Source: Flavivirga amylovorans (GTDB lineage Bacteria; Bacteroidota; Bacteroidia; Flavobacteriales; Flavobacteriaceae). Taken from it: 64,000 bases of DNA. Of the stretch, positions 1 to 64,000 are shown in pieces. Positions within the stretch are counted from its first letter, which is position 1, and the number at the start of each line of letters is the position of its first letter. Under the pieces are notes generated by a model. That model did no database searches, was not told where the DNA came from, and worked only from the letters and a program-made list of their open reading frames with translations. The stretch spans positions 62,001-126,000 of the forward strand of contig NZ_JAUOEM010000007.1 in NCBI RefSeq assembly GCF_030540875.1. The letters run 5' to 3'. Position numbers and translations under genes: made by a program.

Positions 1-389
1 TTCTGGAAGGCGCTGTTGAACAAGGAAATTTGAACCTAAAGCCGTTTTTAGAAGGGATCAAGGTTATTCTAAACGATATTAAAAGTGATCGAATAGCAGT
101 TAAATTTCATCCAGCTCAAAATTCTAAAAACAAAGACAAAATATTAAGAATTATAGTTGATCAAAATAAAGAAGTAGAGGTTATTCCTGATAATATTGCG
201 TTCGAGCAAATAATTTTGAATAATCCAAACCTTACTGTTTATGGCTTTGCAACATCTCTATTGTTCTATGCAAAAGAGTTTGGATGCAAAGTGAAGTATT
301 ACGAACATCAGTTATTAAAAGATAATCTTTTTAAAGAATTTCGTAGCAAGAATGATTTTAATCTAAGCGCATTGTTAAATGAGTCTTAA
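1..389 (+). CDS. Sialyltransferase-like glycosyltransferase, C-terminal part (5' truncated by window)
   Basis: The frame is open from base 3, so the gene starts upstream of the window; an internal TTG at 30 is not a credible start. The visible 129 or so residues contain an 'FHP' motif (about residue 36 of the visible part) and a downstream 'ATSLLFY' serine/threonine motif. Both occur in this order in bacterial sialyltransferase and polysialyltransferase-type glycosyltransferases (GT52 and related). It would transfer a sugar, possibly a nonulosonic acid, onto a surface glycan at the cytoplasmic face. Its end overlaps the next gene by 11 bases, so they are co-transcribed. The family call rests on two short motifs; without the N-terminal half a different GT-B enzyme remains possible. 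Confidence 0.45.
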   Translation, partial: LEGAVEQGNLNLKPFLEGIKVILNDIKSDRIAVKFHPAQNSKNKDKILRIIVDQNKEVEVIPDNIAFEQIILNNPNLTVYGFATSLLFYAKEFGCKVKYYEHQLLKDNLFKEFRSKNDFNLSALLNES

Positions 390-1521
390 AATTAATAAAA
401 GCACATTGCTCCTTTTGCTACTATGTCTGTTTATTGGAATGTCTGTAGTAGCAACAAATATAGGATCTAGTTTGAGGTACATTAAATATACTATTCCAAT
501 ATTTTTCTCTTTATTTTTACTAATAAATTATAAAAAGATTAAAGTTTATAGAGTTCCTATAAAGAACCTTCAACTTTTTTTGGTGCTTATAATTATCAAC
601 TTTATTTATTCTCTTTTTACTTTTAACCTTTCTATAAGATTTATAGAAGAATCGGTTTTAATATTAATTCCGATTTTAGCAGTAATAGTATCTACATCTA
701 TAATAAAAACACCCATACACAATATATTAGATTATTTATTTGTTGTATACGGTATTGTCTTTTTTGTTGGCAATAGTCAGTTTTTTTTCAACCCAAATAT
801 TGTTAACGAGTTTATTGATGCTTTAAGAACCTCTACTATGCCTACTGAATCGTGGATGGCATTTCCATTTGGTTTATTTTCGTTGCATTATATTTTGCAG
901 AGAAGAAAATTAAGAGCATTTATTGCTCTTTTATTCTTTGTACTCGCCTTTAAAAGAATTTCGATTCTTGCGGCTTGTTTAGCGCTTCTAATTTTTTGGT
1001 TTTTTTATAAATATCGAAAGAAAACATTTAATCCAAATAGAGCATTTGTTTGGTTTATTGTTTTAAATAGTGCTTTGTTAATTATTATATATAATTTTAT
1101 TCAAGGTAACTTTGACGCAGCTATAAAAGATATAACGGGTTTAAGCCCAAATCATTTTACACAAGGAAGATTAAGAATTTATACAGATAGTGTTAATCAT
1201 TTTGATGATAATTTACTTTTCGGCAATTCACTAGGTTCAACAAATCTGTTTTTAAAAGAAAACTTTCCAAATATTCATTTCCTTCATTCAGATATTTTGA
1301 AAATAATTTTGGAATTAGGAATTGTATCTTATTTAATATGGCTAATTACTTTCTTTAAAATAAATTTGGTAAGTGCTAAGGCTGTTCCAATATTAATCTT
1401 TATGAATATTCTCTTTTTGTCAGATAATGTTTTTATATATTTCGACACATTATTTATTTTTTATTTAATGATTGTATTATATCATAATAATAATTTAGAT
1501 GAAAGGAGAGAAAGTATTTAA
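379..1521 (+). CDS. Polytopic membrane protein, O-antigen/capsule polymerase-like (Wzy)
   Basis: The 380-residue protein is almost entirely hydrophobic, with roughly ten predicted membrane helices and a longer non-membrane loop around residues 240-305 that contains 'GRLRIYTDSVNHF' and 'FGNSLGSTN'. That layout (many helices plus one large periplasmic loop before the last helices) is typical of Wzy-type polymerases, which join undecaprenyl-linked repeat units in the periplasm. ATG at 379 overlaps the preceding gene by 11 bases, and its own end overlaps the next gene by 23 bases. Function is inferred from topology and context; Wzy proteins share little sequence. Confidence 0.55.
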   Translation: MSLKINKSTLLLLLLCLFIGMSVVATNIGSSLRYIKYTIPIFFSLFLLINYKKIKVYRVPIKNLQLFLVLIIINFIYSLFTFNLSIRFIEESVLILIPILAVIVSTSIIKTPIHNILDYLFVVYGIVFFVGNSQFFFNPNIVNEFIDALRTSTMPTESWMAFPFGLFSLHYILQRRKLRAFIALLFFVLAFKRISILAACLALLIFWFFYKYRKKTFNPNRAFVWFIVLNSALLIIIYNFIQGNFDAAIKDITGLSPNHFTQGRLRIYTDSVNHFDDNLLFGNSLGSTNLFLKENFPNIHFLHSDILKIILELGIVSYLIWLITFFKINLVSAKAVPILIFMNILFLSDNVFIYFDTLFIFYLMIVLYHNNNLDERRESI

Positions 1522-2764
1522 TGCTATTGTTGAAGCTTTTTTTATTGGCATGGCAATTACAATTCCATTTTGGATGCTATTCAATAACATTGTTGTTATT
1601 TTAGGATTATCAACTAGTATAATTTACTTTTTTAAGTTCAAAAAAGATAAGAGAATCTGGCAGTCTATTTATACAGCGTACATATTTCTTTATGCTTTAA
1701 TGATAATTGCACTTTTATATACTGCTAATTTGAAAATAGGATTTCAAAAACTTGAGCAACGTTTACTTTTTATAGTTTTACCTTTGATTTGTTTTTCTTT
1801 TACTAAATACATAAACAGTAGTTTGATTAAAAAAATATTGAAATGGTTTGTCTATTCTATACTGGTCGCAGTTTTTATTATTTTAATAGTAGCCACAAAG
1901 AAAACATTGTATTTTGGATCGTTAAACCCTTTTAATGAAATAAATGGGAATTTCTTCTCATATATAGAATTTACCAATGTACTTGATGAAATACATCCCA
2001 TATATTTTGGAACTTATGTTTTGTTTTCAATATTTATTCTTGGAAATGATTATTTTGAAAATGATGAGATTATTAAATTGAAACCAGTGTTAAGGCTATT
2101 ATGTATTCTACTTTTTACCATAATTTCATTTTTGCTTAATTCTTTTCTTTTAACAGCTTTGACCCTAATTGTTCTCGTATACTTTTCAATATTACTTATA
2201 CGCCTAAAAAAAATTCATTCAATAATGAAGGGGATAGTAGTATTATTGTTTTTGGCATCAATGATTTTCTCTTCTTTTTTTATTTATAACAAGTTTAAGG
2301 GGTTAGATTTGAAGAATGATTTAGTGAACAGGGATTTTTCAGGAACTCAATTTACAGCTGTTAAAGCAAGAATGGCGAAGCTATATTGCTCTGTCGATTT
2401 AATATTAGATAATTTTTGGATTGGTGTAGCCCCAGGTGATGAGAAAGAGGAATTATTAAGATGCTATCATCGTAATAACTTCAGACATGGTGTTGAAAGG
2501 AATTTTAATTCGCATAACCAATACCTTACAGAGTTTATTTATACAGGAGTATTCGGGTTTATTGGTTTAATAGTTTTATTTTTGATCATTTTTAGGAGAG
2601 GGCTCTTAGAAGGGAATAATTATTTGATTGCAATTGGAATCATTTTTTTTGTTTTTAGCTTAACTGAGTCAGCATTAGTTAGAAATAAAGGAATTGTTTT
2701 TTTTGTTTTTTTTTCATGCTTTTTGTTCCATTTAAAGAAAGAAAAGAGTTTATCAAAGCCTTAA
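1499..2764 (+). CDS. O-antigen ligase / polymerase family membrane protein (Wzy_C-like)
   Basis: This 421-residue protein has about eleven hydrophobic segments. The stretch 'NSHNQYLTEFIYTGVFG' at about residues 337-353 matches the conserved His-containing periplasmic segment of the O-antigen ligase/polymerase superfamily (PF04932), just before the final helices. Such enzymes transfer or polymerise undecaprenyl-linked glycans in the periplasm. It is the second of three polymerase-like proteins here, so the locus may hold a true ligase as well as a polymerase. The ATG at 1499 lies inside the end of the previous gene. Confidence 0.65.
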   Translation: MKGEKVFNAIVEAFFIGMAITIPFWMLFNNIVVILGLSTSIIYFFKFKKDKRIWQSIYTAYIFLYALMIIALLYTANLKIGFQKLEQRLLFIVLPLICFSFTKYINSSLIKKILKWFVYSILVAVFIILIVATKKTLYFGSLNPFNEINGNFFSYIEFTNVLDEIHPIYFGTYVLFSIFILGNDYFENDEIIKLKPVLRLLCILLFTIISFLLNSFLLTALTLIVLVYFSILLIRLKKIHSIMKGIVVLLFLASMIFSSFFIYNKFKGLDLKNDLVNRDFSGTQFTAVKARMAKLYCSVDLILDNFWIGVAPGDEKEELLRCYHRNNFRHGVERNFNSHNQYLTEFIYTGVFGFIGLIVLFLIIFRRGLLEGNNYLIAIGIIFFVFSLTESALVRNKGIVFFVFFSCFLFHLKKEKSLSKP

Positions 2765-2771
2765 ACGTTAT

Positions 2772-3818
2772 ATGAATAAGTTATTTGTTGTTTTTCCAAT
2801 TTCAGGCCCAAACAATGGTGTTAAGATTATATCTAACCATATCATTGAAAAATTAAGAGATAAAGGAGTTAATTTAGAATTAATCGATTTAGCCCAAGCT
2901 AGAGAATTTAGTAATTTTGGAAGGTTTGAGTTTTCTAAGGTAATACAATCTTTTAAAATATTATTGAAGATATTGAGTATTCCCAGAAAATCATTTGTAT
3001 ACATTAATTTTACAGCAAAAGGTTTTGCATACTATAGAGATTTATTTTTTATTATTACTAGTAAATTTTTATCACATAAAATTACACTTCATATACATGA
3101 AAATGGACATGAAAATAGGAGTTCAACATTTCTAAAGAAACTCTTGAAAAATATCAATGTTGTAGTAATAAATAAAAGGCAATTACGGAATTTGAGTTAT
3201 TTAAATAATATTTATTTATTAGATAATTCTTTACCAGATTACAATACAAATAACAGCACAGACACTAAACAGCAAAAACTGTTGTTTTTTTCTAATTTAT
3301 CGATTTTAAAAGGAATTGACTTTCTGTGTGACTTTTGTGATTTAATGTATAAAGAAATGAAAACCCCCTATAAATTAACTATATGTGGAGGTGTTTTAGA
3401 TGCTTATACGGAGCAAAGGTTGAATTGTCTTTTGAAAAAATATAATTTTATTGAATATTTGGGTGCTATAGAAAGTGTAGAAGAGAAAAAGAAAATCTTT
3501 CAAAAACATTCATTACTTTTGTTTACTAGTGAAGAGAATTCTGAAGTGTATCCCTTGGTTTACATAGAAGCTCTTATGTTTGGCTTGGGAATCATTACAA
3601 CAAAACAGGTCGTTAGTCAAAAAGTCGTAAGAAACGGGAATGGGCTTATAATAAGTGAAATCAATAAAGAAGTGTTTTCTGATATAAATAGTTTGCTGTC
3701 TACAAATGTAGATGAGAAATCTAGACAATTATATTTGAAAGGCTATTCTTTTGAAGATTTTATTTCTAATTTATATAAAATAATATTTAGAGAGGATGAT
3801 AAATTTCGAACAAATTGA
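2772..3818 (+). CDS. Glycosyltransferase family 4 protein
   Basis: The 348-residue protein has an N-terminal glycine-rich loop ('FPISGPNNGV', residues 8-17) and a C-terminal GT-B domain. E258 and E266 ('SEVYPLVYIEALMFG') form the E-x7-E motif of GT4 retaining glycosyltransferases, which contacts the donor nucleotide sugar. It would add one sugar to the lipid-linked repeat unit in the cytoplasm. It starts 7 bases after the preceding stop and its last 23 bases overlap the next gene, so it belongs to the same transcription unit. Donor and acceptor cannot be told from the sequence. Confidence 0.75.
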   Translation: MNKLFVVFPISGPNNGVKIISNHIIEKLRDKGVNLELIDLAQAREFSNFGRFEFSKVIQSFKILLKILSIPRKSFVYINFTAKGFAYYRDLFFIITSKFLSHKITLHIHENGHENRSSTFLKKLLKNINVVVINKRQLRNLSYLNNIYLLDNSLPDYNTNNSTDTKQQKLLFFSNLSILKGIDFLCDFCDLMYKEMKTPYKLTICGGVLDAYTEQRLNCLLKKYNFIEYLGAIESVEEKKKIFQKHSLLLFTSEENSEVYPLVYIEALMFGLGIITTKQVVSQKVVRNGNGLIISEINKEVFSDINSLLSTNVDEKSRQLYLKGYSFEDFISNLYKIIFREDDKFRTN

Positions 3819-4572
3819 AAAAAACAAAGAACAGTTGAGGTTGAATTATTTAACAGCCAACCCATTTCCCTATTTAATAATTGATAACTTCTGTGATGAA
3901 GATAAATTAACTCAACTTTATGACGCTATTCCTGATTTAGAGAATAAGAGTAAGGACTATATGTTTGCTAATAATAAGTTTGAGAAGTCAAATTATAAGG
4001 TTTTAGGTAATGTGTTCGATGAATTATATGAGGATTTGAAATCTGAAAGGATGAATAGTTTCTTATCTTTTATTTCTTCCGAAAAAGTATTTGTAGATCC
4101 AGAAAATCATGGAGGAGGTATACATCAAGGTAAAAAGAATAGCTTCTTAGACATGCATTTAGATTTTAATTATCATCCATTATATAAAAATTGGTTTAGG
4201 AATATGAACTTGCTCTTATATATAAATAAAGATTGGAAAGAGGAATATAAAGGGCATCTTGATATAGAGGATTTAAGAACTGGTGATAAAGAGAAATTAG
4301 GAGTGCCTTTTAATAGGTTAATTATTCAGCAGACTCGAGGGTATACCTTACATGGATATGCAATGACAAATTTCCCTGAAGGACAATATCGAACTTCAAT
4401 TGCAACATATGCTTACACAGAACATGTTAATTTAATCGAAAAACCAAGAACAACAGATTGGTTTCCAGATGAAGAATCATCTGCTTTAAAAAAGATTGTG
4501 GCAGCAAATTATAACAATCTTGTTCAGGTAAAAAATAAATTGTTTGGAAGTGGTACAGCAAAAAATAAATAA
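3796..4572 (+). CDS. 2-oxoglutarate/Fe(II)-dependent oxygenase family protein
   Basis: This 258-residue protein carries the facial-triad pattern of 2OG-Fe(II) dioxygenases. H121 and D123 ('MHLDFNYHP') and a distal H186 ('YTLHGYAM') bind iron, and R199 ('QYRTSIATYAY') is placed to hold 2-oxoglutarate. The layout resembles prolyl-4-hydroxylase-like proteins (PF13640). In a polysaccharide locus a likely substrate is a sugar, an amino-acid substituent or a lipid-linked intermediate, but nothing in the sequence fixes it. It overlaps the preceding glycosyltransferase by 23 bases and is followed 12 bases later by another, so it is embedded in the assembly operon. Confidence 0.75.
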   Translation: MINFEQIEKNKEQLRLNYLTANPFPYLIIDNFCDEDKLTQLYDAIPDLENKSKDYMFANNKFEKSNYKVLGNVFDELYEDLKSERMNSFLSFISSEKVFVDPENHGGGIHQGKKNSFLDMHLDFNYHPLYKNWFRNMNLLLYINKDWKEEYKGHLDIEDLRTGDKEKLGVPFNRLIIQQTRGYTLHGYAMTNFPEGQYRTSIATYAYTEHVNLIEKPRTTDWFPDEESSALKKIVAANYNNLVQVKNKLFGSGTAKNK

Positions 4573-4584
4573 ATATTAGCTTTA

Positions 4585-5343
4585 ATGAATTCAACCATAT
4601 CTGTATTAGTTGTTACTCACAATCATTCAGAGTATATTCATAAACTGATTAATTCTCTAGTTCGCTTTAAAATTACAAATGTTTTTTTTTGTGATGCTTG
4701 TTCTTCTGATGGCACTTTAGAAATTTTACAAAAAAGCCCATATAAAGCTAATGTTTTAGCGAAAAAAAAATTAGAAGGCTTTTCTAAAAACAATAACGAT
4801 TTAATAAGGCACTTTAATATTGATACCAAATATTATTTATTGCTAAATCCAGACACTTTTTTTGACTCAGATTTTATAAGTATATTATATAATAAGATGG
4901 AGTTGGATGCCTCTATTGGTATAATTACTCCAGTATTAAAATACCCAGATGGTAGATTGCAAATAACATGGAAAAAGTTTCCAGGTTTCTTTACTGTATT
5001 AAAAAAAAGGTTGGGACTATTAAAAGCTATTAATGAAAAGACAATGGCGGGTCCAGATATTGATTGGTGTTTAGGAGCGTGTATGCTAATAAGTAACGTG
5101 TTAATGAAAAACAATAACATGTTATTGGATGAAAGATATCGTTTGTATTGTGAGGATATAGATATTTGTTTTGAGGCGCACGATAAGGGACTTAAAGTTA
5201 TAGGAGATTCAGATACTTCAGTTTTTCATCATTTAAATGAAACTAGTGCAAAAAATATTTTTAGTAAATATAATTTATGGAATATTAGTAGCATTTTTAA
5301 GTTTTTGATTAAGTGGAATATTAACTATGTTAAAAAAGTGTGA
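4585..5343 (+). CDS. Glycosyltransferase family 2 protein (rhamnosyltransferase-like)
   Basis: The 252-residue GT-A protein shows the N-terminal nucleotide-binding segment 'ISVLVVTHNHSEYI' (residues 5-18), 'DACSSDGT' (37-44), the metal-binding 'NPD' (88-90) and the acceptor-side block 'CLGACML' (162-168) followed by 'EDIDICFEAHDKG' (190-202). This order is characteristic of GT2 inverting enzymes of the rhamnosyltransferase type. It acts in the cytoplasm on lipid-linked intermediates. Its last 17 bases overlap the next gene. The exact sugar is unknown. Confidence 0.8.
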   Translation: MNSTISVLVVTHNHSEYIHKLINSLVRFKITNVFFCDACSSDGTLEILQKSPYKANVLAKKKLEGFSKNNNDLIRHFNIDTKYYLLLNPDTFFDSDFISILYNKMELDASIGIITPVLKYPDGRLQITWKKFPGFFTVLKKRLGLLKAINEKTMAGPDIDWCLGACMLISNVLMKNNNMLLDERYRLYCEDIDICFEAHDKGLKVIGDSDTSVFHHLNETSAKNIFSKYNLWNISSIFKFLIKWNINYVKKV

Positions 5344-6532
5344 TTTTTATAACGTAACTTATTATGTGCCTGCATTAATTTTAGTGATTTTTTTTGTAAG
5401 TGAGTTTATAAGTAAGATTTTAAAATTTAATGGGGGTGACTTTAACCGGGTTTCAGGTTTAGTAAAACTAGTTTTTGAAATTTTAATTTTAGTATATGTT
5501 TTTAAAAGGAAAAAGAAAAACTGGAGAATTCTTATAAGTGTTTGTTTAACTTTTTTTGTAGTATATTTTCTTGGTCATTTTTTTCTCTTTCCTCGATTTT
5601 CTTTAAATGAGTTTATTGTAAACATTTACTCGTTAAATGGATACTTATTTGTTTTCATACTGTTTTATGCTTTAAAACCTCAGAATTTAGATGATCAAAA
5701 AGTTTTATATTTTCAATTAAGATTAGTCGATAAAATTTTAAAACTTATTTTCATAACCAACTCTATTGCGATTCTTTTTGGGTGTGTTTTTTCAATTGAT
5801 ATTTTTCAAACGTACCCTGGTACAAATGGAAGGTTTGGATATAATGGTATGTTTTTACATGCTAGCCATTCAAGCTATGTTTACTGTATTTATATTCTTT
5901 ACTTTTACAATGAGTATCTTAAAAATAAGATAAAAGAGAATTCACTTTTTTTGATAGTGTCTATAATCATGTCTTTTATTGTTGCTACTAAAACGATTTT
6001 CTTGTTCAATTTTCTTTTTTTGTCACATATTTTATACAAAAGATTTTCTTTAAAGATATTTTTAACCATTTTTAGTTTTGTAAGTGGTATTATCTTTATT
6101 TCAAGAGTGTTTATAGTAGAAATATTTAAAAGCAAATTTGATATATTGTATCAAATTTATAAAGAAGAAGGGTTAATAACTATGATTTTTTCTACTAGGA
6201 ATCAATCTATACCAAATGATTTAATTCCTTATATAAGGGAGAAATGGACTTGGGTTAATTTCCTTTTTGGCGGATCGAACTTCCATATAGCACGTACTGA
6301 GATAGAAATAATCGATTTGTTTTGGTTTTTTGGTTTATTAGGTGGTGCTATTTACATTTATTTGATTCATGGAATTCTTATAAGAACTTTTACAGAAAAT
6401 ATTGAGCTAAGAATTCCAATGTTATTTTTAGGCTTATGTGCTGTTTTTGCTGGAAGTTTTTTCACTAACGCTCCTGTTATTCCATATTTTGTTGTTTTAG
6501 TTTTTCAACTAAAATTTACTTTTAATAGATAG
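5327..6532 (+). CDS. Polytopic membrane protein, third polymerase-like protein of the locus
   Basis: This 401-residue protein is strongly hydrophobic, with about ten membrane segments and a soluble loop near residues 270-320 containing 'STRNQSIPNDLIPYIREKWTW' and 'FGGSNFH'. Its topology fits a Wzy-like polymerase or O-antigen ligase, but no family signature can be read with confidence. It begins within the end of the GT2 gene. An 86-base gap separates it from ugd, so a new promoter could start there. Base composition is as AT-rich as its neighbours. Confidence 0.5.
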   Translation: MLKKCDFYNVTYYVPALILVIFFVSEFISKILKFNGGDFNRVSGLVKLVFEILILVYVFKRKKKNWRILISVCLTFFVVYFLGHFFLFPRFSLNEFIVNIYSLNGYLFVFILFYALKPQNLDDQKVLYFQLRLVDKILKLIFITNSIAILFGCVFSIDIFQTYPGTNGRFGYNGMFLHASHSSYVYCIYILYFYNEYLKNKIKENSLFLIVSIIMSFIVATKTIFLFNFLFLSHILYKRFSLKIFLTIFSFVSGIIFISRVFIVEIFKSKFDILYQIYKEEGLITMIFSTRNQSIPNDLIPYIREKWTWVNFLFGGSNFHIARTEIEIIDLFWFFGLLGGAIYIYLIHGILIRTFTENIELRIPMLFLGLCAVFAGSFFTNAPVIPYFVVLVFQLKFTFNR

Positions 6533-6618
6533 GTGAAATGAGAAAAGTTTTAAACATATTTCTTTAGATTGATCATAAACCAAGTTACTTTCTTATTTTT
6601 GTTTTATAGACTTTTTTA

Positions 6619-8019
6619 ATGAAAATAAAAACTATTTGTTGTATTGGAGCAGGCTATGTGGGAGGTCCGACTATGTCTATTATTGCTCAGAAATGTCCAC
6701 ATATTAAAATAACTGTTGTAGATGTTAACGCTTCTCGAATTGCAGCCTGGAACGATAATAATCTTAACAGGCTACCAATATTCGAACCTGAATTGAATGA
6801 TGTAGTTAAAGAAGTTAGGGGACGAAATCTTTTTTTCTCAACAGACGTAGGTAAAGCTATTGATGAAGCCGATATGATTTTTATTTCTGTAAATACACCT
6901 ACAAAGACCTATGGAAAAGGGAAAGGAATGGCTGCGGATTTAAAATATATCGAATTGTGTGCTCGTCAAATAGCCAAAGTAGCAAAACAAAACAAAATAG
7001 TAGTAGAAAAATCAACCCTTCCAGTAAGAACAGCATCTGCTATTAAAAGTATTTTAGATAATACAGGAAATGGTGTTCAATTTCAAATCTTATCAAACCC
7101 TGAGTTTTTAGCAGAAGGAACTGCTGTTCAGAATTTATTAAAACCGGATCGAGTATTAATTGGAGGAGATACTTCTACTAATGAAGGGGAGGTTGCCATT
7201 CAAGCTTTAGTAGAGATATATTCAAATTGGGTTCCTAAAAAGCAAATATTAACAACTAATGTATGGTCTTCAGAACTCTCTAAGCTTACTGCAAATGCCT
7301 TTTTAGCACAACGTGTTTCATCTATAAATGCGATGTCTGAAATATGTGAAAAAACAGGAGCAGATATAAAGGAAGTTTCAAAAGCTATTGGAATGGACTC
7401 TAGAATTGGTTCAAAATTTTTAAATGCTTCAGTAGGCTTTGGTGGATCTTGTTTTCAAAAGGATATATTAAACCTAGTTTATATAGCCAGAAGTTATGGG
7501 TTAAATGAAGTTGCTGATTATTGGGAACAAGTTGTTATAATGAATGAACATCAAAAAAATCGTTTTTCTGATAATATTGTAAGCACTTTATATAATACAG
7601 TTTCTGGAAAAAAAATAACATTTTTGGGATGGGCATTTAAAAAAGATACAAATGACACTCGTGAATCTGCAGCTATTAAGGTTGCCGATAATTTATTAAA
7701 TGAACAAGCTAGGATATCTGTTTACGACCCTAAGGTTCCAAAAGAAAAAGTATATACTGATTTAGATTATCTAAATACTCGTTCGTCAAGTGAAAACAAA
7801 AGCTTATTGACCGTAAATAAAGACCCTTATGAGGCTTGTAAGAATTCTCATGCGATATCTATTTTAACAGAATGGGATGAGTTTAAAAGTTACGATTGGG
7901 AAGGTATTTATAAAAATATGCAAAAGCCTGCTTTTATTTTTGATGGCAGAGGTCTTTTGAATAAAGGAGAGCTAGAAAAAATAGGGTTTATCTATTATAA
8001 TATAGGAACAGGAAACTAA
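6619..8019 (+). CDS. ugd: UDP-glucose 6-dehydrogenase
   Basis: This enzyme oxidises UDP-glucose to UDP-glucuronate with two NAD+. The 466-residue protein has the Rossmann motif 'GAGYVGG' (10-16), '[13 protein letters not shown]' (91-103), the '[12 protein letters not shown]' helix (221-232) and the catalytic cysteine C278 in '[10 protein letters not shown]'. Length and the '[11 protein letters not shown]' block resemble the longer, animal-type UGDH form rather than the short bacterial type. The gene is immediately followed by UDP-xylose synthase, so the product probably feeds UDP-xylose formation for the glycan built by this locus. Confidence 0.95.
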
Positions 8020-8025
8020 GTTATT

Positions 8026-9012
8026 ATGAGAAAAGTCCTAATTACAGGAGCTGCTGGATTTTTAGGATCGCATTTATGTGATCGATTTATAAATGAAGGT
8101 TATTATGTTATTGGTATGGATAACTTCATTACTGGTGATAAAAAAAACCTTATTCATTTAGATAATCACCAAAATTTTGAATTTATTGAACATGATGTTA
8201 CTGAGTTTATAAATATTGAAGGCGTTCTCGATTATATATTACATTTTGCTTCACCAGCAAGCCCTATAGATTATCTAAAAATCCCTATTCAAACATTAAA
8301 AGTAGGTTCTTTAGGAACCCATAATCTTTTAGGTTTAGCAAAAGTAAAAAAAGCACGAATCCTAATTGCTTCAACATCCGAAGTATATGGAGACCCGTTA
8401 GTGCATCCCCAAACAGAAGATTATTATGGAAATGTAAACACTATTGGTCCTCGAGGCGTTTATGATGAGGCAAAACGCTTTCAAGAATCTATAACTATGG
8501 CTTATCATAGATTTCATGGTTTAGAAACACGTATAGTTCGCATATTTAACACGTATGGTCCTCGTATGAGACTTAATGATGGACGTGTAATTCCTGCGTT
8601 CATGGGACAAGCACTAAGGGGAGAAGATTTAACTATATTTGGTGATGGATCTCAAACTAGATCATTTTGTTACATAGATGATCAAATAGAAGGTATTTTT
8701 AGGTTATTGTTTAGTGATTATTCTTACCCTGTTAATATTGGAAATCCTCATGAAATAACCATTAAAGATTTTGCCGAGGAAATCATTAAATTAACCGGGG
8801 TGAATCAAAAAATAATATATAAGGAGCTACCGCAAGATGATCCTCTTCAAAGACAACCTGATATTAGTTTAGCAAAAAAAATATTAAATTGGGAACCAAA
8901 AATAGAAAGAAGAGAGGGTATGTTAAAAACCTTCAACTATTTTAAGAGCTTATCTGAGGAAGATTTGCATAAGAGAGATCATAAAGATTTTAAAGATCAT
9001 ATAAAGAGATAG
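8026..9012 (+). CDS. uxs: UDP-glucuronate decarboxylase (UDP-xylose synthase)
   Basis: This short-chain dehydrogenase/reductase-type enzyme converts UDP-glucuronate to UDP-xylose with recycling of bound NAD+. The 328-residue sequence contains '[11 protein letters not shown]' (7-17), 'HFASPASP' (73-80), 'STSEVYGDP' (116-124) with the catalytic glutamate, and the Y146-x3-K150 pair in 'VYDEAK'. '[12 protein letters not shown]' and '[11 protein letters not shown]' are hallmarks of the UXS subgroup as opposed to UDP-glucose epimerases. It starts 6 bases after ugd, which supplies its substrate, and ends one base before the next gene. Confidence 0.93.
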
Positions 9013-9013
9013 T

Positions 9014-10366
9014 TTGAGTTACAAAAAAGGAAGATATTCAGGGTTTTTGAAACCTATTTCGTATTTAGTCGATTTGGGAATTATAAATGGTGCCGTCTTT
9101 TTATTTGAGATAAACTTGATAAATGTCTATGTGTTCAGTGCTTATATTTCATTAATGTGGATAACGATATCTTTTATAAATCATTTTTATGAAGTTCAAA
9201 GACACACTCGGATAATTCAAATCATAACACTTTTATTAAGGCAAATAGTGTTTTTTGCAATTATTATTTATGCCTATATAGGGTTTTTTAAACAACCTAA
9301 TATTAGTAGATTAGGGTTAGCAAATTATTTAATGCTGATTTTTTTATTGATCTCTATATTTAAGGTTTTAACACTTATTTTATTAAAAAAATATAGATCG
9401 GTATTAAGTGGTAATACCAGAAATATTATAGTTATTGGTGAGAATGAAAAGACAAGGCAACTAATAAAAACATTCAACAAAAGACTAGACTTTGGATATA
9501 AGTTTAAAGGTGATTTTAATGTTAATGAGGGAGATTTTTCTTTAGAAAAATGTTTAAGATACATTATAGATAATGATATTGATGAAATATATTTTTCTGT
9601 ATCTGCATTGTCCAATAAACAAATTAATCAATTGATTGATTTTGCTGATAATAATTTGAGAGAACTCAAGTTTATTCCAGATAATAAGGATATCTTTTCA
9701 AGGAAGCTTAAATATGAATATTATGATTATATACCAATTTTATCCATAAGAGAAATACCATTACAAGAGTCATTAAATAAATTTCTTAAACGATTGTTTG
9801 ACATCCTATTTTCTTCTTTTATTATTGTGTTTGTATTGTCTTGGTTAACACCAATTTTGGCCATATTGATAAAGCTAGAATCTAAAGGTCCTGTGTTTTT
9901 TAAACAATCAAGGAATGGATTTAACTATGAGGAATTTGATTGTTATAAGTTTAGATCTATGAGGCCAAATGAAAAGGCTCATTTGCATCAGGCAACAAAA
10001 GGAGATCAACGAATTACAAAAATAGGAGCATTTATTCGTAAGACAAGTATAGATGAGTTACCTCAATTTTTTAATGTCTTGTTTGGAAATATGTCAGTTG
10101 TTGGACCTAGACCACATATGGTTAGTCATACTAATATGTATGCACAGAGAATAGATAAATTTATGGTGCGACATTTTGTGAAACCAGGAATTACTGGGCT
10201 TGCTCAAATAAGTGGATTTAGGGGAGAAATAGAAGAAGAAAAAGACATTATTAATCGTGTAAAATATGATATTTTTTACATTGAAAACTGGTCTTTATTA
10301 TTGGATTTAAAGATTATGCTACAAACATTTTTAAATGCCATTAAAGGAGAAGAAAAAGCCTATTAG
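9014..10366 (+). CDS. Polyprenyl glycosylphosphotransferase (initiating sugar-phosphate transferase)
   Basis: This enzyme should start repeat-unit assembly by moving a hexose-1-phosphate onto undecaprenyl phosphate at the inner membrane. The 450-residue protein has four or so N-terminal membrane helices, a middle nucleotide-binding-like domain (about 140-240), a further helix near 262-282, and a C-terminal bacterial sugar-transferase domain with 'KLESKGPVFFKQSRNG', 'FDCYKFRSM', 'TSIDELPQFFNVLFGNMS' and 'VGPRPH'. It has the WcaJ/PssY-type architecture. The start is TTG at 9014, one base after the uxs stop. Its stop codon overlaps the stop of the convergent minus-strand gene. The sugar transferred is not readable. 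Confidence 0.88.
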   Translation: MSYKKGRYSGFLKPISYLVDLGIINGAVFLFEINLINVYVFSAYISLMWITISFINHFYEVQRHTRIIQIITLLLRQIVFFAIIIYAYIGFFKQPNISRLGLANYLMLIFLLISIFKVLTLILLKKYRSVLSGNTRNIIVIGENEKTRQLIKTFNKRLDFGYKFKGDFNVNEGDFSLEKCLRYIIDNDIDEIYFSVSALSNKQINQLIDFADNNLRELKFIPDNKDIFSRKLKYEYYDYIPILSIREIPLQESLNKFLKRLFDILFSSFIIVFVLSWLTPILAILIKLESKGPVFFKQSRNGFNYEEFDCYKFRSMRPNEKAHLHQATKGDQRITKIGAFIRKTSIDELPQFFNVLFGNMSVVGPRPHMVSHTNMYAQRIDKFMVRHFVKPGITGLAQISGFRGEIEEEKDIINRVKYDIFYIENWSLLLDLKIMLQTFLNAIKGEEKAY

Positions 10367-11526
10367 ATTTTTTCAACTAACAAATCTAATTGTTTATTAA
10401 AGTCAAAATATTCAATAGCCGTTTTTATTATTCGTTCTCCGTTTTTTAATTCTAAATCCGAAGGTTTAATTCTGGAAATTGTAGCATTCAAATTGTTATA
10501 ATCACCCACTTTAGCAATCCAGCCTAGATTATATTGTTTAATTATTTTTTCTCCTTCACCGCCACCAAAATAAATCATAGGTAAGCCCAACCTAGCGTAT
10601 TCAAATATTTTTGAAGGTACAGATCCATGGATTCTATTTAACAATGGGATAATGGTTAAATCATAGCTCATAAGAGCTTCATGTAATTTATCTCTTGAGA
10701 CCTCACCATGATATATAATATCTAATTCTGGATTATTAGAAATAAGAGATTGAATCTTATCTTGTTCTACACCAGTACCATAAATATGAAATTGAATATA
10801 AGTATAATCTAATTCTTGGCACAATTTGTATATTCCTTGTGCTATGCCTAATAAACCAGCATATACAATTTTTAGTTTTCCTGTTCGAGTTACCGTTTTA
10901 GAAATTTTTGGAGGTATAAAATCTGGAAAATTGCGATATAAAAAAGTATCCTTTTTAGGAAATAAAGATTTCACATGACTTATAATTTCATTACTCTGTC
11001 CTAAAATTAAATCAGCATGTTTATAATTAAAATGTTCAATTTTTTCGAGTAATTTATAACTGAAATTCTTTTTAAAAGCACCCAATTCTAATCCTGCAAT
11101 GGGCCATAAGTCGCTTACATTTAAAATGAGTTTTCGTTTTTTAGAACGCAAAAAGAAAACAGAAGTAAATGCAACAAGCAATGGGGGAGATTGTATAATA
11201 ACAGTTTTCGGGATTTTATTCCATGTAAAAAACCAGTATAAACTAAAGCTATAAGACAACATGGCTATTAAGCGTAAAAGCTTATTTTTAGAGTTACTGG
11301 CATAAATCCATAAACGATGAACAGTGATATCATTTTTTGTGGAAGAATACTTAAATTTCCCTTTATAACCTTCAAAAATTTTACCTGTTGGGTAATTAGG
11401 TAAAGGCGTTATAACAGATACTTTAAAATTATGTTTTTGCAAACCTTCTGCCAAATGAAAAATACGATTTGAAGCTGCTCCCGTCTCTGGAGGAAAATAA
11501 TTGGTTATGATGAGAATATCTTTCAT
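10363..11526 (-). CDS. Glycosyltransferase family 4, WbuB-like
   Basis: The 387-residue protein begins with 'ITNYFPPETGAASNR' (6-20), the N-terminal signature of WbuB/FnlB-like GT4 enzymes that transfer N-acetylated deoxyamino sugars in O-antigen pathways. The C-terminal domain carries 'SVPSKIFEYARLGLPMIYF', with the conserved donor-binding Glu region. It is translationally coupled to wecB (start/stop overlap of one base), so its donor may derive from the UDP-ManNAc branch, although WbuB relatives use other UDP-amino sugars. Its stop codon overlaps that of the convergent sugar-phosphate transferase. Confidence 0.8.
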   Translation of the reverse strand: MKDILIITNYFPPETGAASNRIFHLAEGLQKHNFKVSVITPLPNYPTGKIFEGYKGKFKYSSTKNDITVHRLWIYASNSKNKLLRLIAMLSYSFSLYWFFTWNKIPKTVIIQSPPLLVAFTSVFFLRSKKRKLILNVSDLWPIAGLELGAFKKNFSYKLLEKIEHFNYKHADLILGQSNEIISHVKSLFPKKDTFLYRNFPDFIPPKISKTVTRTGKLKIVYAGLLGIAQGIYKLCQELDYTYIQFHIYGTGVEQDKIQSLISNNPELDIIYHGEVSRDKLHEALMSYDLTIIPLLNRIHGSVPSKIFEYARLGLPMIYFGGGEGEKIIKQYNLGWIAKVGDYNNLNATISRIKPSDLELKNGERIIKTAIEYFDFNKQLDLLVEKI

Positions 11527-12620
11527 TATAACTTATAAATACCCTGTAAATGATCAACAATTCTTTTTGAAGCAGATCCATCCCATAACTTAGGAACAGT
11601 TCCTTGTTTCCAAGATCCTGAAAACAATAGCTTAAAAGCATTTTCAATTTTTTTAGAATCGTTTCCAACTAATACATTGGTTCCAATGTCACAAGTTTCA
11701 GGGCGCTCTGTAGAATCTCTAAGCGTAATACAAGGCACATTCAGAACAGTAGTCTCTTCGGTGATACCTCCTGAATCCGTTAATACAGCAAAAGCATTTT
11801 TTACTAAATAATTAAACTCTAAGTAGCCTAGTGGATTTACATAATGAAGGTTATTAAAATTTAAATCTAAACTACTTAGAAGCTTTTTGGTTCTGGGGTG
11901 TACTGGGAAAATGATAGGATAATCCTTGGCTAATGTTATAATTTGAGTGATTAATTTTTTTAGAAGCACTTCTTCATCTACATTACTAGGTCTATGTAGT
12001 GTCATAACAAGATACTTTTTATTTGATAAGCCCAAATCCTCCCAAAGCATGGGTTTTTTTAATCTAGTTTCATTTTTTAAAAGTGTATCAATCATGACAT
12101 TGCCAACAAAAAAGATATTCGATTTTGAAATACCGAGTTTTGTCAAATTTTCATTAGCATAGATTGAAGTCGTAAAAAAGTAGTCGGTTAAACTATCTGT
12201 TACAATTCTATTAATTTCTTCAGGCATTTTCATATCACCAGAACGAATTCCAGCTTCAATATGTGTTACTTTTGTATTTGCTTTTTTAGCAACGATGGTA
12301 CAAGCCATAGTTGAGGTTACATCACCAACAACCATAACCAAATCACATGGATTTTGTTCTAATTCCTTTTCAAAACCAATCATAATGGCTGCGGTTTGCT
12401 CTGCTTGTGTCCCGCTTTTAACATCGAGATTGTTGTCTGGGAAAGGGATATTTAATTCCTCAAAAAAAGTATCGCTTAAGTTTTTGTCGTAATGTTGTCC
12501 AGTGTGTACAAGTCTATAATTAATATGAACACCATCCTTTTTTTTATTCTCAATAGCTTCAATAATAGGAGCAATTTTCATAAAATTAGGTCGGGCACCG
12601 GCAACTATAGTAATATTCAT
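11526..12620 (-). CDS. wecB: UDP-N-acetylglucosamine 2-epimerase (non-hydrolysing)
   Basis: The enzyme interconverts UDP-GlcNAc and UDP-ManNAc. The 364-residue GT-B-like protein has 'GARPNFMKIAP' (8-18), 'HTGQHYD' (39-45), 'HIEAGIRS' (120-127), 'HPRTKK' (241-246) and 'TDSGGITEE' (281-289), all active-site blocks of the family. Length matches the usual 360-380 residues. It overlaps the upstream CapK-like gene by four bases (ATGA) and the downstream glycosyltransferase by one base, giving a tight three-gene unit. The product could serve ManNAc or ManNAcA incorporation, or other UDP-amino sugar epimers. No dehydrogenase partner (wecC) is adjacent. Confidence 0.92.
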   Translation of the reverse strand: MNITIVAGARPNFMKIAPIIEAIENKKKDGVHINYRLVHTGQHYDKNLSDTFFEELNIPFPDNNLDVKSGTQAEQTAAIMIGFEKELEQNPCDLVMVVGDVTSTMACTIVAKKANTKVTHIEAGIRSGDMKMPEEINRIVTDSLTDYFFTTSIYANENLTKLGISKSNIFFVGNVMIDTLLKNETRLKKPMLWEDLGLSNKKYLVMTLHRPSNVDEEVLLKKLITQIITLAKDYPIIFPVHPRTKKLLSSLDLNFNNLHYVNPLGYLEFNYLVKNAFAVLTDSGGITEETTVLNVPCITLRDSTERPETCDIGTNVLVGNDSKKIENAFKLLFSGSWKQGTVPKLWDGSASKRIVDHLQGIYKL

Positions 12621-13936
12621 TCTTGGGTTTGTATTAATGACGAAAATTGTTTCAATTTACCACTTTTCGAACGTTTTAATGCTGTCTGTCTTTCAAATAA
12701 GATAGTAAGTCCACTCTCTAGATAATGTCTCATTTCATTCTTTATCATTTCCTTTTTGTTTGGAGGAATATCACTGTTGCTAACATAGTAAATTTTAAAA
12801 GTATCAAGCTTTAATTGTTCAATAACAAACTCTTTAACGCTACCATCCTCTTCAATAATACTTTTCGTAATGTAGTAAAATGTTAACCCAGCTGCTTTTT
12901 TACCACTAGGTAACATAGCAATGTCATTTGTTCTCCCTATTAATTTTTCTAAAATAGGTTTTTTCAGAGTGCTTTTTTTTGAAAGCACCCCTATATCGCC
13001 TATATCATATCTTATAAATGGTTGCGATTTATTATATAAAGAAGTAATTACTAAGCGTCCTTTTTCACCATTTGATAAGAGATTATTGCTTTCGTCTAAA
13101 ACTTCAACAAATAATGTTTCATTATTAATAATCCACTCACCGTTTGTATTTTCAAAAGCAATTAAATCTAATTCTGAAGCACCGTATTCGTTAACGATAG
13201 GAACTCCGAATTGTTTTTCCATGAGTTTTTTGTCATCTTCAAAAAGCATTTCAGACGTTACTACACAAGCTTTTAAAGTAGGGCAAATAGTTTTAAGTAT
13301 GATGTTTTTGCGCTGAAGATATTTTGCAAATTGAAGAATAGGACTTGTGTAACCATTCATATAGACAAAAGGCTTCTTTTTAAAATCAATTAACCAATTT
13401 TCAAGAGCTTGATCACTTAAATCGAATACATTAAACCGGTACCTATTACTAATAAAATCTTTTAGTTTTTCGGTATAATATCCTTTTTTATCCAGAGGAA
13501 TACCATAAAATCGTGCTTGTTTTGTGGTGTTAAAATTAAGATTAAACCAGGAAAACCGATCCATTATAACACTCCAAGTTAATACATGGGTAAATTTATC
13601 TTTAGAGAAAACAAATGGCTCTCCTGAAGCTCCAGAGGTTTTATCTATATAAATGTTTTTTGTTGAAAAGTCATCAGACAAAAGTGTTTCTAGTGGTTGT
13701 TGCAAATCTTTTTTTGTCATAACTGGAACAGAACTCCAATCTAATGGATTCGTGTTTTTTGCAAACGATTTATAAAACGAATTATGTTTTAGATGATAAG
13801 CAACGATGTCTTGTTTTTTGGTTTCAACATAAGTTTTAAACTCAGTATCGTTTTTCTTTTGAATCTCTTTCAAAGCGAGTTTAGCTTTTCGTATGGGAAA
13901 GCCTTTAAGTTTTAAAGAAAGATTAAATAGATTCAA
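12617..13936 (-). CDS. CapK/PaaK-like adenylate-forming ligase in capsule locus
   Basis: The 439-residue protein belongs to the ANL superfamily, phenylacetate-CoA ligase-like branch. It shows 'DKTSGASGEPFVFSKD' (the phosphate-binding TSGxxGxP motif, about residue 99), 'NEYGASELD' (about 237), 'RYDIGD' and 'GRTNDIAMLPSGKK' (about 341-354). Relatives named CapK occur in capsule loci, where they are thought to activate an acyl or amino-acid group that decorates a sugar; the real substrate is unknown. It is the first gene of the minus-strand trio and overlaps wecB by four bases. Paired with the 2OG oxygenase it points to a non-sugar substituent on the glycan. Confidence 0.75.
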   Translation of the reverse strand: MNLFNLSLKLKGFPIRKAKLALKEIQKKNDTEFKTYVETKKQDIVAYHLKHNSFYKSFAKNTNPLDWSSVPVMTKKDLQQPLETLLSDDFSTKNIYIDKTSGASGEPFVFSKDKFTHVLTWSVIMDRFSWFNLNFNTTKQARFYGIPLDKKGYYTEKLKDFISNRYRFNVFDLSDQALENWLIDFKKKPFVYMNGYTSPILQFAKYLQRKNIILKTICPTLKACVVTSEMLFEDDKKLMEKQFGVPIVNEYGASELDLIAFENTNGEWIINNETLFVEVLDESNNLLSNGEKGRLVITSLYNKSQPFIRYDIGDIGVLSKKSTLKKPILEKLIGRTNDIAMLPSGKKAAGLTFYYITKSIIEEDGSVKEFVIEQLKLDTFKIYYVSNSDIPPNKKEMIKNEMRHYLESGLTILFERQTALKRSKSGKLKQFSSLIQTQE

Positions 13937-13981
13937 AATAAATGAGGATAAAATTGTTCTGTAAAGTAAATAAAAAATATT

Positions 13982-13999
13982 CGTGTATTCGTGGCATTA
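13982..13999. repeat. Dispersed ATTCGTG-type short repeat
   Basis: The segment reads CGTGTATTCGTGGC and lies between the divergent capK-like and purD genes. A related fragment (GCCACGAATGGT) occurs near 41868. Words of this kind are common between genes in flavobacterial genomes; no function is known to me. Confidence 0.35.
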
Positions 14000-14060
14000 G
14001 TTTTATTTTTGCATTCGAGAAAATACTTTTAGTGCAAAAGCATTGAAAAACAATAAATGG

Positions 14061-14084
14061 TCATTCCCATGCAAATGGGAATCT
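14061..14084. repeat. REP-like hairpin (TCATTCCC...GGGAATCT)
   Basis: TTCCCAT and ATGGGAA form a perfect 7-base stem around GCAA, bounded by TCA and TCT. It lies 15 bases before the purD start. It is the first of many similar intergenic palindromes in this window. Confidence 0.7.
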
Positions 14085-14098
14085 AAAAACACAATACA

Positions 14099-15373
14099 AT
14101 GAATATCTTAATTCTTGGTTCTGGAGGAAGGGAACACACATTCGCTTGGAAAATTGCACAAAGCACAAAGTGTAAACAACTATTTGTTGCTCCAGGAAAC
14201 TCTGGGACAGCTCAAATCGCAACGAATGTAAATATTGGAGTGAATGATTTTGATGCGATTAAAGAACTTGTTTTGAATGAAAGTATAGATATGGTTGTTG
14301 TTGGCCCTGAAGACCCTTTGGTTAATGGGATTCATGATTATTTTTTGACTGATGAAGCTATTAAACATGTGTCTGTTATAGGGCCTCAAAAAGTAGCAGC
14401 AGAATTAGAAGGCAGTAAAGAGTTTGCTAAAGAATTTTTATATAGACATAATATTCCAACGGCAGCGTATGAAAGTTTTACGAAAGAGACCGTAGAAAAA
14501 GGGTATGCATTTTTAGAAACTTTAAAAGCACCTTATGTTTTAAAAGCAGATGGACTAGCTGCTGGAAAAGGAGTGGTTATTTTAAATGATTTAGAAGCAG
14601 CTAAAGCAGAATTAAAAAGTATGCTGGTTGATGCCAAATTTGGTGAAGCGAGCACTAAAGTGGTTATTGAAGAATTTTTAGATGGAATAGAATTAAGCTG
14701 TTTTGTGCTAACGGATGGTACAAACTATCAAATTCTACCAACAGCAAAAGATTATAAACGAATAGGAGAAGGAGATACAGGATTAAACACAGGTGGTATG
14801 GGTGCCGTTTCCCCTGTTCCTTTTGCAACAGACGAGTTCCTTAATAAAATTGAAGAACGTATTGTAAAACCTACTATTAACGGTTTTAAGAAAGATAATT
14901 TACCTTATGTAGGATTTGTATTTATTGGGCTTATTAAAGTTGGAGACGACCCGAAAGTGATAGAATACAATGTCCGTATGGGGGATCCAGAAACAGAAGT
15001 GGTATTGCCTAGACTAAAAAATGACTTTGTTGAAATCCTTCAAGCAATGTCTAATGGTACATTAGATAAAATTAATATAGAAATAGACGAACGAGCAGCA
15101 ACAACGATTATGTTGGTATCTGGAGGATATCCTGAAGCATATGAAAAAGGAAAAGAAATCTCAGGGATAGAAAATATTCAAGATTCAATACCATTTCATG
15201 CTGGTGCTCAGTTGAATGAAGGTAAAATAAAGACTTCTGGGGGGCGTGTTATGGCTATAACATCATATGGAAACACATACCAAGAAGCCATAAAAAAATC
15301 TTATCAAAATATAGAAAAGCTACATTTCGATAAGATGAATTATCGTAAGGATATAGGATTCGATTTAAACTAA
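14099..15373 (+). CDS. purD: Phosphoribosylamine-glycine ligase
   Basis: This ATP-grasp enzyme joins glycine to 5-phosphoribosylamine in the second step of purine synthesis in the cytoplasm. The 424-residue protein starts with 'ILGSGGREHTFAWKI' (5-19), then 'VVGPEDPLVNG', the ATP-grasp block 'LKADGLAAGKGVV' (about 149-161) and the metal-binding 'EYNVRMGDPETEVVLPRL' (about 294-311). Length equals the family norm. A possible promoter -7 element TATTTTTG lies at 14004-14011 but no clear upstream -33 motif is seen. The genes downstream (DUF6341, DUF6427, upp) look like a conserved flavobacterial neighbourhood. Confidence 0.96.
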   Translation: MNILILGSGGREHTFAWKIAQSTKCKQLFVAPGNSGTAQIATNVNIGVNDFDAIKELVLNESIDMVVVGPEDPLVNGIHDYFLTDEAIKHVSVIGPQKVAAELEGSKEFAKEFLYRHNIPTAAYESFTKETVEKGYAFLETLKAPYVLKADGLAAGKGVVILNDLEAAKAELKSMLVDAKFGEASTKVVIEEFLDGIELSCFVLTDGTNYQILPTAKDYKRIGEGDTGLNTGGMGAVSPVPFATDEFLNKIEERIVKPTINGFKKDNLPYVGFVFIGLIKVGDDPKVIEYNVRMGDPETEVVLPRLKNDFVEILQAMSNGTLDKINIEIDERAATTIMLVSGGYPEAYEKGKEISGIENIQDSIPFHAGAQLNEGKIKTSGGRVMAITSYGNTYQEAIKKSYQNIEKLHFDKMNYRKDIGFDLN

Positions 15374-15448
15374 TTACATCATGAATTTATATAAAGAAGA
15401 AGAAGATAAACACTTCTTCATTCAAGTAAATTTATAATGAAAGTGGTT

Positions 15449-15676
15449 TTACAAAAATGAGTGTGAAGAAACACTTTTGTCTTCTTCATTATTATCGTTA
15501 AATATTTTAAGTTGCTTCATCCAATAAACCATAGCAACAAAGCCAATAATAAGGAAAATCCAAGAAACGGTATTTGCAGCAAACCAGTTTTCTAGCTCAA
15601 GAGCCCGTAAAGCGTCATATGGAGCAAAAAGAACGTTAACAAATAAATCCTGTATAGCGTAAAAGAAATCTTTCAT
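15449..15676 (-). CDS. Small single-pass membrane protein, DUF6341-like
   Basis: This 75-residue protein has one membrane helix ('VSWIFLIIGFVAMVYWMK', residues 39-56) and a short acidic, serine-rich tail. The N-terminal 'FFYAIQDLFVNVLFAPYDALRALE' and the neighbourhood match what I recall as the DUF6341 family found next to DUF6427 in flavobacteria. The function is unknown. It is divergent from the next gene across a 69-base spacer. Confidence 0.6.
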   Translation of the reverse strand: MKDFFYAIQDLFVNVLFAPYDALRALELENWFAANTVSWIFLIIGFVAMVYWMKQLKIFNDNNEEDKSVSSHSFL

Positions 15677-15745
15677 GGGTTATATTTATTGTTTTTAACT
15701 AATTTTAGTTAGTATATTTACGTAGCAAAAATACAAAAAGAGTTA

Positions 15746-16669
15746 ATGATAACAAGCATTTTTAGTAAATCTAAATCCATAAACTTCATCATTGTTTTTT
15801 TTATTACATTTTTAGCGTTTATAATAGCTAGAGTTGAGTTAATAAACAAACCAATAACATTAGTGGTTGTATTAAAACAAACTATGCTAATTTTAGTCTG
15901 CTATGCTTCCATTTTACTTTTAAGCTTTATTGTTAGTAAGAACAATTTAACATTGAAAAATAACTATGAAATCTTATTTTTTAGTTTGTTTTTGTTGTTA
16001 ATTACACAAACCACTAGTAATACAGAGATCATTCTCTCTAATTTTTTTATTCTTTTAGGACTAAGGCGTATAATGAGTTTGCGATCTCAAAAAAGAGTAA
16101 AAAATAAATTGTTTGATGCTGCTTTTTGGATTGCAATTGCATCCCTCTTTTATTTTTGGGCTATTTTGTTTTTTGCTTTAATATTGATTTCTCTGATTTT
16201 ATATACAGATAATAAATTGAGACACTGGATTATCCCTTTTTTAGGGGTCGTTACTATTTTTGTACTGTCCATAAGTGCTTCCATAATTATATACGATAGT
16301 TTTTTCGAAATATTTAATCTCCCACCAAAAGTTAGCTACGATTTTAGTAATTATAACTCAATAAAGTTCTTAGTTGCTATTACATTATTGTTGTCTTTCG
16401 GAGTATGGTCATCTATATTTTATTTACAAAACATAAAAAAGAAGAAAAAAGCCTTTAGAGCTTCTTTTAAAATCATTATTGTATCTGCTGTAATTGCTTT
16501 TTTTATAGTAATTCAAGCTCCTGAAAAAAACGGAAGTGAATTTCTATTTATTTTTGCGCCAATAGTTATAATTATAACAAATTATGTTGAGGTTATTCAG
16601 GAAAAATGGTTTAAGGAAGTCTTTCTTTCTTTACTTATTATAGTTCCATTTATAACCTTATTGTTGTAG
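15746..16669 (+). CDS. Polytopic membrane protein, DUF6427-like
   Basis: The 307-residue protein has about nine membrane helices and no soluble domain; it begins 'MITSIFSKSKSINFIIVFF'. Position beside the small DUF6341-like gene and upp, together with length and topology, match the flavobacterial DUF6427 family as I remember it. No enzymatic motif is visible. Its last 12 bases overlap the convergent upp gene, so transcription from both sides reads into the same short segment. Confidence 0.55.
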   Translation: MITSIFSKSKSINFIIVFFITFLAFIIARVELINKPITLVVVLKQTMLILVCYASILLLSFIVSKNNLTLKNNYEILFFSLFLLLITQTTSNTEIILSNFFILLGLRRIMSLRSQKRVKNKLFDAAFWIAIASLFYFWAILFFALILISLILYTDNKLRHWIIPFLGVVTIFVLSISASIIIYDSFFEIFNLPPKVSYDFSNYNSIKFLVAITLLLSFGVWSSIFYLQNIKKKKKAFRASFKIIIVSAVIAFFIVIQAPEKNGSEFLFIFAPIVIIITNYVEVIQEKWFKEVFLSLLIIVPFITLLL

Positions 16670-17317
16670 CTTTTCTCCAAAAGCTAAATCGCCTGCATCA
16701 CCAAGTCCAGGAATAATATAACCTTTATCATTTAGTTTGTCGTCAATGGCAGCAATCCACAAATGTGTTTCACTATCAAAATTACTTTCAAGAAAATCAA
16801 CACCTTCTTGAGCTCCAATAACGCTAATTAAATGGACTTCTTTTGGGACTCCAAATGGTTTTAAGGCTTCAAATGTTGCAAGCATGGATTGCCCTGTTGC
16901 AAGCATGGGGTCTGCAAGAATGAGTGTTTTTCCTTCTAAATTTGGGCAAGCCAAATATTCTACAATAATTTCAAAACTTTCGGGATCGTGTTTATGATGT
17001 CTGTAAGCCGAAATAAAAGCATTTTCGGCAGTATCAAAATAATTAAGGAGTCCGTTATGCAGAGGGACACCAGCTCTTAAAATAGAGCATAAAACGATAT
17101 TATTATCTAATAATTCAATATTACAATTCCCTAAAGGAGTCTCAATTTTCGATATACTATAGTTTAAAGATTTACTCATTTCATAACCCAAAATTTCACC
17201 TATACGTTCAATATTCCTTCGAAAACGCATACTGTCTTTTTGAATATTAATATTTCTAATTTCAGAAATAAAAGTATTTAATACAGAGTTTTCTTTTGAG
17301 ATATTGTGAACATTCAT
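16658..17317 (-). CDS. upp: Uracil phosphoribosyltransferase
   Basis: This enzyme salvages uracil by making UMP from uracil and PRPP. The 219-residue protein has 'SILRAGVPLHNG' (78-89), the PRPP-binding loop 'ILADPMLATGQSM' (133-145) and the C-terminal uracil-binding block 'GLGDAGDLAFGEK'. Length fits the family. It faces the divergent DUF4254 gene across 73 bases that must hold both promoters. Confidence 0.95.
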   Translation of the reverse strand: MNVHNISKENSVLNTFISEIRNINIQKDSMRFRRNIERIGEILGYEMSKSLNYSISKIETPLGNCNIELLDNNIVLCSILRAGVPLHNGLLNYFDTAENAFISAYRHHKHDPESFEIIVEYLACPNLEGKTLILADPMLATGQSMLATFEALKPFGVPKEVHLISVIGAQEGVDFLESNFDSETHLWIAAIDDKLNDKGYIIPGLGDAGDLAFGEKLQQ

Positions 17318-17363
17318 GGTGCGTATATTGTTTTTTGAATAGTAAAGTTAATTAAATATAAAG

Positions 17364-17371
17364 TATCTTTG
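17364..17371 (+). promoter_or_regulatory. Candidate Bacteroidota -7 element (TATCTTTG)
   Basis: TATCTTTG matches the TAnnTTTG consensus and lies 20 bases before the DUF4254 start codon. The nearest TTTG (17334-17337) is 26 bases upstream, longer than usual, so only the -7 half is convincing. Confidence 0.35.
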
Positions 17372-17390
17372 TACTTTAAATTAAGACAAC

Positions 17391-17996
17391 ATGTTTACAG
17401 AAAAAGCCAATAAAATATTTCAAGATGTTATTGAAAAATATCACGTAATAAATACAGTAGACCAACCTTTTGAAAATGCATATGATAAGAGTCGTTTATT
17501 AGAGCATTTATTATACAGAAAATGTTGGATTGATACGGTACAATGGCATTATGAAGATATTATAAGAGATCCTCAAATAGATCCTGTTGCGGCTTTAACA
17601 TTGAAGCGACAAATAGATGCTTCAAATCAGGATAGAACGGACATGGTTGAATATATTGATAGCTATTTTCTTGAAAAATATAATGCTGTTATAGCGAAAG
17701 CTGATGCGACGATCAATACTGAAAGCCCAGCTTGGGGAGTAGACAGGTTATCTATTTTGGCATTGAAAATTTATCATATGAATGAAGAAGCTACAAGAAC
17801 AGATGCTTCAGATGCTCATAGAGATGCTTGCCAGAAAAAATTGAATATTTTACTAGAGCAACGTGTCGACTTATCTACAGCTATTGACACCTTACTTAGT
17901 GATATTGAAAAAGGGGATAAGTACATGAAGGTTTATAAACAAATGAAGATGTACAATGACGATGAGTTAAACCCAGTATTGAGAGGACAAAAATAA
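17391..17996 (+). CDS. DUF4254 domain-containing protein
   Basis: The 201-residue soluble protein is rich in charged helices, with 'HLLYRKCWIDTVQWHYEDIIRDP' near 35-57 and 'INTESPAWGVDRLSILALKIYHM' near 104-126, which I recognise as DUF4254 (PF14063). The function is unknown. Across Bacteroidota it commonly sits directly before a GT9 (heptosyltransferase-type) gene, as it does here with a 49-base gap, which hints at a role in lipid A-core or another glycan pathway. Confidence 0.75.
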   Translation: MFTEKANKIFQDVIEKYHVINTVDQPFENAYDKSRLLEHLLYRKCWIDTVQWHYEDIIRDPQIDPVAALTLKRQIDASNQDRTDMVEYIDSYFLEKYNAVIAKADATINTESPAWGVDRLSILALKIYHMNEEATRTDASDAHRDACQKKLNILLEQRVDLSTAIDTLLSDIEKGDKYMKVYKQMKMYNDDELNPVLRGQK

Positions 17997-18002
17997 GATT
18001 TT

Positions 18003-18031
18003 GTCATCCTGAACTTGTTTCAGGATCTCAT
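18003..18031. repeat. REP-like hairpin (TCCTGAA-TTCAGGA)
   Basis: TCCTGAA and TTCAGGA form a perfect 7-base stem around CTTGT directly after the DUF4254 stop and before the GT9 start. The same GTCATCCTGAAC...GGATCT word is widespread in bacterial intergenic regions. Confidence 0.7.
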
Positions 18032-18045
18032 CTTTGTTGAATGAG

Positions 18046-19065
18046 ATGCCAAAACATCCAAAACATATTTTAGTAATTCGTCTTTCGGCAATGGGAGATG
18101 TTGCAATGATTGTTCCTGTGTTGCAAGCATTAAACAGGCAGTATCCGAAAGTTAAAATTACAGTGCTTACTCGCGCCTTTTTCACGCCTTTTTTTCGAGA
18201 CTTAAAAAATGTTACTGTTTTTCCTGCTGATGTTAAAGGAAAACATAAAGGTATTTGGGGACTTTTTAAACTTTCTAAAGTATTAAAAAAGCTAGAGATT
18301 GATGTCGTAGCTGATTTACATAATGTTCTACGAAGTAACATTTTAAAGTTTTTTTTTCTTGGAACACCGTTCAGTCAGATTGATAAAGGTAGGGCAGAAA
18401 AGAAAGCGTTGGTTTCTGGTAAAATATTTCAGCAATTAAAGACAACGCATCAAAGGTATGCGGATGTGTTTGAAGGTTTAGGCTTTAAGCTAAATTTATC
18501 AAATCCAAAATTTCCAAAAAAAGCCATTTTAAAAAAAGAGGTTCAAGAGCTTTTAAAACCAGATTCAAAAAGAATGATAGGAATAGCTCCTTTTGCTGCT
18601 CACGAAGCCAAAATGTACCCTCTAAATTTAATGAAGGAGGTTATTGCTGAGCTATCAAAAAAATATACAGTCGTTTTATTTGGAGGAGGTAAAAAAGAGA
18701 TAGCTATTTTAAATGATTTTGAAAAAAGTTTGGATCATGTAATAAGTGTTGCGGGTAAACTATCACTTAATGAAGAATTAGATGTGATTTCAAACCTAGA
18801 TGCGATGCTTTCAATGGATTCTGGTAATGCACATATAGCAGCGATGTTAGGGGTGAAAGTTGTAACTATTTGGGGAGTAACTCACCCATTTGCTGGTTTT
18901 ACACCATTTAATCAACCAGAAAGTTATACTCTATTATCTGACAAAAACCAGTTTCCAGAAATTCCTACGTCTATTTATGGTAATAAGTATCCGGAAAGTT
19001 ATAAAGAAGCGTCAAGAAGTATTTCTCCAAAAAAGATTATTGAAAAAATCGCTGAAATAGTATAA
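18046..19065 (+). CDS. Glycosyltransferase family 9 (heptosyltransferase-like)
   Basis: The 339-residue GT-B protein starts 'MPKHPKHILVIRLSAMGDVAM' and has the C-terminal GT9 donor-site block 'SMDSGNAHIAAMLGVKVVTIWG' (about 257-278). GT9 enzymes usually add heptose or related sugars to the lipopolysaccharide core at the cytoplasmic face. I chose ATG at 18046: the frame is open to a TTG at 18034, but that start would add four residues inside the repeat-like leader and lacks support. It probably works with the DUF4254 protein encoded just upstream. Confidence 0.85.
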   Translation: MPKHPKHILVIRLSAMGDVAMIVPVLQALNRQYPKVKITVLTRAFFTPFFRDLKNVTVFPADVKGKHKGIWGLFKLSKVLKKLEIDVVADLHNVLRSNILKFFFLGTPFSQIDKGRAEKKALVSGKIFQQLKTTHQRYADVFEGLGFKLNLSNPKFPKKAILKKEVQELLKPDSKRMIGIAPFAAHEAKMYPLNLMKEVIAELSKKYTVVLFGGGKKEIAILNDFEKSLDHVISVAGKLSLNEELDVISNLDAMLSMDSGNAHIAAMLGVKVVTIWGVTHPFAGFTPFNQPESYTLLSDKNQFPEIPTSIYGNKYPESYKEASRSISPKKIIEKIAEIV

Positions 19066-19083
19066 AAACAAAGTTATTCTCTG

Positions 19084-19490
19084 TTATTTGTCAAGTTGAT
19101 TTTTATTCATCTTTTCGTCATTTTTCATTTTTTTAATGTATTCACTCGGTAAAACACCAAATTGTTTTTTAAAGCACTTAGAAAAATAGGAAGCCATATT
19201 AAAACCAGTCATATAAATTATCTCTTACAGATACAGATAGGTCACTTGTTTCTAAAAGCTGTAAAGCACGTTTTAAACGAATATTTCTAATAAATTCACC
19301 AGAAGACAAACCTGTTAATTCTTTGAATTTTATAAAAACATTAGAGCGACTAAAATTCATCTCCTTAACAAGGAATTTAACATTGAATTCGGTGTTCATC
19401 ATATACTTTTCTATAATTTCAATAGCTCGTTGTAAAAACGTTTCATCTGCAGATGTTACGGTTACTAAATAACGTATAGCATATTTTTTG
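19084..19490 (-). pseudogene. Relic of an HTCS/AraC-family regulator (frameshifted, N-terminus lost)
   Basis: Minus-strand translation gives 'VTVTSADETFLQRAIEIIEK' (about 19410-19470) followed by a helix-turn-helix of AraC type ('MNFSRSNVFIKFKELTGLS', 'EFIRNIRLKRALQLL'). The linker and HTH resemble the C-terminus of hybrid two-component (HTCS) regulators. Near 19225 one extra base breaks the frame. After correction the second HTH continues as 'EIIYMTGFNMASYFSKCFKK' and 'QFGVLPSEYIKKM' to a stop at 19084. No sensor, kinase or receiver part is present upstream. It is therefore a 3' fragment that has also taken a frameshift, adjacent to the paaE-like gene. Confidence 0.8.
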
Positions 19491-19585
19491 TAAAAATTGA
19501 AGATTAATATTTGAAATTATTTGTGACAATCCAAGGTTGAAAATTGTGATATAATTTGTGTACTTATATTCTAAAAAAGTGCCTT

Positions 19586-20641
19586 TTAAACGTCATCAAA
19601 GTCTATGACAAGCGTCGGTGTAGTTGGGTGTGCCTGACATGTTAAAATTAAGCCTTCGGCAACTTCATTTTCGGTTAAAATATTGTTTTGTCTCATGGTT
19701 GCTTCCCCCTCTTTTATACGTGCTAAACAACTACTGCAAATACCTCCCTGACAAGAATAAGGAGCATCAATATCTTCATCTAAAGCTGCTTCAAGTACAG
19801 TTTGTTTTTGAGGCATTTCAAATGAGAATTCTTCGTCATCAACAATAATGGTTGTTTTTGTTTTACCATTTGTTACAAGCTCTTCTTTTATTTCTGCTGG
19901 CTTGGCAGCCTTAAAAAGCTCAAAATGTATACGATTTTCGTCAATACCATGGTCTGTCAAAACATCTTTTACAGTATGAATCATGGCTTCTGGTCCACAA
20001 AGATAAAAAGCATCAACCTCTACATGTTTGTGTTTATTTTTCATCACATAATTAACGGTGCTTTTTTCAATACGTCCAAAAATTGAATCATCTTCATCTT
20101 GCTGGCTAAATACAAACTGAATAGAAAAACGGTCTTTATATGCATGTTGAAGCTCCAAAAGTTCATTGAGAAACATAGTGTCTTTCATTGTTTTGTTGCC
20201 ATAAACCAAAATAACTTGACTATAAACTTCTTCTTCTAAAGCACACTTAATAATACTTAAAACTGGAGTAATACCACTACCCGCAGCAAATGCAGCAATG
20301 TTTTTTGTTTTAGAATCGTTAGGCTCAAAAACAAAGCGCCCTTTTGGTGGGGCAACTTCTAGGGTGTCTCCTATTTTTAATTCATTATTGGCATATGATG
20401 AAAAGGTACCATCTTTTACAGCTTTTACAGCAACTTTTAATTCGCCACTTTTAGGGGATATACACAGAGAATAATCCCTTCTTACTTCATTCCCTTTAAT
20501 TACAGTTTTTAGAGTTATATATTGACCTGCTTTAAAAGTGAATGCGTCCTTTAAATTTTCAGGAATATTAAAAGCAATGCTAATAGATTCGTTAGTTTCT
20601 CTTTTTATTTCAGCAACCGTAAGTTTGTGGAATGATGACAT
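19586..20641 (-). CDS. PaaE-like ferredoxin:NADPH reductase (phenylacetyl-CoA epoxidase reductase subunit family)
   Basis: The protein of 351 residues (counting from MSSFHKL at 20641) has an FAD-binding domain ('RRDYSLCISP'), a nicotinamide-binding domain ('AAGSGITPVLSIIKCAL', 'YLCGPEAMI') and a C-terminal plant-type [2Fe-2S] domain with C-x4-C-x2-C ('YSCQGGICSSCLARI') and a later 'LTCQAH'. In PaaABCE the family member feeds electrons to the phenylacetyl-CoA epoxygenase. No paaABC genes are nearby, so it may serve another oxygenase. The upstream in-frame codons to 20680 are AT-rich leader, so I prefer the ATG at 20641. Confidence 0.85.
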   Translation of the reverse strand: MSSFHKLTVAEIKRETNESISIAFNIPENLKDAFTFKAGQYITLKTVIKGNEVRRDYSLCISPKSGELKVAVKAVKDGTFSSYANNELKIGDTLEVAPPKGRFVFEPNDSKTKNIAAFAAGSGITPVLSIIKCALEEEVYSQVILVYGNKTMKDTMFLNELLELQHAYKDRFSIQFVFSQQDEDDSIFGRIEKSTVNYVMKNKHKHVEVDAFYLCGPEAMIHTVKDVLTDHGIDENRIHFELFKAAKPAEIKEELVTNGKTKTTIIVDDEEFSFEMPQKQTVLEAALDEDIDAPYSCQGGICSSCLARIKEGEATMRQNNILTENEVAEGLILTCQAHPTTPTLVIDFDDV

Positions 20642-20655
20642 ATATAAATTTTTGA

Positions 20656-20663
20656 CAAAAGTA
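20656..20663 (-). promoter_or_regulatory. Candidate -7 element (TACTTTTG) for the paaE-like gene
   Basis: On the minus strand TACTTTTG fits TAnnTTTG, 14 bases before the chosen start codon. A TTTG lies 14 bases further upstream, which is short of the usual 17-23 spacing, so the call is tentative. Confidence 0.3.
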
Positions 20664-20777
20664 ATAAAGTTGATTTGCAAATTTTAACTTTGACCGTAAC
20701 AATTCTGTTAAAAAAGTTACTAACACGTATAAACTAATAATCATAAATTTAAACATTAACCAATAAAATCACTGAAA

Positions 20778-21179
20778 ATGAAAAAAATCTTATTTGTATG
20801 CTTGCTTATGTTAACAATAACTGTTAAAGCTCAAGAAAATACTGAATTTAAAAATGTAACAATTGAATTTATAAAACTTACTGGTGCGGGCGCAGCATTT
20901 GAAAGTGCTATCGGACAAATTGGTGCGGGAGTTTCAGAAGCCAACAAAGAAGCTTATACTAATGAAGCGAATAAAACTTTAGAGCCACTATATGTTAAAA
21001 TGGCCGATATTTATATGGCTGAATTTACTATAGATGAGATTAAAGAATTGGTTGCTTTTTATAAAACAGAATTAGGTAAGAAATTATCAGAAAAACAACT
21101 AGGTTTAACTCAAAAAGCAATGATGTTTGGACAATCTTGGGGTATGGAAGTACAAGGGATTGCTCAAAAATATAACTAA
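20778..21179 (+). CDS. Secreted DUF2059-like protein
   Basis: The 133-residue protein has a clear signal peptide (residues 1-18, ending 'TITVKAQ') and a helical mature part ending 'VAFYKTELGKKLSEKQ...MMFGQSWGMEVQG', which fits DUF2059 (PF09832). Such proteins are small periplasmic helical proteins of unknown function. It lies nine bases before the DUF5687 permease-like gene, so all three genes up to the ABC ATPase may form one unit. Confidence 0.7.
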   Translation: MKKILFVCLLMLTITVKAQENTEFKNVTIEFIKLTGAGAAFESAIGQIGAGVSEANKEAYTNEANKTLEPLYVKMADIYMAEFTIDEIKELVAFYKTELGKKLSEKQLGLTQKAMMFGQSWGMEVQGIAQKYN

Positions 21180-21188
21180 ACCCAATAT

Positions 21189-22667
21189 ATGTTTAAGCAT
21201 TTTATAAATCTAGAGTGGAAATCCGCTTTTAGAGATCCTAATATTGGAAAAAGCATAGGTGTTAAAATATTTATGGGTTTTCTTGGTTTGTGTTTACTTT
21301 TAATGTTTCTAGGAACTGGTCTTAGCTTGTATCCTGCATTAAATAAGTTATTTCCAGATGCAGATCCGTTACTGGTTGTAAATAATTTTATTTTCTATTG
21401 GATTTTGGGCGATTTAATGTTTCGCTTTTTCTTTCAGAAGTTGCCTGTTATGAGTGTTATGCCTCTGCTAACCCTACCAATTAAACGTCATAAAATTGTT
21501 AATTATGTTTTAGGAAAATCAACCCTATCGTTCTTCAATTTTTTACCACTTTTTATTATTATTCCATTTGGAATTACCCTTATTTATAAAGACTATCCTG
21601 TCAATTCTGTTTTAGCATGGATGCTAGCATTAATAATTTACACACAAATAAATAACTTTTTAAATTTTATTATAGAAAGTTTTTCATCAAAAACAGATTT
21701 AGCCTTTTTACCTTTAACTATTACATCTGGTGTTTTATATACTCTAGAGTATTTTGGCATTATTTCATTTAGCAATATCTTATCAAATGCTTTCAACGCT
21801 ATTTACAAAAACCCTATTCTAATATGTGTTCTAATAGCAATCTTGATAGTCGTGTACTATATAAACTTTAGAATACTTAGAAAAAAGCTTTTCCTTGATG
21901 CATCTCTAAAGAATAAAGTGATTGAGGTAAACACATCTAATCTGGAATGGACTAAAAACTTTGGTGATATAGCGCCATTCATGCAATTAGATTTGAAACT
22001 GATTTGGCGCAACAAACGCTCAAAATCTACTGTTTGGATGCTGCTATTAGGATTATGTTATGGGTTGTTCTTTTATCCTCAACCCACTTATATAGACAAG
22101 CCTTGGTTCTTTATTTTTATAGGCATTTTTAGCACAGGTATTTTTTTAATGAACTTTGGACAGTTTATACCAGCTTGGGATAGTAGCTATTATAAGATGC
22201 TTATGAGTCAGAACATAAAATATGAAAGATATTTAGAATCTAAATTTATGCTCATGGCAATGAGTGTTGTTATTATGTTTGTACTAGGTGTTCCATATGT
22301 TTATTTTGGTTGGAAAATTTTACTTGCTCATTTTGCAGCTGCTATTTACAATATTGGCGTTAATACCCATGTAATTATGTACGGGGGTTCGTTTAACCGA
22401 AAAAAAATAAATTTAGATCAAAAAGCGGCTTTTAATTATCAAGGGACAGGTGCTGTGCAGTGGCTTATCGGAATTCCTTTAATGATAATCCCTGCAGTAA
22501 TTTTTGGTATTTTTTATGCCATTTTCAGCTTCGAGATAGGTTGTTTAGTCATGGGTCTTATAGGGGTTATTGGAATAATTTTTCACCAAAAGTTGATGCT
22601 TTTTATCACAAAAAAATATTTAGAATCAAAATACAAAATGATTGATGCATTTAATCAAGACAATTAA
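21189..22667 (+). CDS. DUF5687 family membrane protein, probable ABC transporter permease
   Basis: The 492-residue protein has about twelve membrane helices in two halves separated by a soluble stretch near residues 225-275. It begins 'MFKHFINLEWKSAFRDPNIGKS', a cytoplasmic N-terminus typical of exporter-type permeases. The family is known to me as DUF5687. The gene is followed 11 bases later by an ABC ATPase, so the two very likely form one exporter. The substrate is unknown. Confidence 0.7.
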   Translation: MFKHFINLEWKSAFRDPNIGKSIGVKIFMGFLGLCLLLMFLGTGLSLYPALNKLFPDADPLLVVNNFIFYWILGDLMFRFFFQKLPVMSVMPLLTLPIKRHKIVNYVLGKSTLSFFNFLPLFIIIPFGITLIYKDYPVNSVLAWMLALIIYTQINNFLNFIIESFSSKTDLAFLPLTITSGVLYTLEYFGIISFSNILSNAFNAIYKNPILICVLIAILIVVYYINFRILRKKLFLDASLKNKVIEVNTSNLEWTKNFGDIAPFMQLDLKLIWRNKRSKSTVWMLLLGLCYGLFFYPQPTYIDKPWFFIFIGIFSTGIFLMNFGQFIPAWDSSYYKMLMSQNIKYERYLESKFMLMAMSVVIMFVLGVPYVYFGWKILLAHFAAAIYNIGVNTHVIMYGGSFNRKKINLDQKAAFNYQGTGAVQWLIGIPLMIIPAVIFGIFYAIFSFEIGCLVMGLIGVIGIIFHQKLMLFITKKYLESKYKMIDAFNQDN

Positions 22668-22678
22668 TAAACAGAAAT

Positions 22679-23386
22679 ATGATAACAACATCAAATCTTT
22701 CAAAAAAATATAAAGACAATAAAGTTTTACTAATTGACGCTTTAGAAATTCCAAAAGGACAGAGTTTTGGACTCGTTGGTAATAATGGAGCAGGTAAGAC
22801 CACTTATTTTAGTTTGTTATTGGATTTAATACAACCTACAACAGGTCATATAGTAAATAATGAAGTTCAAGTTAATAAAAGTGAAGATTGGAAACCATTT
22901 ACTTCTGCTTTTATTGATGAAAGCTTTTTAATAGGTTATCTAACTGCCGAAGAATATTTTTATTTTATTGGAGAATTACGAGAACAAAACAAAGCAGATG
23001 TTGATAAGCTAGTGGCACAGTTTGAAGACTTTTTTCATGGAGAAATATTAGGACAGAAAAAATATTTACGCGATTTAAGTAAAGGAAATCAGAAAAAAGC
23101 AGGAATTGTAGCTGCTTTAATAGGGAATCCAGAAGTTATTATTCTAGATGAGCCTTTTGCAAACTTAGATCCAACTACTCAAATTCGCCTTAAAGAAATT
23201 ATTAAGGATTTGGCAGAAAAACAGGGTACAACCGTTTTAATATCCAGTCATGATTTAATGCATATTACCGATGTTTGTGAACGTATTGTTGTACTTGAGA
23301 AAGGCGAAATCGTAAAAGACTTAAAAACTAGTGAAGCTACATTAAAAGAACTTGAAGTACATTTTACTGGAATGGATGTTCTGTAG
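22679..23386 (+). CDS. ABC transporter ATP-binding protein
   Basis: The 235-residue ATPase has Walker A 'GNNGAGKTT' (34-42), the signature 'LSKGNQKK' (about 139-146), Walker B 'VIILDEP' with 'FANLDP', and the switch histidine in 'ISSHDLMHITD'. The sequence and short length are like the CcmA/ABC-2 exporter ATPases. It powers the DUF5687 membrane protein encoded just upstream. The terminal residues 'LEVHFTGMDVL' are unremarkable. Confidence 0.93.
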   Translation: MITTSNLSKKYKDNKVLLIDALEIPKGQSFGLVGNNGAGKTTYFSLLLDLIQPTTGHIVNNEVQVNKSEDWKPFTSAFIDESFLIGYLTAEEYFYFIGELREQNKADVDKLVAQFEDFFHGEILGQKKYLRDLSKGNQKKAGIVAALIGNPEVIILDEPFANLDPTTQIRLKEIIKDLAEKQGTTVLISSHDLMHITDVCERIVVLEKGEIVKDLKTSEATLKELEVHFTGMDVL

Positions 23387-23751
23387 GGGGCATTCAGTCT
23401 CAGTTTACCGTCTTTGCGCCTCCGCGCCTTAGCAAGAGATTTTTATCCATAAGATATTAATTTCAGTTAGCAGTCTTGGGATACAGTGATCAGTATTAGG
23501 TCTCAGTTTAACGTTTTTGCGCCTTAGCGAGAGAACACAGCTAATACTAGAAACTTAGTATCTCTGTGGGCCTGCAAGAAAACACTTATTAATCCCAGAC
23601 AGTCGCATATAATTCCAAAACTTAGCAAGAGACTTTTAACCCAAAAGTCGTATGATTTTATAGGTTAATCAAAAAAGATGTTTATTTTTACCTGCTTACA
23701 TAATATTTGTGTGAGTTTACAGTTATTTAGTTAGACTAAAAAATACTAGTA
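23387..23751. other. 365-base intergenic region with decayed direct repeats
   Basis: No gene is seen here. The stretch contains three variants of GCGCCTTAGC(A/G)AGAGA (23413-23439, 23513-23535, 23618-23633) and two copies of the word TCTCAGTTTA about 100 bases apart (23398-23407 and 23501-23510), so part of it looks like an old tandem duplication of a roughly 100-base unit. The last 50 bases before sprE probably hold its promoter; AATATTTG at 23702-23709 is the closest to a -7 box. Confidence 0.55.
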
Positions 23752-26319
23752 TTGAAAAGACCTTCTAAAGCGATATTAATTATTCTATGTGCTAATTTAT
23801 TGGTTGTAAGTTGCTCCAGAAAAAAGGACAAATTTATAACTCGAAACTTCCATGCTGTTGCTGCAGAGTTTAATACGCTTTATAATGGTTATAACGCTCT
23901 AGAAGAAGGAAGGCTAAGCCTTAATGAAGGTTATACAGATAACTATTGGGATGTTCTTCCTATAGAACGTATGCAGATATTTGATGAGGTTGTGCTACCT
24001 GGACAATCTAAAAATGAAAGTTTTACCAGAGCAGAAGAAAAGGCTGTAAAAGCTATTCAGAAACACAGTATGAATATTGATGGGAAAGAAAAAAACCCAC
24101 AAATGGACGAAGCTTATTTACTATTAGGAAAGTCTAGATATTTTGATCAGCGTTTTATACCTGCCTTAGAAGCATTTAATTATATCCTTTACAAATATCC
24201 AGCTAGTGATAAGATAAATCAAGCAAAAGTTTGGCGTGAAAAAACAAATATTCGTTTAGATAACGACGATTTAGCGGTTCAAAATTTAAAACGCCTCTTA
24301 TATCAAGAGGACTTAAGAGGTCAAGACTTAGCAGATGCTACATCCATGCTAGCGCAAGCATATTTAAATACAAAATCTATAGATAGTGCTATAACACAAT
24401 TAGAAATAGCATCTAATGCAACTAAGAGTAATGATGAACGTGGACGTTATCGCTTTATACAAGGGCAATTGTATAATAAATTAGGTAAAAAGGATAGTGC
24501 AAACATAGCATTTGATAAAGTGATTGAATTAAACCGAAAAACACCTAGAATTTATATGATAGGTGCTCATATTGAAAAAATTAAAAATTTCGATTATGAG
24601 AATGGTAATAAGTTAGAGTTAACAGAATTACTTACAGAGCTTCAGGAAAATAGAGAAAATAGGCCTTACTTAGATAAAATTTATCATCAAATTGGAGAAT
24701 ACCATTTAAATAATCAATCAGACTCTTTAGCTACGGCTTATTATAATAAATCATTGCGGACTAATTCTAGAGACAAATTATTAAAAGCCAGAAACTACGA
24801 GATTCTTGGGGACATGAATTTTGACAAGTCGATTTATAAAGCTGCAGGTGAATATTACGATAGTACATTAGGAACTTTAGTTTTAAACTCAAAGCCGTAT
24901 CGTGTTATTAAGCGTAAGCGAGATAATTTGGAAGATGTTATTTATTATGAGGCAAAAGCACAGGTTAATGATAGTATTTTAAGACTTGTAAATTTTTCTG
25001 AAGCAGATAGGTTAACTTTCTTTGAGTCATTAGTTGAGAAACTAAAAACTAAAGCAAAAGAAGAAGAAGAGAAGAATAAAAGAGAAGAAGCTGCAAAACG
25101 CAATACCGGTTTAGAAACAGTTAATAATGCATTTGGAGGTCAAAACCCTCAAAGAGGTACGCCTAATCAAGCAACTGTATTTTATTTTTATAATCCTACT
25201 ACAGTAGCATATGGAAAAAATGAATTCATAAAAACTTGGGGAGATAGAAATTTAGAAGACGATTGGAGATGGTCTAGCAAAGTAAAATCTGGAAGCATTA
25301 ATGATGGTGTAGACAATGTTGATATTTTAGCTTCGGCAACAGAAGAAGAATTGTTCGACCCTCAATTTTACATCTCTAAAATTCCTTCTGAAGAAAAAGA
25401 AATTGATAGCATATCTAAAGAACGTAACTATGCTTATTATCAATTAGGATTAATTTATAAAGAGAAGTTTAAAGAATACGAATTAGCGAAGAGTAAATTT
25501 CAAAATTTACTTGAAAGTAACCCTGAAGAACGATTAATATTACCATCTAAATATAATCTATATAAGATTTATGAAGTTTTAGGCGAAAAAAGTGAAGCAG
25601 AAATAGCTAAGAATGAGATTATTTCAAAATATCCAGATTCTAGATATGCTACTATTTTAAGCAATCCAGAATTAGCATCAGGGCGAGATGAAAACAGTCC
25701 GGAAAGTTTATACGAAGCACTTTATGAGCAACATCAAAATCAGAAATATGCTGAAGTAATCTCTAAAAGTGAAATGTATGTAAATATGTTTGATGGAAAT
25801 GCAATGGTGCCAAAATTCGAATTGTTAAAGGCTACAGCCATAGGAAGATTGCACGGATATGACGCTTATAAAAAAGCAGTCAATTACGTGGCTATTACTT
25901 ATGCAAATACACAAGAGGGTTTACAGGCTCAAAATATTGAAACAAGTATGTTGCCTAAGCTTATAAATAAAGATTTTATTTCTGATGATAATATAACCAC
26001 TAATTACAAAATTATTTTTAAGTTTGAAAATCCAGAAATGGAAGAAGTTTCTAGCTTTCAAAAAAGCTTGGATGATGTTTTAAAAAATATAAAATATTAT
26101 GATTTAAAATCTTCTGTTGATGTGTATAATTCTAGTACAGTATTTGTGGTTGTTCATGGACTGAAAAACGCAGAAGTAGCAAAAGCATTTCGTCAATTAA
26201 TAGTTGAAGAAGATAAAAACAAAATAAAAGAACCCTATTTTGCAATAGCATCTGAAAATTATCAAATTGTTCAAATTCATAAAAATTTGGATGTCTATTT
26301 AAATGTAGATAATAATTAA
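23752..26319 (+). CDS. sprE: Gliding motility / type IX secretion TPR lipoprotein SprE (PorW)
   Basis: SprE (PorW) is an outer-membrane-associated lipoprotein needed for T9SS-dependent secretion and gliding. The 855-residue protein opens with a lipoprotein signal peptide (lipobox 'LVVSC' ending at about C21), then 'FHAVAAEFNTLYNGYNALEEG' (33-53) and 'WDVLPIERMQIFDE', which are strongly conserved in SprE. TPR-like repeats fill residues 120-390 and 565-660, with a Glu/Lys-rich linker near 433-455. The start is TTG at 23752. It is followed 12 bases later by a bactofilin and then the ATP synthase genes. Confidence 0.88.
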   Translation: MKRPSKAILIILCANLLVVSCSRKKDKFITRNFHAVAAEFNTLYNGYNALEEGRLSLNEGYTDNYWDVLPIERMQIFDEVVLPGQSKNESFTRAEEKAVKAIQKHSMNIDGKEKNPQMDEAYLLLGKSRYFDQRFIPALEAFNYILYKYPASDKINQAKVWREKTNIRLDNDDLAVQNLKRLLYQEDLRGQDLADATSMLAQAYLNTKSIDSAITQLEIASNATKSNDERGRYRFIQGQLYNKLGKKDSANIAFDKVIELNRKTPRIYMIGAHIEKIKNFDYENGNKLELTELLTELQENRENRPYLDKIYHQIGEYHLNNQSDSLATAYYNKSLRTNSRDKLLKARNYEILGDMNFDKSIYKAAGEYYDSTLGTLVLNSKPYRVIKRKRDNLEDVIYYEAKAQVNDSILRLVNFSEADRLTFFESLVEKLKTKAKEEEEKNKREEAAKRNTGLETVNNAFGGQNPQRGTPNQATVFYFYNPTTVAYGKNEFIKTWGDRNLEDDWRWSSKVKSGSINDGVDNVDILASATEEELFDPQFYISKIPSEEKEIDSISKERNYAYYQLGLIYKEKFKEYELAKSKFQNLLESNPEERLILPSKYNLYKIYEVLGEKSEAEIAKNEIISKYPDSRYATILSNPELASGRDENSPESLYEALYEQHQNQKYAEVISKSEMYVNMFDGNAMVPKFELLKATAIGRLHGYDAYKKAVNYVAITYANTQEGLQAQNIETSMLPKLINKDFISDDNITTNYKIIFKFENPEMEEVSSFQKSLDDVLKNIKYYDLKSSVDVYNSSTVFVVVHGLKNAEVAKAFRQLIVEEDKNKIKEPYFAIASENYQIVQIHKNLDVYLNVDNN

Positions 26320-26331
26320 ATTAATAGCATT

Positions 26332-26760
26332 ATGTTCTCCGATAATAAAAAAGAAAAACAAATGGTAGAAGGAAAACCAAGTCAAAACATTATATCGCAA
26401 GGCACCAAAATGGTTGGTGATTTTAATAGCGAAGGCGATTTTAGAATTGATGGCATTATAGAAGGAAATATTAAAACTTCAGGAAAAGTAGTTGTTGGTA
26501 AATCAGGTTTAATTAAAGGAACTTTAAATGGCACTGATGCCTATTTTGAAGGTAAATTTTCCGGAAAATTAGCGCTATCAGGTACATTAACATTAAAAAC
26601 ATCTGCTTTTATTGAAGGTGAGGTTGTTGCAGGGAAACTAGCTGTTGAGCCTGGAGCTACATTTAATGTAACTTGTATTATGAAAGGCACCGTAAAAGAA
26701 ATGAATAAAGGTGGACAACAACAACAAAGACAAAGACCAGAAACCGAAAAAACAGCTTAA
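26332..26760 (+). CDS. Bactofilin (polymer-forming cytoskeletal protein)
   Basis: Bactofilins form right-handed beta-helix filaments on the inner side of the membrane. The 142-residue protein has the characteristic core of hydrophobic/glycine repeats from 'NIISQGTKMVGDFNSEG' (19-35) to 'AVEPGATFNVTCIMKG' (104-119), flanked by short charged tails. The C-terminal tail is Gln-rich and is encoded in the stretch that also serves, in another frame, as the start of atpZ (50-base overlap). Target and role (shape, polar anchoring, motility) are not readable. Confidence 0.9.
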   Translation: MFSDNKKEKQMVEGKPSQNIISQGTKMVGDFNSEGDFRIDGIIEGNIKTSGKVVVGKSGLIKGTLNGTDAYFEGKFSGKLALSGTLTLKTSAFIEGEVVAGKLAVEPGATFNVTCIMKGTVKEMNKGGQQQQRQRPETEKTA

Positions 26761-26950
26761 AAATGCTGCTATTCTTACAGGGATAGGCCTGCAAATGGGA
26801 ATCACTATTTACCTGTTTGTACTTCTAGGTAAGTGGCTCGATACTAATTATAATGACGGTGAAAAACTATATATTATAATTATGACACTTTCTGGGGTTG
26901 CTATTTCGTTATATGCTGTTCTCAAGCAAGTCAATAGAATTAATAATTAA
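26711..26950 (+). CDS. atpZ: AtpZ/AtpI-family ATP synthase accessory protein
   Basis: The 79-residue protein has two membrane helices ('AAILTGIGLQMGITIYLFVLLGKWLD', 'IIIMTLSGVAISLYAVLKQV') separated by a short loop, matching the AtpZ/AtpI family (PF09527) found at the head of F1Fo operons. The family is thought to aid c-ring assembly or magnesium handling. The start is GTG at 26711, because no ATG exists in frame before the first helix; this puts 50 bases of it inside the bactofilin gene. The stop overlaps the next start by one base. Confidence 0.82.
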   Translation: MDNNNKDKDQKPKKQLKNAAILTGIGLQMGITIYLFVLLGKWLDTNYNDGEKLYIIIMTLSGVAISLYAVLKQVNRINN

Positions 26951-27336
26951 TGAAGAACCCTTTTATTAATTTTATAATAAAAGCTGTTATTCTTTTAACG
27001 GCGGTTTTTTGCATTCATTTAGGCATATTACATGTTTTAAACTTTCCGCTTTTTGAAAATAGAATCATATTATCATATATCGTAAATCTTGTTTTAGTCA
27101 TTGTTATTTTTGGAGTGCTTTATCTACTTAAAAGAAAATACAAAAGTCAGTTAGGTTTTTTGTTTTTGGCAGGCAGTTTTTTAAAATTTGCTGTCTTTTT
27201 CATGGTGTTTTATCCTTTTTATAAGCTAGACAATAACATCGCCAAACTTGAGTTTGCAGCTTTTTTTGTGCCTTATGTTTTTGGTTTAATTTTAGAATCT
27301 GCAAGCTTAAGTAAATGGTTAAATAAACTGGATTAG
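26950..27336 (+). CDS. Small four-helix membrane protein, DUF6168-like
   Basis: The 128-residue protein has four membrane helices and no other motif. It sits between atpZ and atpB, where flavobacteria carry a protein I recall as DUF6168. The function is unknown; the place suggests an AtpI-like assembly helper. Its ATG overlaps the atpZ stop (TAATG). A strong promoter follows before atpB, so this gene may be expressed with sprE-bactofilin-atpZ rather than with the main operon. Confidence 0.6.
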   Translation: MKNPFINFIIKAVILLTAVFCIHLGILHVLNFPLFENRIILSYIVNLVLVIVIFGVLYLLKRKYKSQLGFLFLAGSFLKFAVFFMVFYPFYKLDNNIAKLEFAAFFVPYVFGLILESASLSKWLNKLD

Positions 27337-27389
27337 TCAGGATTATTTTTTCATTAAAACAATCCTTTAAAATAAAAAGCAAAATTGTT

Positions 27390-27418
27390 TTTGTTTTTGA
27401 TATAAAAACATACCTTTG
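27390..27418 (+). promoter_or_regulatory. Bacteroidota-type housekeeping promoter for atpB operon
   Basis: TTTG (27390-27393) and TACCTTTG (27411-27418) match the TTG / TAnnTTTG consensus with 17 bases between them. Transcription would start near 27425, about 28 bases before the atpB ATG. This is the best promoter match in the window. Confidence 0.72.
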
Positions 27419-27452
27419 CAGCGATTTTTAAGCCACTATGATTTAGAGTAAT

Positions 27453-28547
27453 ATGCGTAGAAAAATATCTTTAAAACCAATTACATTATTACTGCTTTTA
27501 GTAACCTTTGTTTCTTTTGGTAAAGAACAAGGAGGTCACGATGAATCGAAAACCGATAAAGAGGCAGAAAGAAAAGCTTATATTCAACATCACTTACAAG
27601 ACACCTACGATTTCGGTTTGTTTTCATATACAACAGATAAAGGTGAGCATAAGCATGTAGGCTTTCCATTACCAGTTATTCTTTGGGATAATGGTTTAAA
27701 AGTGTTTTCTTCTTCTAAATTCCATCATGGTGAAACAGTTGCTGAGGTAGGTGGGAGCTTTTATAAGCAACATCACGGCAAAATATATAAAGTTGATGGT
27801 TTAAACGGAGAGATTGTTTTAGATGATCATCATCATGCCACTAATGAAAAACCTTTAGATTTTTCTATAACTAAAAACGTTACAATGATTATTGTGGTAT
27901 TTTTAATCATGTTTTTCATGTTTAGTAGAATGGCTAAAGCTTATAAAAAGAATAACGGCATGCCAAAAGGCATGGGGCGTTTATTGGAGCCAATCGTACT
28001 TTATATTCGTGATGATATAGCGCGCCCTAATATTGGAGAAAAACATTATAAGAAATATATGAGTTATTTATTGACTGTGTTTTTCTTTGTTTGGATAATA
28101 AACTTATTCGGATTAACACCACTTGGTGTTAATGTAACAAATAACATTGCCGTAACCTTCTGTTTAGCAATTATTACTTATTTGATTACGACATTTTCAG
28201 GAAAAAAAGATTACTGGAAACATATTTTCTGGATGCCAGGGGTACCAGTTCCAATGAAAATAATTTTAGCACCAATTGAGTTGCTAGGAACTATTATAAA
28301 ACCATTCTCATTAATGATACGTTTATATGCAAATATAACAGCAGGACATATTGTATTAATGAGTTTAATTGCAATGATGTTTACCTTCCAAAATTGGTTA
28401 GGGAGCTCGTTATCATTTTTGTTAGCATTTGTGTTAGGAATTTTAGAGTTGTTAGTAGCAGCACTTCAAGCCTACATCTTCACTATGTTGTCTGCATTAT
28501 ATTTTGGAGCAGCAGTTGAAGAACACGATCATCATGAAGCACATTAA
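27453..28547 (+). CDS. atpB: ATP synthase Fo subunit a with periplasmic N-terminal extension
   Basis: Subunit a forms the proton half-channels beside the c-ring. At 364 residues it is about 90 longer than the E. coli form. A signal-like segment (about residues 1-23) and a His-rich region (24-140, with several HH/HHH clusters) precede the first core helix, as is usual in Bacteroidota. The essential arginine lies in 'LMIRLYANITAGH' (about 286-298), and 'IELLVAALQAYIFTMLSALYF' forms the last helix pair. It begins the main atpBEFHAG run. Confidence 0.94.
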   Translation: MRRKISLKPITLLLLLVTFVSFGKEQGGHDESKTDKEAERKAYIQHHLQDTYDFGLFSYTTDKGEHKHVGFPLPVILWDNGLKVFSSSKFHHGETVAEVGGSFYKQHHGKIYKVDGLNGEIVLDDHHHATNEKPLDFSITKNVTMIIVVFLIMFFMFSRMAKAYKKNNGMPKGMGRLLEPIVLYIRDDIARPNIGEKHYKKYMSYLLTVFFFVWIINLFGLTPLGVNVTNNIAVTFCLAIITYLITTFSGKKDYWKHIFWMPGVPVPMKIILAPIELLGTIIKPFSLMIRLYANITAGHIVLMSLIAMMFTFQNWLGSSLSFLLAFVLGILELLVAALQAYIFTMLSALYFGAAVEEHDHHEAH

Positions 28548-28562
28548 ATAATAAGAGTATCG

Positions 28563-28604
28563 TTCTCACATTGCACTAAGCACAGCCGAAGTGAAAGGTG
28601 AGAA
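28563..28604. repeat. REP-like hairpin between atpB and atpE
   Basis: TTCTCAC (28563-28569) pairs with GTGAGAA (28598-28604) around a loop containing CACAGCCGAAGTG. It belongs to the same dispersed class as the hairpins at 29979, 32560 and 36550, which share a (C/A)G(C/T)CGAA-type core. Confidence 0.6.
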
Positions 28605-28623
28605 TTTAATATTGAATGTTTAA

Positions 28624-28833
<210 letters not shown>

Positions 28834-28853
28834 TTACCAAACAAAAAAGAGAA

Positions 28854-28886
28854 ACAGCTATAACGGTTGGTTATAGCTGTTCTTTT
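28854..28886 (+). terminator. Terminator-like hairpin between atpE and atpF
   Basis: ACAGCTATAAC (28854-28864) and GTTATAGCTGT (28870-28880) pair perfectly (11 bp) around GGTTG, followed by TCTTTT. It lies inside the operon, 20 bases after atpE, so it should attenuate transcription into atpF or protect the atpBE transcript end. Confidence 0.8.
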
Positions 28887-28925
28887 AAAATTAAACAAAA
28901 GTTATTTTAGATATATAAATTAATT

Positions 28926-29432
28926 ATGGAAAAATTACTTGAAGAGTTTTCATTAGGATTGTTTTTTTGGCAAGCACTTTTATTTGTATTGCTTGTTTTA
29001 TTATTAAAGAAATTTGCATGGAAACCAATTTTAGATTCAGTTAATGATAGAGAAGAAGGTATTAAAAATGCATTAGATTCTGCTGAAAAAGCAAAATTAG
29101 AAATGGAAAACCTTCAAGCTGATAATCAAAAGTTATTAAAAGAAGCTAGAACAGAAAGAGAAACGATGTTGAAGGAAGCGCGTGATATCAAAAATAAAAT
29201 GATTGAAGACGCTAAAGGTGAAGCTCAAGATCAAGCTAATAAATTGATTCAGCAAGCGCAAGCCGCTATTGAAAGTGAAAAGAAAGCGGCTATGGCTGAA
29301 CTTAAAAATCACGTAGCAGGTTTATCTTTAGATATTGCAGAGAAAGTAGTGCGTAATGAATTATCTAACAAAGACAAGCAATTACAATTGGTTGAAACAA
29401 TGTTAGGTGAAAAATCATTAACAGAAGCATAA
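28926..29432 (+). CDS. atpF: ATP synthase Fo subunit b
   Basis: Subunit b is the peripheral stalk. The 168-residue protein has one N-terminal membrane helix ('LGLFFWQALLFVLLVLLLKKF', 10-30) and then a long charged coiled coil (about 38-145) rich in Ala, Glu and Lys, as expected. The stop overlaps the atpH start by one base (TAATG), so the two are translationally coupled. Confidence 0.94.
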   Translation: MEKLLEEFSLGLFFWQALLFVLLVLLLKKFAWKPILDSVNDREEGIKNALDSAEKAKLEMENLQADNQKLLKEARTERETMLKEARDIKNKMIEDAKGEAQDQANKLIQQAQAAIESEKKAAMAELKNHVAGLSLDIAEKVVRNELSNKDKQLQLVETMLGEKSLTEA

Positions 29433-29968
29433 TGGCAGGAGCAAGAGCAGCAATACGTTACGCAAAGGCGGTATTAAGCTTAGCATCAGATCAAAAAACA
29501 GCTGAAGCTGTAAATAACGATATGAAGTTAATTGCTGATACTATTGCAGAAAGTCAAGACTTAAACGATACACTTCAAAGTCCTGTAATCAGTTCTTCAG
29601 TAAAAAAAGCCGTTTTATTAGAGGTTTTTAAAAAATCAGATAAAACAACTTTAAGCTTAATAGATACTTTAGTTAATAATAATAGAATTGATATTTTAGG
29701 ACATGTAGCTTTAAAATACAATCAATTATTTGATCAATCAAAAGGCATTGAACTAGCAACAGTTACAACAGCAGTTGCTTTAACAGCAGATTTAGAGAAA
29801 AAAGTCTTAGCAAAAGCGAAAGAACTTACTGGTAAAGACGTTGAAGTAGAAAACATTATAGATGAAAGCATTTTAGGTGGTTTCATTTTACGCATAGGAG
29901 ATATACAATACAACGCAAGTATTGCAAATCAACTAAACAAATTAAAAAGAGAATTTACATTAAATTAA
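29432..29968 (+). CDS. atpH: ATP synthase F1 subunit delta
   Basis: Subunit delta fixes the top of F1 to the b stalk. The 178-residue protein has the helical N-terminal domain ('ARAAIRYAKAVLSLA', 3-17) and the C-terminal 'NIIDESILGGFILRIGDIQYNASIANQLNKLKR' signature (split here as 'DESILGGFILRIGD' and 'ASIANQLNKLKR'). Length and position between atpF and atpA are standard. Confidence 0.94.
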   Translation: MAGARAAIRYAKAVLSLASDQKTAEAVNNDMKLIADTIAESQDLNDTLQSPVISSSVKKAVLLEVFKKSDKTTLSLIDTLVNNNRIDILGHVALKYNQLFDQSKGIELATVTTAVALTADLEKKVLAKAKELTGKDVEVENIIDESILGGFILRIGDIQYNASIANQLNKLKREFTLN

Positions 29969-29978
29969 AAACGTTTTG

Positions 29979-30003
29979 TCACATTGAGCGCAGTCGAAAT
30001 GCG
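29979..30003. repeat. REP-like element between atpH and atpA
   Basis: The stretch CACATTGAGCGCAGTCGAAA is bounded by the inverted words CATT and AATG and resembles the repeat at 28563. It lies 11 bases after atpH within the operon. Confidence 0.5.
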
Positions 30004-30033
30004 TTTAAAAACGAAATTTAAACATAATTAAAG

Positions 30034-31614
30034 ATGGCAGAAGTAAAACCAGCTGAAATATCAGCAATCTTAAAACAACAACTTTCAGGTTTTGAAGCAG
30101 GAGCTTCATTGGATGAAGTTGGAACAGTATTAACAGTAGGTGATGGTATTGTACGTGCTTACGGATTGGCTAACGCTCAATACGGTGAGTTAGTAGAATT
30201 CGATGGTGGATTAGAAGGTATTGTACTTAACCTTGAAGAAGATAATGTAGGAATTGTATTATTAGGTGCTTCTGTAGGAGTTAGAGAAGGATCTACTGTA
30301 AAACGTACTGGACGTATTGCTTCTATTAATGTTGGTGAAGGTATTGTTGGACGTGTTGTAGATACTTTAGGGAACCCTATTGATGGGAAAGGACCTATCA
30401 CAGGAGATACTTACGAAATGCCTTTAGAGCGTAAAGCTCCTGGTGTTGTTTTCCGTGAGCCAGTAACAGAACCATTACAAACAGGTATTAAATCTATCGA
30501 TGCAATGATTCCAGTAGGTCGTGGACAACGTGAGCTTGTTATTGGTGACCGTCAAACTGGTAAAACAACAGTTTGTATTGATACCATCTTAAATCAAAAA
30601 GAATTTTATGATGCAGGTGAACCTGTATATTGTATATATGTTGCTGTAGGTCAAAAAGCATCTACTGTAGCAGGTATTGCTAAAACGTTAGAAGATAGAG
30701 GTGCTCTTGCTTATACTACTATTGTAGCAGCAAACGCATCAGATCCTGCTCCAATGCAAGTATACGCTCCTATGGCAGGTGCTGCTATTGGAGAGTATTT
30801 TAGAGATACTGGTCGTCCAGCATTAATTATTTATGACGATTTATCTAAACAAGCAGTAGCATACCGTGAGGTATCTTTATTATTACGTCGTCCACCAGGA
30901 CGTGAGGCGTATCCAGGTGACGTTTTCTATCTACACTCAAGATTATTAGAGCGTTCAGCAAAAGTTATCAATGATGATAGTATTGCTAAGGATATGAATG
31001 ACCTTCCTGATTCATTAAAACCATTAGTGAAAGGTGGCGGTTCTTTAACAGCTTTACCAATTATTGAAACACAAGCGGGTGACGTTTCTGCATATATTCC
31101 AACAAATGTAATTTCTATTACAGATGGACAGATCTTCTTAGATGGAGATTTATTTAACTCTGGTGTACGTCCAGCAATTAACGTAGGTATTTCTGTATCT
31201 CGTGTTGGTGGTAATGCACAGATTAAATCAATGAAAAAAGTATCAGGTACTTTAAAATTAGACCAAGCTCAGTTCCGTGAATTGGAAGCGTTTGCTAAGT
31301 TTGGATCAGATTTAGATGCAGTTACTTTAAATGTAATTGAAAAAGGTAAACGTAACGTAGAGATCTTAAAGCAAGCTCAAAACGATCCATTTACTGTTGA
31401 AGATCAAGTTGCTATTATTTATGCAGGTTCTAAAAACTTATTAAGAGATGTCCCTGTAGAAAAAGTAAAAGAATTCGAAAGAGATTTTATTGAATTCTTA
31501 AAAGCAAAACATGCAGGTGTACTTAGTACATTAAAAGCAGGTAAATTAACTGATGAAGTTACAGATACATTAACAACTGTAGCAAAAGATTTATCAGGAA
31601 AGTATAGAGCTTAA
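30034..31614 (+). CDS. atpA: ATP synthase F1 subunit alpha
   Basis: The non-catalytic nucleotide-binding subunit of F1. The 526-residue protein has Walker A 'GDRQTGKTT' (171-179), the 'PAMQVYAP'-type region, '[34 protein letters not shown]' (seen as '[16 protein letters not shown]' plus '[20 protein letters not shown]') and the arginine-finger segment '[10 protein letters not shown]'. Compared with E. coli (513) it is slightly longer. The catalytic beta subunit gene atpD is not in this window. Confidence 0.96.
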
Positions 31615-31631
31615 TCTCCCCAAAAGGGAGA
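31615..31631 (+). repeat. Hairpin directly after atpA stop
   Basis: TCTCCC and GGGAGA pair around CAAAA straight after the atpA stop codon. There is no T-run, so it is more likely an RNA-stability or processing hairpin than a terminator. Confidence 0.5.
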
Positions 31632-31667
31632 AACTGAAATGGGATTTTAAATTTTAACGAATCAATC

Positions 31668-31696
31668 CCTCTCCTTTGGAGAGGTTAGGAGAGGAA
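31668..31696. repeat. CCTCTCC-TTT-GGAGAGG repeat forming the atpG leader
   Basis: CCTCTCC (31668-31674) and GGAGAGG (31678-31684) form a 7-bp stem, followed by TTAGGAGAGG. The element is a common flavobacterial repeat, and here its purine-rich right side (GGAGAGG, AGGAGAGG) ends four bases before the atpG ATG, so it may act as a ribosome-binding site. Confidence 0.6.
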
Positions 31697-31699
31697 AAA

Positions 31700-32560
31700 A
31701 TGGCAAATTTAAAAGAAATACGTAACAGAATATCATCGGTATCTTCAACAATGCAGATTACCAGTGCCATGAAAATGGTATCTGCTGCTAAGTTAAAGAA
31801 AGCACAAGATGCCATTACCGCTATGCGTCCTTATGCAGATAAGTTAACAGAGCTTTTACAAAGCTTAAGTGCGACTTTAGATGCAGATTCTGGAAGTAAA
31901 TATTCTACACAACGTGAAGTGAAAAACGTATTAATTGTTCCTATTACCTCTAATAGAGGTTTATGTGGGGCTTTTAATTCAAACATTATTAAGCAAACGC
32001 AACATTTGATTGATACTGTTTATGCAGATAAAAAAGTGTCTGTTGTAGCAATAGGAAAGAAATCGAATGATGCATTCTCTAAACAAGATAGAGTTATAGC
32101 TAATAAGAGTGACGTTTTTGAAGATTTGACTTTTGATAATGTTGCGGAAATTGCCGAATTATTAATGGATAAATTTGTTTCAGGCGAGTTTGATAAAATT
32201 GAAATCGTTTATAACAAGTTTAAAAATGCAGCGACTCAAATTATAATGACAGAACAGTTTTTACCAATTGTTCCAGTTGAAGGAGATGCAAATAATAATG
32301 CAGATTACATTTTTGAGCCATCTAAAGTAGAGATTGTAGAAGAGTTAATACCTAAATCGTTAAAAACACAGCTTTATAAGGGTGTTAGAGATTCTTTTGC
32401 AAGTGAACACGGAGCACGTATGACAGCCATGCATAAAGCGACAGATAACGCAACGGAGTTAAGAGACCAACTTAAGCTAACATATAACAAAGCACGTCAA
32501 GCAGCTATTACCAACGAAATATTAGAAATTGTTGGTGGAGCGGAAGCGTTGAACAATTAG
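31700..32560 (+). CDS. atpG: ATP synthase F1 subunit gamma
   Basis: Subunit gamma is the central rotor shaft. The 286-residue protein begins 'MANLKEIRNRISSVSSTMQITSAMKMVSAAKL', with the conserved N-terminal coiled coil (given here in parts: 'MANLKEIRNRISSV', 'QITSAMKMVSAAKLKKA'), and ends 'RQAAITNEILEIVGGAEALNN', the conserved C-terminal helix. I place the start at ATG 31700; the frame is open to a TTG at 31676, but that would translate the palindromic repeat. It is the last gene of the operon: atpD and atpC are absent. Confidence 0.94.
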   Translation: MANLKEIRNRISSVSSTMQITSAMKMVSAAKLKKAQDAITAMRPYADKLTELLQSLSATLDADSGSKYSTQREVKNVLIVPITSNRGLCGAFNSNIIKQTQHLIDTVYADKKVSVVAIGKKSNDAFSKQDRVIANKSDVFEDLTFDNVAEIAELLMDKFVSGEFDKIEIVYNKFKNAATQIIMTEQFLPIVPVEGDANNNADYIFEPSKVEIVEELIPKSLKTQLYKGVRDSFASEHGARMTAMHKATDNATELRDQLKLTYNKARQAAITNEILEIVGGAEALNN

Positions 32561-32644
32561 ACCGAACAGAGTGAGGTCAAATGCTAAAAAAGCGGAAGCG
32601 TTGAACAATTAGACCGAACAGAGGTGAGGTCAAATGCTAAAAAA
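32540..32644 (+). repeat. 52-bp tandem duplication of the atpG end
   Basis: Unit 1 (32540-32591) contains the last seven atpG codons, the stop, and the REP-like word GACCGAACAGAGTGAGGTC. Unit 2 (32592-32644) repeats it with one inserted G. A more diverged third copy seems to follow (32645-32690, around ATAATTAGACGAAGAG). Confidence 0.9.
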
Positions 32645-32760
32645 ACAGTAACTTTAAATAATTAGACGAAGAGCAACCGAAGTAAAATATTCAAAAAACA
32701 CTAACCTTTGAATAATTACATTTCTAATGCAGAATTTATTTTCAGTATTTATAATATCAG

Positions 32761-32784
32761 GCCTCACTTTTGTGAGGCTTTTTT
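32761..32784 (+). terminator. Rho-independent terminator of the ATP synthase operon
   Basis: GCCTCAC and GTGAGGC pair perfectly (7 bp, GC-rich) around TTTT, followed by six T. It lies about 200 bases after the atpG stop, beyond the tandem repeats. Confidence 0.88.
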
Positions 32785-32833
32785 ATGGCATCAATTTTGA
32801 AATTGTATATTTATAAATATTAAACTTATTATA

Positions 32834-33340
32834 ATGAAATCATTAAAAAATATACCAAGTTCATTACTGTTTTTGCTAATTACAATAGGTTTTTATCAAT
32901 GTGCCAGCACTCAAAAACTAGAAAATAAACTACCTTTAGAAATAGGAGAAGTCTATTCTCAACATTGGGTTTCAGGAGTTAGAGGTGGCGGTTCAGGTTA
33001 TAATGTATTCATTCCAATTAAATCAAACCCTAGCAAAATAGTTTTAGACAGTCTTTATTTTAAAGGAAAGCGAGTGAAGTTGGAATCTAAAAGTGCATCC
33101 GTTTTTGTAGGACGCTTTAAATCTGAAGCTAATCAGAGGCAAGACATTATCATGAGTAGTGATCCATTGGCTGAATATGGAAATTCAGTCCCAAAAATTT
33201 CAAAAAAAATGCCTTTTGAATTGAATGATACAGAATGTATAATTAGCTATCAAAAAGGAAATAAGACATTATACTATAAAATTTCTAATATTACCAAAAA
33301 GGCGTCTACAGAGTATCCTATAGCTCCATCAAATAGGTAG
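32834..33340 (+). CDS. Hypothetical lipoprotein
   Basis: I do not recognise the family. The 168-residue protein has a lipoprotein signal peptide (residues 1-23, lipobox-like 'GFYQC' with C23), followed by 'ASTQKLENKLPLEIGEVY' and a glycine-rich 'GVRGGGSGYNVFIPI' (about 49-63). The rest is predicted beta-rich with 'SDPLAEYGNSVPKI'. It should be anchored in the outer or inner membrane facing the periplasm. It follows the ATP synthase terminator and precedes the flippase gene by 62 bases. Confidence 0.65.
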   Translation: MKSLKNIPSSLLFLLITIGFYQCASTQKLENKLPLEIGEVYSQHWVSGVRGGGSGYNVFIPIKSNPSKIVLDSLYFKGKRVKLESKSASVFVGRFKSEANQRQDIIMSSDPLAEYGNSVPKISKKMPFELNDTECIISYQKGNKTLYYKISNITKKASTEYPIAPSNR

Positions 33341-33402
33341 TAGCTAATCTTTTGGTTTACATAAGCTAAAAACGTATTTTTAGCAGAATAAAAAATAAAT
33401 CG

Positions 33403-34863
33403 TTGAGCGGACTCAAATCATTATTTAAACAAACATTTATTTACGGACTAGCAACTGTGCTTCCTCGAATGTTAAGTTTTTTATTAGTGCCGCTTTATAC
33501 TTCCGATGGTGTATTATCTTCTGTTGCCGAGTATGGAGAAGTATCGGTTATTTTTTCATATTTCGTACTATTTAATGTTGTTTTAGCATATGGTATGGAA
33601 ACAGCTTTTTTTAGATTCTTTAATAAAGAAGATGATAAACATAGTGTTATAGGAACCTCAGTAATTTCTTTAATAATATCATCCATTGTTTTTTTTGTAA
33701 TAGCCTTAATATGCCAAAATCAAATAGCATCGTTAATAAGTATTGATGTAAAATATATTAATCTAGTTATTTGGATTTTATTACTAGATGCTCTTGTTAT
33801 TATCCCTTTTGCATGGTTAAGAGCCATGCAAAAACCTATGCGTTATGCAATAATTAAAATTTTAAATGTAGTTTTTAACTTAGGGTTAAATATATTTTTC
33901 TTAATAGTTTTAAAGAACTTAGCTATTAACGACTCAATATTCGAAAGTATTTATAAATCAAACTTCGAAATCAGCTATATTTTTATTGCTAATTTAATAG
34001 CAAGTGCAGTAACTCTAGCATTAATGTTTCCGTTCTATACTAAGACTAAATATATATTTAATTCTAAATTGTGGAAAAGAATGATGCGCTATGCGCTTCC
34101 TGTTTTAATTGCAGGTATTGCTTTTTCAATTAACGAAACTTTTGACCGCATTTTATTAGATTATCTACTTCCCGAAAATATTGCTAAAGTCCATATAGGA
34201 ATGTATTCAGCTTGCTATAAATTAGCATTATTTATGACCTTGTTTGCAACAGCTTATAGACTTGGTATTGAGCCTTTCTTTTTCAGTCATGCTAAAACGG
34301 AAAATCCTCAAAAAAACTATGCTAAAATATTGGAGTTTTTCGTGGCTTTTGGAGCCGTTATATTACTTAGTGTTGTTGTTTTTGTTGATGTTTTAAAACC
34401 AATAATAGTAAGAAGTGAAGACTATTGGGAAGCTATGTGGGTTGTTCCAATTGTTTTGTTGGCAAATTTCTGTTTAGGGATTTATCATAATTTATCTGTT
34501 TGGTATAAGATAACCGATAGGACCAAGTTTGGAGCTTATATTTCAATTATTGGTGCGGTTGTAACACTGGTTATTAATATTCTATTTATCGAGGCCTATA
34601 GCTATAAAGCATCAGCTATAGCAACTCTCGTAGCTTATGCAATAATGATGCTATTATCGTATTATTTTGGAAGAAAATATTATCCAATTCCCTACAATCT
34701 TAAAAAGATTGGACTTTACTTAGTCCTTTCTATTAGTTTTTCAGGGTTGTCATTCTATCAATTTAGAGAGAATTATATAATGGGAATATCTATGTTAATT
34801 GTATTTTTGACAATCATATATTTTTCGGAAATAAATCAAATAAAACAATTATTAAAGCGATAA
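33403..34863 (+). CDS. Polysaccharide flippase (MOP/Wzx-like)
   Basis: The 486-residue protein has about fourteen membrane helices and begins '[32 protein letters not shown]' in pieces ('[16 protein letters not shown]', 'FLLVPLYT'), the N-terminal pattern of Wzx/MOP exporters that flip undecaprenyl-linked oligosaccharides. The start is TTG at 33403. It ends one base before dut. The polysaccharide locus at the start of the window shows no flippase, but this gene is 20 kb away among core genes and may serve another glycan. Confidence 0.85.
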
Positions 34864-34864
34864 C

Positions 34865-35299
34865 ATGCAAATTAAAATAATAAATAAATCCAATCATGCT
34901 TTACCAAATTACGAGACCATAGCGTCTGCAGGAATGGATTTAAGAGCAAATATATCAGAATCAATTACGTTAAAACCTTTGGAGCGTACCATCGTTAAAA
35001 CGGGATTGTTTATTGAGTTACCCATAGGGTTTGAAGCACAAGTACGCCCACGTAGTGGCTTAGCAGCAAAAAAAGGAATTACCGTTTTAAATGCTCCTGG
35101 AACTGTTGATGCCGATTATAGAGGAGAAATAGGGGTTATTTTAGTAAATCTTTCAAATGAAGATTTTACTGTTGAAAACGGTGAGCGTGTAGCGCAATTA
35201 GTGATTGCAAAACACGAACGAGCCGAATGGATTGATGTAGAGGAATTGTCTGAAACTTCCAGAGGTGATGGTGGATTTGGTAGTACGGGAGTGAAGTGA
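34865..35299 (+). CDS. dut: dUTP diphosphatase
   Basis: Cleaves dUTP to dUMP, preventing uracil incorporation into DNA. The 144-residue trimeric dUTPase has the five motifs: 'SAGMDLRA' (21-28), '[11 protein letters not shown]' (61-71), '[14 protein letters not shown]' (75-88), '[12 protein letters not shown]' (100-111) and the C-terminal '[11 protein letters not shown]' (132-142). It starts one base after the flippase stop. Confidence 0.97.
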
Positions 35300-35347
35300 T
35301 TGACAAATTACGATTAACGAAATTTGAAAAGAAAGTAAATAAGTTAC

Positions 35348-35400
35348 GTAGTAGGTTGAGTCTTTCGTCTGCGCTCAAGATAAACTAAAGTCGAAACCTA
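35348..35400. repeat. REP-like element, TTTCGTCT-core type
   Basis: TAGGTT (35351-35356) and AACCTA (35395-35400) are inverted around a core TTTCGTCTGCGCTCAAGATA AACTA. The same core recurs almost unchanged at 52529-52554, where it is enclosed by different arms. Confidence 0.6.
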
Positions 35401-35426
35401 TTTTGAAATAGAAATTTAATTTAAAA

Positions 35427-35448
35427 GATTCCCTCCTGCGAGGGAATA
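35427..35448. repeat. REP-like hairpin (ATTCCCTC-GAGGGAAT)
   Basis: ATTCCCTC and GAGGGAAT pair (8 bp) around CTGC, 14 bases before the nucleotidyltransferase start. The copy at 36488 is the same family in opposite orientation. Confidence 0.75.
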
Positions 35449-35461
35449 AAAACAAGATTCA

Positions 35462-36481
35462 ATGAAAATAATAGTACCAATGGCAGGACGAGGTTCTCGT
35501 CTACGTCCACATAGTTTAACGGTTCCAAAACCATTAATTCCTGTAGCGGGACAACCTATTGTGTATAGGTTAGTAAAAGATATTGCTAAAGTCTTAAAAC
35601 AACCTATTGAAGAAATAGCTTTTGTTTTAGGAGACCCAGCATGGTTTGGTGACGATGTGGTTTCGAGCTTAGAAGATTTAGCTAAAAGTTTAGGTGCTAA
35701 AGCTTCCATTTATCGTCAAGATCAACCTTTAGGAACAGGTCATGCCATTATGTGTGCAAAACCATCATTGTCTGGCCCTGCAGTTATCGCATATGCAGAT
35801 ACATTAATTAGAGCTGAATTTGATTTAGATGCAACAGCAGATAGTGTGATTTGGACAAAACAGGTAGAGAACCCTGAAGCTTATGGTGTTGTTAAATTAA
35901 ATAAAAATAGCGAGATTGTTGAGTTAGTTGAAAAACCAGAAAACTTTGTAAGTGATCAGGCAGTCATTGGAATTTACTATTTTAAAGACGTTGCTGTTTT
36001 AAAAGGAAAATTACAAGAGATTCTGGATGAAAACGTTATGAATGGAGGAGAATACCAAATTAACGATGGTATTAAACGTATGATGGCAGAAGGAAAAGTA
36101 TTTAAAACAGGAACCGTTGATGAATGGATGGACTGTGGAAACAAAGCGATAACTATTGAAACAAATCAAAGAATGCTAGGCTTTCTAAAGTCAGATGGAG
36201 ATGAACAATTAGTATCGACTTCCGCAAAATTAGATAACTCAACCATTATAGAACCTTGCTTTATTGGCGAAAATGTTATTCTCAAAGATAGTACAATAGG
36301 GCCTTATGTATCTATAGGTAATAATAGTGTTATTGAGAATTCTAATGTTAAGAATAGTTTAATTCAAACAAATACCACAATTAAAAATGCTAATTTAGAT
36401 GAAGCTATGATTGGGAATCATGTTAAATATGATGGCAATTATACATCTATAAGTATTGGTGATTATTCAATATTAGAGTAA
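35462..36481 (+). CDS. Sugar-1-phosphate nucleotidyltransferase
   Basis: The 339-residue protein makes an NDP-sugar from NTP and sugar-1-phosphate. It has the nucleotide-binding loop 'GRGSRLRPHSLTVPKPLIPV' (9-28), 'GTGHAIMCAKP' (94-104), 'YADTLIR' (115-121) and 'NGGEYQINDGI' (194-204). Residues 250-339 form isoleucine/asparagine-rich hexapeptide-like repeats of a left-handed beta-helix. The pattern resembles glucose-1-phosphate uridylyl/thymidylyltransferase-type enzymes; the exact sugar and base cannot be fixed. It lies in a run with dut and cell-envelope genes. Confidence 0.85.
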   Translation: MKIIVPMAGRGSRLRPHSLTVPKPLIPVAGQPIVYRLVKDIAKVLKQPIEEIAFVLGDPAWFGDDVVSSLEDLAKSLGAKASIYRQDQPLGTGHAIMCAKPSLSGPAVIAYADTLIRAEFDLDATADSVIWTKQVENPEAYGVVKLNKNSEIVELVEKPENFVSDQAVIGIYYFKDVAVLKGKLQEILDENVMNGGEYQINDGIKRMMAEGKVFKTGTVDEWMDCGNKAITIETNQRMLGFLKSDGDEQLVSTSAKLDNSTIIEPCFIGENVILKDSTIGPYVSIGNNSVIENSNVKNSLIQTNTTIKNANLDEAMIGNHVKYDGNYTSISIGDYSILE

Positions 36482-36487
36482 TTTTTT

Positions 36488-36514
36488 GTCATTCCCTCGT
36501 AGGAGGGAATCTCG
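36488..36514. repeat. REP-like hairpin (GTCATTCCCTC-GAGGGAATCTC)
   Basis: ATTCCCTC and GAGGGAAT form an 8-bp stem around GTAG, six bases after the nucleotidyltransferase stop. Confidence 0.75.
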
Positions 36515-36549
36515 TTAAATGAGTTTTGGAACACTATTTGAAACTTATT

Positions 36550-36577
36550 CGTCATGTCGAACAAAGTGAGACATCAC
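36550..36577. repeat. REP-like element (ATGTC-GACAT)
   Basis: ATGTC and GACAT are inverted around GAACAAAGTGA. It resembles the GACC-GAACAGAGTGA-GGTC word of the atpG tandem repeat, differing mainly in the arms, which have changed together. Confidence 0.6.
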
Positions 36578-36592
36578 ATAATAAATTAATAA

Positions 36593-37954
36593 ATGAAATA
36601 TAAAATCTACATATTATTAGTACTCTTAGGAATCGTATTCTTTCCACAGAACAGCTATGCACAAGTAGATTTTAATAAAAAACCAGATGATGATTTAGGG
36701 AATGTAGAGGACACGTTTCAAGAAGCTTTTTATGAAGCCTTAAAGCAGAAAGGGATTGAGAATTACGATAGATCAATTGAGTCCCTTTTAAAGTGTATAG
36801 AATTAGATAATTCTGTACCGGTTTTATATTACGAATTAGGAAAGAATTATAATAAGCTTAAAAACTTTGGTGCAGCAGAAGAAGCATTAAAGAAAGCCGT
36901 TAGCAAAGAACCAGATAATGAATGGTTTTTAGATGAGTTATATGGGTTTTATGTATCGCAGAATGATTATGATAAAGCTATAAAAACGATCAAGCAACTT
37001 GTTAAATATCATCCAGACTACAAAGAAGATTTAGCATCCCTTTATTTTAGATCTAAAAAGTATGATGATGCTTTGAAGTTATTGGATGAATTAGATTCAG
37101 AATTTGGAATTTCGGTATCTCGTGATGTCATTCGTAACAAAATTTACGAAGCAACAGGGCGTAAAAAAGATCAAATAAAGAATCTGGAAGAACGAGTAGA
37201 AAGTCATCCAGATAAAGAATCTAATTACTTGGCATTAATCTTTCGTTATAGCGAAAACAATGAAAAAGCAAAAGCCTTTGAAACAGCTAAAGAACTGTTA
37301 AAGATTAATCCGAATTCACAGCTAGTACATTTGGCTTTGTATAAATTTTATTTAGATGATAACGAGGCCGAAAAGGCGATTAAATCTATGAAAATTGTTG
37401 TTAAAAGCAAAGAAATAAAACCAGAAGCAAAACTTAAAGTATTAACAGATTTTGTGAGTTTTGTTGGTAATAACCCGAAGTATGAAGCAGATTTGGTAGA
37501 AGCTACAGCTATGGTTGGTAACCATAATAATAGTAAAACACTTATTGAGTTAGGACAATACTATTTAGCTAAAAAAAATAAGGAAAAAGCTTTAGAATAC
37601 TTTGAGGCAGCATTAAAGTTAGAAGCAAATAACTTTGGTGTTTTACGCAATGTATTATTACTGTATATAGATTTGCAGAAGTATGACCTAGCTAAAGAAA
37701 AAAGTAATGAAGTGCTTCAGAAATATCCATCTCAACCTCTATTTTATTTAATAAATGGTGTTGCTTTAAATAAATTAAATCAACCCAAAAAAGCAATTGA
37801 GGCTTTAGAGCTAGGTTTAGATTATATTATTGATGATACTAAAATGGAAGCCGATTTTTACAATCAGTTAAGTAAAGCCTATAGTTTATTAAACAATACG
37901 GCAAAAGCAAAAACGTTTAGTGATAAAGCAAAACAATTAGAAAGTTCAAATTAA
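36593..37954 (+). CDS. Secreted tetratricopeptide-repeat protein
   Basis: The 453-residue protein has a signal peptide (residues 1-23, ending 'NSYAQ') and about ten TPR motifs, for example 'PVLYYELGKNYNKLKNFGAAEEALKKAVSKEPDN' in parts ('YYELGKNYNKLKNFGAAEEA' at 79-98) and 'YYLAKKNKEKALEYFEAALK' (323-342). It is periplasmic and probably a scaffold. Together with the DUF4292 lipoprotein and the EnvC-like protein that follow with one-base overlaps it forms a cell-envelope unit. Confidence 0.85.
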   Translation: MKYKIYILLVLLGIVFFPQNSYAQVDFNKKPDDDLGNVEDTFQEAFYEALKQKGIENYDRSIESLLKCIELDNSVPVLYYELGKNYNKLKNFGAAEEALKKAVSKEPDNEWFLDELYGFYVSQNDYDKAIKTIKQLVKYHPDYKEDLASLYFRSKKYDDALKLLDELDSEFGISVSRDVIRNKIYEATGRKKDQIKNLEERVESHPDKESNYLALIFRYSENNEKAKAFETAKELLKINPNSQLVHLALYKFYLDDNEAEKAIKSMKIVVKSKEIKPEAKLKVLTDFVSFVGNNPKYEADLVEATAMVGNHNNSKTLIELGQYYLAKKNKEKALEYFEAALKLEANNFGVLRNVLLLYIDLQKYDLAKEKSNEVLQKYPSQPLFYLINGVALNKLNQPKKAIEALELGLDYIIDDTKMEADFYNQLSKAYSLLNNTAKAKTFSDKAKQLESSN

Positions 37955-38721
37955 TGAAAATACGCTCTCAATTCACTTTAGCTCTTTTAGTCCTATTAGT
38001 ATTTAATTGTAAATCATCAAAAATAATTGCTGGAGGAGATCCTAATTATAAACTCTCTACAAAACAATTAATAAAGGAAAATGCAAAACAGGTTCCTAGT
38101 TTTGAAACACTTAAATCTACACTTAAAATAACCTATATACAAAAAGGAAACTCGCAATCGTATTCAGTAAGTTTTAGAGCCAAAAAAGATGAAGCTTTAT
38201 GGATTAGTGCCACATTTTCGATAGTAAAAGCATTAGTTACACCAGAAAAAGTAAGTTTCTATAATAAACTAGATAACACTTATTTTGAAGGCGATTACAA
38301 ATATTTAAGTGATTTATTGGGAACAGAATTAGATTTTCAAAAGGTTCAAAATTTATTGCTAGGAGAGGCTATTTTCGATTTAAAAAATGGAGGCTATAAA
38401 GCCTCTGTCGATAATAAATCTTATGTTCTTCAACCTAAAAAACAACGAGAGCTATTCGAGATATTCTTTTTGTTAGACCCATCACATTTTAAAGTGAAGT
38501 CCCAGCAAATATCACAACCAAAAGAATTTAGGCATTTACAGATTGATTATTTATCACATCAAGAAGTTGAAAAACAGATTCTTCCAGAAAAGATAAAAGT
38601 AATCGCTCTGGAAAGTAATGAAGAAACGATAATAAATTTAGAGTTTAAAAATGTCTCTCTAAATGAAGCATTGCGATTTCCATTTAAAATACCATCTGGA
38701 TTTAAAGAAATAAAGCTCTAA
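37954..38721 (+). CDS. DUF4292 lipoprotein
   Basis: The 255-residue protein has a lipoprotein signal (lipobox 'VFNC', C19) and a LolA/LppX-like pattern: 'LKSTLKITYIQKGNSQSYSV', 'KDEALWISATFSIVKALVTPEKVSFYNK' in parts, and 'FKIPSGFKEIKL' at the end. I assign it to DUF4292. It is likely an outer-membrane-directed lipoprotein involved in lipid or lipoprotein handling. It overlaps both neighbours by one base (TAATG), indicating translational coupling with the TPR and EnvC-like genes. Confidence 0.75.
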   Translation: MKIRSQFTLALLVLLVFNCKSSKIIAGGDPNYKLSTKQLIKENAKQVPSFETLKSTLKITYIQKGNSQSYSVSFRAKKDEALWISATFSIVKALVTPEKVSFYNKLDNTYFEGDYKYLSDLLGTELDFQKVQNLLLGEAIFDLKNGGYKASVDNKSYVLQPKKQRELFEIFFLLDPSHFKVKSQQISQPKEFRHLQIDYLSHQEVEKQILPEKIKVIALESNEETIINLEFKNVSLNEALRFPFKIPSGFKEIKL

Positions 38722-39950
38722 TGCTAAATAAGAAGTCTTCATATACGATCATTTTTTTTCTAGCATTTTTATTAGGCGGGTCTTTTGCTTTTTCACAGAA
38801 TAATAAACAAAAGCAATTAGAATCTCGACGGCAAGAATTACGTAGAGAAATTCAAAAAATTAATCAATTACGGGCTGAAAATAAGTCGAAAGAAAAATCA
38901 CAAATATCATTAATTGAAGATTTTAATTATAAGATAAGCGTGCTATCTAATCTTATCAAAGTTACTAATCAGCAAGCTAATTTAATAACCCGTAAAATTA
39001 ATTCAAATCAAAAGAAAATAAGTACGCTTAGAGAAGAATTAAAGCAGCTTAAACAAGATTATGCTGCCATGATAGTAAAGTCTTATAAAAGTAAAAATAA
39101 GCAAAGTAGAATCATGTTTTTGTTATCCTCTAACGATTTTAAACAAGCATATAAACGATTACAGTATATAAAACAATATTCAGATCACCAGAAACAACAA
39201 GGAGAAATTATAAAGGCTAAAACATTTGAATTACAAGGTATAAATAGAGATTTACAAGATCAAAAAGAAAACAAAAAGCGATTGATTGCCGATAATAAAG
39301 AGATTCAAAAAACTTTAGAAACGGAGCGTAAGGAACATGAAGTGTTAATGAGGTCAATTAAAAAGAACTTATCGTTATATGCCTCTCAAATAAGAAAAAA
39401 ACAACGAGAAGCTGATAGAATTGATAATGAAATAGATCGTATTATTAAAGCCGCTATTGTTAAATCTAATAGAAAAGCAGGGAAGGTGGCTAGTTCGAAA
39501 AGTTTTGCACTTACGGCCGAAGAAAGAGTTTTAGCTTCTAAGTTTATATCGAACAAAGGTAAATTACCATGGCCAGTTGAAAGAGGCGTAGTAAGATTAG
39601 GTTATGGTACACAACGACACCCTATAGATAAATCATTAACAATTAAGAGTCACGGTGTGCGTATTGCTACGCAAAAAGGAGCTAAAGTAAGAGCTGTTTT
39701 TAGTGGAGAGGTAAGTGAAATACTTAGAATGAAAAACGTAAACCCCATCGTAATGATTCGCCATGGAGATTACTTAACGATCTATAAAAACTTATCTAGC
39801 GTTAATGTTAAAAAAGGAGATAAAGTATTAACCAAACAAGTTATTGGCAACGTATTTACAAATCCTTCAAACGGAGAAACCATTTTGAGTTTTACAATTT
39901 CTAAAGGTACAAAAACAGAGAATCCAGCTTCTTGGATTTATAAAATGTAA
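38721..39950 (+). CDS. EnvC-like murein hydrolase activator with degenerate LytM domain
   Basis: The 409-residue protein has a signal peptide (1-28), a long coiled coil (about 29-235) and a C-terminal M23/LytM fold (about 285-409). The zinc ligands of active M23 enzymes (H-x3-D and H-x-H) are missing: the first site reads 'SHGVRIATQKG' and the last 'TILSFTISKG'. That is the pattern of EnvC, which activates amidases at the division septum instead of cutting peptidoglycan itself. It shares a one-base overlap with the DUF4292 gene upstream. Confidence 0.85.
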   Translation: MLNKKSSYTIIFFLAFLLGGSFAFSQNNKQKQLESRRQELRREIQKINQLRAENKSKEKSQISLIEDFNYKISVLSNLIKVTNQQANLITRKINSNQKKISTLREELKQLKQDYAAMIVKSYKSKNKQSRIMFLLSSNDFKQAYKRLQYIKQYSDHQKQQGEIIKAKTFELQGINRDLQDQKENKKRLIADNKEIQKTLETERKEHEVLMRSIKKNLSLYASQIRKKQREADRIDNEIDRIIKAAIVKSNRKAGKVASSKSFALTAEERVLASKFISNKGKLPWPVERGVVRLGYGTQRHPIDKSLTIKSHGVRIATQKGAKVRAVFSGEVSEILRMKNVNPIVMIRHGDYLTIYKNLSSVNVKKGDKVLTKQVIGNVFTNPSNGETILSFTISKGTKTENPASWIYKM

Positions 39951-40177
39951 TGTTATTCTTTGTTTTTGTTAGTGATTTTTTCATCGTTTCAAGATATTGA
40001 GACAGATTAGCTTTCATTTTATCTAATTATCACTAATCTTCAATATGTGAGTTGTACGGAACAGAAGTTTATGAAACAGCAAGCCTAGCACAAAGCAATG
40101 CATTTATTTAGTTTTAACATTTCATTTGAATAGGTATAAAGGTGTTTGTATAGCTTGTATGGATCAATAGCGTATTT

Positions 40178-40855
40178 ATGAAGAACAAAGAAAATGGAAC
40201 TAAAAGAATAAAGAAACCTTGGCCAACTAAAGATGCTATGGAACAGGTTTATGCCATGAAACTATGGGGTGGTAACACATCTGATTTTTATTCAGGTGCT
40301 GGATCGCATCATCCTGAGATCTTAAATCCATATATAAATGTTTTAACATCATTTTTAACCTCTTTTAAAAGCCCTCTAGTAGTATGTGATTTAGGTTGTG
40401 GGGATTTTAATGTAGGGAAGGAATTGGTAAAGTATACCAAGAAGTATATTGCGGTAGATATAGTAGCAGGTCTTATAGAGCGTAATAAAGAAAAATTTAA
40501 AGAAGCACATTTAGAGTTCCACTGTTTGGATATCGCAGTAGATGATTTGCCTTCTGGGGATTGTGCTATACTAAGGCAAGTCCTGCAACATGTATCGAAT
40601 GCAGAAGTACAAAATGTAGTTAGAAAGCTAACAGGTTTTAAGTATGTTATTTTAACAGAGCATTTACCTAATAGAGATTTTGTACCTAATAAAGACATTA
40701 TTTCAGGACAGGGAATTAGACTAAAAAAACAAAGTGGTTTAAACGTATTAGCCCCACCATTTAATTTTAAAGTAAAGGAAGAAAAACAATTATTGTCTGT
40801 TATTCTAAATGATGATAAAGGGGTTATTGTAACTACGCTTTATAAAGTTTTTTAA
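40178..40855 (+). CDS. Class I SAM-dependent methyltransferase
   Basis: The 225-residue protein has motif I 'VVCDLGCGDFNVG' (68-80), then 'YIAVDIVAGLIERN' and 'CLDIAVDDLPSGDCAILRQVLQHVSN' (in parts), typical of Rossmann-fold methyltransferases. The N-terminal 'AYAMKLWGG'-like start and absence of an RNA- or DNA-binding domain leave the substrate open. It stands alone, 227 bases after the EnvC-like gene, at the left edge of the accessory island. Confidence 0.8.
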   Translation: MKNKENGTKRIKKPWPTKDAMEQVYAMKLWGGNTSDFYSGAGSHHPEILNPYINVLTSFLTSFKSPLVVCDLGCGDFNVGKELVKYTKKYIAVDIVAGLIERNKEKFKEAHLEFHCLDIAVDDLPSGDCAILRQVLQHVSNAEVQNVVRKLTGFKYVILTEHLPNRDFVPNKDIISGQGIRLKKQSGLNVLAPPFNFKVKEEKQLLSVILNDDKGVIVTTLYKVF

Positions 40856-40883
40856 ATTGACATCTCAAATCTTGACTAACTAA

Positions 40884-41255
40884 CTAATTTTTCGGTTCTC
40901 GCAAAATCTTTTCCATCTTCCTGCCTTTCGCCAATTCGTCCACTATTTTGTCTAAATACCTTACTTGTCTTGTTAGAGGAGTTTCAATTTCTTCTATCCG
41001 ATAACCACAAATAACTCCTTTAATTAAAGAAGCATTTGGATTCAATTTTGAATTTACAAAAAATGTTTCAAAAGTTACTTTTTCGTCAATCAGTTCTTGT
41101 AGTTTTTTGTCATCAAAGCCTGTTAGCCAAGTTATTACTTGGTGTAGTTCTTCCTTTGTTCTGCCTTTGCCCTCGACTTTTGTGACATAATGAGGATACA
41201 CCGATGCAAATGTCATTTTTGCAATTCTAGCATCATGTTCGGGTGTTGTCTTCAT
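40884..41255 (-). CDS. DUF2200 family protein
   Basis: The 123-residue protein starts '[25 protein letters not shown]' (in parts '[19 protein letters not shown]') and includes 'VITWLTGFD' and '[20 protein letters not shown]', which I recognise as DUF2200. Members are small soluble proteins of unknown function, frequent in accessory regions and mobile gene pools. It is the first of a string of short minus-strand genes separated by 100-150 base spacers. Confidence 0.85.
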
Positions 41256-41400
41256 ACTATTTTAATTTTTTAATAGTCCTTTAATTACTATCGTTTAGTA
41301 TTGTTATCAAGATGATCATACAAAACAGCACAAACTTTTGATTAAGTATCTAATTTAGAATTAAATGTGCATAGTATTAGAGGCTTTTATATTCAGTGAC

Positions 41401-41820
41401 CTATTTTATAAATGGCTGGCCTTCTCCAGTTTCACATAGTGATTTAAGACTGTCCAAAAATCGACCCCAATGATGATTGCAAAATCCAAAGAATTCACTT
41501 TCTTCTGCCCAATTTAGATGAGAAAATTTAAGGAAAGTAGTATCGTCTTTTTCTTTCAGTTCAAAAGATAAATTAGTTCCAATCCATTCCTTATCTCCAT
41601 CTACACATTCCCAATGAACGTCATTGGGTGAGTTCAGTTTTAAAATTTTCATTTTGTTGAAATATTCGTCACCGAATTTAAAATGATTTACGTGTCCTTC
41701 TTGTGGTTTTGCAGTAGTTTCATGTGTCCACCAACCCTTTAAGCCAGCTTCCAATGTTATTGCATCATATACTTGTTTAGCAGATGCCGTAATTGTTAAG
41801 TTATGTCTAATATTTGCCAC
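41401..41820 (-). CDS. SRPBCC (AHSA1/START-like) domain protein
   Basis: The 139-residue protein begins 'MANIRHNLTITASAKQVYDAIT' (in parts 'HNLTITASAKQVYDAIT', 6-22) and has 'GLKGWWTHETTAKPQEG' and 'TTFLKFSHLNWAEES', the helix-grip ligand-binding fold of the activator-of-Hsp90-like family. It probably binds a hydrophobic ligand; no specific role can be read. It is an isolated cassette-like gene of the island. Confidence 0.85.
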   Translation of the reverse strand: MANIRHNLTITASAKQVYDAITLEAGLKGWWTHETTAKPQEGHVNHFKFGDEYFNKMKILKLNSPNDVHWECVDGDKEWIGTNLSFELKEKDDTTFLKFSHLNWAEESEFFGFCNHHWGRFLDSLKSLCETGEGQPFIK

Positions 41821-41941
41821 CTGTTTTCAATTTTAATAATTTGGACATAGAATTCATTATTTTTATTGCCACGAATGGTTTGTGTATGTAACATAGCGTG
41901 TAAAAAGATACTAATTTTTCAGATCAACACAGAGCCGAATT

Positions 41942-42313
41942 TTAACTTTTTCTTTTAGATTCATATGGTTTTGTTTCATCCAGCAATATGGCTTCATGTA
42001 AAATCTCTTTAATAGTTTCCAATGGAATTTCTTTCAAATTAGAAAACTCAATACTTCTAAGTTGCTTTCTTCCGTTACTTTTTAAAAGCCCCTGATTATT
42101 TGATAATTCATTACCTCTCATAAAGGCAAGCTCTATTTTTTCATTCTTTAGAGGTTTTAAATAGCAAATCCAACTCTTCTTGTAATAGCAGGGATTCTTA
42201 AAAGTTATTTTGCTTGTCAACGAATAGCCATTTGTCAATATACTATGAAAGAATAACATTATTTCTCTTTGCGTATTGTCAAACTGATAAATCAAATTCT
42301 CTACTTCTGTCAT
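41942..42313 (-). CDS. DUF1801 (YdhG-like) family protein
   Basis: The 123-residue protein contains 'KITFKNPCYYKKSWICYLKP' and 'ELAFMRGNELSN' and ends with a helical segment 'IPLETIKEILHEAI', matching the DUF1801 fold. Function is unknown. Like its neighbours it is single, on the minus strand, and separated by a non-coding spacer of about 100 bases. Confidence 0.75.
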   Translation of the reverse strand: MTEVENLIYQFDNTQREIMLFFHSILTNGYSLTSKITFKNPCYYKKSWICYLKPLKNEKIELAFMRGNELSNNQGLLKSNGRKQLRSIEFSNLKEIPLETIKEILHEAILLDETKPYESKRKS

Positions 42314-42421
42314 TTTTTTGTAATTACTGCCAATTGGTACATTAAGCTAATAAATAAGCAACTAACTTTGGTTTAGCTAAAAATAGTAATTTTTAAACAC
42401 AACCTGTAACTCGTTTTTAAA

Positions 42422-43864
42422 TCACCAGCCAAAAGCCGTAATTTGATTCTGTTCATTGAATTTTAGGTCAAAGCAAGGAGTTAATTCTTCAATTACTCCT
42501 CGTTTTGATTCTAATAGTATGTCATAAGTATCGTCTTCGTATTCTAATGTGTGTACTAACTTGTAATCTGTAAATTCCTTTTGCATCGCACGGAAATAAT
42601 TTTTAAAACGTTTGTGTTTACCAGTATCAGGAATATGGGCTTTCATAAAGCTTTCTATTGTTTGCTCAGTCTCTATTTTCAATAAGATAGATGCAAATTT
42701 GTTTATAACAGTCATGTTTTTATTAGGTTCTTCGCCAGCACTATATTTAGTACTATTCATTTTAGGAACGATAGGTTCATAGTTTTCATCAAAGATTAAT
42801 TTTTCTATCTCTTTACCAATTCTGCGTGTATCGTACCTAACAAGACTAGTCATGTAAATAATAACGGTATTTTTTTCTTCAGGAAGTCTGATAAAGTTGG
42901 AATAATTAACGCCATTAAAACCACTATGAGCAATTTTTTTTGTGTTTCTATCACTTTTTAAAACGACCCATCCATAACCATAAAACTGATTTTTGTTTAT
43001 CAATACATGAGGTTCTACCAAAAATTTAGTTGATTCTTCGCTAAGAATCTTATGCTCTTTTAAAGTGGTATACCATTTGTACATGTCTGATGGTGTAGAT
43101 AGAATTCCCCCATTTCCTTTTTGATGATACGATATTTTATTTGAGTTTATTTTCCATTTTTCTATATGTGCCCCTCTATCTTCTCCACATTTGTAAGCAT
43201 ATGCGATGTTGTTTTTATCCCAATTAGGTAATATATAGCCTGTGTTTTCCATCCCAACCTTTTTAAAGAAAACGTCATTTAAGTATACCTCATAATCTTG
43301 TTGGGTTATTTGCTCAATAATTATTGTTAATAAAGTGTATCCAACATTAGAATAGTAATATGAACTACCAGGAGCGAAATCTAGAGTTGAATTAAAAACT
43401 TTACTTAAAAAATCTTCTTTTTCAATTAAAACAAAATCACCTCCATTAGTAAGGTTTCCTATAATTCCTGAGGTATGGGTTAGTAATTGGTGAATAGTAA
43501 TATTTTTCTTATCAGCAGGAACATTGTCAAAGAAACCTGCTAAAGAATCTTTTACAGATAATTTACCTTCCTCTTGTAATTTCAGAATTGCTGAAGCAGT
43601 AAATTGTTTTGTAATAGAGCCTATGGTGAAAATGGTTTCTTCGTTAGTTTGTGTTTTTTTATTTCGATCACTTAAACCTAGTCCTCCCGAGTATAATACT
43701 TCTCCTTCTTGAGCAATTAAGATACTACCAGAAACTCCATTATCTTCACACTCTCTTAAATAATATTCAATTCTTTTTTTTAGAATATTTTCAGTTTGAT
43801 GAGTCTCTTTGCAAGAAGTAAATAAAGTAATGATTCCCATTAAGGGAATTAGTGTTTTTTTCAT
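42422..43864 (-). CDS. Serine hydrolase, beta-lactamase/class C family lipoprotein
   Basis: The 480-residue protein has a lipoprotein signal ('ITLFTSC', C18) and the active-site triad of class C-type serine hydrolases: S83-x2-K86 ('GSITKQFTA'), Y171-S-N173 ('YYSNVGY') and H313-S-G315 ('IAHSGFNG'). A C-terminal extension of about 120 residues (after residue 360) resembles the small lipocalin-like or DUF3471-type domains often attached. It is probably a peptidase or esterase facing the periplasm rather than a true resistance enzyme. Confidence 0.88.
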   Translation of the reverse strand: MKKTLIPLMGIITLFTSCKETHQTENILKKRIEYYLRECEDNGVSGSILIAQEGEVLYSGGLGLSDRNKKTQTNEETIFTIGSITKQFTASAILKLQEEGKLSVKDSLAGFFDNVPADKKNITIHQLLTHTSGIIGNLTNGGDFVLIEKEDFLSKVFNSTLDFAPGSSYYYSNVGYTLLTIIIEQITQQDYEVYLNDVFFKKVGMENTGYILPNWDKNNIAYAYKCGEDRGAHIEKWKINSNKISYHQKGNGGILSTPSDMYKWYTTLKEHKILSEESTKFLVEPHVLINKNQFYGYGWVVLKSDRNTKKIAHSGFNGVNYSNFIRLPEEKNTVIIYMTSLVRYDTRRIGKEIEKLIFDENYEPIVPKMNSTKYSAGEEPNKNMTVINKFASILLKIETEQTIESFMKAHIPDTGKHKRFKNYFRAMQKEFTDYKLVHTLEYEDDTYDILLESKRGVIEELTPCFDLKFNEQNQITAFGW

Positions 43865-44208
43865 TTTCCGATTCTGTTTTAAGATTGATTAAAAAATAAG
43901 ACGAACATATCGGTTATATGTTACAGTATATATCAAATGTGTTACAACGGCTCGAATAAAAAAGTCGTTTTTAGTGCTTTTTATTTTGTGTTAGTAACCG
44001 TTTTGATGCCGAGAATATTTTTTGGTAAATGTTTTAATTTATTCGAAATGAGAATCCAATTAAGAGCCAATATAATATGCCGAAAAACCTAATAGACTAA
44101 TTTTAAGTGAGTTTTAGCCTCATTTTATTAGGTAGGGTAGGAGTTTCTATGTTTTTTAATTTCTTGTTTTTAATGAAACATTCTTTAATACCCGTTTTAT
44201 TCCTTTAC
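43865..44208. other. 344-base intergenic region carrying cassette-like repeat copy 1
   Basis: No gene is seen. Bases 43944-43995 hold the palindromic repeat described separately, and GTGTTACAACGG begins at 43941. The rest is AT-rich, with no clear promoter or terminator. Confidence 0.5.
43941..43995 (-). repeat. Cassette-like palindromic spacer, copy 1
   Basis: AATAAAAA and TTTTTATT form an inner stem. The plus-strand left end is GTGTTACAACGG (minus strand CCGTTGTAACAC, pointing at the serine hydrolase). It is about 90% identical over 51 bases to copy 2 at 47671. Confidence 0.75.
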
Positions 44209-44877
44209 TTAATTCCAATTTATATCTTTATATTCATTTTCGATCTCAAATGGATCTGGTTCAAGATGAGCATGTTGATCATCATATATTTTACCTGTTA
44301 TTTTTTCTATTTTGTATGATGATTCTTGAGATTCTGAAAGTACAAGAATGTCATAGTAGTTTTCATATTCGCGAATTGTCATATCGTCTACAAAATTTGA
44401 TATACCACCTACAGATCCAATTTCATTACTTTTGTCAATTGCTTCAAAAACAAATTGCATATTCCTCTTCATTTCTTTTGTTTCTTTATAGAATGGTATT
44501 TTATAGTTTGGAATAGTTGAACCATAATCTGCAGGGTTAGAAACTGCATCTTTACTACTCACTCCTCCTAAAAGCCCTACTAAAACATCACAATAAAAAA
44601 CTGTTTTTTGGGGTATGTATTTTATTGGATTAAAAAATGATACATAAATTATTTTACCGTTTGTGCATACTTCTATTTTTTTAAAATTCTCCTTGCTTGC
44701 TTTTTCATTAGTCTGATATGATCTAGAATTAAGGGACTTTAATGCTAATTCTACTATAGAATCCTTTCCTAAAGCTATGAGTTCTTTTACCTCTTTATCC
44801 ATTTTTGTATTTTGAGAATAACAAGGAGTATAATTTAGTATTAGATTAAAAATTATTAGTAGTTTAAATATTTTCAT
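44209..44877 (-). CDS. Hypothetical secreted protein
   Basis: I do not recognise this 222-residue protein. It has a signal peptide (residues 1-21, ending 'TPCYSQ') and then a charged, mixed alpha/beta sequence with 'FYCDVLVGLLGGVSSKDAV' (about 93-111) and 'EIGSVGGISNFVDDMTI'. The acidic C-terminus includes 'EPDPFEIENEYKD'. It should act in the periplasm or outside. It is one of the single-gene units of the island, between cassette-like repeat copy 1 and the MITE-like element. Confidence 0.65.
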   Translation of the reverse strand: MKIFKLLIIFNLILNYTPCYSQNTKMDKEVKELIALGKDSIVELALKSLNSRSYQTNEKASKENFKKIEVCTNGKIIYVSFFNPIKYIPQKTVFYCDVLVGLLGGVSSKDAVSNPADYGSTIPNYKIPFYKETKEMKRNMQFVFEAIDKSNEIGSVGGISNFVDDMTIREYENYYDILVLSESQESSYKIEKITGKIYDDQHAHLEPDPFEIENEYKDINWN

Positions 44878-44960
44878 TACTTATATTATTATGAGAATTA
44901 ATGCTAATAGTTATATACCATTTTTTCTTGTTCAAATTTCTATACAATATGATTAACTTA

Positions 44961-45137
44961 TTCTTAGAAGTGATTTAAACTTTTTGTGTTTAAGCGAAAA
45001 TTAGTCATTTTTTGAATCATTTGAAGGCTTTTTTAAGTTGCATAGCAGAGCTACGGAAGGCAAAAAAGACAAAAATGAACTAAAAAGGGCAATTTTTTAG
45101 TAAATGGAAAAAGTTTAAATGACTTCTTAGTAAGAAC
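44961..45137. mobile_element. MITE-like element with about 25-bp terminal inverted repeats
   Basis: The left end GAAGTGATTTAAACTTTTT (44968-44985) is the inverted form of AAAAAGTTTAAATGACTTC (45108-45126) with one mismatch, and TTCTTA lies outside on the left and TAAGAA on the right. The 130-base interior encodes no protein. Size and structure fit a non-autonomous transposon; the parent element is unknown and no clear target-site duplication could be read. Confidence 0.7.
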
Positions 45138-45291
45138 TTTTAAGCAAAGGTAAGTACAGAATACTATTTACATTACACTGTTTTCCGTGAAAATATTTTT
45201 ATGGCATACAAATTAGACAGTGATAGGTAATTACTGAGAACGGGAGACCTTGCAAAAAGTCTCTTTTATGAATAAAAATAAGAGAATTAAT

Positions 45292-45545
45292 TCAATTAAA
45301 TAAGTTATATGTATTTAAAATTTTATGATTCTTTTTACCTCTTACCAGAGTATGAGTAAAATGCCACTGTCGCTTGAGCGTCCCGAACTGGTACTCGGTA
45401 ATCTGTTGCCTTTGCTTGTAATAGTCCGGACGGCTTTCTACCCGTTTTTGATTTCCCTCCAAGTACTCTTGGTAATAGTTACGTTCAATAAATCGACCAT
45501 TTTTATTATTGGTGTACTTTTCTTTTAGTCTACATCCCGCTCAGG
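45292..45545 (-). pseudogene. IS1182-type transposase C-terminal relic
   Basis: The minus-strand translation includes 'NNKNGRFIERNYYQEYLEG', 'RVESRPDYYKQRQQITEYQF' and 'GTLKRQWHFTHTLVRGKK', which closely follow the C-terminal block of IS1182-family transposases. A stop codon interrupts the frame just before the Cys/Lys-rich segment 'GCRLKEKYTN', the N-terminal two thirds are missing, and the conserved final 'GYNL' part has decayed. It directly abuts the end of the acyltransferase gene. On the plus strand the same stretch is open for 67 codons, but that is only the mirror of the relic. Confidence 0.82.
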
Positions 45546-45562
45546 TCTTGGTTTTGTAGTGC

Positions 45563-46729
45563 TTAACACGGTGCCCGTTTTTGTTGTACCACTTTAATCT
45601 TCTTCTTTAGGCCAAAAAGTGGTCTAATATATTTCCAACGACGAATTAAGAATTCATAAAAAAACCATGAAAAAATAAAAGTGCCTAAAATCATTATTGA
45701 AGACTTTACAACTAACGACCAATCTAATTTTATTAGGTAATAGGCAATCACAATCATAATAGTCTGATGTAAAATGTAGAATGGGTAAACTGCTTCGTTG
45801 GCATAATTTAATAAATTACTTTTTCTATTTAAGTATGTGGCTGAAAATCCAAATAAAGCGAGTATCCAAGACCATAAGTTAGCAATTTTAAAGAAAGCTT
45901 CTGTGTAATGTCTTATATGTGAATCTTGATATTGATGTGTGATAAATAGCATGATACTAAAGCTTAATATTCCTGCTATTAAAAAGTGTTTTCTATACCT
46001 TTTAGCAGTACGCCAAAAGGTGTCTTTTATAGAAATTAGGATAAATCCATAGAAAAATAATGTTATGCAATTTATAAAAGTGAACCAGTCGTTTAATAAG
46101 GCATGAGTAACTGGAAAGATAGGTTCGATTAAGGTTTCAATGAAATATAATGGAATGATAAAAATGTATAATCCTATAGGCCTAACTGTTATTCTTTTTA
46201 TCCAAGAAATGAACTTATTATTTGGATGATTTTTTAGGTAGAAGAACAAAGGGATTAATATAATTGAGAAAACCAACAAATAAGGCAAAAACCATAAATG
46301 GTGCCAACTAAAATTACCTTCTGGATAAATTCCAATAAATAATTGACTGGGCCAAAAATCAAAATAGTTTCCAGCAAACTGATTTTTATCTAATCGTTCA
46401 AAATATATTTGAGGAGAAATAATACAAATCATTCCGAATATTAGGGGTAATCCTAGTCTTTTAATACGTTCCACAGTAAATTGCGCTCCGGTTCTTTTTT
46501 GTAAAGCATAATAGGTCCCCATACCAGAAATAACAAATAATATGGGCAGTCGCCATTGATTGAGAAACCACATAGGATAGACTAACCGATCATATATGAC
46601 ATTATTTTTTATATGAAATTCCCAAGGAACAAAAAACATTCCCACATGGTAAAAAATTAGTAATCCAAATACTATTACTCTTAACCAATCTAAATCGTGT
46701 CTACGCATCAAATCTATTTTTTTGATCAA
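45563..46729 (-). CDS. Acyltransferase family 3 membrane protein
   Basis: The 388-residue protein has about ten membrane helices and the family opening 'RRHDLDWLRVIVFGLLIFYH' (9-28), whose Arg and His are typical of PF01757 O-acyltransferases (OpgC/OafA type). Such enzymes acylate exported glycans or other small molecules at the membrane. ATG at 46729 or the second Met (residue 8) could be the start. The last residues ('VVQQKRAPC') run directly into transposase-relic DNA, so the natural C-terminus may have been replaced. It is upstream neighbour to a LytTR regulator gene. Confidence 0.85.
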   Translation of the reverse strand: MIKKIDLMRRHDLDWLRVIVFGLLIFYHVGMFFVPWEFHIKNNVIYDRLVYPMWFLNQWRLPILFVISGMGTYYALQKRTGAQFTVERIKRLGLPLIFGMICIISPQIYFERLDKNQFAGNYFDFWPSQLFIGIYPEGNFSWHHLWFLPYLLVFSIILIPLFFYLKNHPNNKFISWIKRITVRPIGLYIFIIPLYFIETLIEPIFPVTHALLNDWFTFINCITLFFYGFILISIKDTFWRTAKRYRKHFLIAGILSFSIMLFITHQYQDSHIRHYTEAFFKIANLWSWILALFGFSATYLNRKSNLLNYANEAVYPFYILHQTIMIVIAYYLIKLDWSLVVKSSIMILGTFIFSWFFYEFLIRRWKYIRPLFGLKKKIKVVQQKRAPC

Positions 46730-46801
46730 ACTATTAAAAAAAAGTATTGTTATTTTTTAAATGTGATGACTGACAAACTTTAGTGATGAGAAGCAAGATA
46801 T

Positions 46802-47641
46802 TTAATGAGAATTCATCTTTTCATTAAATATTGAAATCATATTTCTTGAAACAGGAATGATGTTAGAACAGTTTTTAAGTAGTAATTTATAGCCTTGTGC
46901 ATTACCTGAAACAGAATCAATTTGGCTCATATTAACAATGTAAGAACGATGTGTTTTTATATAGTTGGAATAAGAGTCCAAAATATTTTCCAAACTTTTC
47001 ATTGTTAGTCTTTTTAATATTTTACTTCCGTTGATTAAAAATAATTCAACATAATTACCTTCTGCTTTTGCGTATAAAATATTTTCCGAATCAACATCCA
47101 ATTCATTTATATATGACGAAATTTCGTTAGCGATAGTAGCAGTTGATTTTGAAATATTAAGGGCATTTGCATTTTTGACATTTTTAGTGTTTAGTCTGTG
47201 GTGATTTACAGGTACTAATATAAATGCAAATAAAATCCCAACTAGAAAGGTGTTTCGTAACTCTTCGTAAAAATATTGTAAAGACCAATTATTGGGATTA
47301 TCGTAGATAATATCTCTAATAAGAAATTGTACAATGCCTACAAAAAGTAAAAACAAAGCGATTAAAATTATTTCTTTTTTTATAGTCCAATTCTCTTTTT
47401 CAAATGAAGATATTTTTAAAGAAAAAAATATTAAAACCATAAAAACAGGAGTACATGAATGTATTAAAGTAATCCAAAAGTATCCCATTTTATGTTCAGG
47501 TTGATAAACTTCAAAAGGCTCAAAAAAATAACCAAATAAAAGGGTCATAATGAATAATAAGCCTGTTATTATGTATAATTCTTTCCCTTGATAATAAAAA
47601 GGGTATGCTTGAGATAAAAAGTTTGAAATTTTTCTTTTCAA
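46802..47641 (-). CDS. Membrane-bound LytTR-family transcription regulator
   Basis: The 279-residue protein (from TTG at 47641) has four membrane helices (about 20-130) followed by a C-terminal LytTR DNA-binding domain with 'ENILYAKAEGNYVELFLING', 'RLTMKSLENIL' and 'YIKTHRSYIVNMSQIDSV' (in parts). This simple helix-bundle plus LytTR layout is common in Bacteroidota and needs no separate histidine kinase. The frame stays open to a TTG at 47674, but that start lies inside the palindromic repeat and I do not use it. It may regulate the adjoining acyltransferase gene. Confidence 0.85.
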   Translation of the reverse strand: MKRKISNFLSQAYPFYYQGKELYIITGLLFIMTLLFGYFFEPFEVYQPEHKMGYFWITLIHSCTPVFMVLIFFSLKISSFEKENWTIKKEIILIALFLLFVGIVQFLIRDIIYDNPNNWSLQYFYEELRNTFLVGILFAFILVPVNHHRLNTKNVKNANALNISKSTATIANEISSYINELDVDSENILYAKAEGNYVELFLINGSKILKRLTMKSLENILDSYSNYIKTHRSYIVNMSQIDSVSGNAQGYKLLLKNCSNIIPVSRNMISIFNEKMNSH

Positions 47642-47670
47642 TTTAAAGTAAGGTGTTTTTTGTATTAAAC

Positions 47671-47737
47671 ACAACGGTTCAAATAAAAAGCCGTTTTTAA
47701 TGCTTTTTATTTTGTGTTAGTCATTGTTGTAACACGT
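47671..47737 (-). repeat. Cassette-like palindromic spacer, copy 2
   Basis: It is about 90% identical to copy 1 over 47671-47721 (inner stem AAATAAAAA / TTTTTATTT). It continues to GTTGTAACACG (47727-47737), the inverted form of the GTGTTACAAC arm of copy 1. The outer ACAAC (47671) and GTTGT (47727) can pair. Confidence 0.75.
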
Positions 47738-47762
47738 TATTTTACTTCAATTAAATTTTGCT

Positions 47763-48143
47763 CTATTTTGAGCCTCTTTTTTTCAGTCGAGTATTTAATT
47801 CCAGTGTATAATTTCCGCTCTCAATTTTTTTCTCTCCAACGTAGTCAATCGGCAAAATTAGAGCGGTAAACCACTCGTCATATTTGAACATTCGCTTTAT
47901 AATAACAGTTACTTCAATTCCATTATTCTTCTATATGTAAGGAACTTTTATAAATTCAGAATATTTATTTTTCCAAACATCTTTTATTACGTATTCGTTT
48001 CTGCCAATTTCTAACTTCGCCTCCTTAATATAATATTTTCCATTATTGAATATCCTCAAATTAACAGAGTCGGTTTCTACATTATTTTGACAATAACATA
48101 ATGTCGAAATTAAAGGTAAAATTCCTAAAATGAGTTTTTTCAT
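47763..48143 (-). pseudogene. Secreted small protein gene interrupted by an in-frame TAG
   Basis: Translation starts at 48143 with a signal peptide ('LILGILPLISTLCYCQ') and continues through 'SVNLRIFNNGKYYIKEAKLE' to 'KYSEFIKVPYI', where TAG (47931-47933) ends it after 70 residues. The same frame then continues without a shift as 'KNNGIEVTVIIKRMFKYDEW', 'LILPIDYVGEKKIESGNYTL' and 'NTRLKKRGSK' to a second TAG at 47763. The downstream part reads as a beta-rich domain end, so the gene was about 126 codons before one nonsense mutation. It is bracketed by GTGTTACAAC-type arms on both sides. Confidence 0.75.
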
Positions 48144-48146
48144 AAT

Positions 48147-48156
48147 GTGTTACAAC
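48147..48156 (-). repeat. GTGTTACAAC arm upstream of the nonsense-mutated gene
   Basis: This ten-base word equals the outer arm of the cassette-like spacers. On the minus strand it reads GTTGTAACAC and ends three bases before the ATG. A small hairpin TTGTGTTTACACAA precedes it. Confidence 0.6.
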
Positions 48157-48342
48157 TATTGTGTAAACACAATATTTTGTTTATTCCTTTATATTTCTGG
48201 ATATACGTAATAAAGCTTCGTTTATTTCTATTATAGACAAATCAAATATAAGAAATGACTTTCATAATTAAATGATGTCTTAACTTTAAATTCTAAGAAG
48301 TTTGTAATTCTATTATAGCAAGGAAGTAGTTAAAAAAACCAT

Positions 48343-48594
48343 CTATTTAAAATCATCTTTTTCTATTTTGAAATCTAATAATTCTTTAGGGTTAACATTT
48401 AAACCCTTAGATATTTTAATTAAAGTACGAAAAGTAATATTTGTTTTTCCTTTTTCAATCTTGCTAAAATCGCTTGGGTCTATATCACATAGTGCATCTA
48501 CCTCTTCAAGGGTATAGTTTCTACGCTCTCTAAGTTCTTTAACTCTTTTGCCAAAAACGATTAAAAGTTTATTTAATGCATTATCAACGTTCAT
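48343..48594 (-). CDS. XRE-family helix-turn-helix regulator
   Basis: The 83-residue protein is essentially one HTH domain of Cro/cI type: 'RVKELRERRNYTLEEVDALC' (17-36), 'DIDPSDFSKIEKGKTN' (37-52) and 'TLIKISKGLNVNPKELLDF'. It would bind an operator as a dimer. A second, longer XRE gene lies 46 bases upstream on the same strand, so the two may be co-transcribed. No toxin or phage gene is linked. Confidence 0.88.
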   Translation of the reverse strand: MNVDNALNKLLIVFGKRVKELRERRNYTLEEVDALCDIDPSDFSKIEKGKTNITFRTLIKISKGLNVNPKELLDFKIEKDDFK

Positions 48595-48640
48595 TACTTC
48601 TATTTTGAGTGAAGATCTAACCTTTGTATAACAATATAAC

Positions 48641-49012
48641 TTAGCTTCTTTTCTTTAGTAAATTATATTTGTTCGTGATTGTTGTTTTCAAAAAAGTATA
48701 ATAGTCCCTTTTGTCCTGAGTAAGTTTATTTTCAAGCTTTAAAGACTCTTCTACAATGGATAATAAATTATCTTTACTTTTTAAAATAAATAAGTTAGAA
48801 AAATCAACATCTAATTGTTGACTTATAGAATATATCTTATCCCAACCGCTAACGTTTTCAAATCTTTCTACTCTTCCCACCATTGTTGGATTTGAGCCTA
48901 ACATTAAAGAAAGGCTGTGTTGAGAAAGTCCTTTCTTTAGTCTAGCTAGTCTAAGAACACATCCTAATTGAATATTTAAAAGATGTAATTCTATTTCTCC
49001 ATACTTTCCCAT
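48641..49012 (-). CDS. XRE-family helix-turn-helix regulator with C-terminal extension
   Basis: The 123-residue protein has an HTH at about residues 17-70 ('VLRLARLKKGLSQHSLSLML', 'GSNPTMVGRVERFE') and a C-terminal lysine/leucine-rich tail of about 45 residues that looks helical. The sequence 'QQLDVDFSNLF' closes the HTH domain as in other flavobacterial XRE proteins. A 14-base perfect palindrome lies 36 bases upstream of its start and is a plausible operator. Confidence 0.85.
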   Translation of the reverse strand: MGKYGEIELHLLNIQLGCVLRLARLKKGLSQHSLSLMLGSNPTMVGRVERFENVSGWDKIYSISQQLDVDFSNLFILKSKDNLLSIVEESLKLENKLTQDKRDYYTFLKTTITNKYNLLKKRS

Positions 49013-49047
49013 AGTGTAAAATTTGAAAAAATAGCCTAGTTAATTCG

Positions 49048-49061
49048 ATACAAATTTGTAT
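49048..49061 (-). promoter_or_regulatory. Candidate operator palindrome for the XRE gene pair
   Basis: ATACAAATTTGTAT is a perfect 14-base palindrome located 36-49 bases upstream of the longer XRE gene start, in the expected promoter zone. Autoregulation by one of the two regulators is the natural inference. Confidence 0.45.
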
Positions 49062-49151
49062 TGAATAAATATTTTACTATATTGTACTCAATTATGTAAT
49101 TTTGCGATTCTTTATATCAAAAATATTGAAGCATTCGCTTTGAATCTCGCG

Positions 49152-49252
49152 CTAGAAAACTGGTGATTTTATAGGAACGAGGTGATAAGTAAGATGCTCG
49201 CGTCTTTGGGCGTGGGCTCGCTTGCTGTTCCTCGGTATACCAGTACCTCTAG
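49152..49252. other. GC-richer segment with three nested inverted arms
   Basis: CTAG (49152)/CTAG (49249), ACTGGT (49159)/ACCAGT (49239) and AGGAAC (49173)/GTTCCT (49227) are co-axial inverted pairs. The whole can fold as one long stem with a GC-rich head. It could be a structured RNA, a transposon end or a recombination site; I cannot assign it. Confidence 0.45.
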
Positions 49253-49380
49253 TGCAATAAGTTGAGTTCCACGCCTTTTTTGTTTCCAAACATCACAGGT
49301 TTTATTAGGGTTTGTCTCATTTATTTAGGCAACTTCAAGTTGTATATTATAATACCTAAATCCACTAAAAATGGAATTAA

Positions 49381-49402
49381 CCTGCCTGTCCGGACAGGTA
49401 GG
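49381..49402. repeat. Near-perfect 22-base palindrome centred on TCCGGA
   Basis: CCTGCCTGTCC and GGACAGGTAGG are inverted copies with one mismatch. It is a common type of flavobacterial intergenic palindrome. Confidence 0.55.
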
Positions 49403-49450
49403 CTCAACTTATAATCTTAAAAGCTTAAGTAAAACGTAAAAATGTAACTT

Positions 49451-49579
49451 ATGGAAAAAACAGAAACGTATACACTGCCAGACAGTTTTATACTGCCACA
49501 TTATGCCATTATAGCCACATTAATGGTACTACTAGATAAATCTGAGCTAACAATGCCGTTAAAAAACATTGTAAAATAG
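49451..49579 (+). CDS. Doubtful 42-residue ORF at island edge
   Basis: The frame encodes 'METYTLPDSFILPHY'-like sequence (it starts MEKTETYTLPDSFILPHYAI) and ends in 'PLKNIVK'. I recognise no family. A second short frame follows at 49612 and the two may be pieces of one decayed gene. Coding status is uncertain. Confidence 0.25.
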   Translation: MEKTETYTLPDSFILPHYAIIATLMVLLDKSELTMPLKNIVK

Positions 49580-49611
49580 GGTTAAAGGTTATTGGTATCA
49601 TTCATGCCGAC

Positions 49612-49797
49612 ATGAGCTACAACACAGGAACGAATCTTTTATCAAGAAAAGGATTTGATGGATTCTTTAAGTTATTTCCTGCTATATATTTTAACAATAG
49701 AGCATTGATTCCAGCAAATATGATTATCGACAATATAGAATTGTGTGTTAAAGCAAATAAGGTATTATGTGTTGACAAGAAGGAACTAACCCTGTAA
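49612..49797 (+). CDS. Doubtful 61-residue ORF before the thioesterase gene
   Basis: The frame encodes 'MSYNTGTNLLSRKGFDGFF' and continues 'KLFPAIYFNNRALIPANMII'. No family is recognised, and no promoter or ribosome site is visible. It ends one base before the convergent thioesterase gene stop. It could be a remnant together with the preceding short frame. Confidence 0.3.
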   Translation: MSYNTGTNLLSRKGFDGFFKLFPAIYFNNRALIPANMIIDNIELCVKANKVLCVDKKELTL

Positions 49798-49798
49798 T

Positions 49799-50308
49799 TT
49801 ATTCAAATAAAGCTTTTAATTCTGTAGCCTCATTTGGTTTTATTTTTCCAGCTAATAATAAACTTAATTGTTTACGACGCAATGCCGCATCAAAGCGTTC
49901 TTTTTCTAAAGCAGTTTCTGGAGCAATTTCGGGGATTGCTATAGGGCGTCCTGTTTCATCTACCGCCACAAAGGTGTAAATAGCTTCATTAGCTTTTGTT
50001 TTATCTCCCGATTCTCTATCTTCTATCCAGACATCAATAAACACCTCCATAGACGTTTTAAAAGCACGAGATACTTTAGCTTGAACAGTGACAACACTCC
50101 CTAAAGGAACGGCTCTATTAAAGGCCACATGATTCACAGAAGCGGTTACTACAATACGTCTTGAGTGGCGTCTTGCCGCAATACTTGCAGCGCGATCCAT
50201 TCTTGCTAGTAATTCCCCTCCAAATAAATTGTTTAAAGGGTTGGTTTCACCAGGCAAAACCATGTCGGTAAGGATCGTTTTAGATTGTTCAGGAGTGTTT
50301 GCTTTCAT
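49799..50308 (-). CDS. Acyl-CoA thioesterase (hotdog fold)
   Basis: The 169-residue protein hydrolyses acyl-CoA to free acid and CoA. It has the hotdog core with 'MVLPGETNPLNNLFGGELLARMD' in parts ('GETNPLNNLFGGELLARMD', about 19-37), followed by 'AASIAARRHSRRIVVTASVN' and 'VDVWIEDRESGDKTKANEAI' type strands. Length and sequence match the YciA/BFIT-like cytosolic thioesterases. I start at ATG 50308; a GTG directly upstream is also possible. It marks the return to core genes after the island. Confidence 0.88.
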   Translation of the reverse strand: MKANTPEQSKTILTDMVLPGETNPLNNLFGGELLARMDRAASIAARRHSRRIVVTASVNHVAFNRAVPLGSVVTVQAKVSRAFKTSMEVFIDVWIEDRESGDKTKANEAIYTFVAVDETGRPIAIPEIAPETALEKERFDAALRRKQLSLLLAGKIKPNEATELKALFE

Positions 50309-50375
50309 CACATGAATTTAATAATGTGGCAAAGTTAAGTATTAAAGCAGTAAAATATGAGTGAATTTGTAAAAA

Positions 50376-51314
50376 CTAATCTAGTTTTCTAACATCTAAC
50401 CAAGCATCTATGTTATGCGTGTTCTTTATAGTTCTTAAAGCTTTTAAAGCCTCAAGTCTATCTTCGTAACTTGCATAAACAACTTGGTGTAAACCGTATC
50501 TGTTAACACCGATTTTTCTGGCGCTGAAACCTTCTGCTTTAAGTTGTTGAACCTTTTTGTTGCAGTTTTCTTCAAATCTAAATGCGCCAGCAATAATATG
50601 GTAGTTACCAGTTTGCTTCGTGACATTTAAATTAATAGCAGGAAACGGATTTAAATTAAATGTTGCTTGTTGTATTTTAGAGTCTAATTGTTGAGCAGCT
50701 TCTTCTTGTGCTAATTGATTGTGTTCCTCAACTTTATTCACGTAATAATTAGCGCCACCAAGACCACCAAGTGTTAAGGCTACTAAAGCAATTGCAGCAT
50801 ATTTTAAATAGGACGGTGCCGTTTTACGCTTTTCGGGTGTAATAGCAATAGGAATTACTTTTTCGATTTTTTCAACCTCTTTTTTGTAAACCTCACGAGT
50901 TACTTTTGGAGATACAAATTGAGATAGACCAAAAGAATCTGTTAGGTAATTAAGATGGTTTGAAGGTTCAAATACAATTTTACCTTCACTGTTAAAAACA
51001 ATCTCTCCAATGTTTTTAAAAGTAAGCGTTTCTCCTTGAGTTAGATAATTCTTTAATATATGTACCCGCTTTTCAATTTTTTTACTGGCAACTTCAAAAG
51101 GGATTTTTTCCACATCTGCAATATAATGTGCTAATAAACCATCATTTTTTTGAATTTGCTCATTAAATGATACCGTTTTACTAGGCGGATAAAAAGCATT
51201 TGTGGTTTCATGAATGGTCGCAGATACGCGTTGTGTTAAAAAAGCACCAAACTCAGGAATGGTAACACATTCATATCTATATAATAAATCGCTTATGTAG
51301 GTCTCTAATTGCAT
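50376..51314 (-). CDS. HU-CCDC81 and SPOR domain membrane protein
   Basis: The 312-residue protein begins with 'YISDLLYRYECVTIPEFGAF' (5-24), the bacterial HU-CCDC81 module, followed by a second related module up to about residue 140. One membrane helix lies at about 170-190 ('YAAIALVALTLGGLGGANYY'). The C-terminal 75 residues ('NYHIIAGAFRFEENCNKKVQ', 'GFSARKIGVNRYGLHQVVYA') form a SPOR domain that binds denuded peptidoglycan at the septum. The protein therefore links a DNA- or protein-binding cytoplasmic part to the division site. Confidence 0.88.
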   Translation of the reverse strand: MQLETYISDLLYRYECVTIPEFGAFLTQRVSATIHETTNAFYPPSKTVSFNEQIQKNDGLLAHYIADVEKIPFEVASKKIEKRVHILKNYLTQGETLTFKNIGEIVFNSEGKIVFEPSNHLNYLTDSFGLSQFVSPKVTREVYKKEVEKIEKVIPIAITPEKRKTAPSYLKYAAIALVALTLGGLGGANYYVNKVEEHNQLAQEEAAQQLDSKIQQATFNLNPFPAINLNVTKQTGNYHIIAGAFRFEENCNKKVQQLKAEGFSARKIGVNRYGLHQVVYASYEDRLEALKALRTIKNTHNIDAWLDVRKLD

Positions 51315-51417
51315 AAAACAAAGTTAAAAAATTATGCTTTCATATAAAATTTAGACACAAGTATTTATTAACAGTATAAAAATCCTTTTATTGCAGCTTT
51401 AAAATCAATGATATAGC

Positions 51418-52521
51418 ATGACAGAAAATGATTTGTTTTATACTTTGGCGTTGCAACATGTGCCTAATATTGGGGATATAACAGCAAAACGTCTTATTTC
51501 ACATTGTGGTACTGCTGAAGCTGTTTTAAAGGAAAAGAGGCAAAACCTGCTTAAAATTGGCGGTGTAGGAAGTGTTATTTTAAGTGATTTATTTAAGTCG
51601 TATCATTTACAGGCTGCAGAAAAGGAAATAGACTTTATAAAATCGAATAAGATAAAGGTCTCTTATTTTATGGGAGACCATTACCCCCCAAAACTAAAAC
51701 ATTGTATTGATGGCCCTATTTTATTGTTTCAATCTGGGAATATTAATTTAAAACAACAACAGCTTATTAGTATTGTAGGCGCTCGTAAAATTACAACTAG
51801 CGGCATGGCATTTTGTGAAGAGTTAGTGGAAACTTTAGCACCGTATAACCCTATTATTATTTCTGGATTTGCTTATGGAACAGATATTACGGCACATAAG
51901 GTAGCTATTAAAAACAAGTTACAAACTATTGCTTGTTTAGCGCATGGATTGAACCAAATTTACCCCAAAACACATAAAAAATACATGATTGATATGGAGA
52001 AGAATGGTGGCTTTTTTACCGATTTTTGGAGTAGTGATTCATTTGATAGAAATAATTTTTTAAAAAGAAATAGAATTATTGCAGGTTTAAGTGAAGCAAC
52101 CATCGTTATAGAATCTGCTGAAAAAGGAGGGAGTTTGGTGACTGCAGATATTGCTAATTCTTACAATAGAGATGTTTTTGCTGTTCCGGGAAGAACTACA
52201 GATAGCCAGAGTATGGGGTGTAATAATTTAATAAAGCATCAAAAAGCACATATGCTTACCACACCTCTGGATGTACCCTATATTCTCAACTGGGAATTAG
52301 AAGAACCCAATAAACCAGCTATACAAAAACAATTGTTTGTAGAATTGGATACTACAGAAAAAACCATTTATTCATATTTAAAAGAAAACGAAAAACAACA
52401 ACTAGACACGATTGCTATTAATTGTAAGATGCCTATTTTTAAAATAGCAAGCGTATTACTTGCTATGGAACTTAAAGGAGTTATTAGACCGTTACCTGGG
52501 AAATTGTTTGAGGTTGTTTAA
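51418..52521 (+). CDS. dprA: DNA-processing protein DprA
   Basis: DprA loads RecA on incoming single-stranded DNA during natural transformation. The 367-residue protein has an N-terminal helix-hairpin-helix-like part ('ALQHVPNIGDITAKRLI', 11-27), the Rossmann-like DprA fold ('SIVGARKITTSGMAF', about 118-132; 'IISGFAYGTDITAHKVAI'; 'AVPGRTTDSQSMGCNNLIKH') and a C-terminal winged-helix (DML1-like) segment. Length fits the family. The window also carries recA. Confidence 0.95.
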   Translation: MTENDLFYTLALQHVPNIGDITAKRLISHCGTAEAVLKEKRQNLLKIGGVGSVILSDLFKSYHLQAAEKEIDFIKSNKIKVSYFMGDHYPPKLKHCIDGPILLFQSGNINLKQQQLISIVGARKITTSGMAFCEELVETLAPYNPIIISGFAYGTDITAHKVAIKNKLQTIACLAHGLNQIYPKTHKKYMIDMEKNGGFFTDFWSSDSFDRNNFLKRNRIIAGLSEATIVIESAEKGGSLVTADIANSYNRDVFAVPGRTTDSQSMGCNNLIKHQKAHMLTTPLDVPYILNWELEEPNKPAIQKQLFVELDTTEKTIYSYLKENEKQQLDTIAINCKMPIFKIASVLLAMELKGVIRPLPGKLFEVV

Positions 52522-52566
52522 TTCCTGCCTTTCGTCTTCGCTCAAGATAAACTACAGCAGGAATCT
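52521..52566. repeat. Composite REP-like element after dprA
   Basis: ATTCCTGC and GCAGGAAT enclose the core TTTCGTCTTCGCTCAAGATA AACTA, nearly the same core as at 35348 but with other arms. Confidence 0.65.
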
Positions 52567-52657
52567 TATACCAGAAGTTTTTTTGTTATTGAAATATTGT
52601 TGCTTTTATAATTAAAACCTTAAATGACTTATTTATGGGGTATAATCTGATTAATGA

Positions 52658-52679
52658 GATTCCTGCCTTCGCAGGAATA
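52658..52679. repeat. REP-like hairpin (GATTCCTGC-GCAGGAATA)
   Basis: ATTCCTGC and GCAGGAAT pair (8 bp) around CTTC, three bases from the trpS stop. It shares its arms with the composite element 90 bases upstream. Confidence 0.75.
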
Positions 52680-52681
52680 AG

Positions 52682-53650
52682 TTAATATCCTACTTTCTCC
52701 CTAACCCTATCCAAAACAGCATTAGCAACTATTTTCGCTTTTTCAGCACCTAAATTTAAGGCCTTATCAATTTCACCAAGATTATCCATGTAGTAGTTAT
52801 AGCGTTCGCGTTGTGTCGCAAATTTTTCAATAATCAATTCAAATAAGGCTTGTTTTGCATGTCCATAACCATAACCACCATTTTCATAATTAGCTTTCAT
52901 GGTTTCTATTTGCTCATCGTTTGCCAATAAACTATAAATAGCAAAACAATTACAAGTTTTCCAATCTTTAGGATCTTCCAATGGTGTACTATCCGTTTGA
53001 ATACCCATTATTTGCTTGCGCAGTTTTTTATCAGCTAAAAATATATTGATAATATTATTTCTACTCTTACTCATCTTTTCACCATCGGTTCCAGGAATGA
53101 GTTTTGTGTGTTCTTGTATTTTTCCTTCAGGCAATACAAAAGTGTCACCAACTTTAGCATGAAAACGTGAAGCAACATCGCGTGTCATTTCAATATGCTG
53201 TAATTGGTCTTTTCCAACAGGAATAATTTCGGCATCATACAACAGAATATCTGCAGCCATAAGCATTGGATACGTAAACAACCCTGAGTTTACATCTTCA
53301 AGTCTGTCCGCTTTATCTTTAAAACTATGAGCTAATGTTAAACGTTGGTAAGGAAAGAAGCAACTTAAATACCAAGATAGTTCGGTAACTTGAGGAATAT
53401 CACTTTGTCTGTAAAATACTGTTTTTTCTATATCTAAACCAAAAGCTAACCAGGTAGCAGCAGTAGAATAGGTGTTAGTCCGTAATGTTTTGGCGTCTTT
53501 AATTTGAGTTAAAGTATGCAGATTTGCAATAAATAAAAAAGAATCATTTTCTGGGGTATTAGCCATTTCAATAGCAGGCATAATGGCTCCTAAAATATTT
53601 CCTAAATGTGGTGTTCCCGTACTTTGTATACCTGTAAGTATTCTTGCCAT
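52682..53650 (-). CDS. trpS: Tryptophan-tRNA ligase
   Basis: Charges tRNA-Trp. The 322-residue class I synthetase has the HIGH-type motif 'GTPHLGN' (12-18) and the KMSKS motif ('DGEKMSKSRNN', about 190-200). The block 'YPMLMAADILLYDAEIIPVG' (126-145) forms the tryptophan pocket. Length is standard for the short bacterial form. It sits between two REP-like hairpins. Confidence 0.96.
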   Translation of the reverse strand: MARILTGIQSTGTPHLGNILGAIMPAIEMANTPENDSFLFIANLHTLTQIKDAKTLRTNTYSTAATWLAFGLDIEKTVFYRQSDIPQVTELSWYLSCFFPYQRLTLAHSFKDKADRLEDVNSGLFTYPMLMAADILLYDAEIIPVGKDQLQHIEMTRDVASRFHAKVGDTFVLPEGKIQEHTKLIPGTDGEKMSKSRNNIINIFLADKKLRKQIMGIQTDSTPLEDPKDWKTCNCFAIYSLLANDEQIETMKANYENGGYGYGHAKQALFELIIEKFATQRERYNYYMDNLGEIDKALNLGAEKAKIVANAVLDRVREKVGY

Positions 53651-53651
53651 A

Positions 53652-53675
53652 ATATTCCCTGCTAGGCAGGAATCT
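53652..53675. repeat. REP-like hairpin upstream of trpS
   Basis: ATTCCCTGC and GCAGGAAT pair around TAG, starting directly at the trpS 5' end. It would lie in the trpS leader RNA. Confidence 0.65.
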
Positions 53676-53723
53676 GTTTTTAATTAAATAATGCTGCGAA
53701 AATACGTATTTGTTGCACAATAA

Positions 53724-53747
53724 AAAAAGTGGCTAATGCCACTTTTT
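53724..53747. terminator. Bidirectional terminator (GTGGC-TAAT-GCCAC)
   Basis: AAAAAGTGGC and GCCACTTTTT pair around TAAT. On the minus strand it follows the GlsB-like gene by 23 bases and should end that transcript before trpS. Confidence 0.82.
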
Positions 53748-53769
53748 AGTATATAATGTATGCTTAAAG

Positions 53770-54012
53770 CTATTTTTTAAATAAACCAGCAATAAAGAGA
53801 ATTACCGAGGCACCAATAGCTCCAGTTAAAATATCACCAACCATACCACTCATTAGGGAAATGCCAAGTTTTGTAAAAAGCCAATTTCCAACCATACCGC
53901 CAATAATACCAATTACAATGTTAAAGAGAACTCCGAAACCACCACCTTTCATTAGCTTTCCAGCTAACCAACCAGCAATACCTCCAATTAAAAGTGAATA
54001 AAGTAAAGACAT
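53770..54012 (-). CDS. GlsB/YeaQ/YmgE-family stress-response membrane protein
   Basis: The 80-residue protein is almost wholly hydrophobic, with three helices and glycine-rich motifs 'GGIAGWLAGKLMKGGGFG' (10-27) and 'IGIIGGMVGNWLF', the hallmark of this transglycosylase-associated family (PF04226). Members are small membrane proteins induced by stress; their mechanism is unknown. It is a single gene with its own terminator, divergent from plsC. Confidence 0.92.
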   Translation of the reverse strand: MSLLYSLLIGGIAGWLAGKLMKGGGFGVLFNIVIGIIGGMVGNWLFTKLGISLMSGMVGDILTGAIGASVILFIAGLFKK

Positions 54013-54079
54013 AATTTTAATTGTTTTAAAGTTAATATGATTTAAATATAATCAATTTATAATAGTATTTTTGAAGCTT

Positions 54080-54829
54080 ATGATAGTTTTCAAATACATT
54101 TTCTGGGTATTATATCGTATTTGGTTTTATATACTTGTAGGAGTGCCTATATTTATAATGTTCCCAATACTTTTAATTTCTATTTTAAAAGAATCTTGGT
54201 ATCCGTTCTTTTTTAAGATTGCCAGAGTTTGGGCAAAGGTGATTTTAATAGGCATGGGGTTTGGATATCGTATTGATCGAGAACAAATACCAGAGAAAGG
54301 TAAAAGCTATATGTTTATAGCTAACCATACCTCAATGGCAGATATTATGCTTATGCTGGTTTCGGTTAAAAATCCATTTGTATTTGTTGGAAAGAAAGAA
54401 CTTGCTAAAATTCCGATTTTCGGTTTCTTTTATAAACGCACGTGTATTTTAGTGGACAGAAGTTCACCTAAAAGCAGACAAGCTGTTTTTTTAAGAGCGC
54501 AACGCAGATTAAAATCAGGCTTGAGCATTTGCATTTTCCCTGAAGGAGGTGTGCCAGAAGAGGATATAGATCTAGATGAATTTAAAAATGGTGCTTTTAG
54601 GTTAGCAATAAACCATCAAATACCCATTGTACCATTAACTTTTGCCGATAATAAAAAACGATTTCCGTATACGTTTTTTAGTGGTAGCCCAGGGAAAATG
54701 CGAGCTAAGATTCATGAATTTTTATCTACAGAAAATTTAAGTATTGATGATACTAAGCTTTTAAATGAAAAGGCCAGAAATATTATCTTAAAGCAATTAC
54801 AAGTCTTTAATCGAAAAGGATTCTCCTAG
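54080..54829 (+). CDS. plsC: 1-acyl-sn-glycerol-3-phosphate acyltransferase
   Basis: Adds the second acyl chain in phosphatidic acid synthesis at the inner membrane. The 249-residue protein has an N-terminal hydrophobic segment, the catalytic 'NHTSMADIML' (H-x4-D, about 80-89) and the substrate-binding 'FPEGGVPEED' (about 153-162). I use ATG 54080; a TTG nine bases upstream is in frame. It stands alone. Confidence 0.9.
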   Translation: MIVFKYIFWVLYRIWFYILVGVPIFIMFPILLISILKESWYPFFFKIARVWAKVILIGMGFGYRIDREQIPEKGKSYMFIANHTSMADIMLMLVSVKNPFVFVGKKELAKIPIFGFFYKRTCILVDRSSPKSRQAVFLRAQRRLKSGLSICIFPEGGVPEEDIDLDEFKNGAFRLAINHQIPIVPLTFADNKKRFPYTFFSGSPGKMRAKIHEFLSTENLSIDDTKLLNEKARNIILKQLQVFNRKGFS

Positions 54830-55152
54830 GTTTTGTCTTTTTTGGGTTTCCGTTGAAATTGTCATTCCCGTGAAATAGCAAGATTCATGAATTTATTATT
54901 ATAAAAATTATAACATAATGAATAAAACGGGGATCTAAATACAGAATCTTGGTTTTTGGCCTTTTGATATCAAAACCTATGCTCAACTTGATTGGGTATA
55001 AAACCAGCGAAATATCCCTATGGCTCTGCTTTGAAAACAGTTGGTTTAAAGAAATTCTTTATTAAATAAAAAACTGCTCAGGGGAGAGCAGTTTTTTTTC
55101 GATAATGATTTTTGAGCTTAATAAAAATCATTATCCAGATCTAACCAAAAAC
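54830..55152. other. 323-base intergenic region with interrupted REP and a terminator
   Basis: No gene. GTCATTCCCGT at 54861-54871 and ACGGGGATCT at 54927-54936 look like the two arms of a usual REP hairpin separated by about 55 bases of AT-rich DNA. A strong terminator hairpin follows at 55068-55099. The rest shows nothing recognisable. Confidence 0.5.
55068..55099. terminator. Bidirectional terminator (CTGCTC/GAGCAG)
   Basis: CTGCTC (55074-55079) and GAGCAG (55086-55091) pair around AGGGGA, flanked by six A on the left and eight T on the right. It can end both plsC-side transcripts and the sigma-factor operon. Confidence 0.85.
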
Positions 55153-56832
55153 CTAGAATTTAATGGCAAACCCTGTATAAACCCCTATAAAGTAAGGTTT
55201 AAAGTCGCCAGATGTATTATTGAATGTGTTAATTTGATATTTGAACATAGGTTCTAAATTCAAGTCTATTTTTTTAGATACTTTATAATTTAAACCTAAT
55301 CCTAAATTAGCACTATAACTTATTTTATTTATATTATTTGCTTCACCTAAAAATGTTCTTCCACCTTCTTGCGAATCAGAGAATATTCTATTATTGCTTA
55401 AAAAGAATGAGCTAAACCCTCCAATAAGATTTACACCTAGTTTTTTATCTGAAAGCGCGTACTCAATTTCTAAAGGAACTTCTATATAACCTAAATCTTG
55501 ATTAATAGAACTGTTAGATGTTGAAAATGCTTCAGGAATTTCATTTGCATTTAGACTCTCTCCACTAATAAATACGTTATCTGAAGAGGCCTCAGTATTA
55601 CTAACGTTCGACGTTTTTACAGAATTAACATTTTGAAATGAGCGGCTACTTGAAGATACCCCTACAACTTGAAAAGAAACTATGTTGTTAGTATTATAGC
55701 CTAAATTAACTTTGTTAATCCCAGAACGGATACTTAACTTTTTATTAATGGCATAACTAGCAGAAATACCATAACTCATATTAAGTTCACCACTTTTAGA
55801 ATTACTATTTAATTGAGGGTCTATGGAAGAACCTTTACCAAGCGTGTTAAAGTAAACAGGCGCAGCATTTGGGGAGATACTCCACCTATTTACGTTATCA
55901 TCTTCTTCAATAATATCTTTAGTTTTATCTATGGCCTCTTCTATAGTAAGACTATTTTTTTTAGAGTCATCACTAATTGCAGTGTCCGTGTTTCTAGCTT
56001 CGGTTTTTGCGATAGCATGGTTGTTTTCTGAAGCGTCACCAATGATTTTTTTAGCTTGCTCTTTATCGATTAATGATTCTTTATTTTTTTGAATGCCATT
56101 ATCATGATTTTTATTTTCAGAATCGATGTTAGAAGCAATGGCGGTAGTGTTTTGTAATGGATTTACATAACGCTTCTCTTTGGGATTATCTGCAATAACA
56201 GCATTCTTTTTAGAATCATCAACCATCCCATTGCTGTTGTTTTTTTCTTTAAGATTATTCGCAACAGTATGACTACTTTCTTCTGTGTCTAATAATTTGT
56301 TGGCAGCAGCATGCTGTTTTTTATTACTTGAACTGTTAGATAGGCTATTTTCAATTTTGCTATCATTCCCTAGAGTAGCAGGTGTTTCAGCAACTGATGC
56401 TTCTTTTGAAGTAATTATTTGATTAGATAAGAGATCTTTTTGAGTAGCAATATTGTCTAGTCCTTCATTTTTATTATCGTCACTACTGTCGGTCTTTGCA
56501 ATAGCATTATCTTTTTCTATATTATCTAAATTATTAGGATTGTCTTTTTCAGATTCAGAATTTATAGGCAGTGTTGTATCTTCAGTATTTACGATTTTAT
56601 TGGTTGGTTGAGCGCTGTCAGTATTATCAAAATAAATACCACCAACAGTTAATAATAGTAATAATAATGCTGCAACACCAGCATAACGCCACCAAATAGG
56701 GATAACACGACGTTTTTTCTCTTTTTGGTTAAGCTTAGCCTCTATATTTTCCCAAACAGCATCACTAGGTGCGGCTTCAAAATCTTTAAAGCCCTCCTGG
56801 AATAATCTGTCAATATGTTTTTTATCACTCAT
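55153..56832 (-). CDS. Anti-sigma-like membrane protein with C-terminal outer-membrane beta-barrel
   Basis: The 559-residue protein has a short cytoplasmic head ('RLFQEGFKDFEAAPSDAVWENIEAKL' in parts, about 9-34) like the anti-sigma region of Bacteroidota sigma-linked proteins, one membrane helix (about 50-66, 'YAGVAALLLLLLTVGGIYF'), a very long Asn/Asp/Ser/Lys-rich linker (70-315) and a C-terminal beta-barrel-like domain ('YGISASYAINKKLSIRSGIN', ending in 'GVYTGFAIKF'). The end in Phe fits an outer-membrane barrel. A protein with one inner-membrane helix, a disordered periplasm-crossing linker and an outer-membrane barrel could bridge the envelope. It overlaps the ECF sigma gene by one base. 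Confidence 0.8.
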   Translation of the reverse strand: MSDKKHIDRLFQEGFKDFEAAPSDAVWENIEAKLNQKEKKRRVIPIWWRYAGVAALLLLLLTVGGIYFDNTDSAQPTNKIVNTEDTTLPINSESEKDNPNNLDNIEKDNAIAKTDSSDDNKNEGLDNIATQKDLLSNQIITSKEASVAETPATLGNDSKIENSLSNSSSNKKQHAAANKLLDTEESSHTVANNLKEKNNSNGMVDDSKKNAVIADNPKEKRYVNPLQNTTAIASNIDSENKNHDNGIQKNKESLIDKEQAKKIIGDASENNHAIAKTEARNTDTAISDDSKKNSLTIEEAIDKTKDIIEEDDNVNRWSISPNAAPVYFNTLGKGSSIDPQLNSNSKSGELNMSYGISASYAINKKLSIRSGINKVNLGYNTNNIVSFQVVGVSSSSRSFQNVNSVKTSNVSNTEASSDNVFISGESLNANEIPEAFSTSNSSINQDLGYIEVPLEIEYALSDKKLGVNLIGGFSSFFLSNNRIFSDSQEGGRTFLGEANNINKISYSANLGLGLNYKVSKKIDLNLEPMFKYQINTFNNTSGDFKPYFIGVYTGFAIKF

Positions 56833-57374
56833 TATAATGATTGTAAACTTTGCATGGTCTTGTAATTCTCAATAGTCTCCTTCAAACTAATTCTGGCACG
56901 AGCCAAATTAGATTTAGAGGTTCCTATATTTATATCTAGCATATCTGCTATATCTTTATGTGAATAACCATCTAATACATACAGATTAAAAACTAATCTA
57001 TATCTGTCTGGTAATTCTTGAATGATTTTCAAAAGATAATCAATGGACACCGTGTCTTCATCAACCTCTAATTCAACATCTTCAATTATATTTTCATTTA
57101 TAATATCAAAAACCTTTTCGTTTCTGTATCGTTGCAATACTGTATTTATAGTAATGCGTTTTAACCAACCTTCAAAAGAACCTTTATTTTTATACTGTTC
57201 AATTTTTTTGAAAATTGTTAAAAATGCATCTTGCAGATTGTCTTCTGCTTCAACACGATTTCGTGAATACTTCAAGCATAAAGAGAATAGTTTACTCGAA
57301 AAGAGTTTATATAGTTCTCCTTGGGCTTTAGTATCATTAATTTTACAATTTTCTATGAGTTGGTTTAAACTCAA
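56832..57374 (-). CDS. ECF RNA polymerase sigma factor
   Basis: The 180-residue sigma-70 family protein has region 2 ('AEDNLQDAFLTIFKKIEQYK', 'SFEGWLKRITINTVLQRYR', about 42-82) and region 4 ('LPDRYRLVFNLYVLDGYSHK', 'DIADMLDINIGTSKSNLARA', about 115-160); no region 3, as in ECF factors. The start is TTG at 57374. It lies between a lipoprotein gene (34 bases upstream) and the barrel protein (one-base overlap), so all three are one operon, headed by the GCAACC/CATCTA promoter at 57856-57882. Confidence 0.93.
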   Translation of the reverse strand: MSLNQLIENCKINDTKAQGELYKLFSSKLFSLCLKYSRNRVEAEDNLQDAFLTIFKKIEQYKNKGSFEGWLKRITINTVLQRYRNEKVFDIINENIIEDVELEVDEDTVSIDYLLKIIQELPDRYRLVFNLYVLDGYSHKDIADMLDINIGTSKSNLARARISLKETIENYKTMQSLQSL

Positions 57375-57408
57375 AATTAAACATGTATTAAATTAAAAAC
57401 TTAATTTT

Positions 57409-57816
57409 TTATTCAACTACCGGTACTTCAATTGTTAAAAATTGATCTTCACCATCTGTGTCTTCACCTTGCCAAAATTTAAAAATATAAGAACCGTTAC
57501 TTGTAACTATAAAGTTGAAAGTAGATTCTACTAGTTCACTTTCTAAGGTCTGGCAATCGTTCCTTTCAAAAAGATAGTTTATCGGCGCAACAGTTCGTTG
57601 ATTATTTTCTTTTAAGTAATAAAACTCTTTGAACGTGTGACAAGTTGTTGGCCTAAGGTAAGAAACAGTCATTGGGTATGTTTCTCCCAAAGTAAATTCA
57701 CTAGGGATATCAACACTCTCAACTGGTAAAATTTCAAAACTAAAATTTGGTCCATCATCAACACTACATGAGACAAGTAATAGGACCGTAAAACAAAAAA
57801 CAAAAAACTTTTTCAT
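57409..57816 (-). CDS. Hypothetical lipoprotein heading the ECF sigma operon
   Basis: I do not recognise the family. From ATG 57816 the protein has 135 residues with a lipoprotein signal (lipobox 'LLVSC' at about C17), then a beta-rich domain with two cysteines ('TTCHTFKEF', 'NDCQTLES') and a C-terminal 'SYIFKFWQGEDTDGEDQFLT'. It should sit in the periplasm or outer membrane. The frame is open to 57873, but those codons cover the promoter. Position as the first gene of the sigma operon suggests a regulator-sensor or target of the stress response. Confidence 0.7.
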   Translation of the reverse strand: MKKFFVFCFTVLLLVSCSVDDGPNFSFEILPVESVDIPSEFTLGETYPMTVSYLRPTTCHTFKEFYYLKENNQRTVAPINYLFERNDCQTLESELVESTFNFIVTSNGSYIFKFWQGEDTDGEDQFLTIEVPVVE

Positions 57817-57855
57817 AGCAAAAGAACTTAGGGTATTATACATGTTTGCTCTCTG

Positions 57856-57882
57856 TAGATGCACAATGGGCAAAAAGGTTGC
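57856..57882 (-). promoter_or_regulatory. Candidate ECF sigma promoter A (GCAACC-N15-CATCTA)
   Basis: On the minus strand GCAACC (57882-57877) and CATCTA (57861-57856) are separated by 15 bases. Transcription would start about 33 bases before the lipoprotein ATG at 57816. The same motif, spacing and first six spacer bases (TTTTTG) recur at 59059-59085. Confidence 0.7.
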
Positions 57883-57892
57883 GTATAAAAAT

Positions 57893-57921
57893 AAAAAATC
57901 CCGAATTAACGGGATTTTTTT
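57893..57921. terminator. Bidirectional terminator downstream of recA
   Basis: AAAAAATCCCG and CGGGATTTTTT pair around AATTAA. It lies two bases after the recA stop on the minus strand and separates recA from the sigma operon promoter. Confidence 0.88.
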
Positions 57922-57923
57922 AA

Positions 57924-58922
57924 CTATTCTGTTACTAATTTTCTAACTTTTCCTTCGAGCTCGTCCATGAGCTCGGGGTTATCTTTAATGAGCGCTTTTA
58001 CAGCATCTCGCCCTTGCCCTAGCTTGGTGTCCTCATAACTAAACCAGGAACCGCTTTTCTTTACGATTTCATGTTCTACAGCTAAATCTAATACTTCACC
58101 AACTTTAGAGACGCCTTCTCCATACATGATATCAAATTCAGCCATTTTAAAAGGAGGAGCCACTTTATTTTTAACCACTTTTACTCGGGTTTTGTTACCA
58201 GCAACACTACCATCTGTTTCTTTAATTTGAGTTGAACGTCTTATGTCTAACCTAACAGAAGCGTAGAATTTTAAGGCATTACCACCAGTAGTTGTTTCTG
58301 GGTTACCAAACATAACACCAATTTTTTCACGCAATTGGTTAATGAATATAACCGTACAGTTGGTTTTACTAATAGAGCCAGTAAGTTTCCTTAAAGCCTG
58401 AGACATTAAGCGGGCATGTAAACCCATTTTAGAGTCTCCCATTTCACCTTCAATTTCACTTTTAGGTGTTAATGCTGCCACAGAGTCAACCACCACAATA
58501 TCAATAGCTCCAGAGCGAATTAAATTATCGGCAATCTCAAGAGCCTGCTCACCATTATCTGGTTGCGATATAATTAAGTTATCAATATCTACTCCAAGTT
58601 TTTCAGCATAAAATCTATCAAAAGCATGTTCAGCATCAATAAAGGCAGCAATGCCACCAGCTTTTTGAGCTTCAGCAATAGCATGTAGTGTAAGCGTGGT
58701 TTTACCAGAAGATTCCGGACCATAAATCTCTATAACACGTCCGCGCGGATAACCTCCAACGCCTAAAGCAATATCTAAACCTAAAGAGCCAGATGAAATG
58801 GCTTCTACATCTTGTACGGCTGCATCGCTCATTTTCATTACAGTTCCTTTGCCGTATGCTTTATCTAATTTATCTAATGTAAGTTTAAGTGCTTTTAATT
58901 TAGCTTCTTTTTCGCTGCTCAT
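57924..58922 (-). CDS. recA: Recombinase RecA
   Basis: Strand exchange and SOS coprotease. The 332-residue protein has Walker A 'GPESSGKTT' (68-76), 'FIDAEHAFD' (about 94-102), '[18 protein letters not shown]' and loop-2 '[31 protein letters not shown]' in parts. Length is slightly under the usual 340-350 because the acidic tail is short. No SOS box of the gammaproteobacterial type is seen upstream. Confidence 0.97.
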
Positions 58923-59058
58923 TTATAATTTTTTTTCTCTAGTTATGCTTGCTAAAATACTACATCTTTTATCATGATACAATAATAGTTTTCAACATAA
59001 ATTTAGAAGCAAAAAAGCTTATTTATTAACTCTAGAAATAAAAATAAGTAACCTGCAC

Positions 59059-59085
59059 GCAACCTTTTTGCATATTTTACATCTA
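59059..59085 (+). promoter_or_regulatory. Candidate ECF sigma promoter B (GCAACC-N15-CATCTA)
   Basis: GCAACC (59059-59064) and CATCTA (59080-59085) are spaced by 15 bases exactly as in promoter A. The match extends over ACGCAACCTTTTTGC. The start codon of the small ORF lies 39 bases after CATCTA, against 40 in promoter A. Confidence 0.68.
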
Positions 59086-59123
59086 TTAGTAAAGTGGGAA
59101 ATTTTGCTATGAAGAAGAATTAA

Positions 59124-59216
59124 ATGAAATTTTTCAAACAAACAATTTTAATAAACGCATTAGGTGTTTCAGTTACTGTTATTGTAAATAGTAACTGTAA
59201 AGCCGATGGTGGCTAA
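59124..59216 (+). CDS. Isolated 30-residue small protein
   Basis: The ORF encodes MKFFKQTILINALGVSVTVI followed by VNSNCKADGG: a basic start, a hydrophobic stretch and a Cys-containing end, like a bare signal peptide or tiny membrane peptide. The ORF is too short to judge by similarity. It is credible because it sits between an ECF-type promoter and a terminator and nothing else lies in the unit. Alternatively the transcript is a small regulatory RNA. Confidence 0.5.
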   Translation: MKFFKQTILINALGVSVTVIVNSNCKADGG

Positions 59217-59274
59217 ATTCGTGGGATATTAGTTAGAGAAAATAAATTAATATTTTAACCACGGATTAGTCAAG

Positions 59275-59310
59275 AAAAAACACTTTGTTAGACATAAGGT
59301 GTTTTTTTTA
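59275..59310 (+). terminator. Rho-independent terminator of the small-ORF unit
   Basis: AAAAAACACTT (59275-59285) and AAGGTGTTTT (from 59296) can pair with one bulge, and eight T follow. It lies 58 bases after the small ORF stop. Confidence 0.75.
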
Positions 59311-59465
59311 TTAAAGAAAACTCCAGTTGTGTGGAGTTTAAACGAGATTTATTTTTTAGAGATAAATATCGGAAAGCTTGCCCTAGAGAATTTACTTTCC
59401 CACTTCTGTTTAAAATTGTACTTTTGCGCTTTAAAATAGTCTTTAACCTTATAAATTAGTATAGC

Positions 59466-60494
59466 ATGCAACTGTACAATAAATTAAGCGCGAAAGAAAG
59501 AGCCGAATTAATTGATAAAGCAGGAAAAAATCGATTAACGCTTTCTTTTTACCAATACGCCAAAATTGGCAATCCGCAAATTTTTAGAGATCACCTGTTC
59601 ATTACCTGGAACTCATTAGATGTTCTAGGAAGAATCTATGTCGCTCATGAAGGTATTAATGGTCAACTATCATTACCGGCAGATCGCTTTAATGAATTTA
59701 AAACTCATTTAGATACCATTTCATTTTTAAAAGATATTCGATTAAATGTTGCTATAGAGCAAGACAACAAATCGTTTTTAAAGTTAAAAGTAAAGGTGCG
59801 TAATAAAATTGTTGCAGATGGTTTAAATGATGATACGTTTGATGTAACCAATAAAGGGGTTCATGTAGGTGCAGAAGCGTTTAATGAGCTTATAGAAGAT
59901 GAAAAGACGGTTTTGGTAGATATGCGTAACCATTACGAGAGCGAGATTGGACATTTTAAAAATGCCATAACACCAGATGTAGATACTTTTAGAGAATCTT
60001 TAGACATTATTGAAGACGATTTAAAACCCCACAAAGAAGATAAAAACCTTGTTATGTATTGCACAGGAGGTATTCGTTGTGAAAAAGCAAGTGCCTACTT
60101 TAAACATAAAGGGTTTAAAAACGTATATCAATTAGAAGGAGGTATTATTGAATATACAAGACAGGTAAAAGAAGAAAACCTGGAGAATAAGTTTTTAGGC
60201 CAAAATTTTGTTTTTGATGATCGAAGAGCAGAGCGTATTAGTGATGATGTTATAGCTAATTGCCATCAATGTGGGAACCCATTTGATGTACATACTAATT
60301 GTGCTAATGCTGCTTGTCATTTATTATTTATTCAATGTGATTCTTGTAAAGAAAACATGGAAAATTGCTGTTCTACAGAATGCATGGAAATAAACAGGTT
60401 ACCCTATGAAGCGCAAAAAGAACTGCGTAAAGGACAAGGAAATAGTAATGATATTTTCAAAAAAGGAAGGTCTGAATCTTTAAAATTTAAATAG
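59466..60494 (+). CDS. trhO: Oxygen-dependent tRNA uridine-34 hydroxylase (rhodanese family)
   Basis: TrhO (YceA) makes 5-hydroxyuridine at tRNA position 34 using O2. The 342-residue protein has an N-terminal acylphosphatase-like part, a central rhodanese domain (about 137-240, 'VDMRNHYESEIGHFKNA') with the active cysteine C199 in 'MYCTGGIRCEKAS', and a Cys-rich C-terminus (262-310, several CxxC pairs) that probably binds zinc. It ends one base before trhP. Confidence 0.93.
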   Translation: MQLYNKLSAKERAELIDKAGKNRLTLSFYQYAKIGNPQIFRDHLFITWNSLDVLGRIYVAHEGINGQLSLPADRFNEFKTHLDTISFLKDIRLNVAIEQDNKSFLKLKVKVRNKIVADGLNDDTFDVTNKGVHVGAEAFNELIEDEKTVLVDMRNHYESEIGHFKNAITPDVDTFRESLDIIEDDLKPHKEDKNLVMYCTGGIRCEKASAYFKHKGFKNVYQLEGGIIEYTRQVKEENLENKFLGQNFVFDDRRAERISDDVIANCHQCGNPFDVHTNCANAACHLLFIQCDSCKENMENCCSTECMEINRLPYEAQKELRKGQGNSNDIFKKGRSESLKFK

Positions 60495-60495
60495 C

Positions 60496-61740
60496 ATGCA
60501 GCAAATAGAATTAATGGCTCCGGCTGGAAACTTTGAATCACTTCAGGCTGCTTTAGATAACGGAGCAGACTCAGTATATTTTGGTGTAGAACAGTTAAAT
60601 ATGAGAGCAAGGGCATCTATAAATTTTACTTTGGATGATTTACCCGAAATTTCAAAACGATGTAAAGCAAAAAACGTAAGAACGTATTTAACATTAAATA
60701 CGATTATTTACGATCATGATTTATCCATTGTAAAAACACTTGTTAAAAAAGCAAAAGAATCGGATATTACGGCTGTAATAGCAATGGATCAAGCTGTAAT
60801 TACTTGTGCCAGAGAGCTAGATCTAGAAGTACATATCTCAACGCAAATTAACATTACCAACATTGAAACCGTTAAGTTTTATGCACTATTTGCGGATACG
60901 ATGGTGTTAAGTAGAGAATTAAGCTTACGTCAGGTAAAGAAAATAACCGAAGACATCGAAAAAGAACAAATAAAGGGACCTTCTGGTAAATTAGTTGAAA
61001 TTGAGGTATTTGGTCATGGCGCACTTTGCATGGCTGTTTCCGGGAAATGTTATATGAGTTTGCATTCCCAAAACTCATCAGCAAATAGAGGCGCTTGTAA
61101 ACAAAATTGTAGAAAGAAATACACTGTTATCGATCAAGAAACTGGTTTCGAAATGGAGCTAGATAATGAATATATTATGTCTCCCAAAGATTTATGTACT
61201 ATAGATATTTTAGATCAAGTAGCAGAATCTGGTATTAAAGTATTAAAAATTGAAGGTCGAGGTCGAGCTCCAGAATATGTTGCTAGAGTTATTAAATGTT
61301 ATAGAGATGCTATTGATAGTCTTGAAAATAAAACCTATGAAAAAGAAAAGGTTGTTTCTTGGATGCAAGAATTAGAGAAAGTTTATAACAGAGGGTTTTG
61401 GAACGGGTATTATTTAGGTCAGAAATTGGGTGAATGGAGTAACGGATCTGGATCACATGCTACTCAAAAAAAGGTGTATATCGGTAAAGGCATACACTTC
61501 TATACCAAAGCTAAAATAGGTGAGTTTAAAATTGATGCTTACAATGTGTCTCTTGGAGACACTATTTTAGTCACCGGACCTACAACAGGAGCAAAAGAAA
61601 TGGAAGTTAGTGAGATGTTGGTAAATGATGAAAAATTAACCATGGGATCTAAAGGTGATACGATAACAATACCATTAGAGTTTAGAATAAGACCTTCAGA
61701 TAAATTATATAAAATTGTTGAAAATAAAGTAGAAGCTTAA
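60496..61740 (+). CDS. trhP: U32 peptidase-family tRNA U34 hydroxylation protein TrhP
   Basis: TrhP (YegQ-like) forms the same 5-hydroxyuridine from prephenate without oxygen. The 414-residue protein starts 'MQQIELMAPAGNFESLQAAL' and carries the U32 signature 'EVFGHGALCMAVSGKCYMS' (170-188). Cysteines C178, C185, C201 and C205 are placed to hold an Fe-S cluster. Substrate-side 'SPKDLCTIDIL' (229-239) is also conserved. Its start lies one base after the trhO stop and its stop overlaps the ferredoxin start. Confidence 0.88.
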   Translation: MQQIELMAPAGNFESLQAALDNGADSVYFGVEQLNMRARASINFTLDDLPEISKRCKAKNVRTYLTLNTIIYDHDLSIVKTLVKKAKESDITAVIAMDQAVITCARELDLEVHISTQINITNIETVKFYALFADTMVLSRELSLRQVKKITEDIEKEQIKGPSGKLVEIEVFGHGALCMAVSGKCYMSLHSQNSSANRGACKQNCRKKYTVIDQETGFEMELDNEYIMSPKDLCTIDILDQVAESGIKVLKIEGRGRAPEYVARVIKCYRDAIDSLENKTYEKEKVVSWMQELEKVYNRGFWNGYYLGQKLGEWSNGSGSHATQKKVYIGKGIHFYTKAKIGEFKIDAYNVSLGDTILVTGPTTGAKEMEVSEMLVNDEKLTMGSKGDTITIPLEFRIRPSDKLYKIVENKVEA

Positions 61741-61970
61741 TGGTTGTTATTACCTTACAACGTAATAAGTGTATTGGTTGCAATTACTGTGTAGAATTAG
61801 CGCCTAGTCAATTTCAAATGTCCAAGAAAGATGGCAAAACAGTTCTTTTACATTCAAAAGATAAAAAAGGCTTTTTTACTGTAAAATCTAACGACGACAT
61901 TATTTTTGATGCGTGTGATAGAGCGTCTAAAGCCTGCCCTGTAAATATAATTAGTGTTAAGAATATTTAA
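61740..61970 (+). CDS. Single-cluster [4Fe-4S] ferredoxin
   Basis: The 76-residue protein has C11-x2-C14-x2-C17 ('KCIGCNYCVELAP') and a late C66-P ('KACPVNI'), the ligand set for one [4Fe-4S] cluster, with an extra C59. It starts with a one-base overlap (TAATG) to trhP, so it is part of that operon. An electron-transfer or cluster-supply role for TrhP is the obvious idea, not demonstrated. Confidence 0.9.
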   Translation: MVVITLQRNKCIGCNYCVELAPSQFQMSKKDGKTVLLHSKDKKGFFTVKSNDDIIFDACDRASKACPVNIISVKNI

Positions 61971-62085
61971 ATAAATTTTTAGCTTTTTAAAGTCAACATA
62001 ATAATCATATCTTTACATTTCAAAAAGAATTATTAATCTTCATTCGTAATAATCTAATTATTAACGAATTCAATATATAACGTAT

Positions 62086-63279
62086 ATGGCTTGCGCGAGC
62101 TGCTCAACTAAAGACGGTCAACCCAAAGGCTGCAAAAATAATGGGACTTGTGGTACAGACAGTTGTAATAAACTAACTGTTTTCGATTGGTTGGCTAATA
62201 TGTCGCTCCCAAACGGTGAAAAACCATTCGATTGGGTTGAGGTACGTTATAAAAACGGAAGAAAAGAATACTACAAGAATGCTGAAAACTTAACATTGAG
62301 CATTGGAGATATTGTAGCCACACAAGCAAAGGCAGGACATGATATTGGTATGGTTACCCTTGCAGGGGAATTGGTACGCGTTCAAATGAAGCGTAAAAAC
62401 ATATCGGATAATGAAGAAGAAGCCTTAAAAATTTACCGAAAAGCAAGTCAAAAAGATATTGATATTTGGTCTTCTGCACGTGACAAAGAAGAACCGATGA
62501 AGGTTAGGGCGCGTCAGTTTGCAATTGATTTGAAATTACAAATGAAAATTTCCGATATCGAATTTCAAGGTGATGCCAGTAAAGCTACTTTTTATTATAC
62601 AGCCGAAGAACGTGTCGATTTTAGAGAACTTATAAAAGTATTTGCTCGCGAATTTAGAACACGCATAGAAATGAAACAAGTAGGGTTCCGTCAAGAAGCT
62701 TCAAGACTTGGTGGTATTGGATCTTGCGGTCGTGAATTATGCTGTTCGACATGGCTAACAGATTTCCGATCAGTAAGTACGTCGGCAGCGAGATACCAAC
62801 AATTATCATTAAACCCTCAAAAATTAGCAGGGCAATGTGGTAAATTAAAATGCTGTTTAAACTATGAATTAGACACGTATCTTGATGCCTTAAAAAACTT
62901 TCCTAAGACAGACACCAAGATATACACAGAAAAAGGGACTGCAGTGTGCCAAAAAACAGACATTTTTAAAGGGCACATGTGGTATGCCTATGAAGGAGAA
63001 TGGAATCATTGGCATAAAATTACGACTACTCAGGCCAATGAAATTATTAGCTTAAACAAGAAAAACGAAAAAATAGCAAGTCTTGAAGAATTTGCTTCAG
63101 AATTGGTAGAAGAAGCTAAGGCTGAGTTTGAAAACGTTGTTGGTCAAGATAGTTTAACACGTTTTGATAGTCCAAAGTCCAATAATAGACGTAAAAATAA
63201 TAAGAGAAGAAACAATAAAAATAATAGGAGTAATAAAAAGAAAAGAAAACCTCAAAACAGTAAAAATGCAACAAAATAA
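62086..63279 (+). CDS. ricT: PSP1-domain protein RicT (YaaT-like)
   Basis: RicT/YaaT belongs to the Fe-S-binding complex that controls RNase Y-dependent processing in Firmicutes; in Bacteroidota its role is unproven. The 397-residue protein has a Cys-rich N-terminus (C3, C6, C16, C22, C27), a PSP1 core (about 100-270) with 'GGIGSCGRELCCSTWL' and 'LAGQCGKLKCCLNYE', and a C-terminal Asn/Lys/Arg-rich tail (about 360-397). The last 14 bases overlap gldH. The tail may contact RNA. Confidence 0.88.
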   Translation: MACASCSTKDGQPKGCKNNGTCGTDSCNKLTVFDWLANMSLPNGEKPFDWVEVRYKNGRKEYYKNAENLTLSIGDIVATQAKAGHDIGMVTLAGELVRVQMKRKNISDNEEEALKIYRKASQKDIDIWSSARDKEEPMKVRARQFAIDLKLQMKISDIEFQGDASKATFYYTAEERVDFRELIKVFAREFRTRIEMKQVGFRQEASRLGGIGSCGRELCCSTWLTDFRSVSTSAARYQQLSLNPQKLAGQCGKLKCCLNYELDTYLDALKNFPKTDTKIYTEKGTAVCQKTDIFKGHMWYAYEGEWNHWHKITTTQANEIISLNKKNEKIASLEEFASELVEEAKAEFENVVGQDSLTRFDSPKSNNRRKNNKRRNNKNNRSNKKKRKPQNSKNATK

Positions 63280-63760
63280 TGTATTCTTATTTCTTTTAAT
63301 GGTTTCTTTAGTATTTGTGTCCTGCGATTCTAATCGTGTTTTCGATACCTATAAATCGGTACCTAACAAATGGCATAAAGACTCTATAATTAGTTTTAAA
63401 GTAACGCCTCCAGATTCTACAAAAGCGTATAATTTGTTTGTTAATTTAAGAAACACGAATGATTATAGATATAATAACTTGTATTTAATTGTTGAAATGG
63501 GCTTTCCTCATGGGAAGACTATTAAAGACACATTAGAATATAGAATGGCAGATCCCAGTGGAAAACTCTTAGGCACGGGACTTACCGATGTTAAAGAGAA
63601 TAAGCTTTGGTATAAGGAACAAGTCATTTTTAAAGAAACTGGGGACTATACCGTTAACATACAACATGCCATGAGAGAAAATGGCAAGGTTAATGGTGTT
63701 ATAGAACTTGAAGGGATCACAGATATTGGTTTTAGAATTGAAAAATCTCAAAGCGAATAA
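63266..63760 (+). CDS. gldH: Gliding motility lipoprotein GldH
   Basis: GldH is a lipoprotein required for gliding and stability of the T9SS motor complex. From ATG 63266 the protein has 164 residues with a lipoprotein signal (lipobox 'FVSC', C20) and the conserved 'FDTYKSVPNKWHKDSIISF' (25-43) and 'LYLIVEMGFPHGKTIKDTLE' segments. The frame is open to 63164 inside ricT, but the signal peptide fixes the start. Together with sprE it marks a gliding, T9SS-bearing organism. Confidence 0.92.
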   Translation: MQQNNVFLFLLMVSLVFVSCDSNRVFDTYKSVPNKWHKDSIISFKVTPPDSTKAYNLFVNLRNTNDYRYNNLYLIVEMGFPHGKTIKDTLEYRMADPSGKLLGTGLTDVKENKLWYKEQVIFKETGDYTVNIQHAMRENGKVNGVIELEGITDIGFRIEKSQSE

Positions 63761-63829
63761 ATAGAATTCCCTATAATTCTAAATGTTCTTAGAATTGCAT
63801 CTAGTAAATATTTAATATTATAAAGTTTA

Positions 63830-64000
63830 ATGGCAAAAAAAAAGCAAGCAACAACTCAAGATTTCTCAAAATATATACGTTGGTTTTGGATGTTATTTAC
63901 AGGAGGAGTCCTTCTTGTGATTCTTATTTTCCTATTAGCTTCATGGGGTGCTTTTGGTGAAATGCCAGATCACACTGTATTAGAAAACCCTAAAACGCAT
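63830..64000 (+). CDS. Class A penicillin-binding protein (PBP1A-like), start only
   Basis: The first 57 codons are visible: a basic start (MAKKKQATTQ), one membrane helix (about 18-38, 'WFWMLFTGGVLLVILIFLLA') and 'FGEMPDHTVLENPKTH', which is the segment preceding the transglycosylase domain in class A PBPs. Location directly after gldH is usual in flavobacteria. The gene runs past the window end. Confidence 0.8.
   Translation, partial: MAKKKQATTQDFSKYIRWFWMLFTGGVLLVILIFLLASWGAFGEMPDHTVLENPKTH

Follow-up and report, generated by a model that had tools for sequence, protein, structure and literature searches.

A candidate ECF sigma factor regulon in Flavobacteriaceae comprising lipoproteins and a structured RNA/micropeptide unit beside recA

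The window, i.e., the whole stretch of 64,000 nucleotides from Flavivirga amylovorans that was analyzed, contains a three-gene operon for a small lipoprotein, an ECF sigma factor, and an anti-sigma candidate, which is followed by recA, a short RNA/peptide unit, and trhO. The features are listed below.

55153..56832, minus strand: Dma/Reo-like anti-sigma candidate, operon gene 3, assigned by predicted structure
56832..57374, minus strand: ECF sigma factor with TTG start; Sigma70_r2 and Sigma70_r4_2
57409..57816, minus strand: small lipoprotein (MKKFF...SCSVDDG), operon gene 1; present in 21/21 recA loci including the window
57856..57882, minus strand: putative ECF-type promoter of the lipoprotein-sigma-anti-sigma operon (GCAACC-N15-CATCTA); exact motif, with matching sites before 16/20 protein-chosen ECF orthologs
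57924..58922, minus strand: recA, conserved neighbour, given as context
59059..59085, plus strand: putative ECF-type promoter of the RNA/peptide unit; promoter-like in 77/81 aligned orthologs, exact in 75/80 named loci
59086..59108, plus strand: 5' leader element (GGGAAA..TTGCT); GCTAT at offset 20-24 from CATCTA in 51/76 loci
59109..59123, plus strand: upstream mini-ORF MKKN (4 codons, ATG 59109), whose stop codon abuts the ATG of the 30-codon ORF
59124..59216, plus strand: 30-codon ORF MKFFKQTILINALGVSVTVIVNSNCKADGG with its stop codon; conserved micropeptide family
59158..59208, plus strand: hairpin H2, lying within the ORF, with inner stem 59170-59197 and flanks GGUGUUU / UAAAGCC; fold and covariation
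59211..59271, plus strand: hairpin H3, whose 5' strand overlaps the stop codon (GGCUAA / UUAGUC); fold and covariation
59275..59309, plus strand: intrinsic terminator H4; sequence, fold, and covariation
59466..60494, plus strand: trhO, conserved neighbour; NCBIfam TrhO

The recA-adjacent unit reads as an independent RNA of about 220 nt, ended by the terminator at about 59275-59309 that had already been proposed to close it. A TAnnTTTG box at 59419-59426, ahead of trhO, presumably represents a housekeeping promoter of trhO itself. Among the 76 leader loci, several of those without GCTAT at offset 20-24 carry variants of it or end there.

Both promoter-like sites are exact copies of GCAACC-N15-CATCTA (57882-57856 on the minus strand and 59059-59085 on the plus strand), which have ACGCAACCTTTTTGC and the N15 spacer in common. 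The distance from CATCTA to the start codon is 39 nt for the operon lipoprotein (ATG 57816) and 38 nt for the 30-codon ORF (ATG 59124). The first-pass annotation had described two identical copies at equal distance (within one base) from the start codon and had seen no third copy, and this description was borne out: two exact copies compare to 0.01 expected by chance, none of 100 shuffles of the window gave two of them, and the sole further match at up to two mismatches (3397-3423, L142) sits opposite a long open frame.

The whole genome (4.86 Mb) contains six exact copies: the two before the window genes and four others before lipoprotein genes or a 28-codon ORF, at a distance of 17-39 nt in every case. 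With one mismatch allowed, 34 sites were obtained, compared to 10 for the reversed pattern. Nine of the 28 added sites precede lipoprotein genes (L119, L123, L126, L132, L135, L137, L140, L143, and L144) and show -10 variants such as CATCTT and TATCTA; 16 of the remaining 19 overlap long open frames on either strand. Spacers of 11-19 nt yielded 142 matches in 12 genomes of the same genus; N15 accounted for 85 of these and any other length for at most 15. We further applied a rule-based classifier to a wider sample of 64 sites, consisting of 60 non-recA sites among the matches listed for relatives and four other sites of the own genome. A lipoprotein start follows 46 of these sites, the same 28-aa membrane peptide follows 10, and neither follows the remaining 8; at 20 of the 57 wrong-spacing sites, the same classifier detected no lipoprotein at all. 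Random scatter, which would have spoken against the proposed promoter, is thus not what we observed, and a chance origin of the motif is ruled out by the shuffles, the spacing, the wrong-spacing sites, and the protein-selected loci described below. Judged by sequence comparison, GCAACC-N15-CATCTA behaves as the promoter of a mostly-lipoprotein regulon, so that the regulon suggested earlier stands, with a size much larger than the two units then noted.

A Pfam scan of ten regulon members from the own genome (three with exact and seven with one-mismatch sites) returned DUF6970, DUF5004, and peptidase M43 once each and one weak match to a prolyl-oligopeptidase-type hydrolase; the other six had no match. 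A second micropeptide, MKILIIISILIVVNLILLTFSVNKRTDP, has 28 aa and one likely membrane span, and is encoded at C12:66115 of the own genome (L005) and at L338-L355. When the 28-aa units were collected by protein similarity alone, a promoter-like site was present upstream of 17/18 strong copies. In most of the 18 strong copies, the terminator stem takes its 5' arm from the last codons of the peptide gene, and G054:C5:93095 and 93244 appear to be tandem genes for the 28-aa peptide, the second copy being weaker.

For the recA-side unit, we inspected the recA loci of 20 relatives, 17 of which were chosen for motifs flanking recA on both sides and three for one motif. The motif of the small unit is exact in all 20 and that of the operon in 17, the other three having TATCTA or CATCTT. 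Including the window, the ORF is intact at 16 of the 21 recA loci, frame-broken at four (of 12 same-genus genomes), and absent in L046. From 20 of the 21 loci, we derived a covariance model that matched 108 of 397 family genomes, a tally that includes some false matches, since L414, L419, and L420 are neither beside recA nor equipped with a promoter; the order-wide search gave matches in 5/296 genomes, all five from the same family. Searching 82 source loci with the model resulted in 81 aligned members and none in L046, with an alignment that leans to the model's own input structure and a search that structure-less members would escape. A promoter-like site lies upstream of 77 of the 81 aligned members (exact in 69), which supports the earlier proposal that the small unit is a second target of the sigma factor.

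Named genomes were also searched for the peptide tail, with 101 matching stretches in Flavivirga, Bizionia, Lacinutrix, Psychroserpens, Mangrovimonas, Gelidibacter, Olleya, Tamlana, and others; 80 of these were examined. All 80 loci, which were selected by the tail, contain an ORF that begins with ATG and has 26 or more codons. The promoter is exact in 75 of them, cut off in L241 and L242, and variant in L243 and L269, and L278 has no clear -10 box. Furthermore, recA is located divergently upstream in 76 loci and trhO downstream within 1.5 kb in 73. By these comparisons, the unit is a syntenic recA - unit - trhO gene that is widespread in Flavobacteriaceae. The leader stays near the promoter, with 0 to about 230 bases between leader and peptide start, and in the window it opens the 4-codon ORF MKKN, which the first-pass annotation does not mention; the stretch from promoter to peptide ORF measures 204-253 bases in L221, L226, L232, L238, L239, L250, L254, L262, and L264, and 25-39 in the shortest loci. 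In L046 (G019), upstream of trhO, hairpin and ORF are lost and promoter, 5' leader, and terminator are kept, leaving a very short RNA. Four genomes (G017, G019, G025, and G028) have a high-scoring ECF but no match to the RNA, and an Rfam scan of the window at gathering score gave no matches.

Conservation of the RNA structure, as expected for a dual-function sRNA, is evident from covariation. The covariation score of the 81 members is 0.357, compared to 0.200 after shuffling (0/500) and at most 0.098 for slid partners. In the in-ORF stem (H2), both sides change at all 10 pairs, and H3 was scored on 6 pairs only because MAFFT misaligned its upper part between genera. The four frame-broken relatives of the same genus keep 39/40 inner-stem pairs, and one of them (L044) shows a compensatory change. 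Five members (L201, L207, L209, L213, and L215) have no ORF ending in DGG or EGG, and keep the promoter, the leader, H2-like and H3-like stems, and the terminator. Their stem letters are changed, in L215 wholly replaced, while GGYGUUU is found in 5/5 and AAGCC in 4/5. All weaker members (L195-L216, 22 including the five ORF-less ones) are located beside recA. Among 30 still weaker covariance-model matches, we inspected 27, leaving out the short loci L402, L404, and L418; 24 lie beside recA, and 20 of these have a promoter-like site. An ORF in the size range that ends in DGG or EGG is present in 11 of the 24, five more have a visible DGG end (L394, L405, L410, L411, and L416), and eight have no such end. 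Folding of these eight revealed an H2-like stem in L397, L399, L407, and L415. The other four were rejected as ORF-less members with the fold, as L395, L406, and L412 show no clear H2 and L396 forms another hairpin.

An ORF of 26-34 codons ending in DGG or EGG is found in 70/81 aligned members, and its codons point to selection at the protein level, the second property expected of a dual-function sRNA. The codon test was based on 57 distinct 30-codon ORFs with a Met start and a GG end, the latter imposed by selection. Leaving out the imposed GG, pN/pS amounts to 0.18 over codons 25-28 and 0.16 over codons 22-28, a sign of purifying selection at the end of the peptide; when the GG is counted, the value over codons 25-30 is 0.09, with a diversity of 0.32 at third positions vs 0.05 at the other two. 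For codons 2-11, pN/pS is 0.55 in the true frame and 1.59 and 0.73 in the shifted frames, and since 0.73 is near 0.55, the coding signal over this part is modest. Among intact versions, length changes come in whole codons (28, 29, or 30 aa). The peptide has a basic N-terminus and ends in [K/R]x[D/E]GG, an end that divergent peptides keep in most cases; Cys is present in 52 of the 57 ORFs and replaced by Phe or Ser in 5. The 30-aa peptide has no family match in Pfam or NCBIfam, and the string CKADGG was not found in the papers open to text search.

The selection on the peptide end, the ORF in 70/81 members, and the indels in multiples of three would all suit a plain micropeptide mRNA, with the peptide as sole product and hairpins that only stabilize the mRNA or time its translation. 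We consider this unlikely, given that the hairpin is kept in the frame-broken relatives, with the compensatory change in L044, and that promoter and fold are kept in the five ORF-less members beside recA. No role as peptide alone or as RNA alone accounts for every member, and in our reading the unit is a structured RNA under sigma control that in most cases doubles as the mRNA of a micropeptide. The choice between small peptide and sRNA, which the first-pass annotation had left open, is therefore one in which the evidence favours both.

It is doubtful that the peptide is a mini-lipoprotein, i.e., a signal peptide followed by a lipidated CKADGG. Its basic start, mostly hydrophobic core, and Cys in 52/57 resemble such a protein, as does its membership in a regulon full of lipoproteins, four of 46 of which have Asn at -1. 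Lipoproteins, however, carry a canonical lipobox before an invariant Cys, and the 30-aa peptide has Asn at -3 in 54/57 cases, compared to 2/46 regulon lipoproteins, lacks the Cys in 5/57, and has a polar core in some divergent members (L211 and L212).

Comparison of genomes shows a promoter family that tracks the sigma gene. Among 99 relatives, the exact motif was found in 51 and an ECF match at E 1e-40 in 62. Across the 60 genomes of the family, those with a higher best ECF score also contain more copies of the motif (Spearman 0.84; 0.76 outside the genus; kinship ignored). The mean count is 5.2 in 30 family genomes with at least 320 bits vs 0.12 in eight where no ECF match reached the search threshold, seven of which lack the exact motif altogether. 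As a protein-chosen test set, we used the upstream 900 bases of 20 ECF orthologs with at least 270 bits, none of which had been examined earlier. GCAAC[CT]-N15-[CT]A[TC]CT[AT] is present before 16 of the 20 (shuffled loci, 0.0002), and at some of these loci the site directly precedes the ECF gene and no intervening lipoprotein gene was detected. Near variants precede the ECF gene in L379 and L382, and no recognisable motif was detected within the 900 bases in L381 and L387. In two genomes with the operon located away from recA, the exact motif still precedes the operon. The conservation before orthologous sigma operons on which the earlier proposal depended was thus recovered.

The genomes encode up to 60 ECF-like candidates each at first look, and one of these could recognize the motif instead of, or together with, the neighbouring sigma factor. 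Recognition by another ECF, or by several, rather than specifically by the neighbouring one would accommodate the CGTCTA variant (L243) and the partially overlapping ECF regulons that the accessible part of the work of Guerin et al. suggests for Flavobacterium psychrophilum (PMC9723704). We regard this as quite improbable in view of the site before the orthologous ECF in 16/20 genomes, even without an intervening lipoprotein gene, and of the missing exact motif in 7/8 family genomes without an ECF match. The neighbouring sigma factor remains our preferred reader of the motif. A second ECF-like frame with an in-frame TAA is located at G004:C1:1788613-1789137 and is possibly a decayed paralog.

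The sigma operon is present at 21/21 recA loci including the window, in addition to two operons relocated from recA. Its lipoprotein matches no Pfam or NCBIfam family at E 0.01, and hence not NigD. Pfam and NCBIfam place the sigma factor only as ECF, with no model named ECF21 among the matches. The aligned start codon of the ECF gene in 17 orthologs is TTG in 14 and GTG in 3, never ATG, and such a non-ATG start may keep the ECF level low. For the third gene product, the predicted model (mean pLDDT 55.8, pTM 0.44) comprises two N-terminal helices with conserved residues (4-14 and 24-34; pLDDT about 50-64), a TM helix over a hydrophobic stretch (46-68; about 51-64), a disordered tether (69-296; below 50 over 69-255 and 265-296), and an OmpA-like barrel (317-559) with eight long strands between 317 and 558. 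In the barrel part, 16/25 ten-residue blocks reach at least 80. The best solved Foldseek match of the barrel was an OmpA-type barrel (E 3.4e-08), and Pfam OMP_b-brl stayed below its cut-off.

Two systems of gut bacteria come closest. Dma proteins adjoin ECF21 sigma factors, Dma2 in a three-gene operon, and loss of Dma1 raises nigD1 in Bacteroides thetaiotaomicron, according to the accessible part of the report (PMC13088901). As in Das1-Dma1 and Das2-Dma2, the ECF gene in the window adjoins an anti-sigma gene whose product would combine an N-terminal domain, a TM helix, a disordered tether, and a C-terminal barrel (PMC13088901). In contrast, Das-Dma was studied in gut Bacteroides, the accessible part of that report describes no promoter motif, RNA, or micropeptide target (PMC13088901), and the window lipoprotein has no Pfam or NCBIfam match. 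The other system is EcfO-Reo of Phocaeicola vulgatus / Bacteroides fragilis. According to the accessible parts of the reports, the pair in Phocaeicola reacts to toxins that damage the envelope, with the sigma gene 33-fold up under toxin treatment, and has NigD surface lipoproteins under its control (PMC9308784, PMC13114119). Reo spans periplasm and outer membrane, and surface lipoproteins belong to the regulon, which resembles the present case; the system differs in belonging to gut Bacteroidales and in that no small RNA or micropeptide target is described in those parts (PMC9308784, PMC13114119). By gene layout and predicted fold, the sigma system probably belongs to the Das-Dma/EcfO-Reo kind.

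In our main reading, to which we assign a probability of roughly 70%, the neighbouring ECF with its Dma/Reo-like anti-sigma reads the motif, and the regulon consists of its own operon, lipoproteins, and two micropeptide transcripts, one of which includes a structured RNA. The same start signal at the recA-side unit, the sigma operon, and many lipoprotein genes points to one shared stress response. The ECF sigma factor (56832-57374) would be held by the dual-membrane-spanning anti-sigma candidate and have a specificity for GCAACC-N15-CATCTA. The outer-membrane domain of the anti-sigma would sense envelope trouble as the signal, upon which the sigma factor would switch on its own operon together with a set of small, probably surface lipoproteins and the two micropeptide transcripts. 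The recA-side transcript would fold into a structured RNA (H2, H3, and terminator) and, in most species, probably also be translated into a peptide of 28-30 residues. More tentatively, and short of an even chance in our estimate, the dual RNA/micropeptide gene, settled between recA and trhO in much of the Flavobacteriaceae, may be the RNA arm of a Dma-type envelope-stress response. Its bases would specify both the peptide, with a near-obligatory [K/R]x[D/E]GG end, and the covarying hairpin, of which the flanks (GGYGUUU / AAGCC in most) would bind a partner, and some lineages would have dropped the peptide and kept the RNA.

An envelope-stress sigma factor that works through a small RNA is known from E. 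coli. The motif makes it testable whether a Bacteroidota envelope-stress sigma factor does so as well, and which lipoproteins belong to the regulon. The studies of Dma/EcfO-type envelope-stress sigma factors found so far are in gut Bacteroidales; for Flavobacteriaceae, the motif now supplies a concrete promoter together with a candidate regulon. Two micropeptide genes, one of which lies within a conserved RNA, are thereby added to this type of regulon. The RNA/peptide gene is tiny, unannotated, and, as far as our searches go, undescribed; the literature search, with many subscription papers beyond reach, returned no description of this promoter, RNA, or peptide.

SgrS is a dual-function sRNA with RNA-level and peptide-level constraint in one transcript, and SR1 of Bacillus subtilis, as far as its accessible description goes, shares this combination with the recA-side unit. 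Unlike in SR1 and SgrS, the hairpin lies inside the ORF in the window, and some lineages without the ORF keep the fold. Reduced to a pure regulatory sRNA with an incidental ORF, the unit would still account for the covariation, the ORF-less orthologs at the same place, and the 5' leader that is kept where the ORF start moved. We find this very unlikely, and reject it as a general reading, because of the ORF count of 70/81, the codon-position pattern with low pN/pS at the C-terminal codons, the frame-preserving indels, and the end [K/R]x[D/E]GG of most divergent peptides. We thus keep to the reading as both RNA and mRNA.

We take yceA and trhO to be the same gene. Among the Flavobacteriaceae, ECF-type promoters (SM6) have been mapped in F. 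psychrophilum, with starts at yceA and at the putative regulatory RNA Rfp11 (PMC9723704). They are distinguished by a CGT box at -10 and by genes that include type IX secretion parts instead of the lipoprotein set, and the accessible part of that report describes no element like the recA-side unit (PMC9723704). Rfp18 of the same species, compared by description only, is likewise a conserved structured flavobacterial sRNA, for which this part states neither ECF control nor an ORF (PMC9723704). The yceA start and the NCBIfam TrhO call for the window gene led us to single out a last alternative, a leader/attenuator whose terminator read-through lets the ECF promoter feed trhO. It is the least probable of all the readings weighed: trhO within 1.5 kb in 73/80 named loci and the SM6 start assigned to the yceA rhodanese gene (PMC9723704, accessible part) are set against a strong conserved terminator stem, the TAnnTTTG box before trhO in the window, and the lack of a trhO match in 5/80 named loci (L225, L234, L257, L281, and L283) with at least 1.3 kb of downstream sequence. 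As a separate observation, the SM6 yceA start of F. psychrophilum possibly lies at the counterpart of the recA-side unit (PMC9723704, accessible part).
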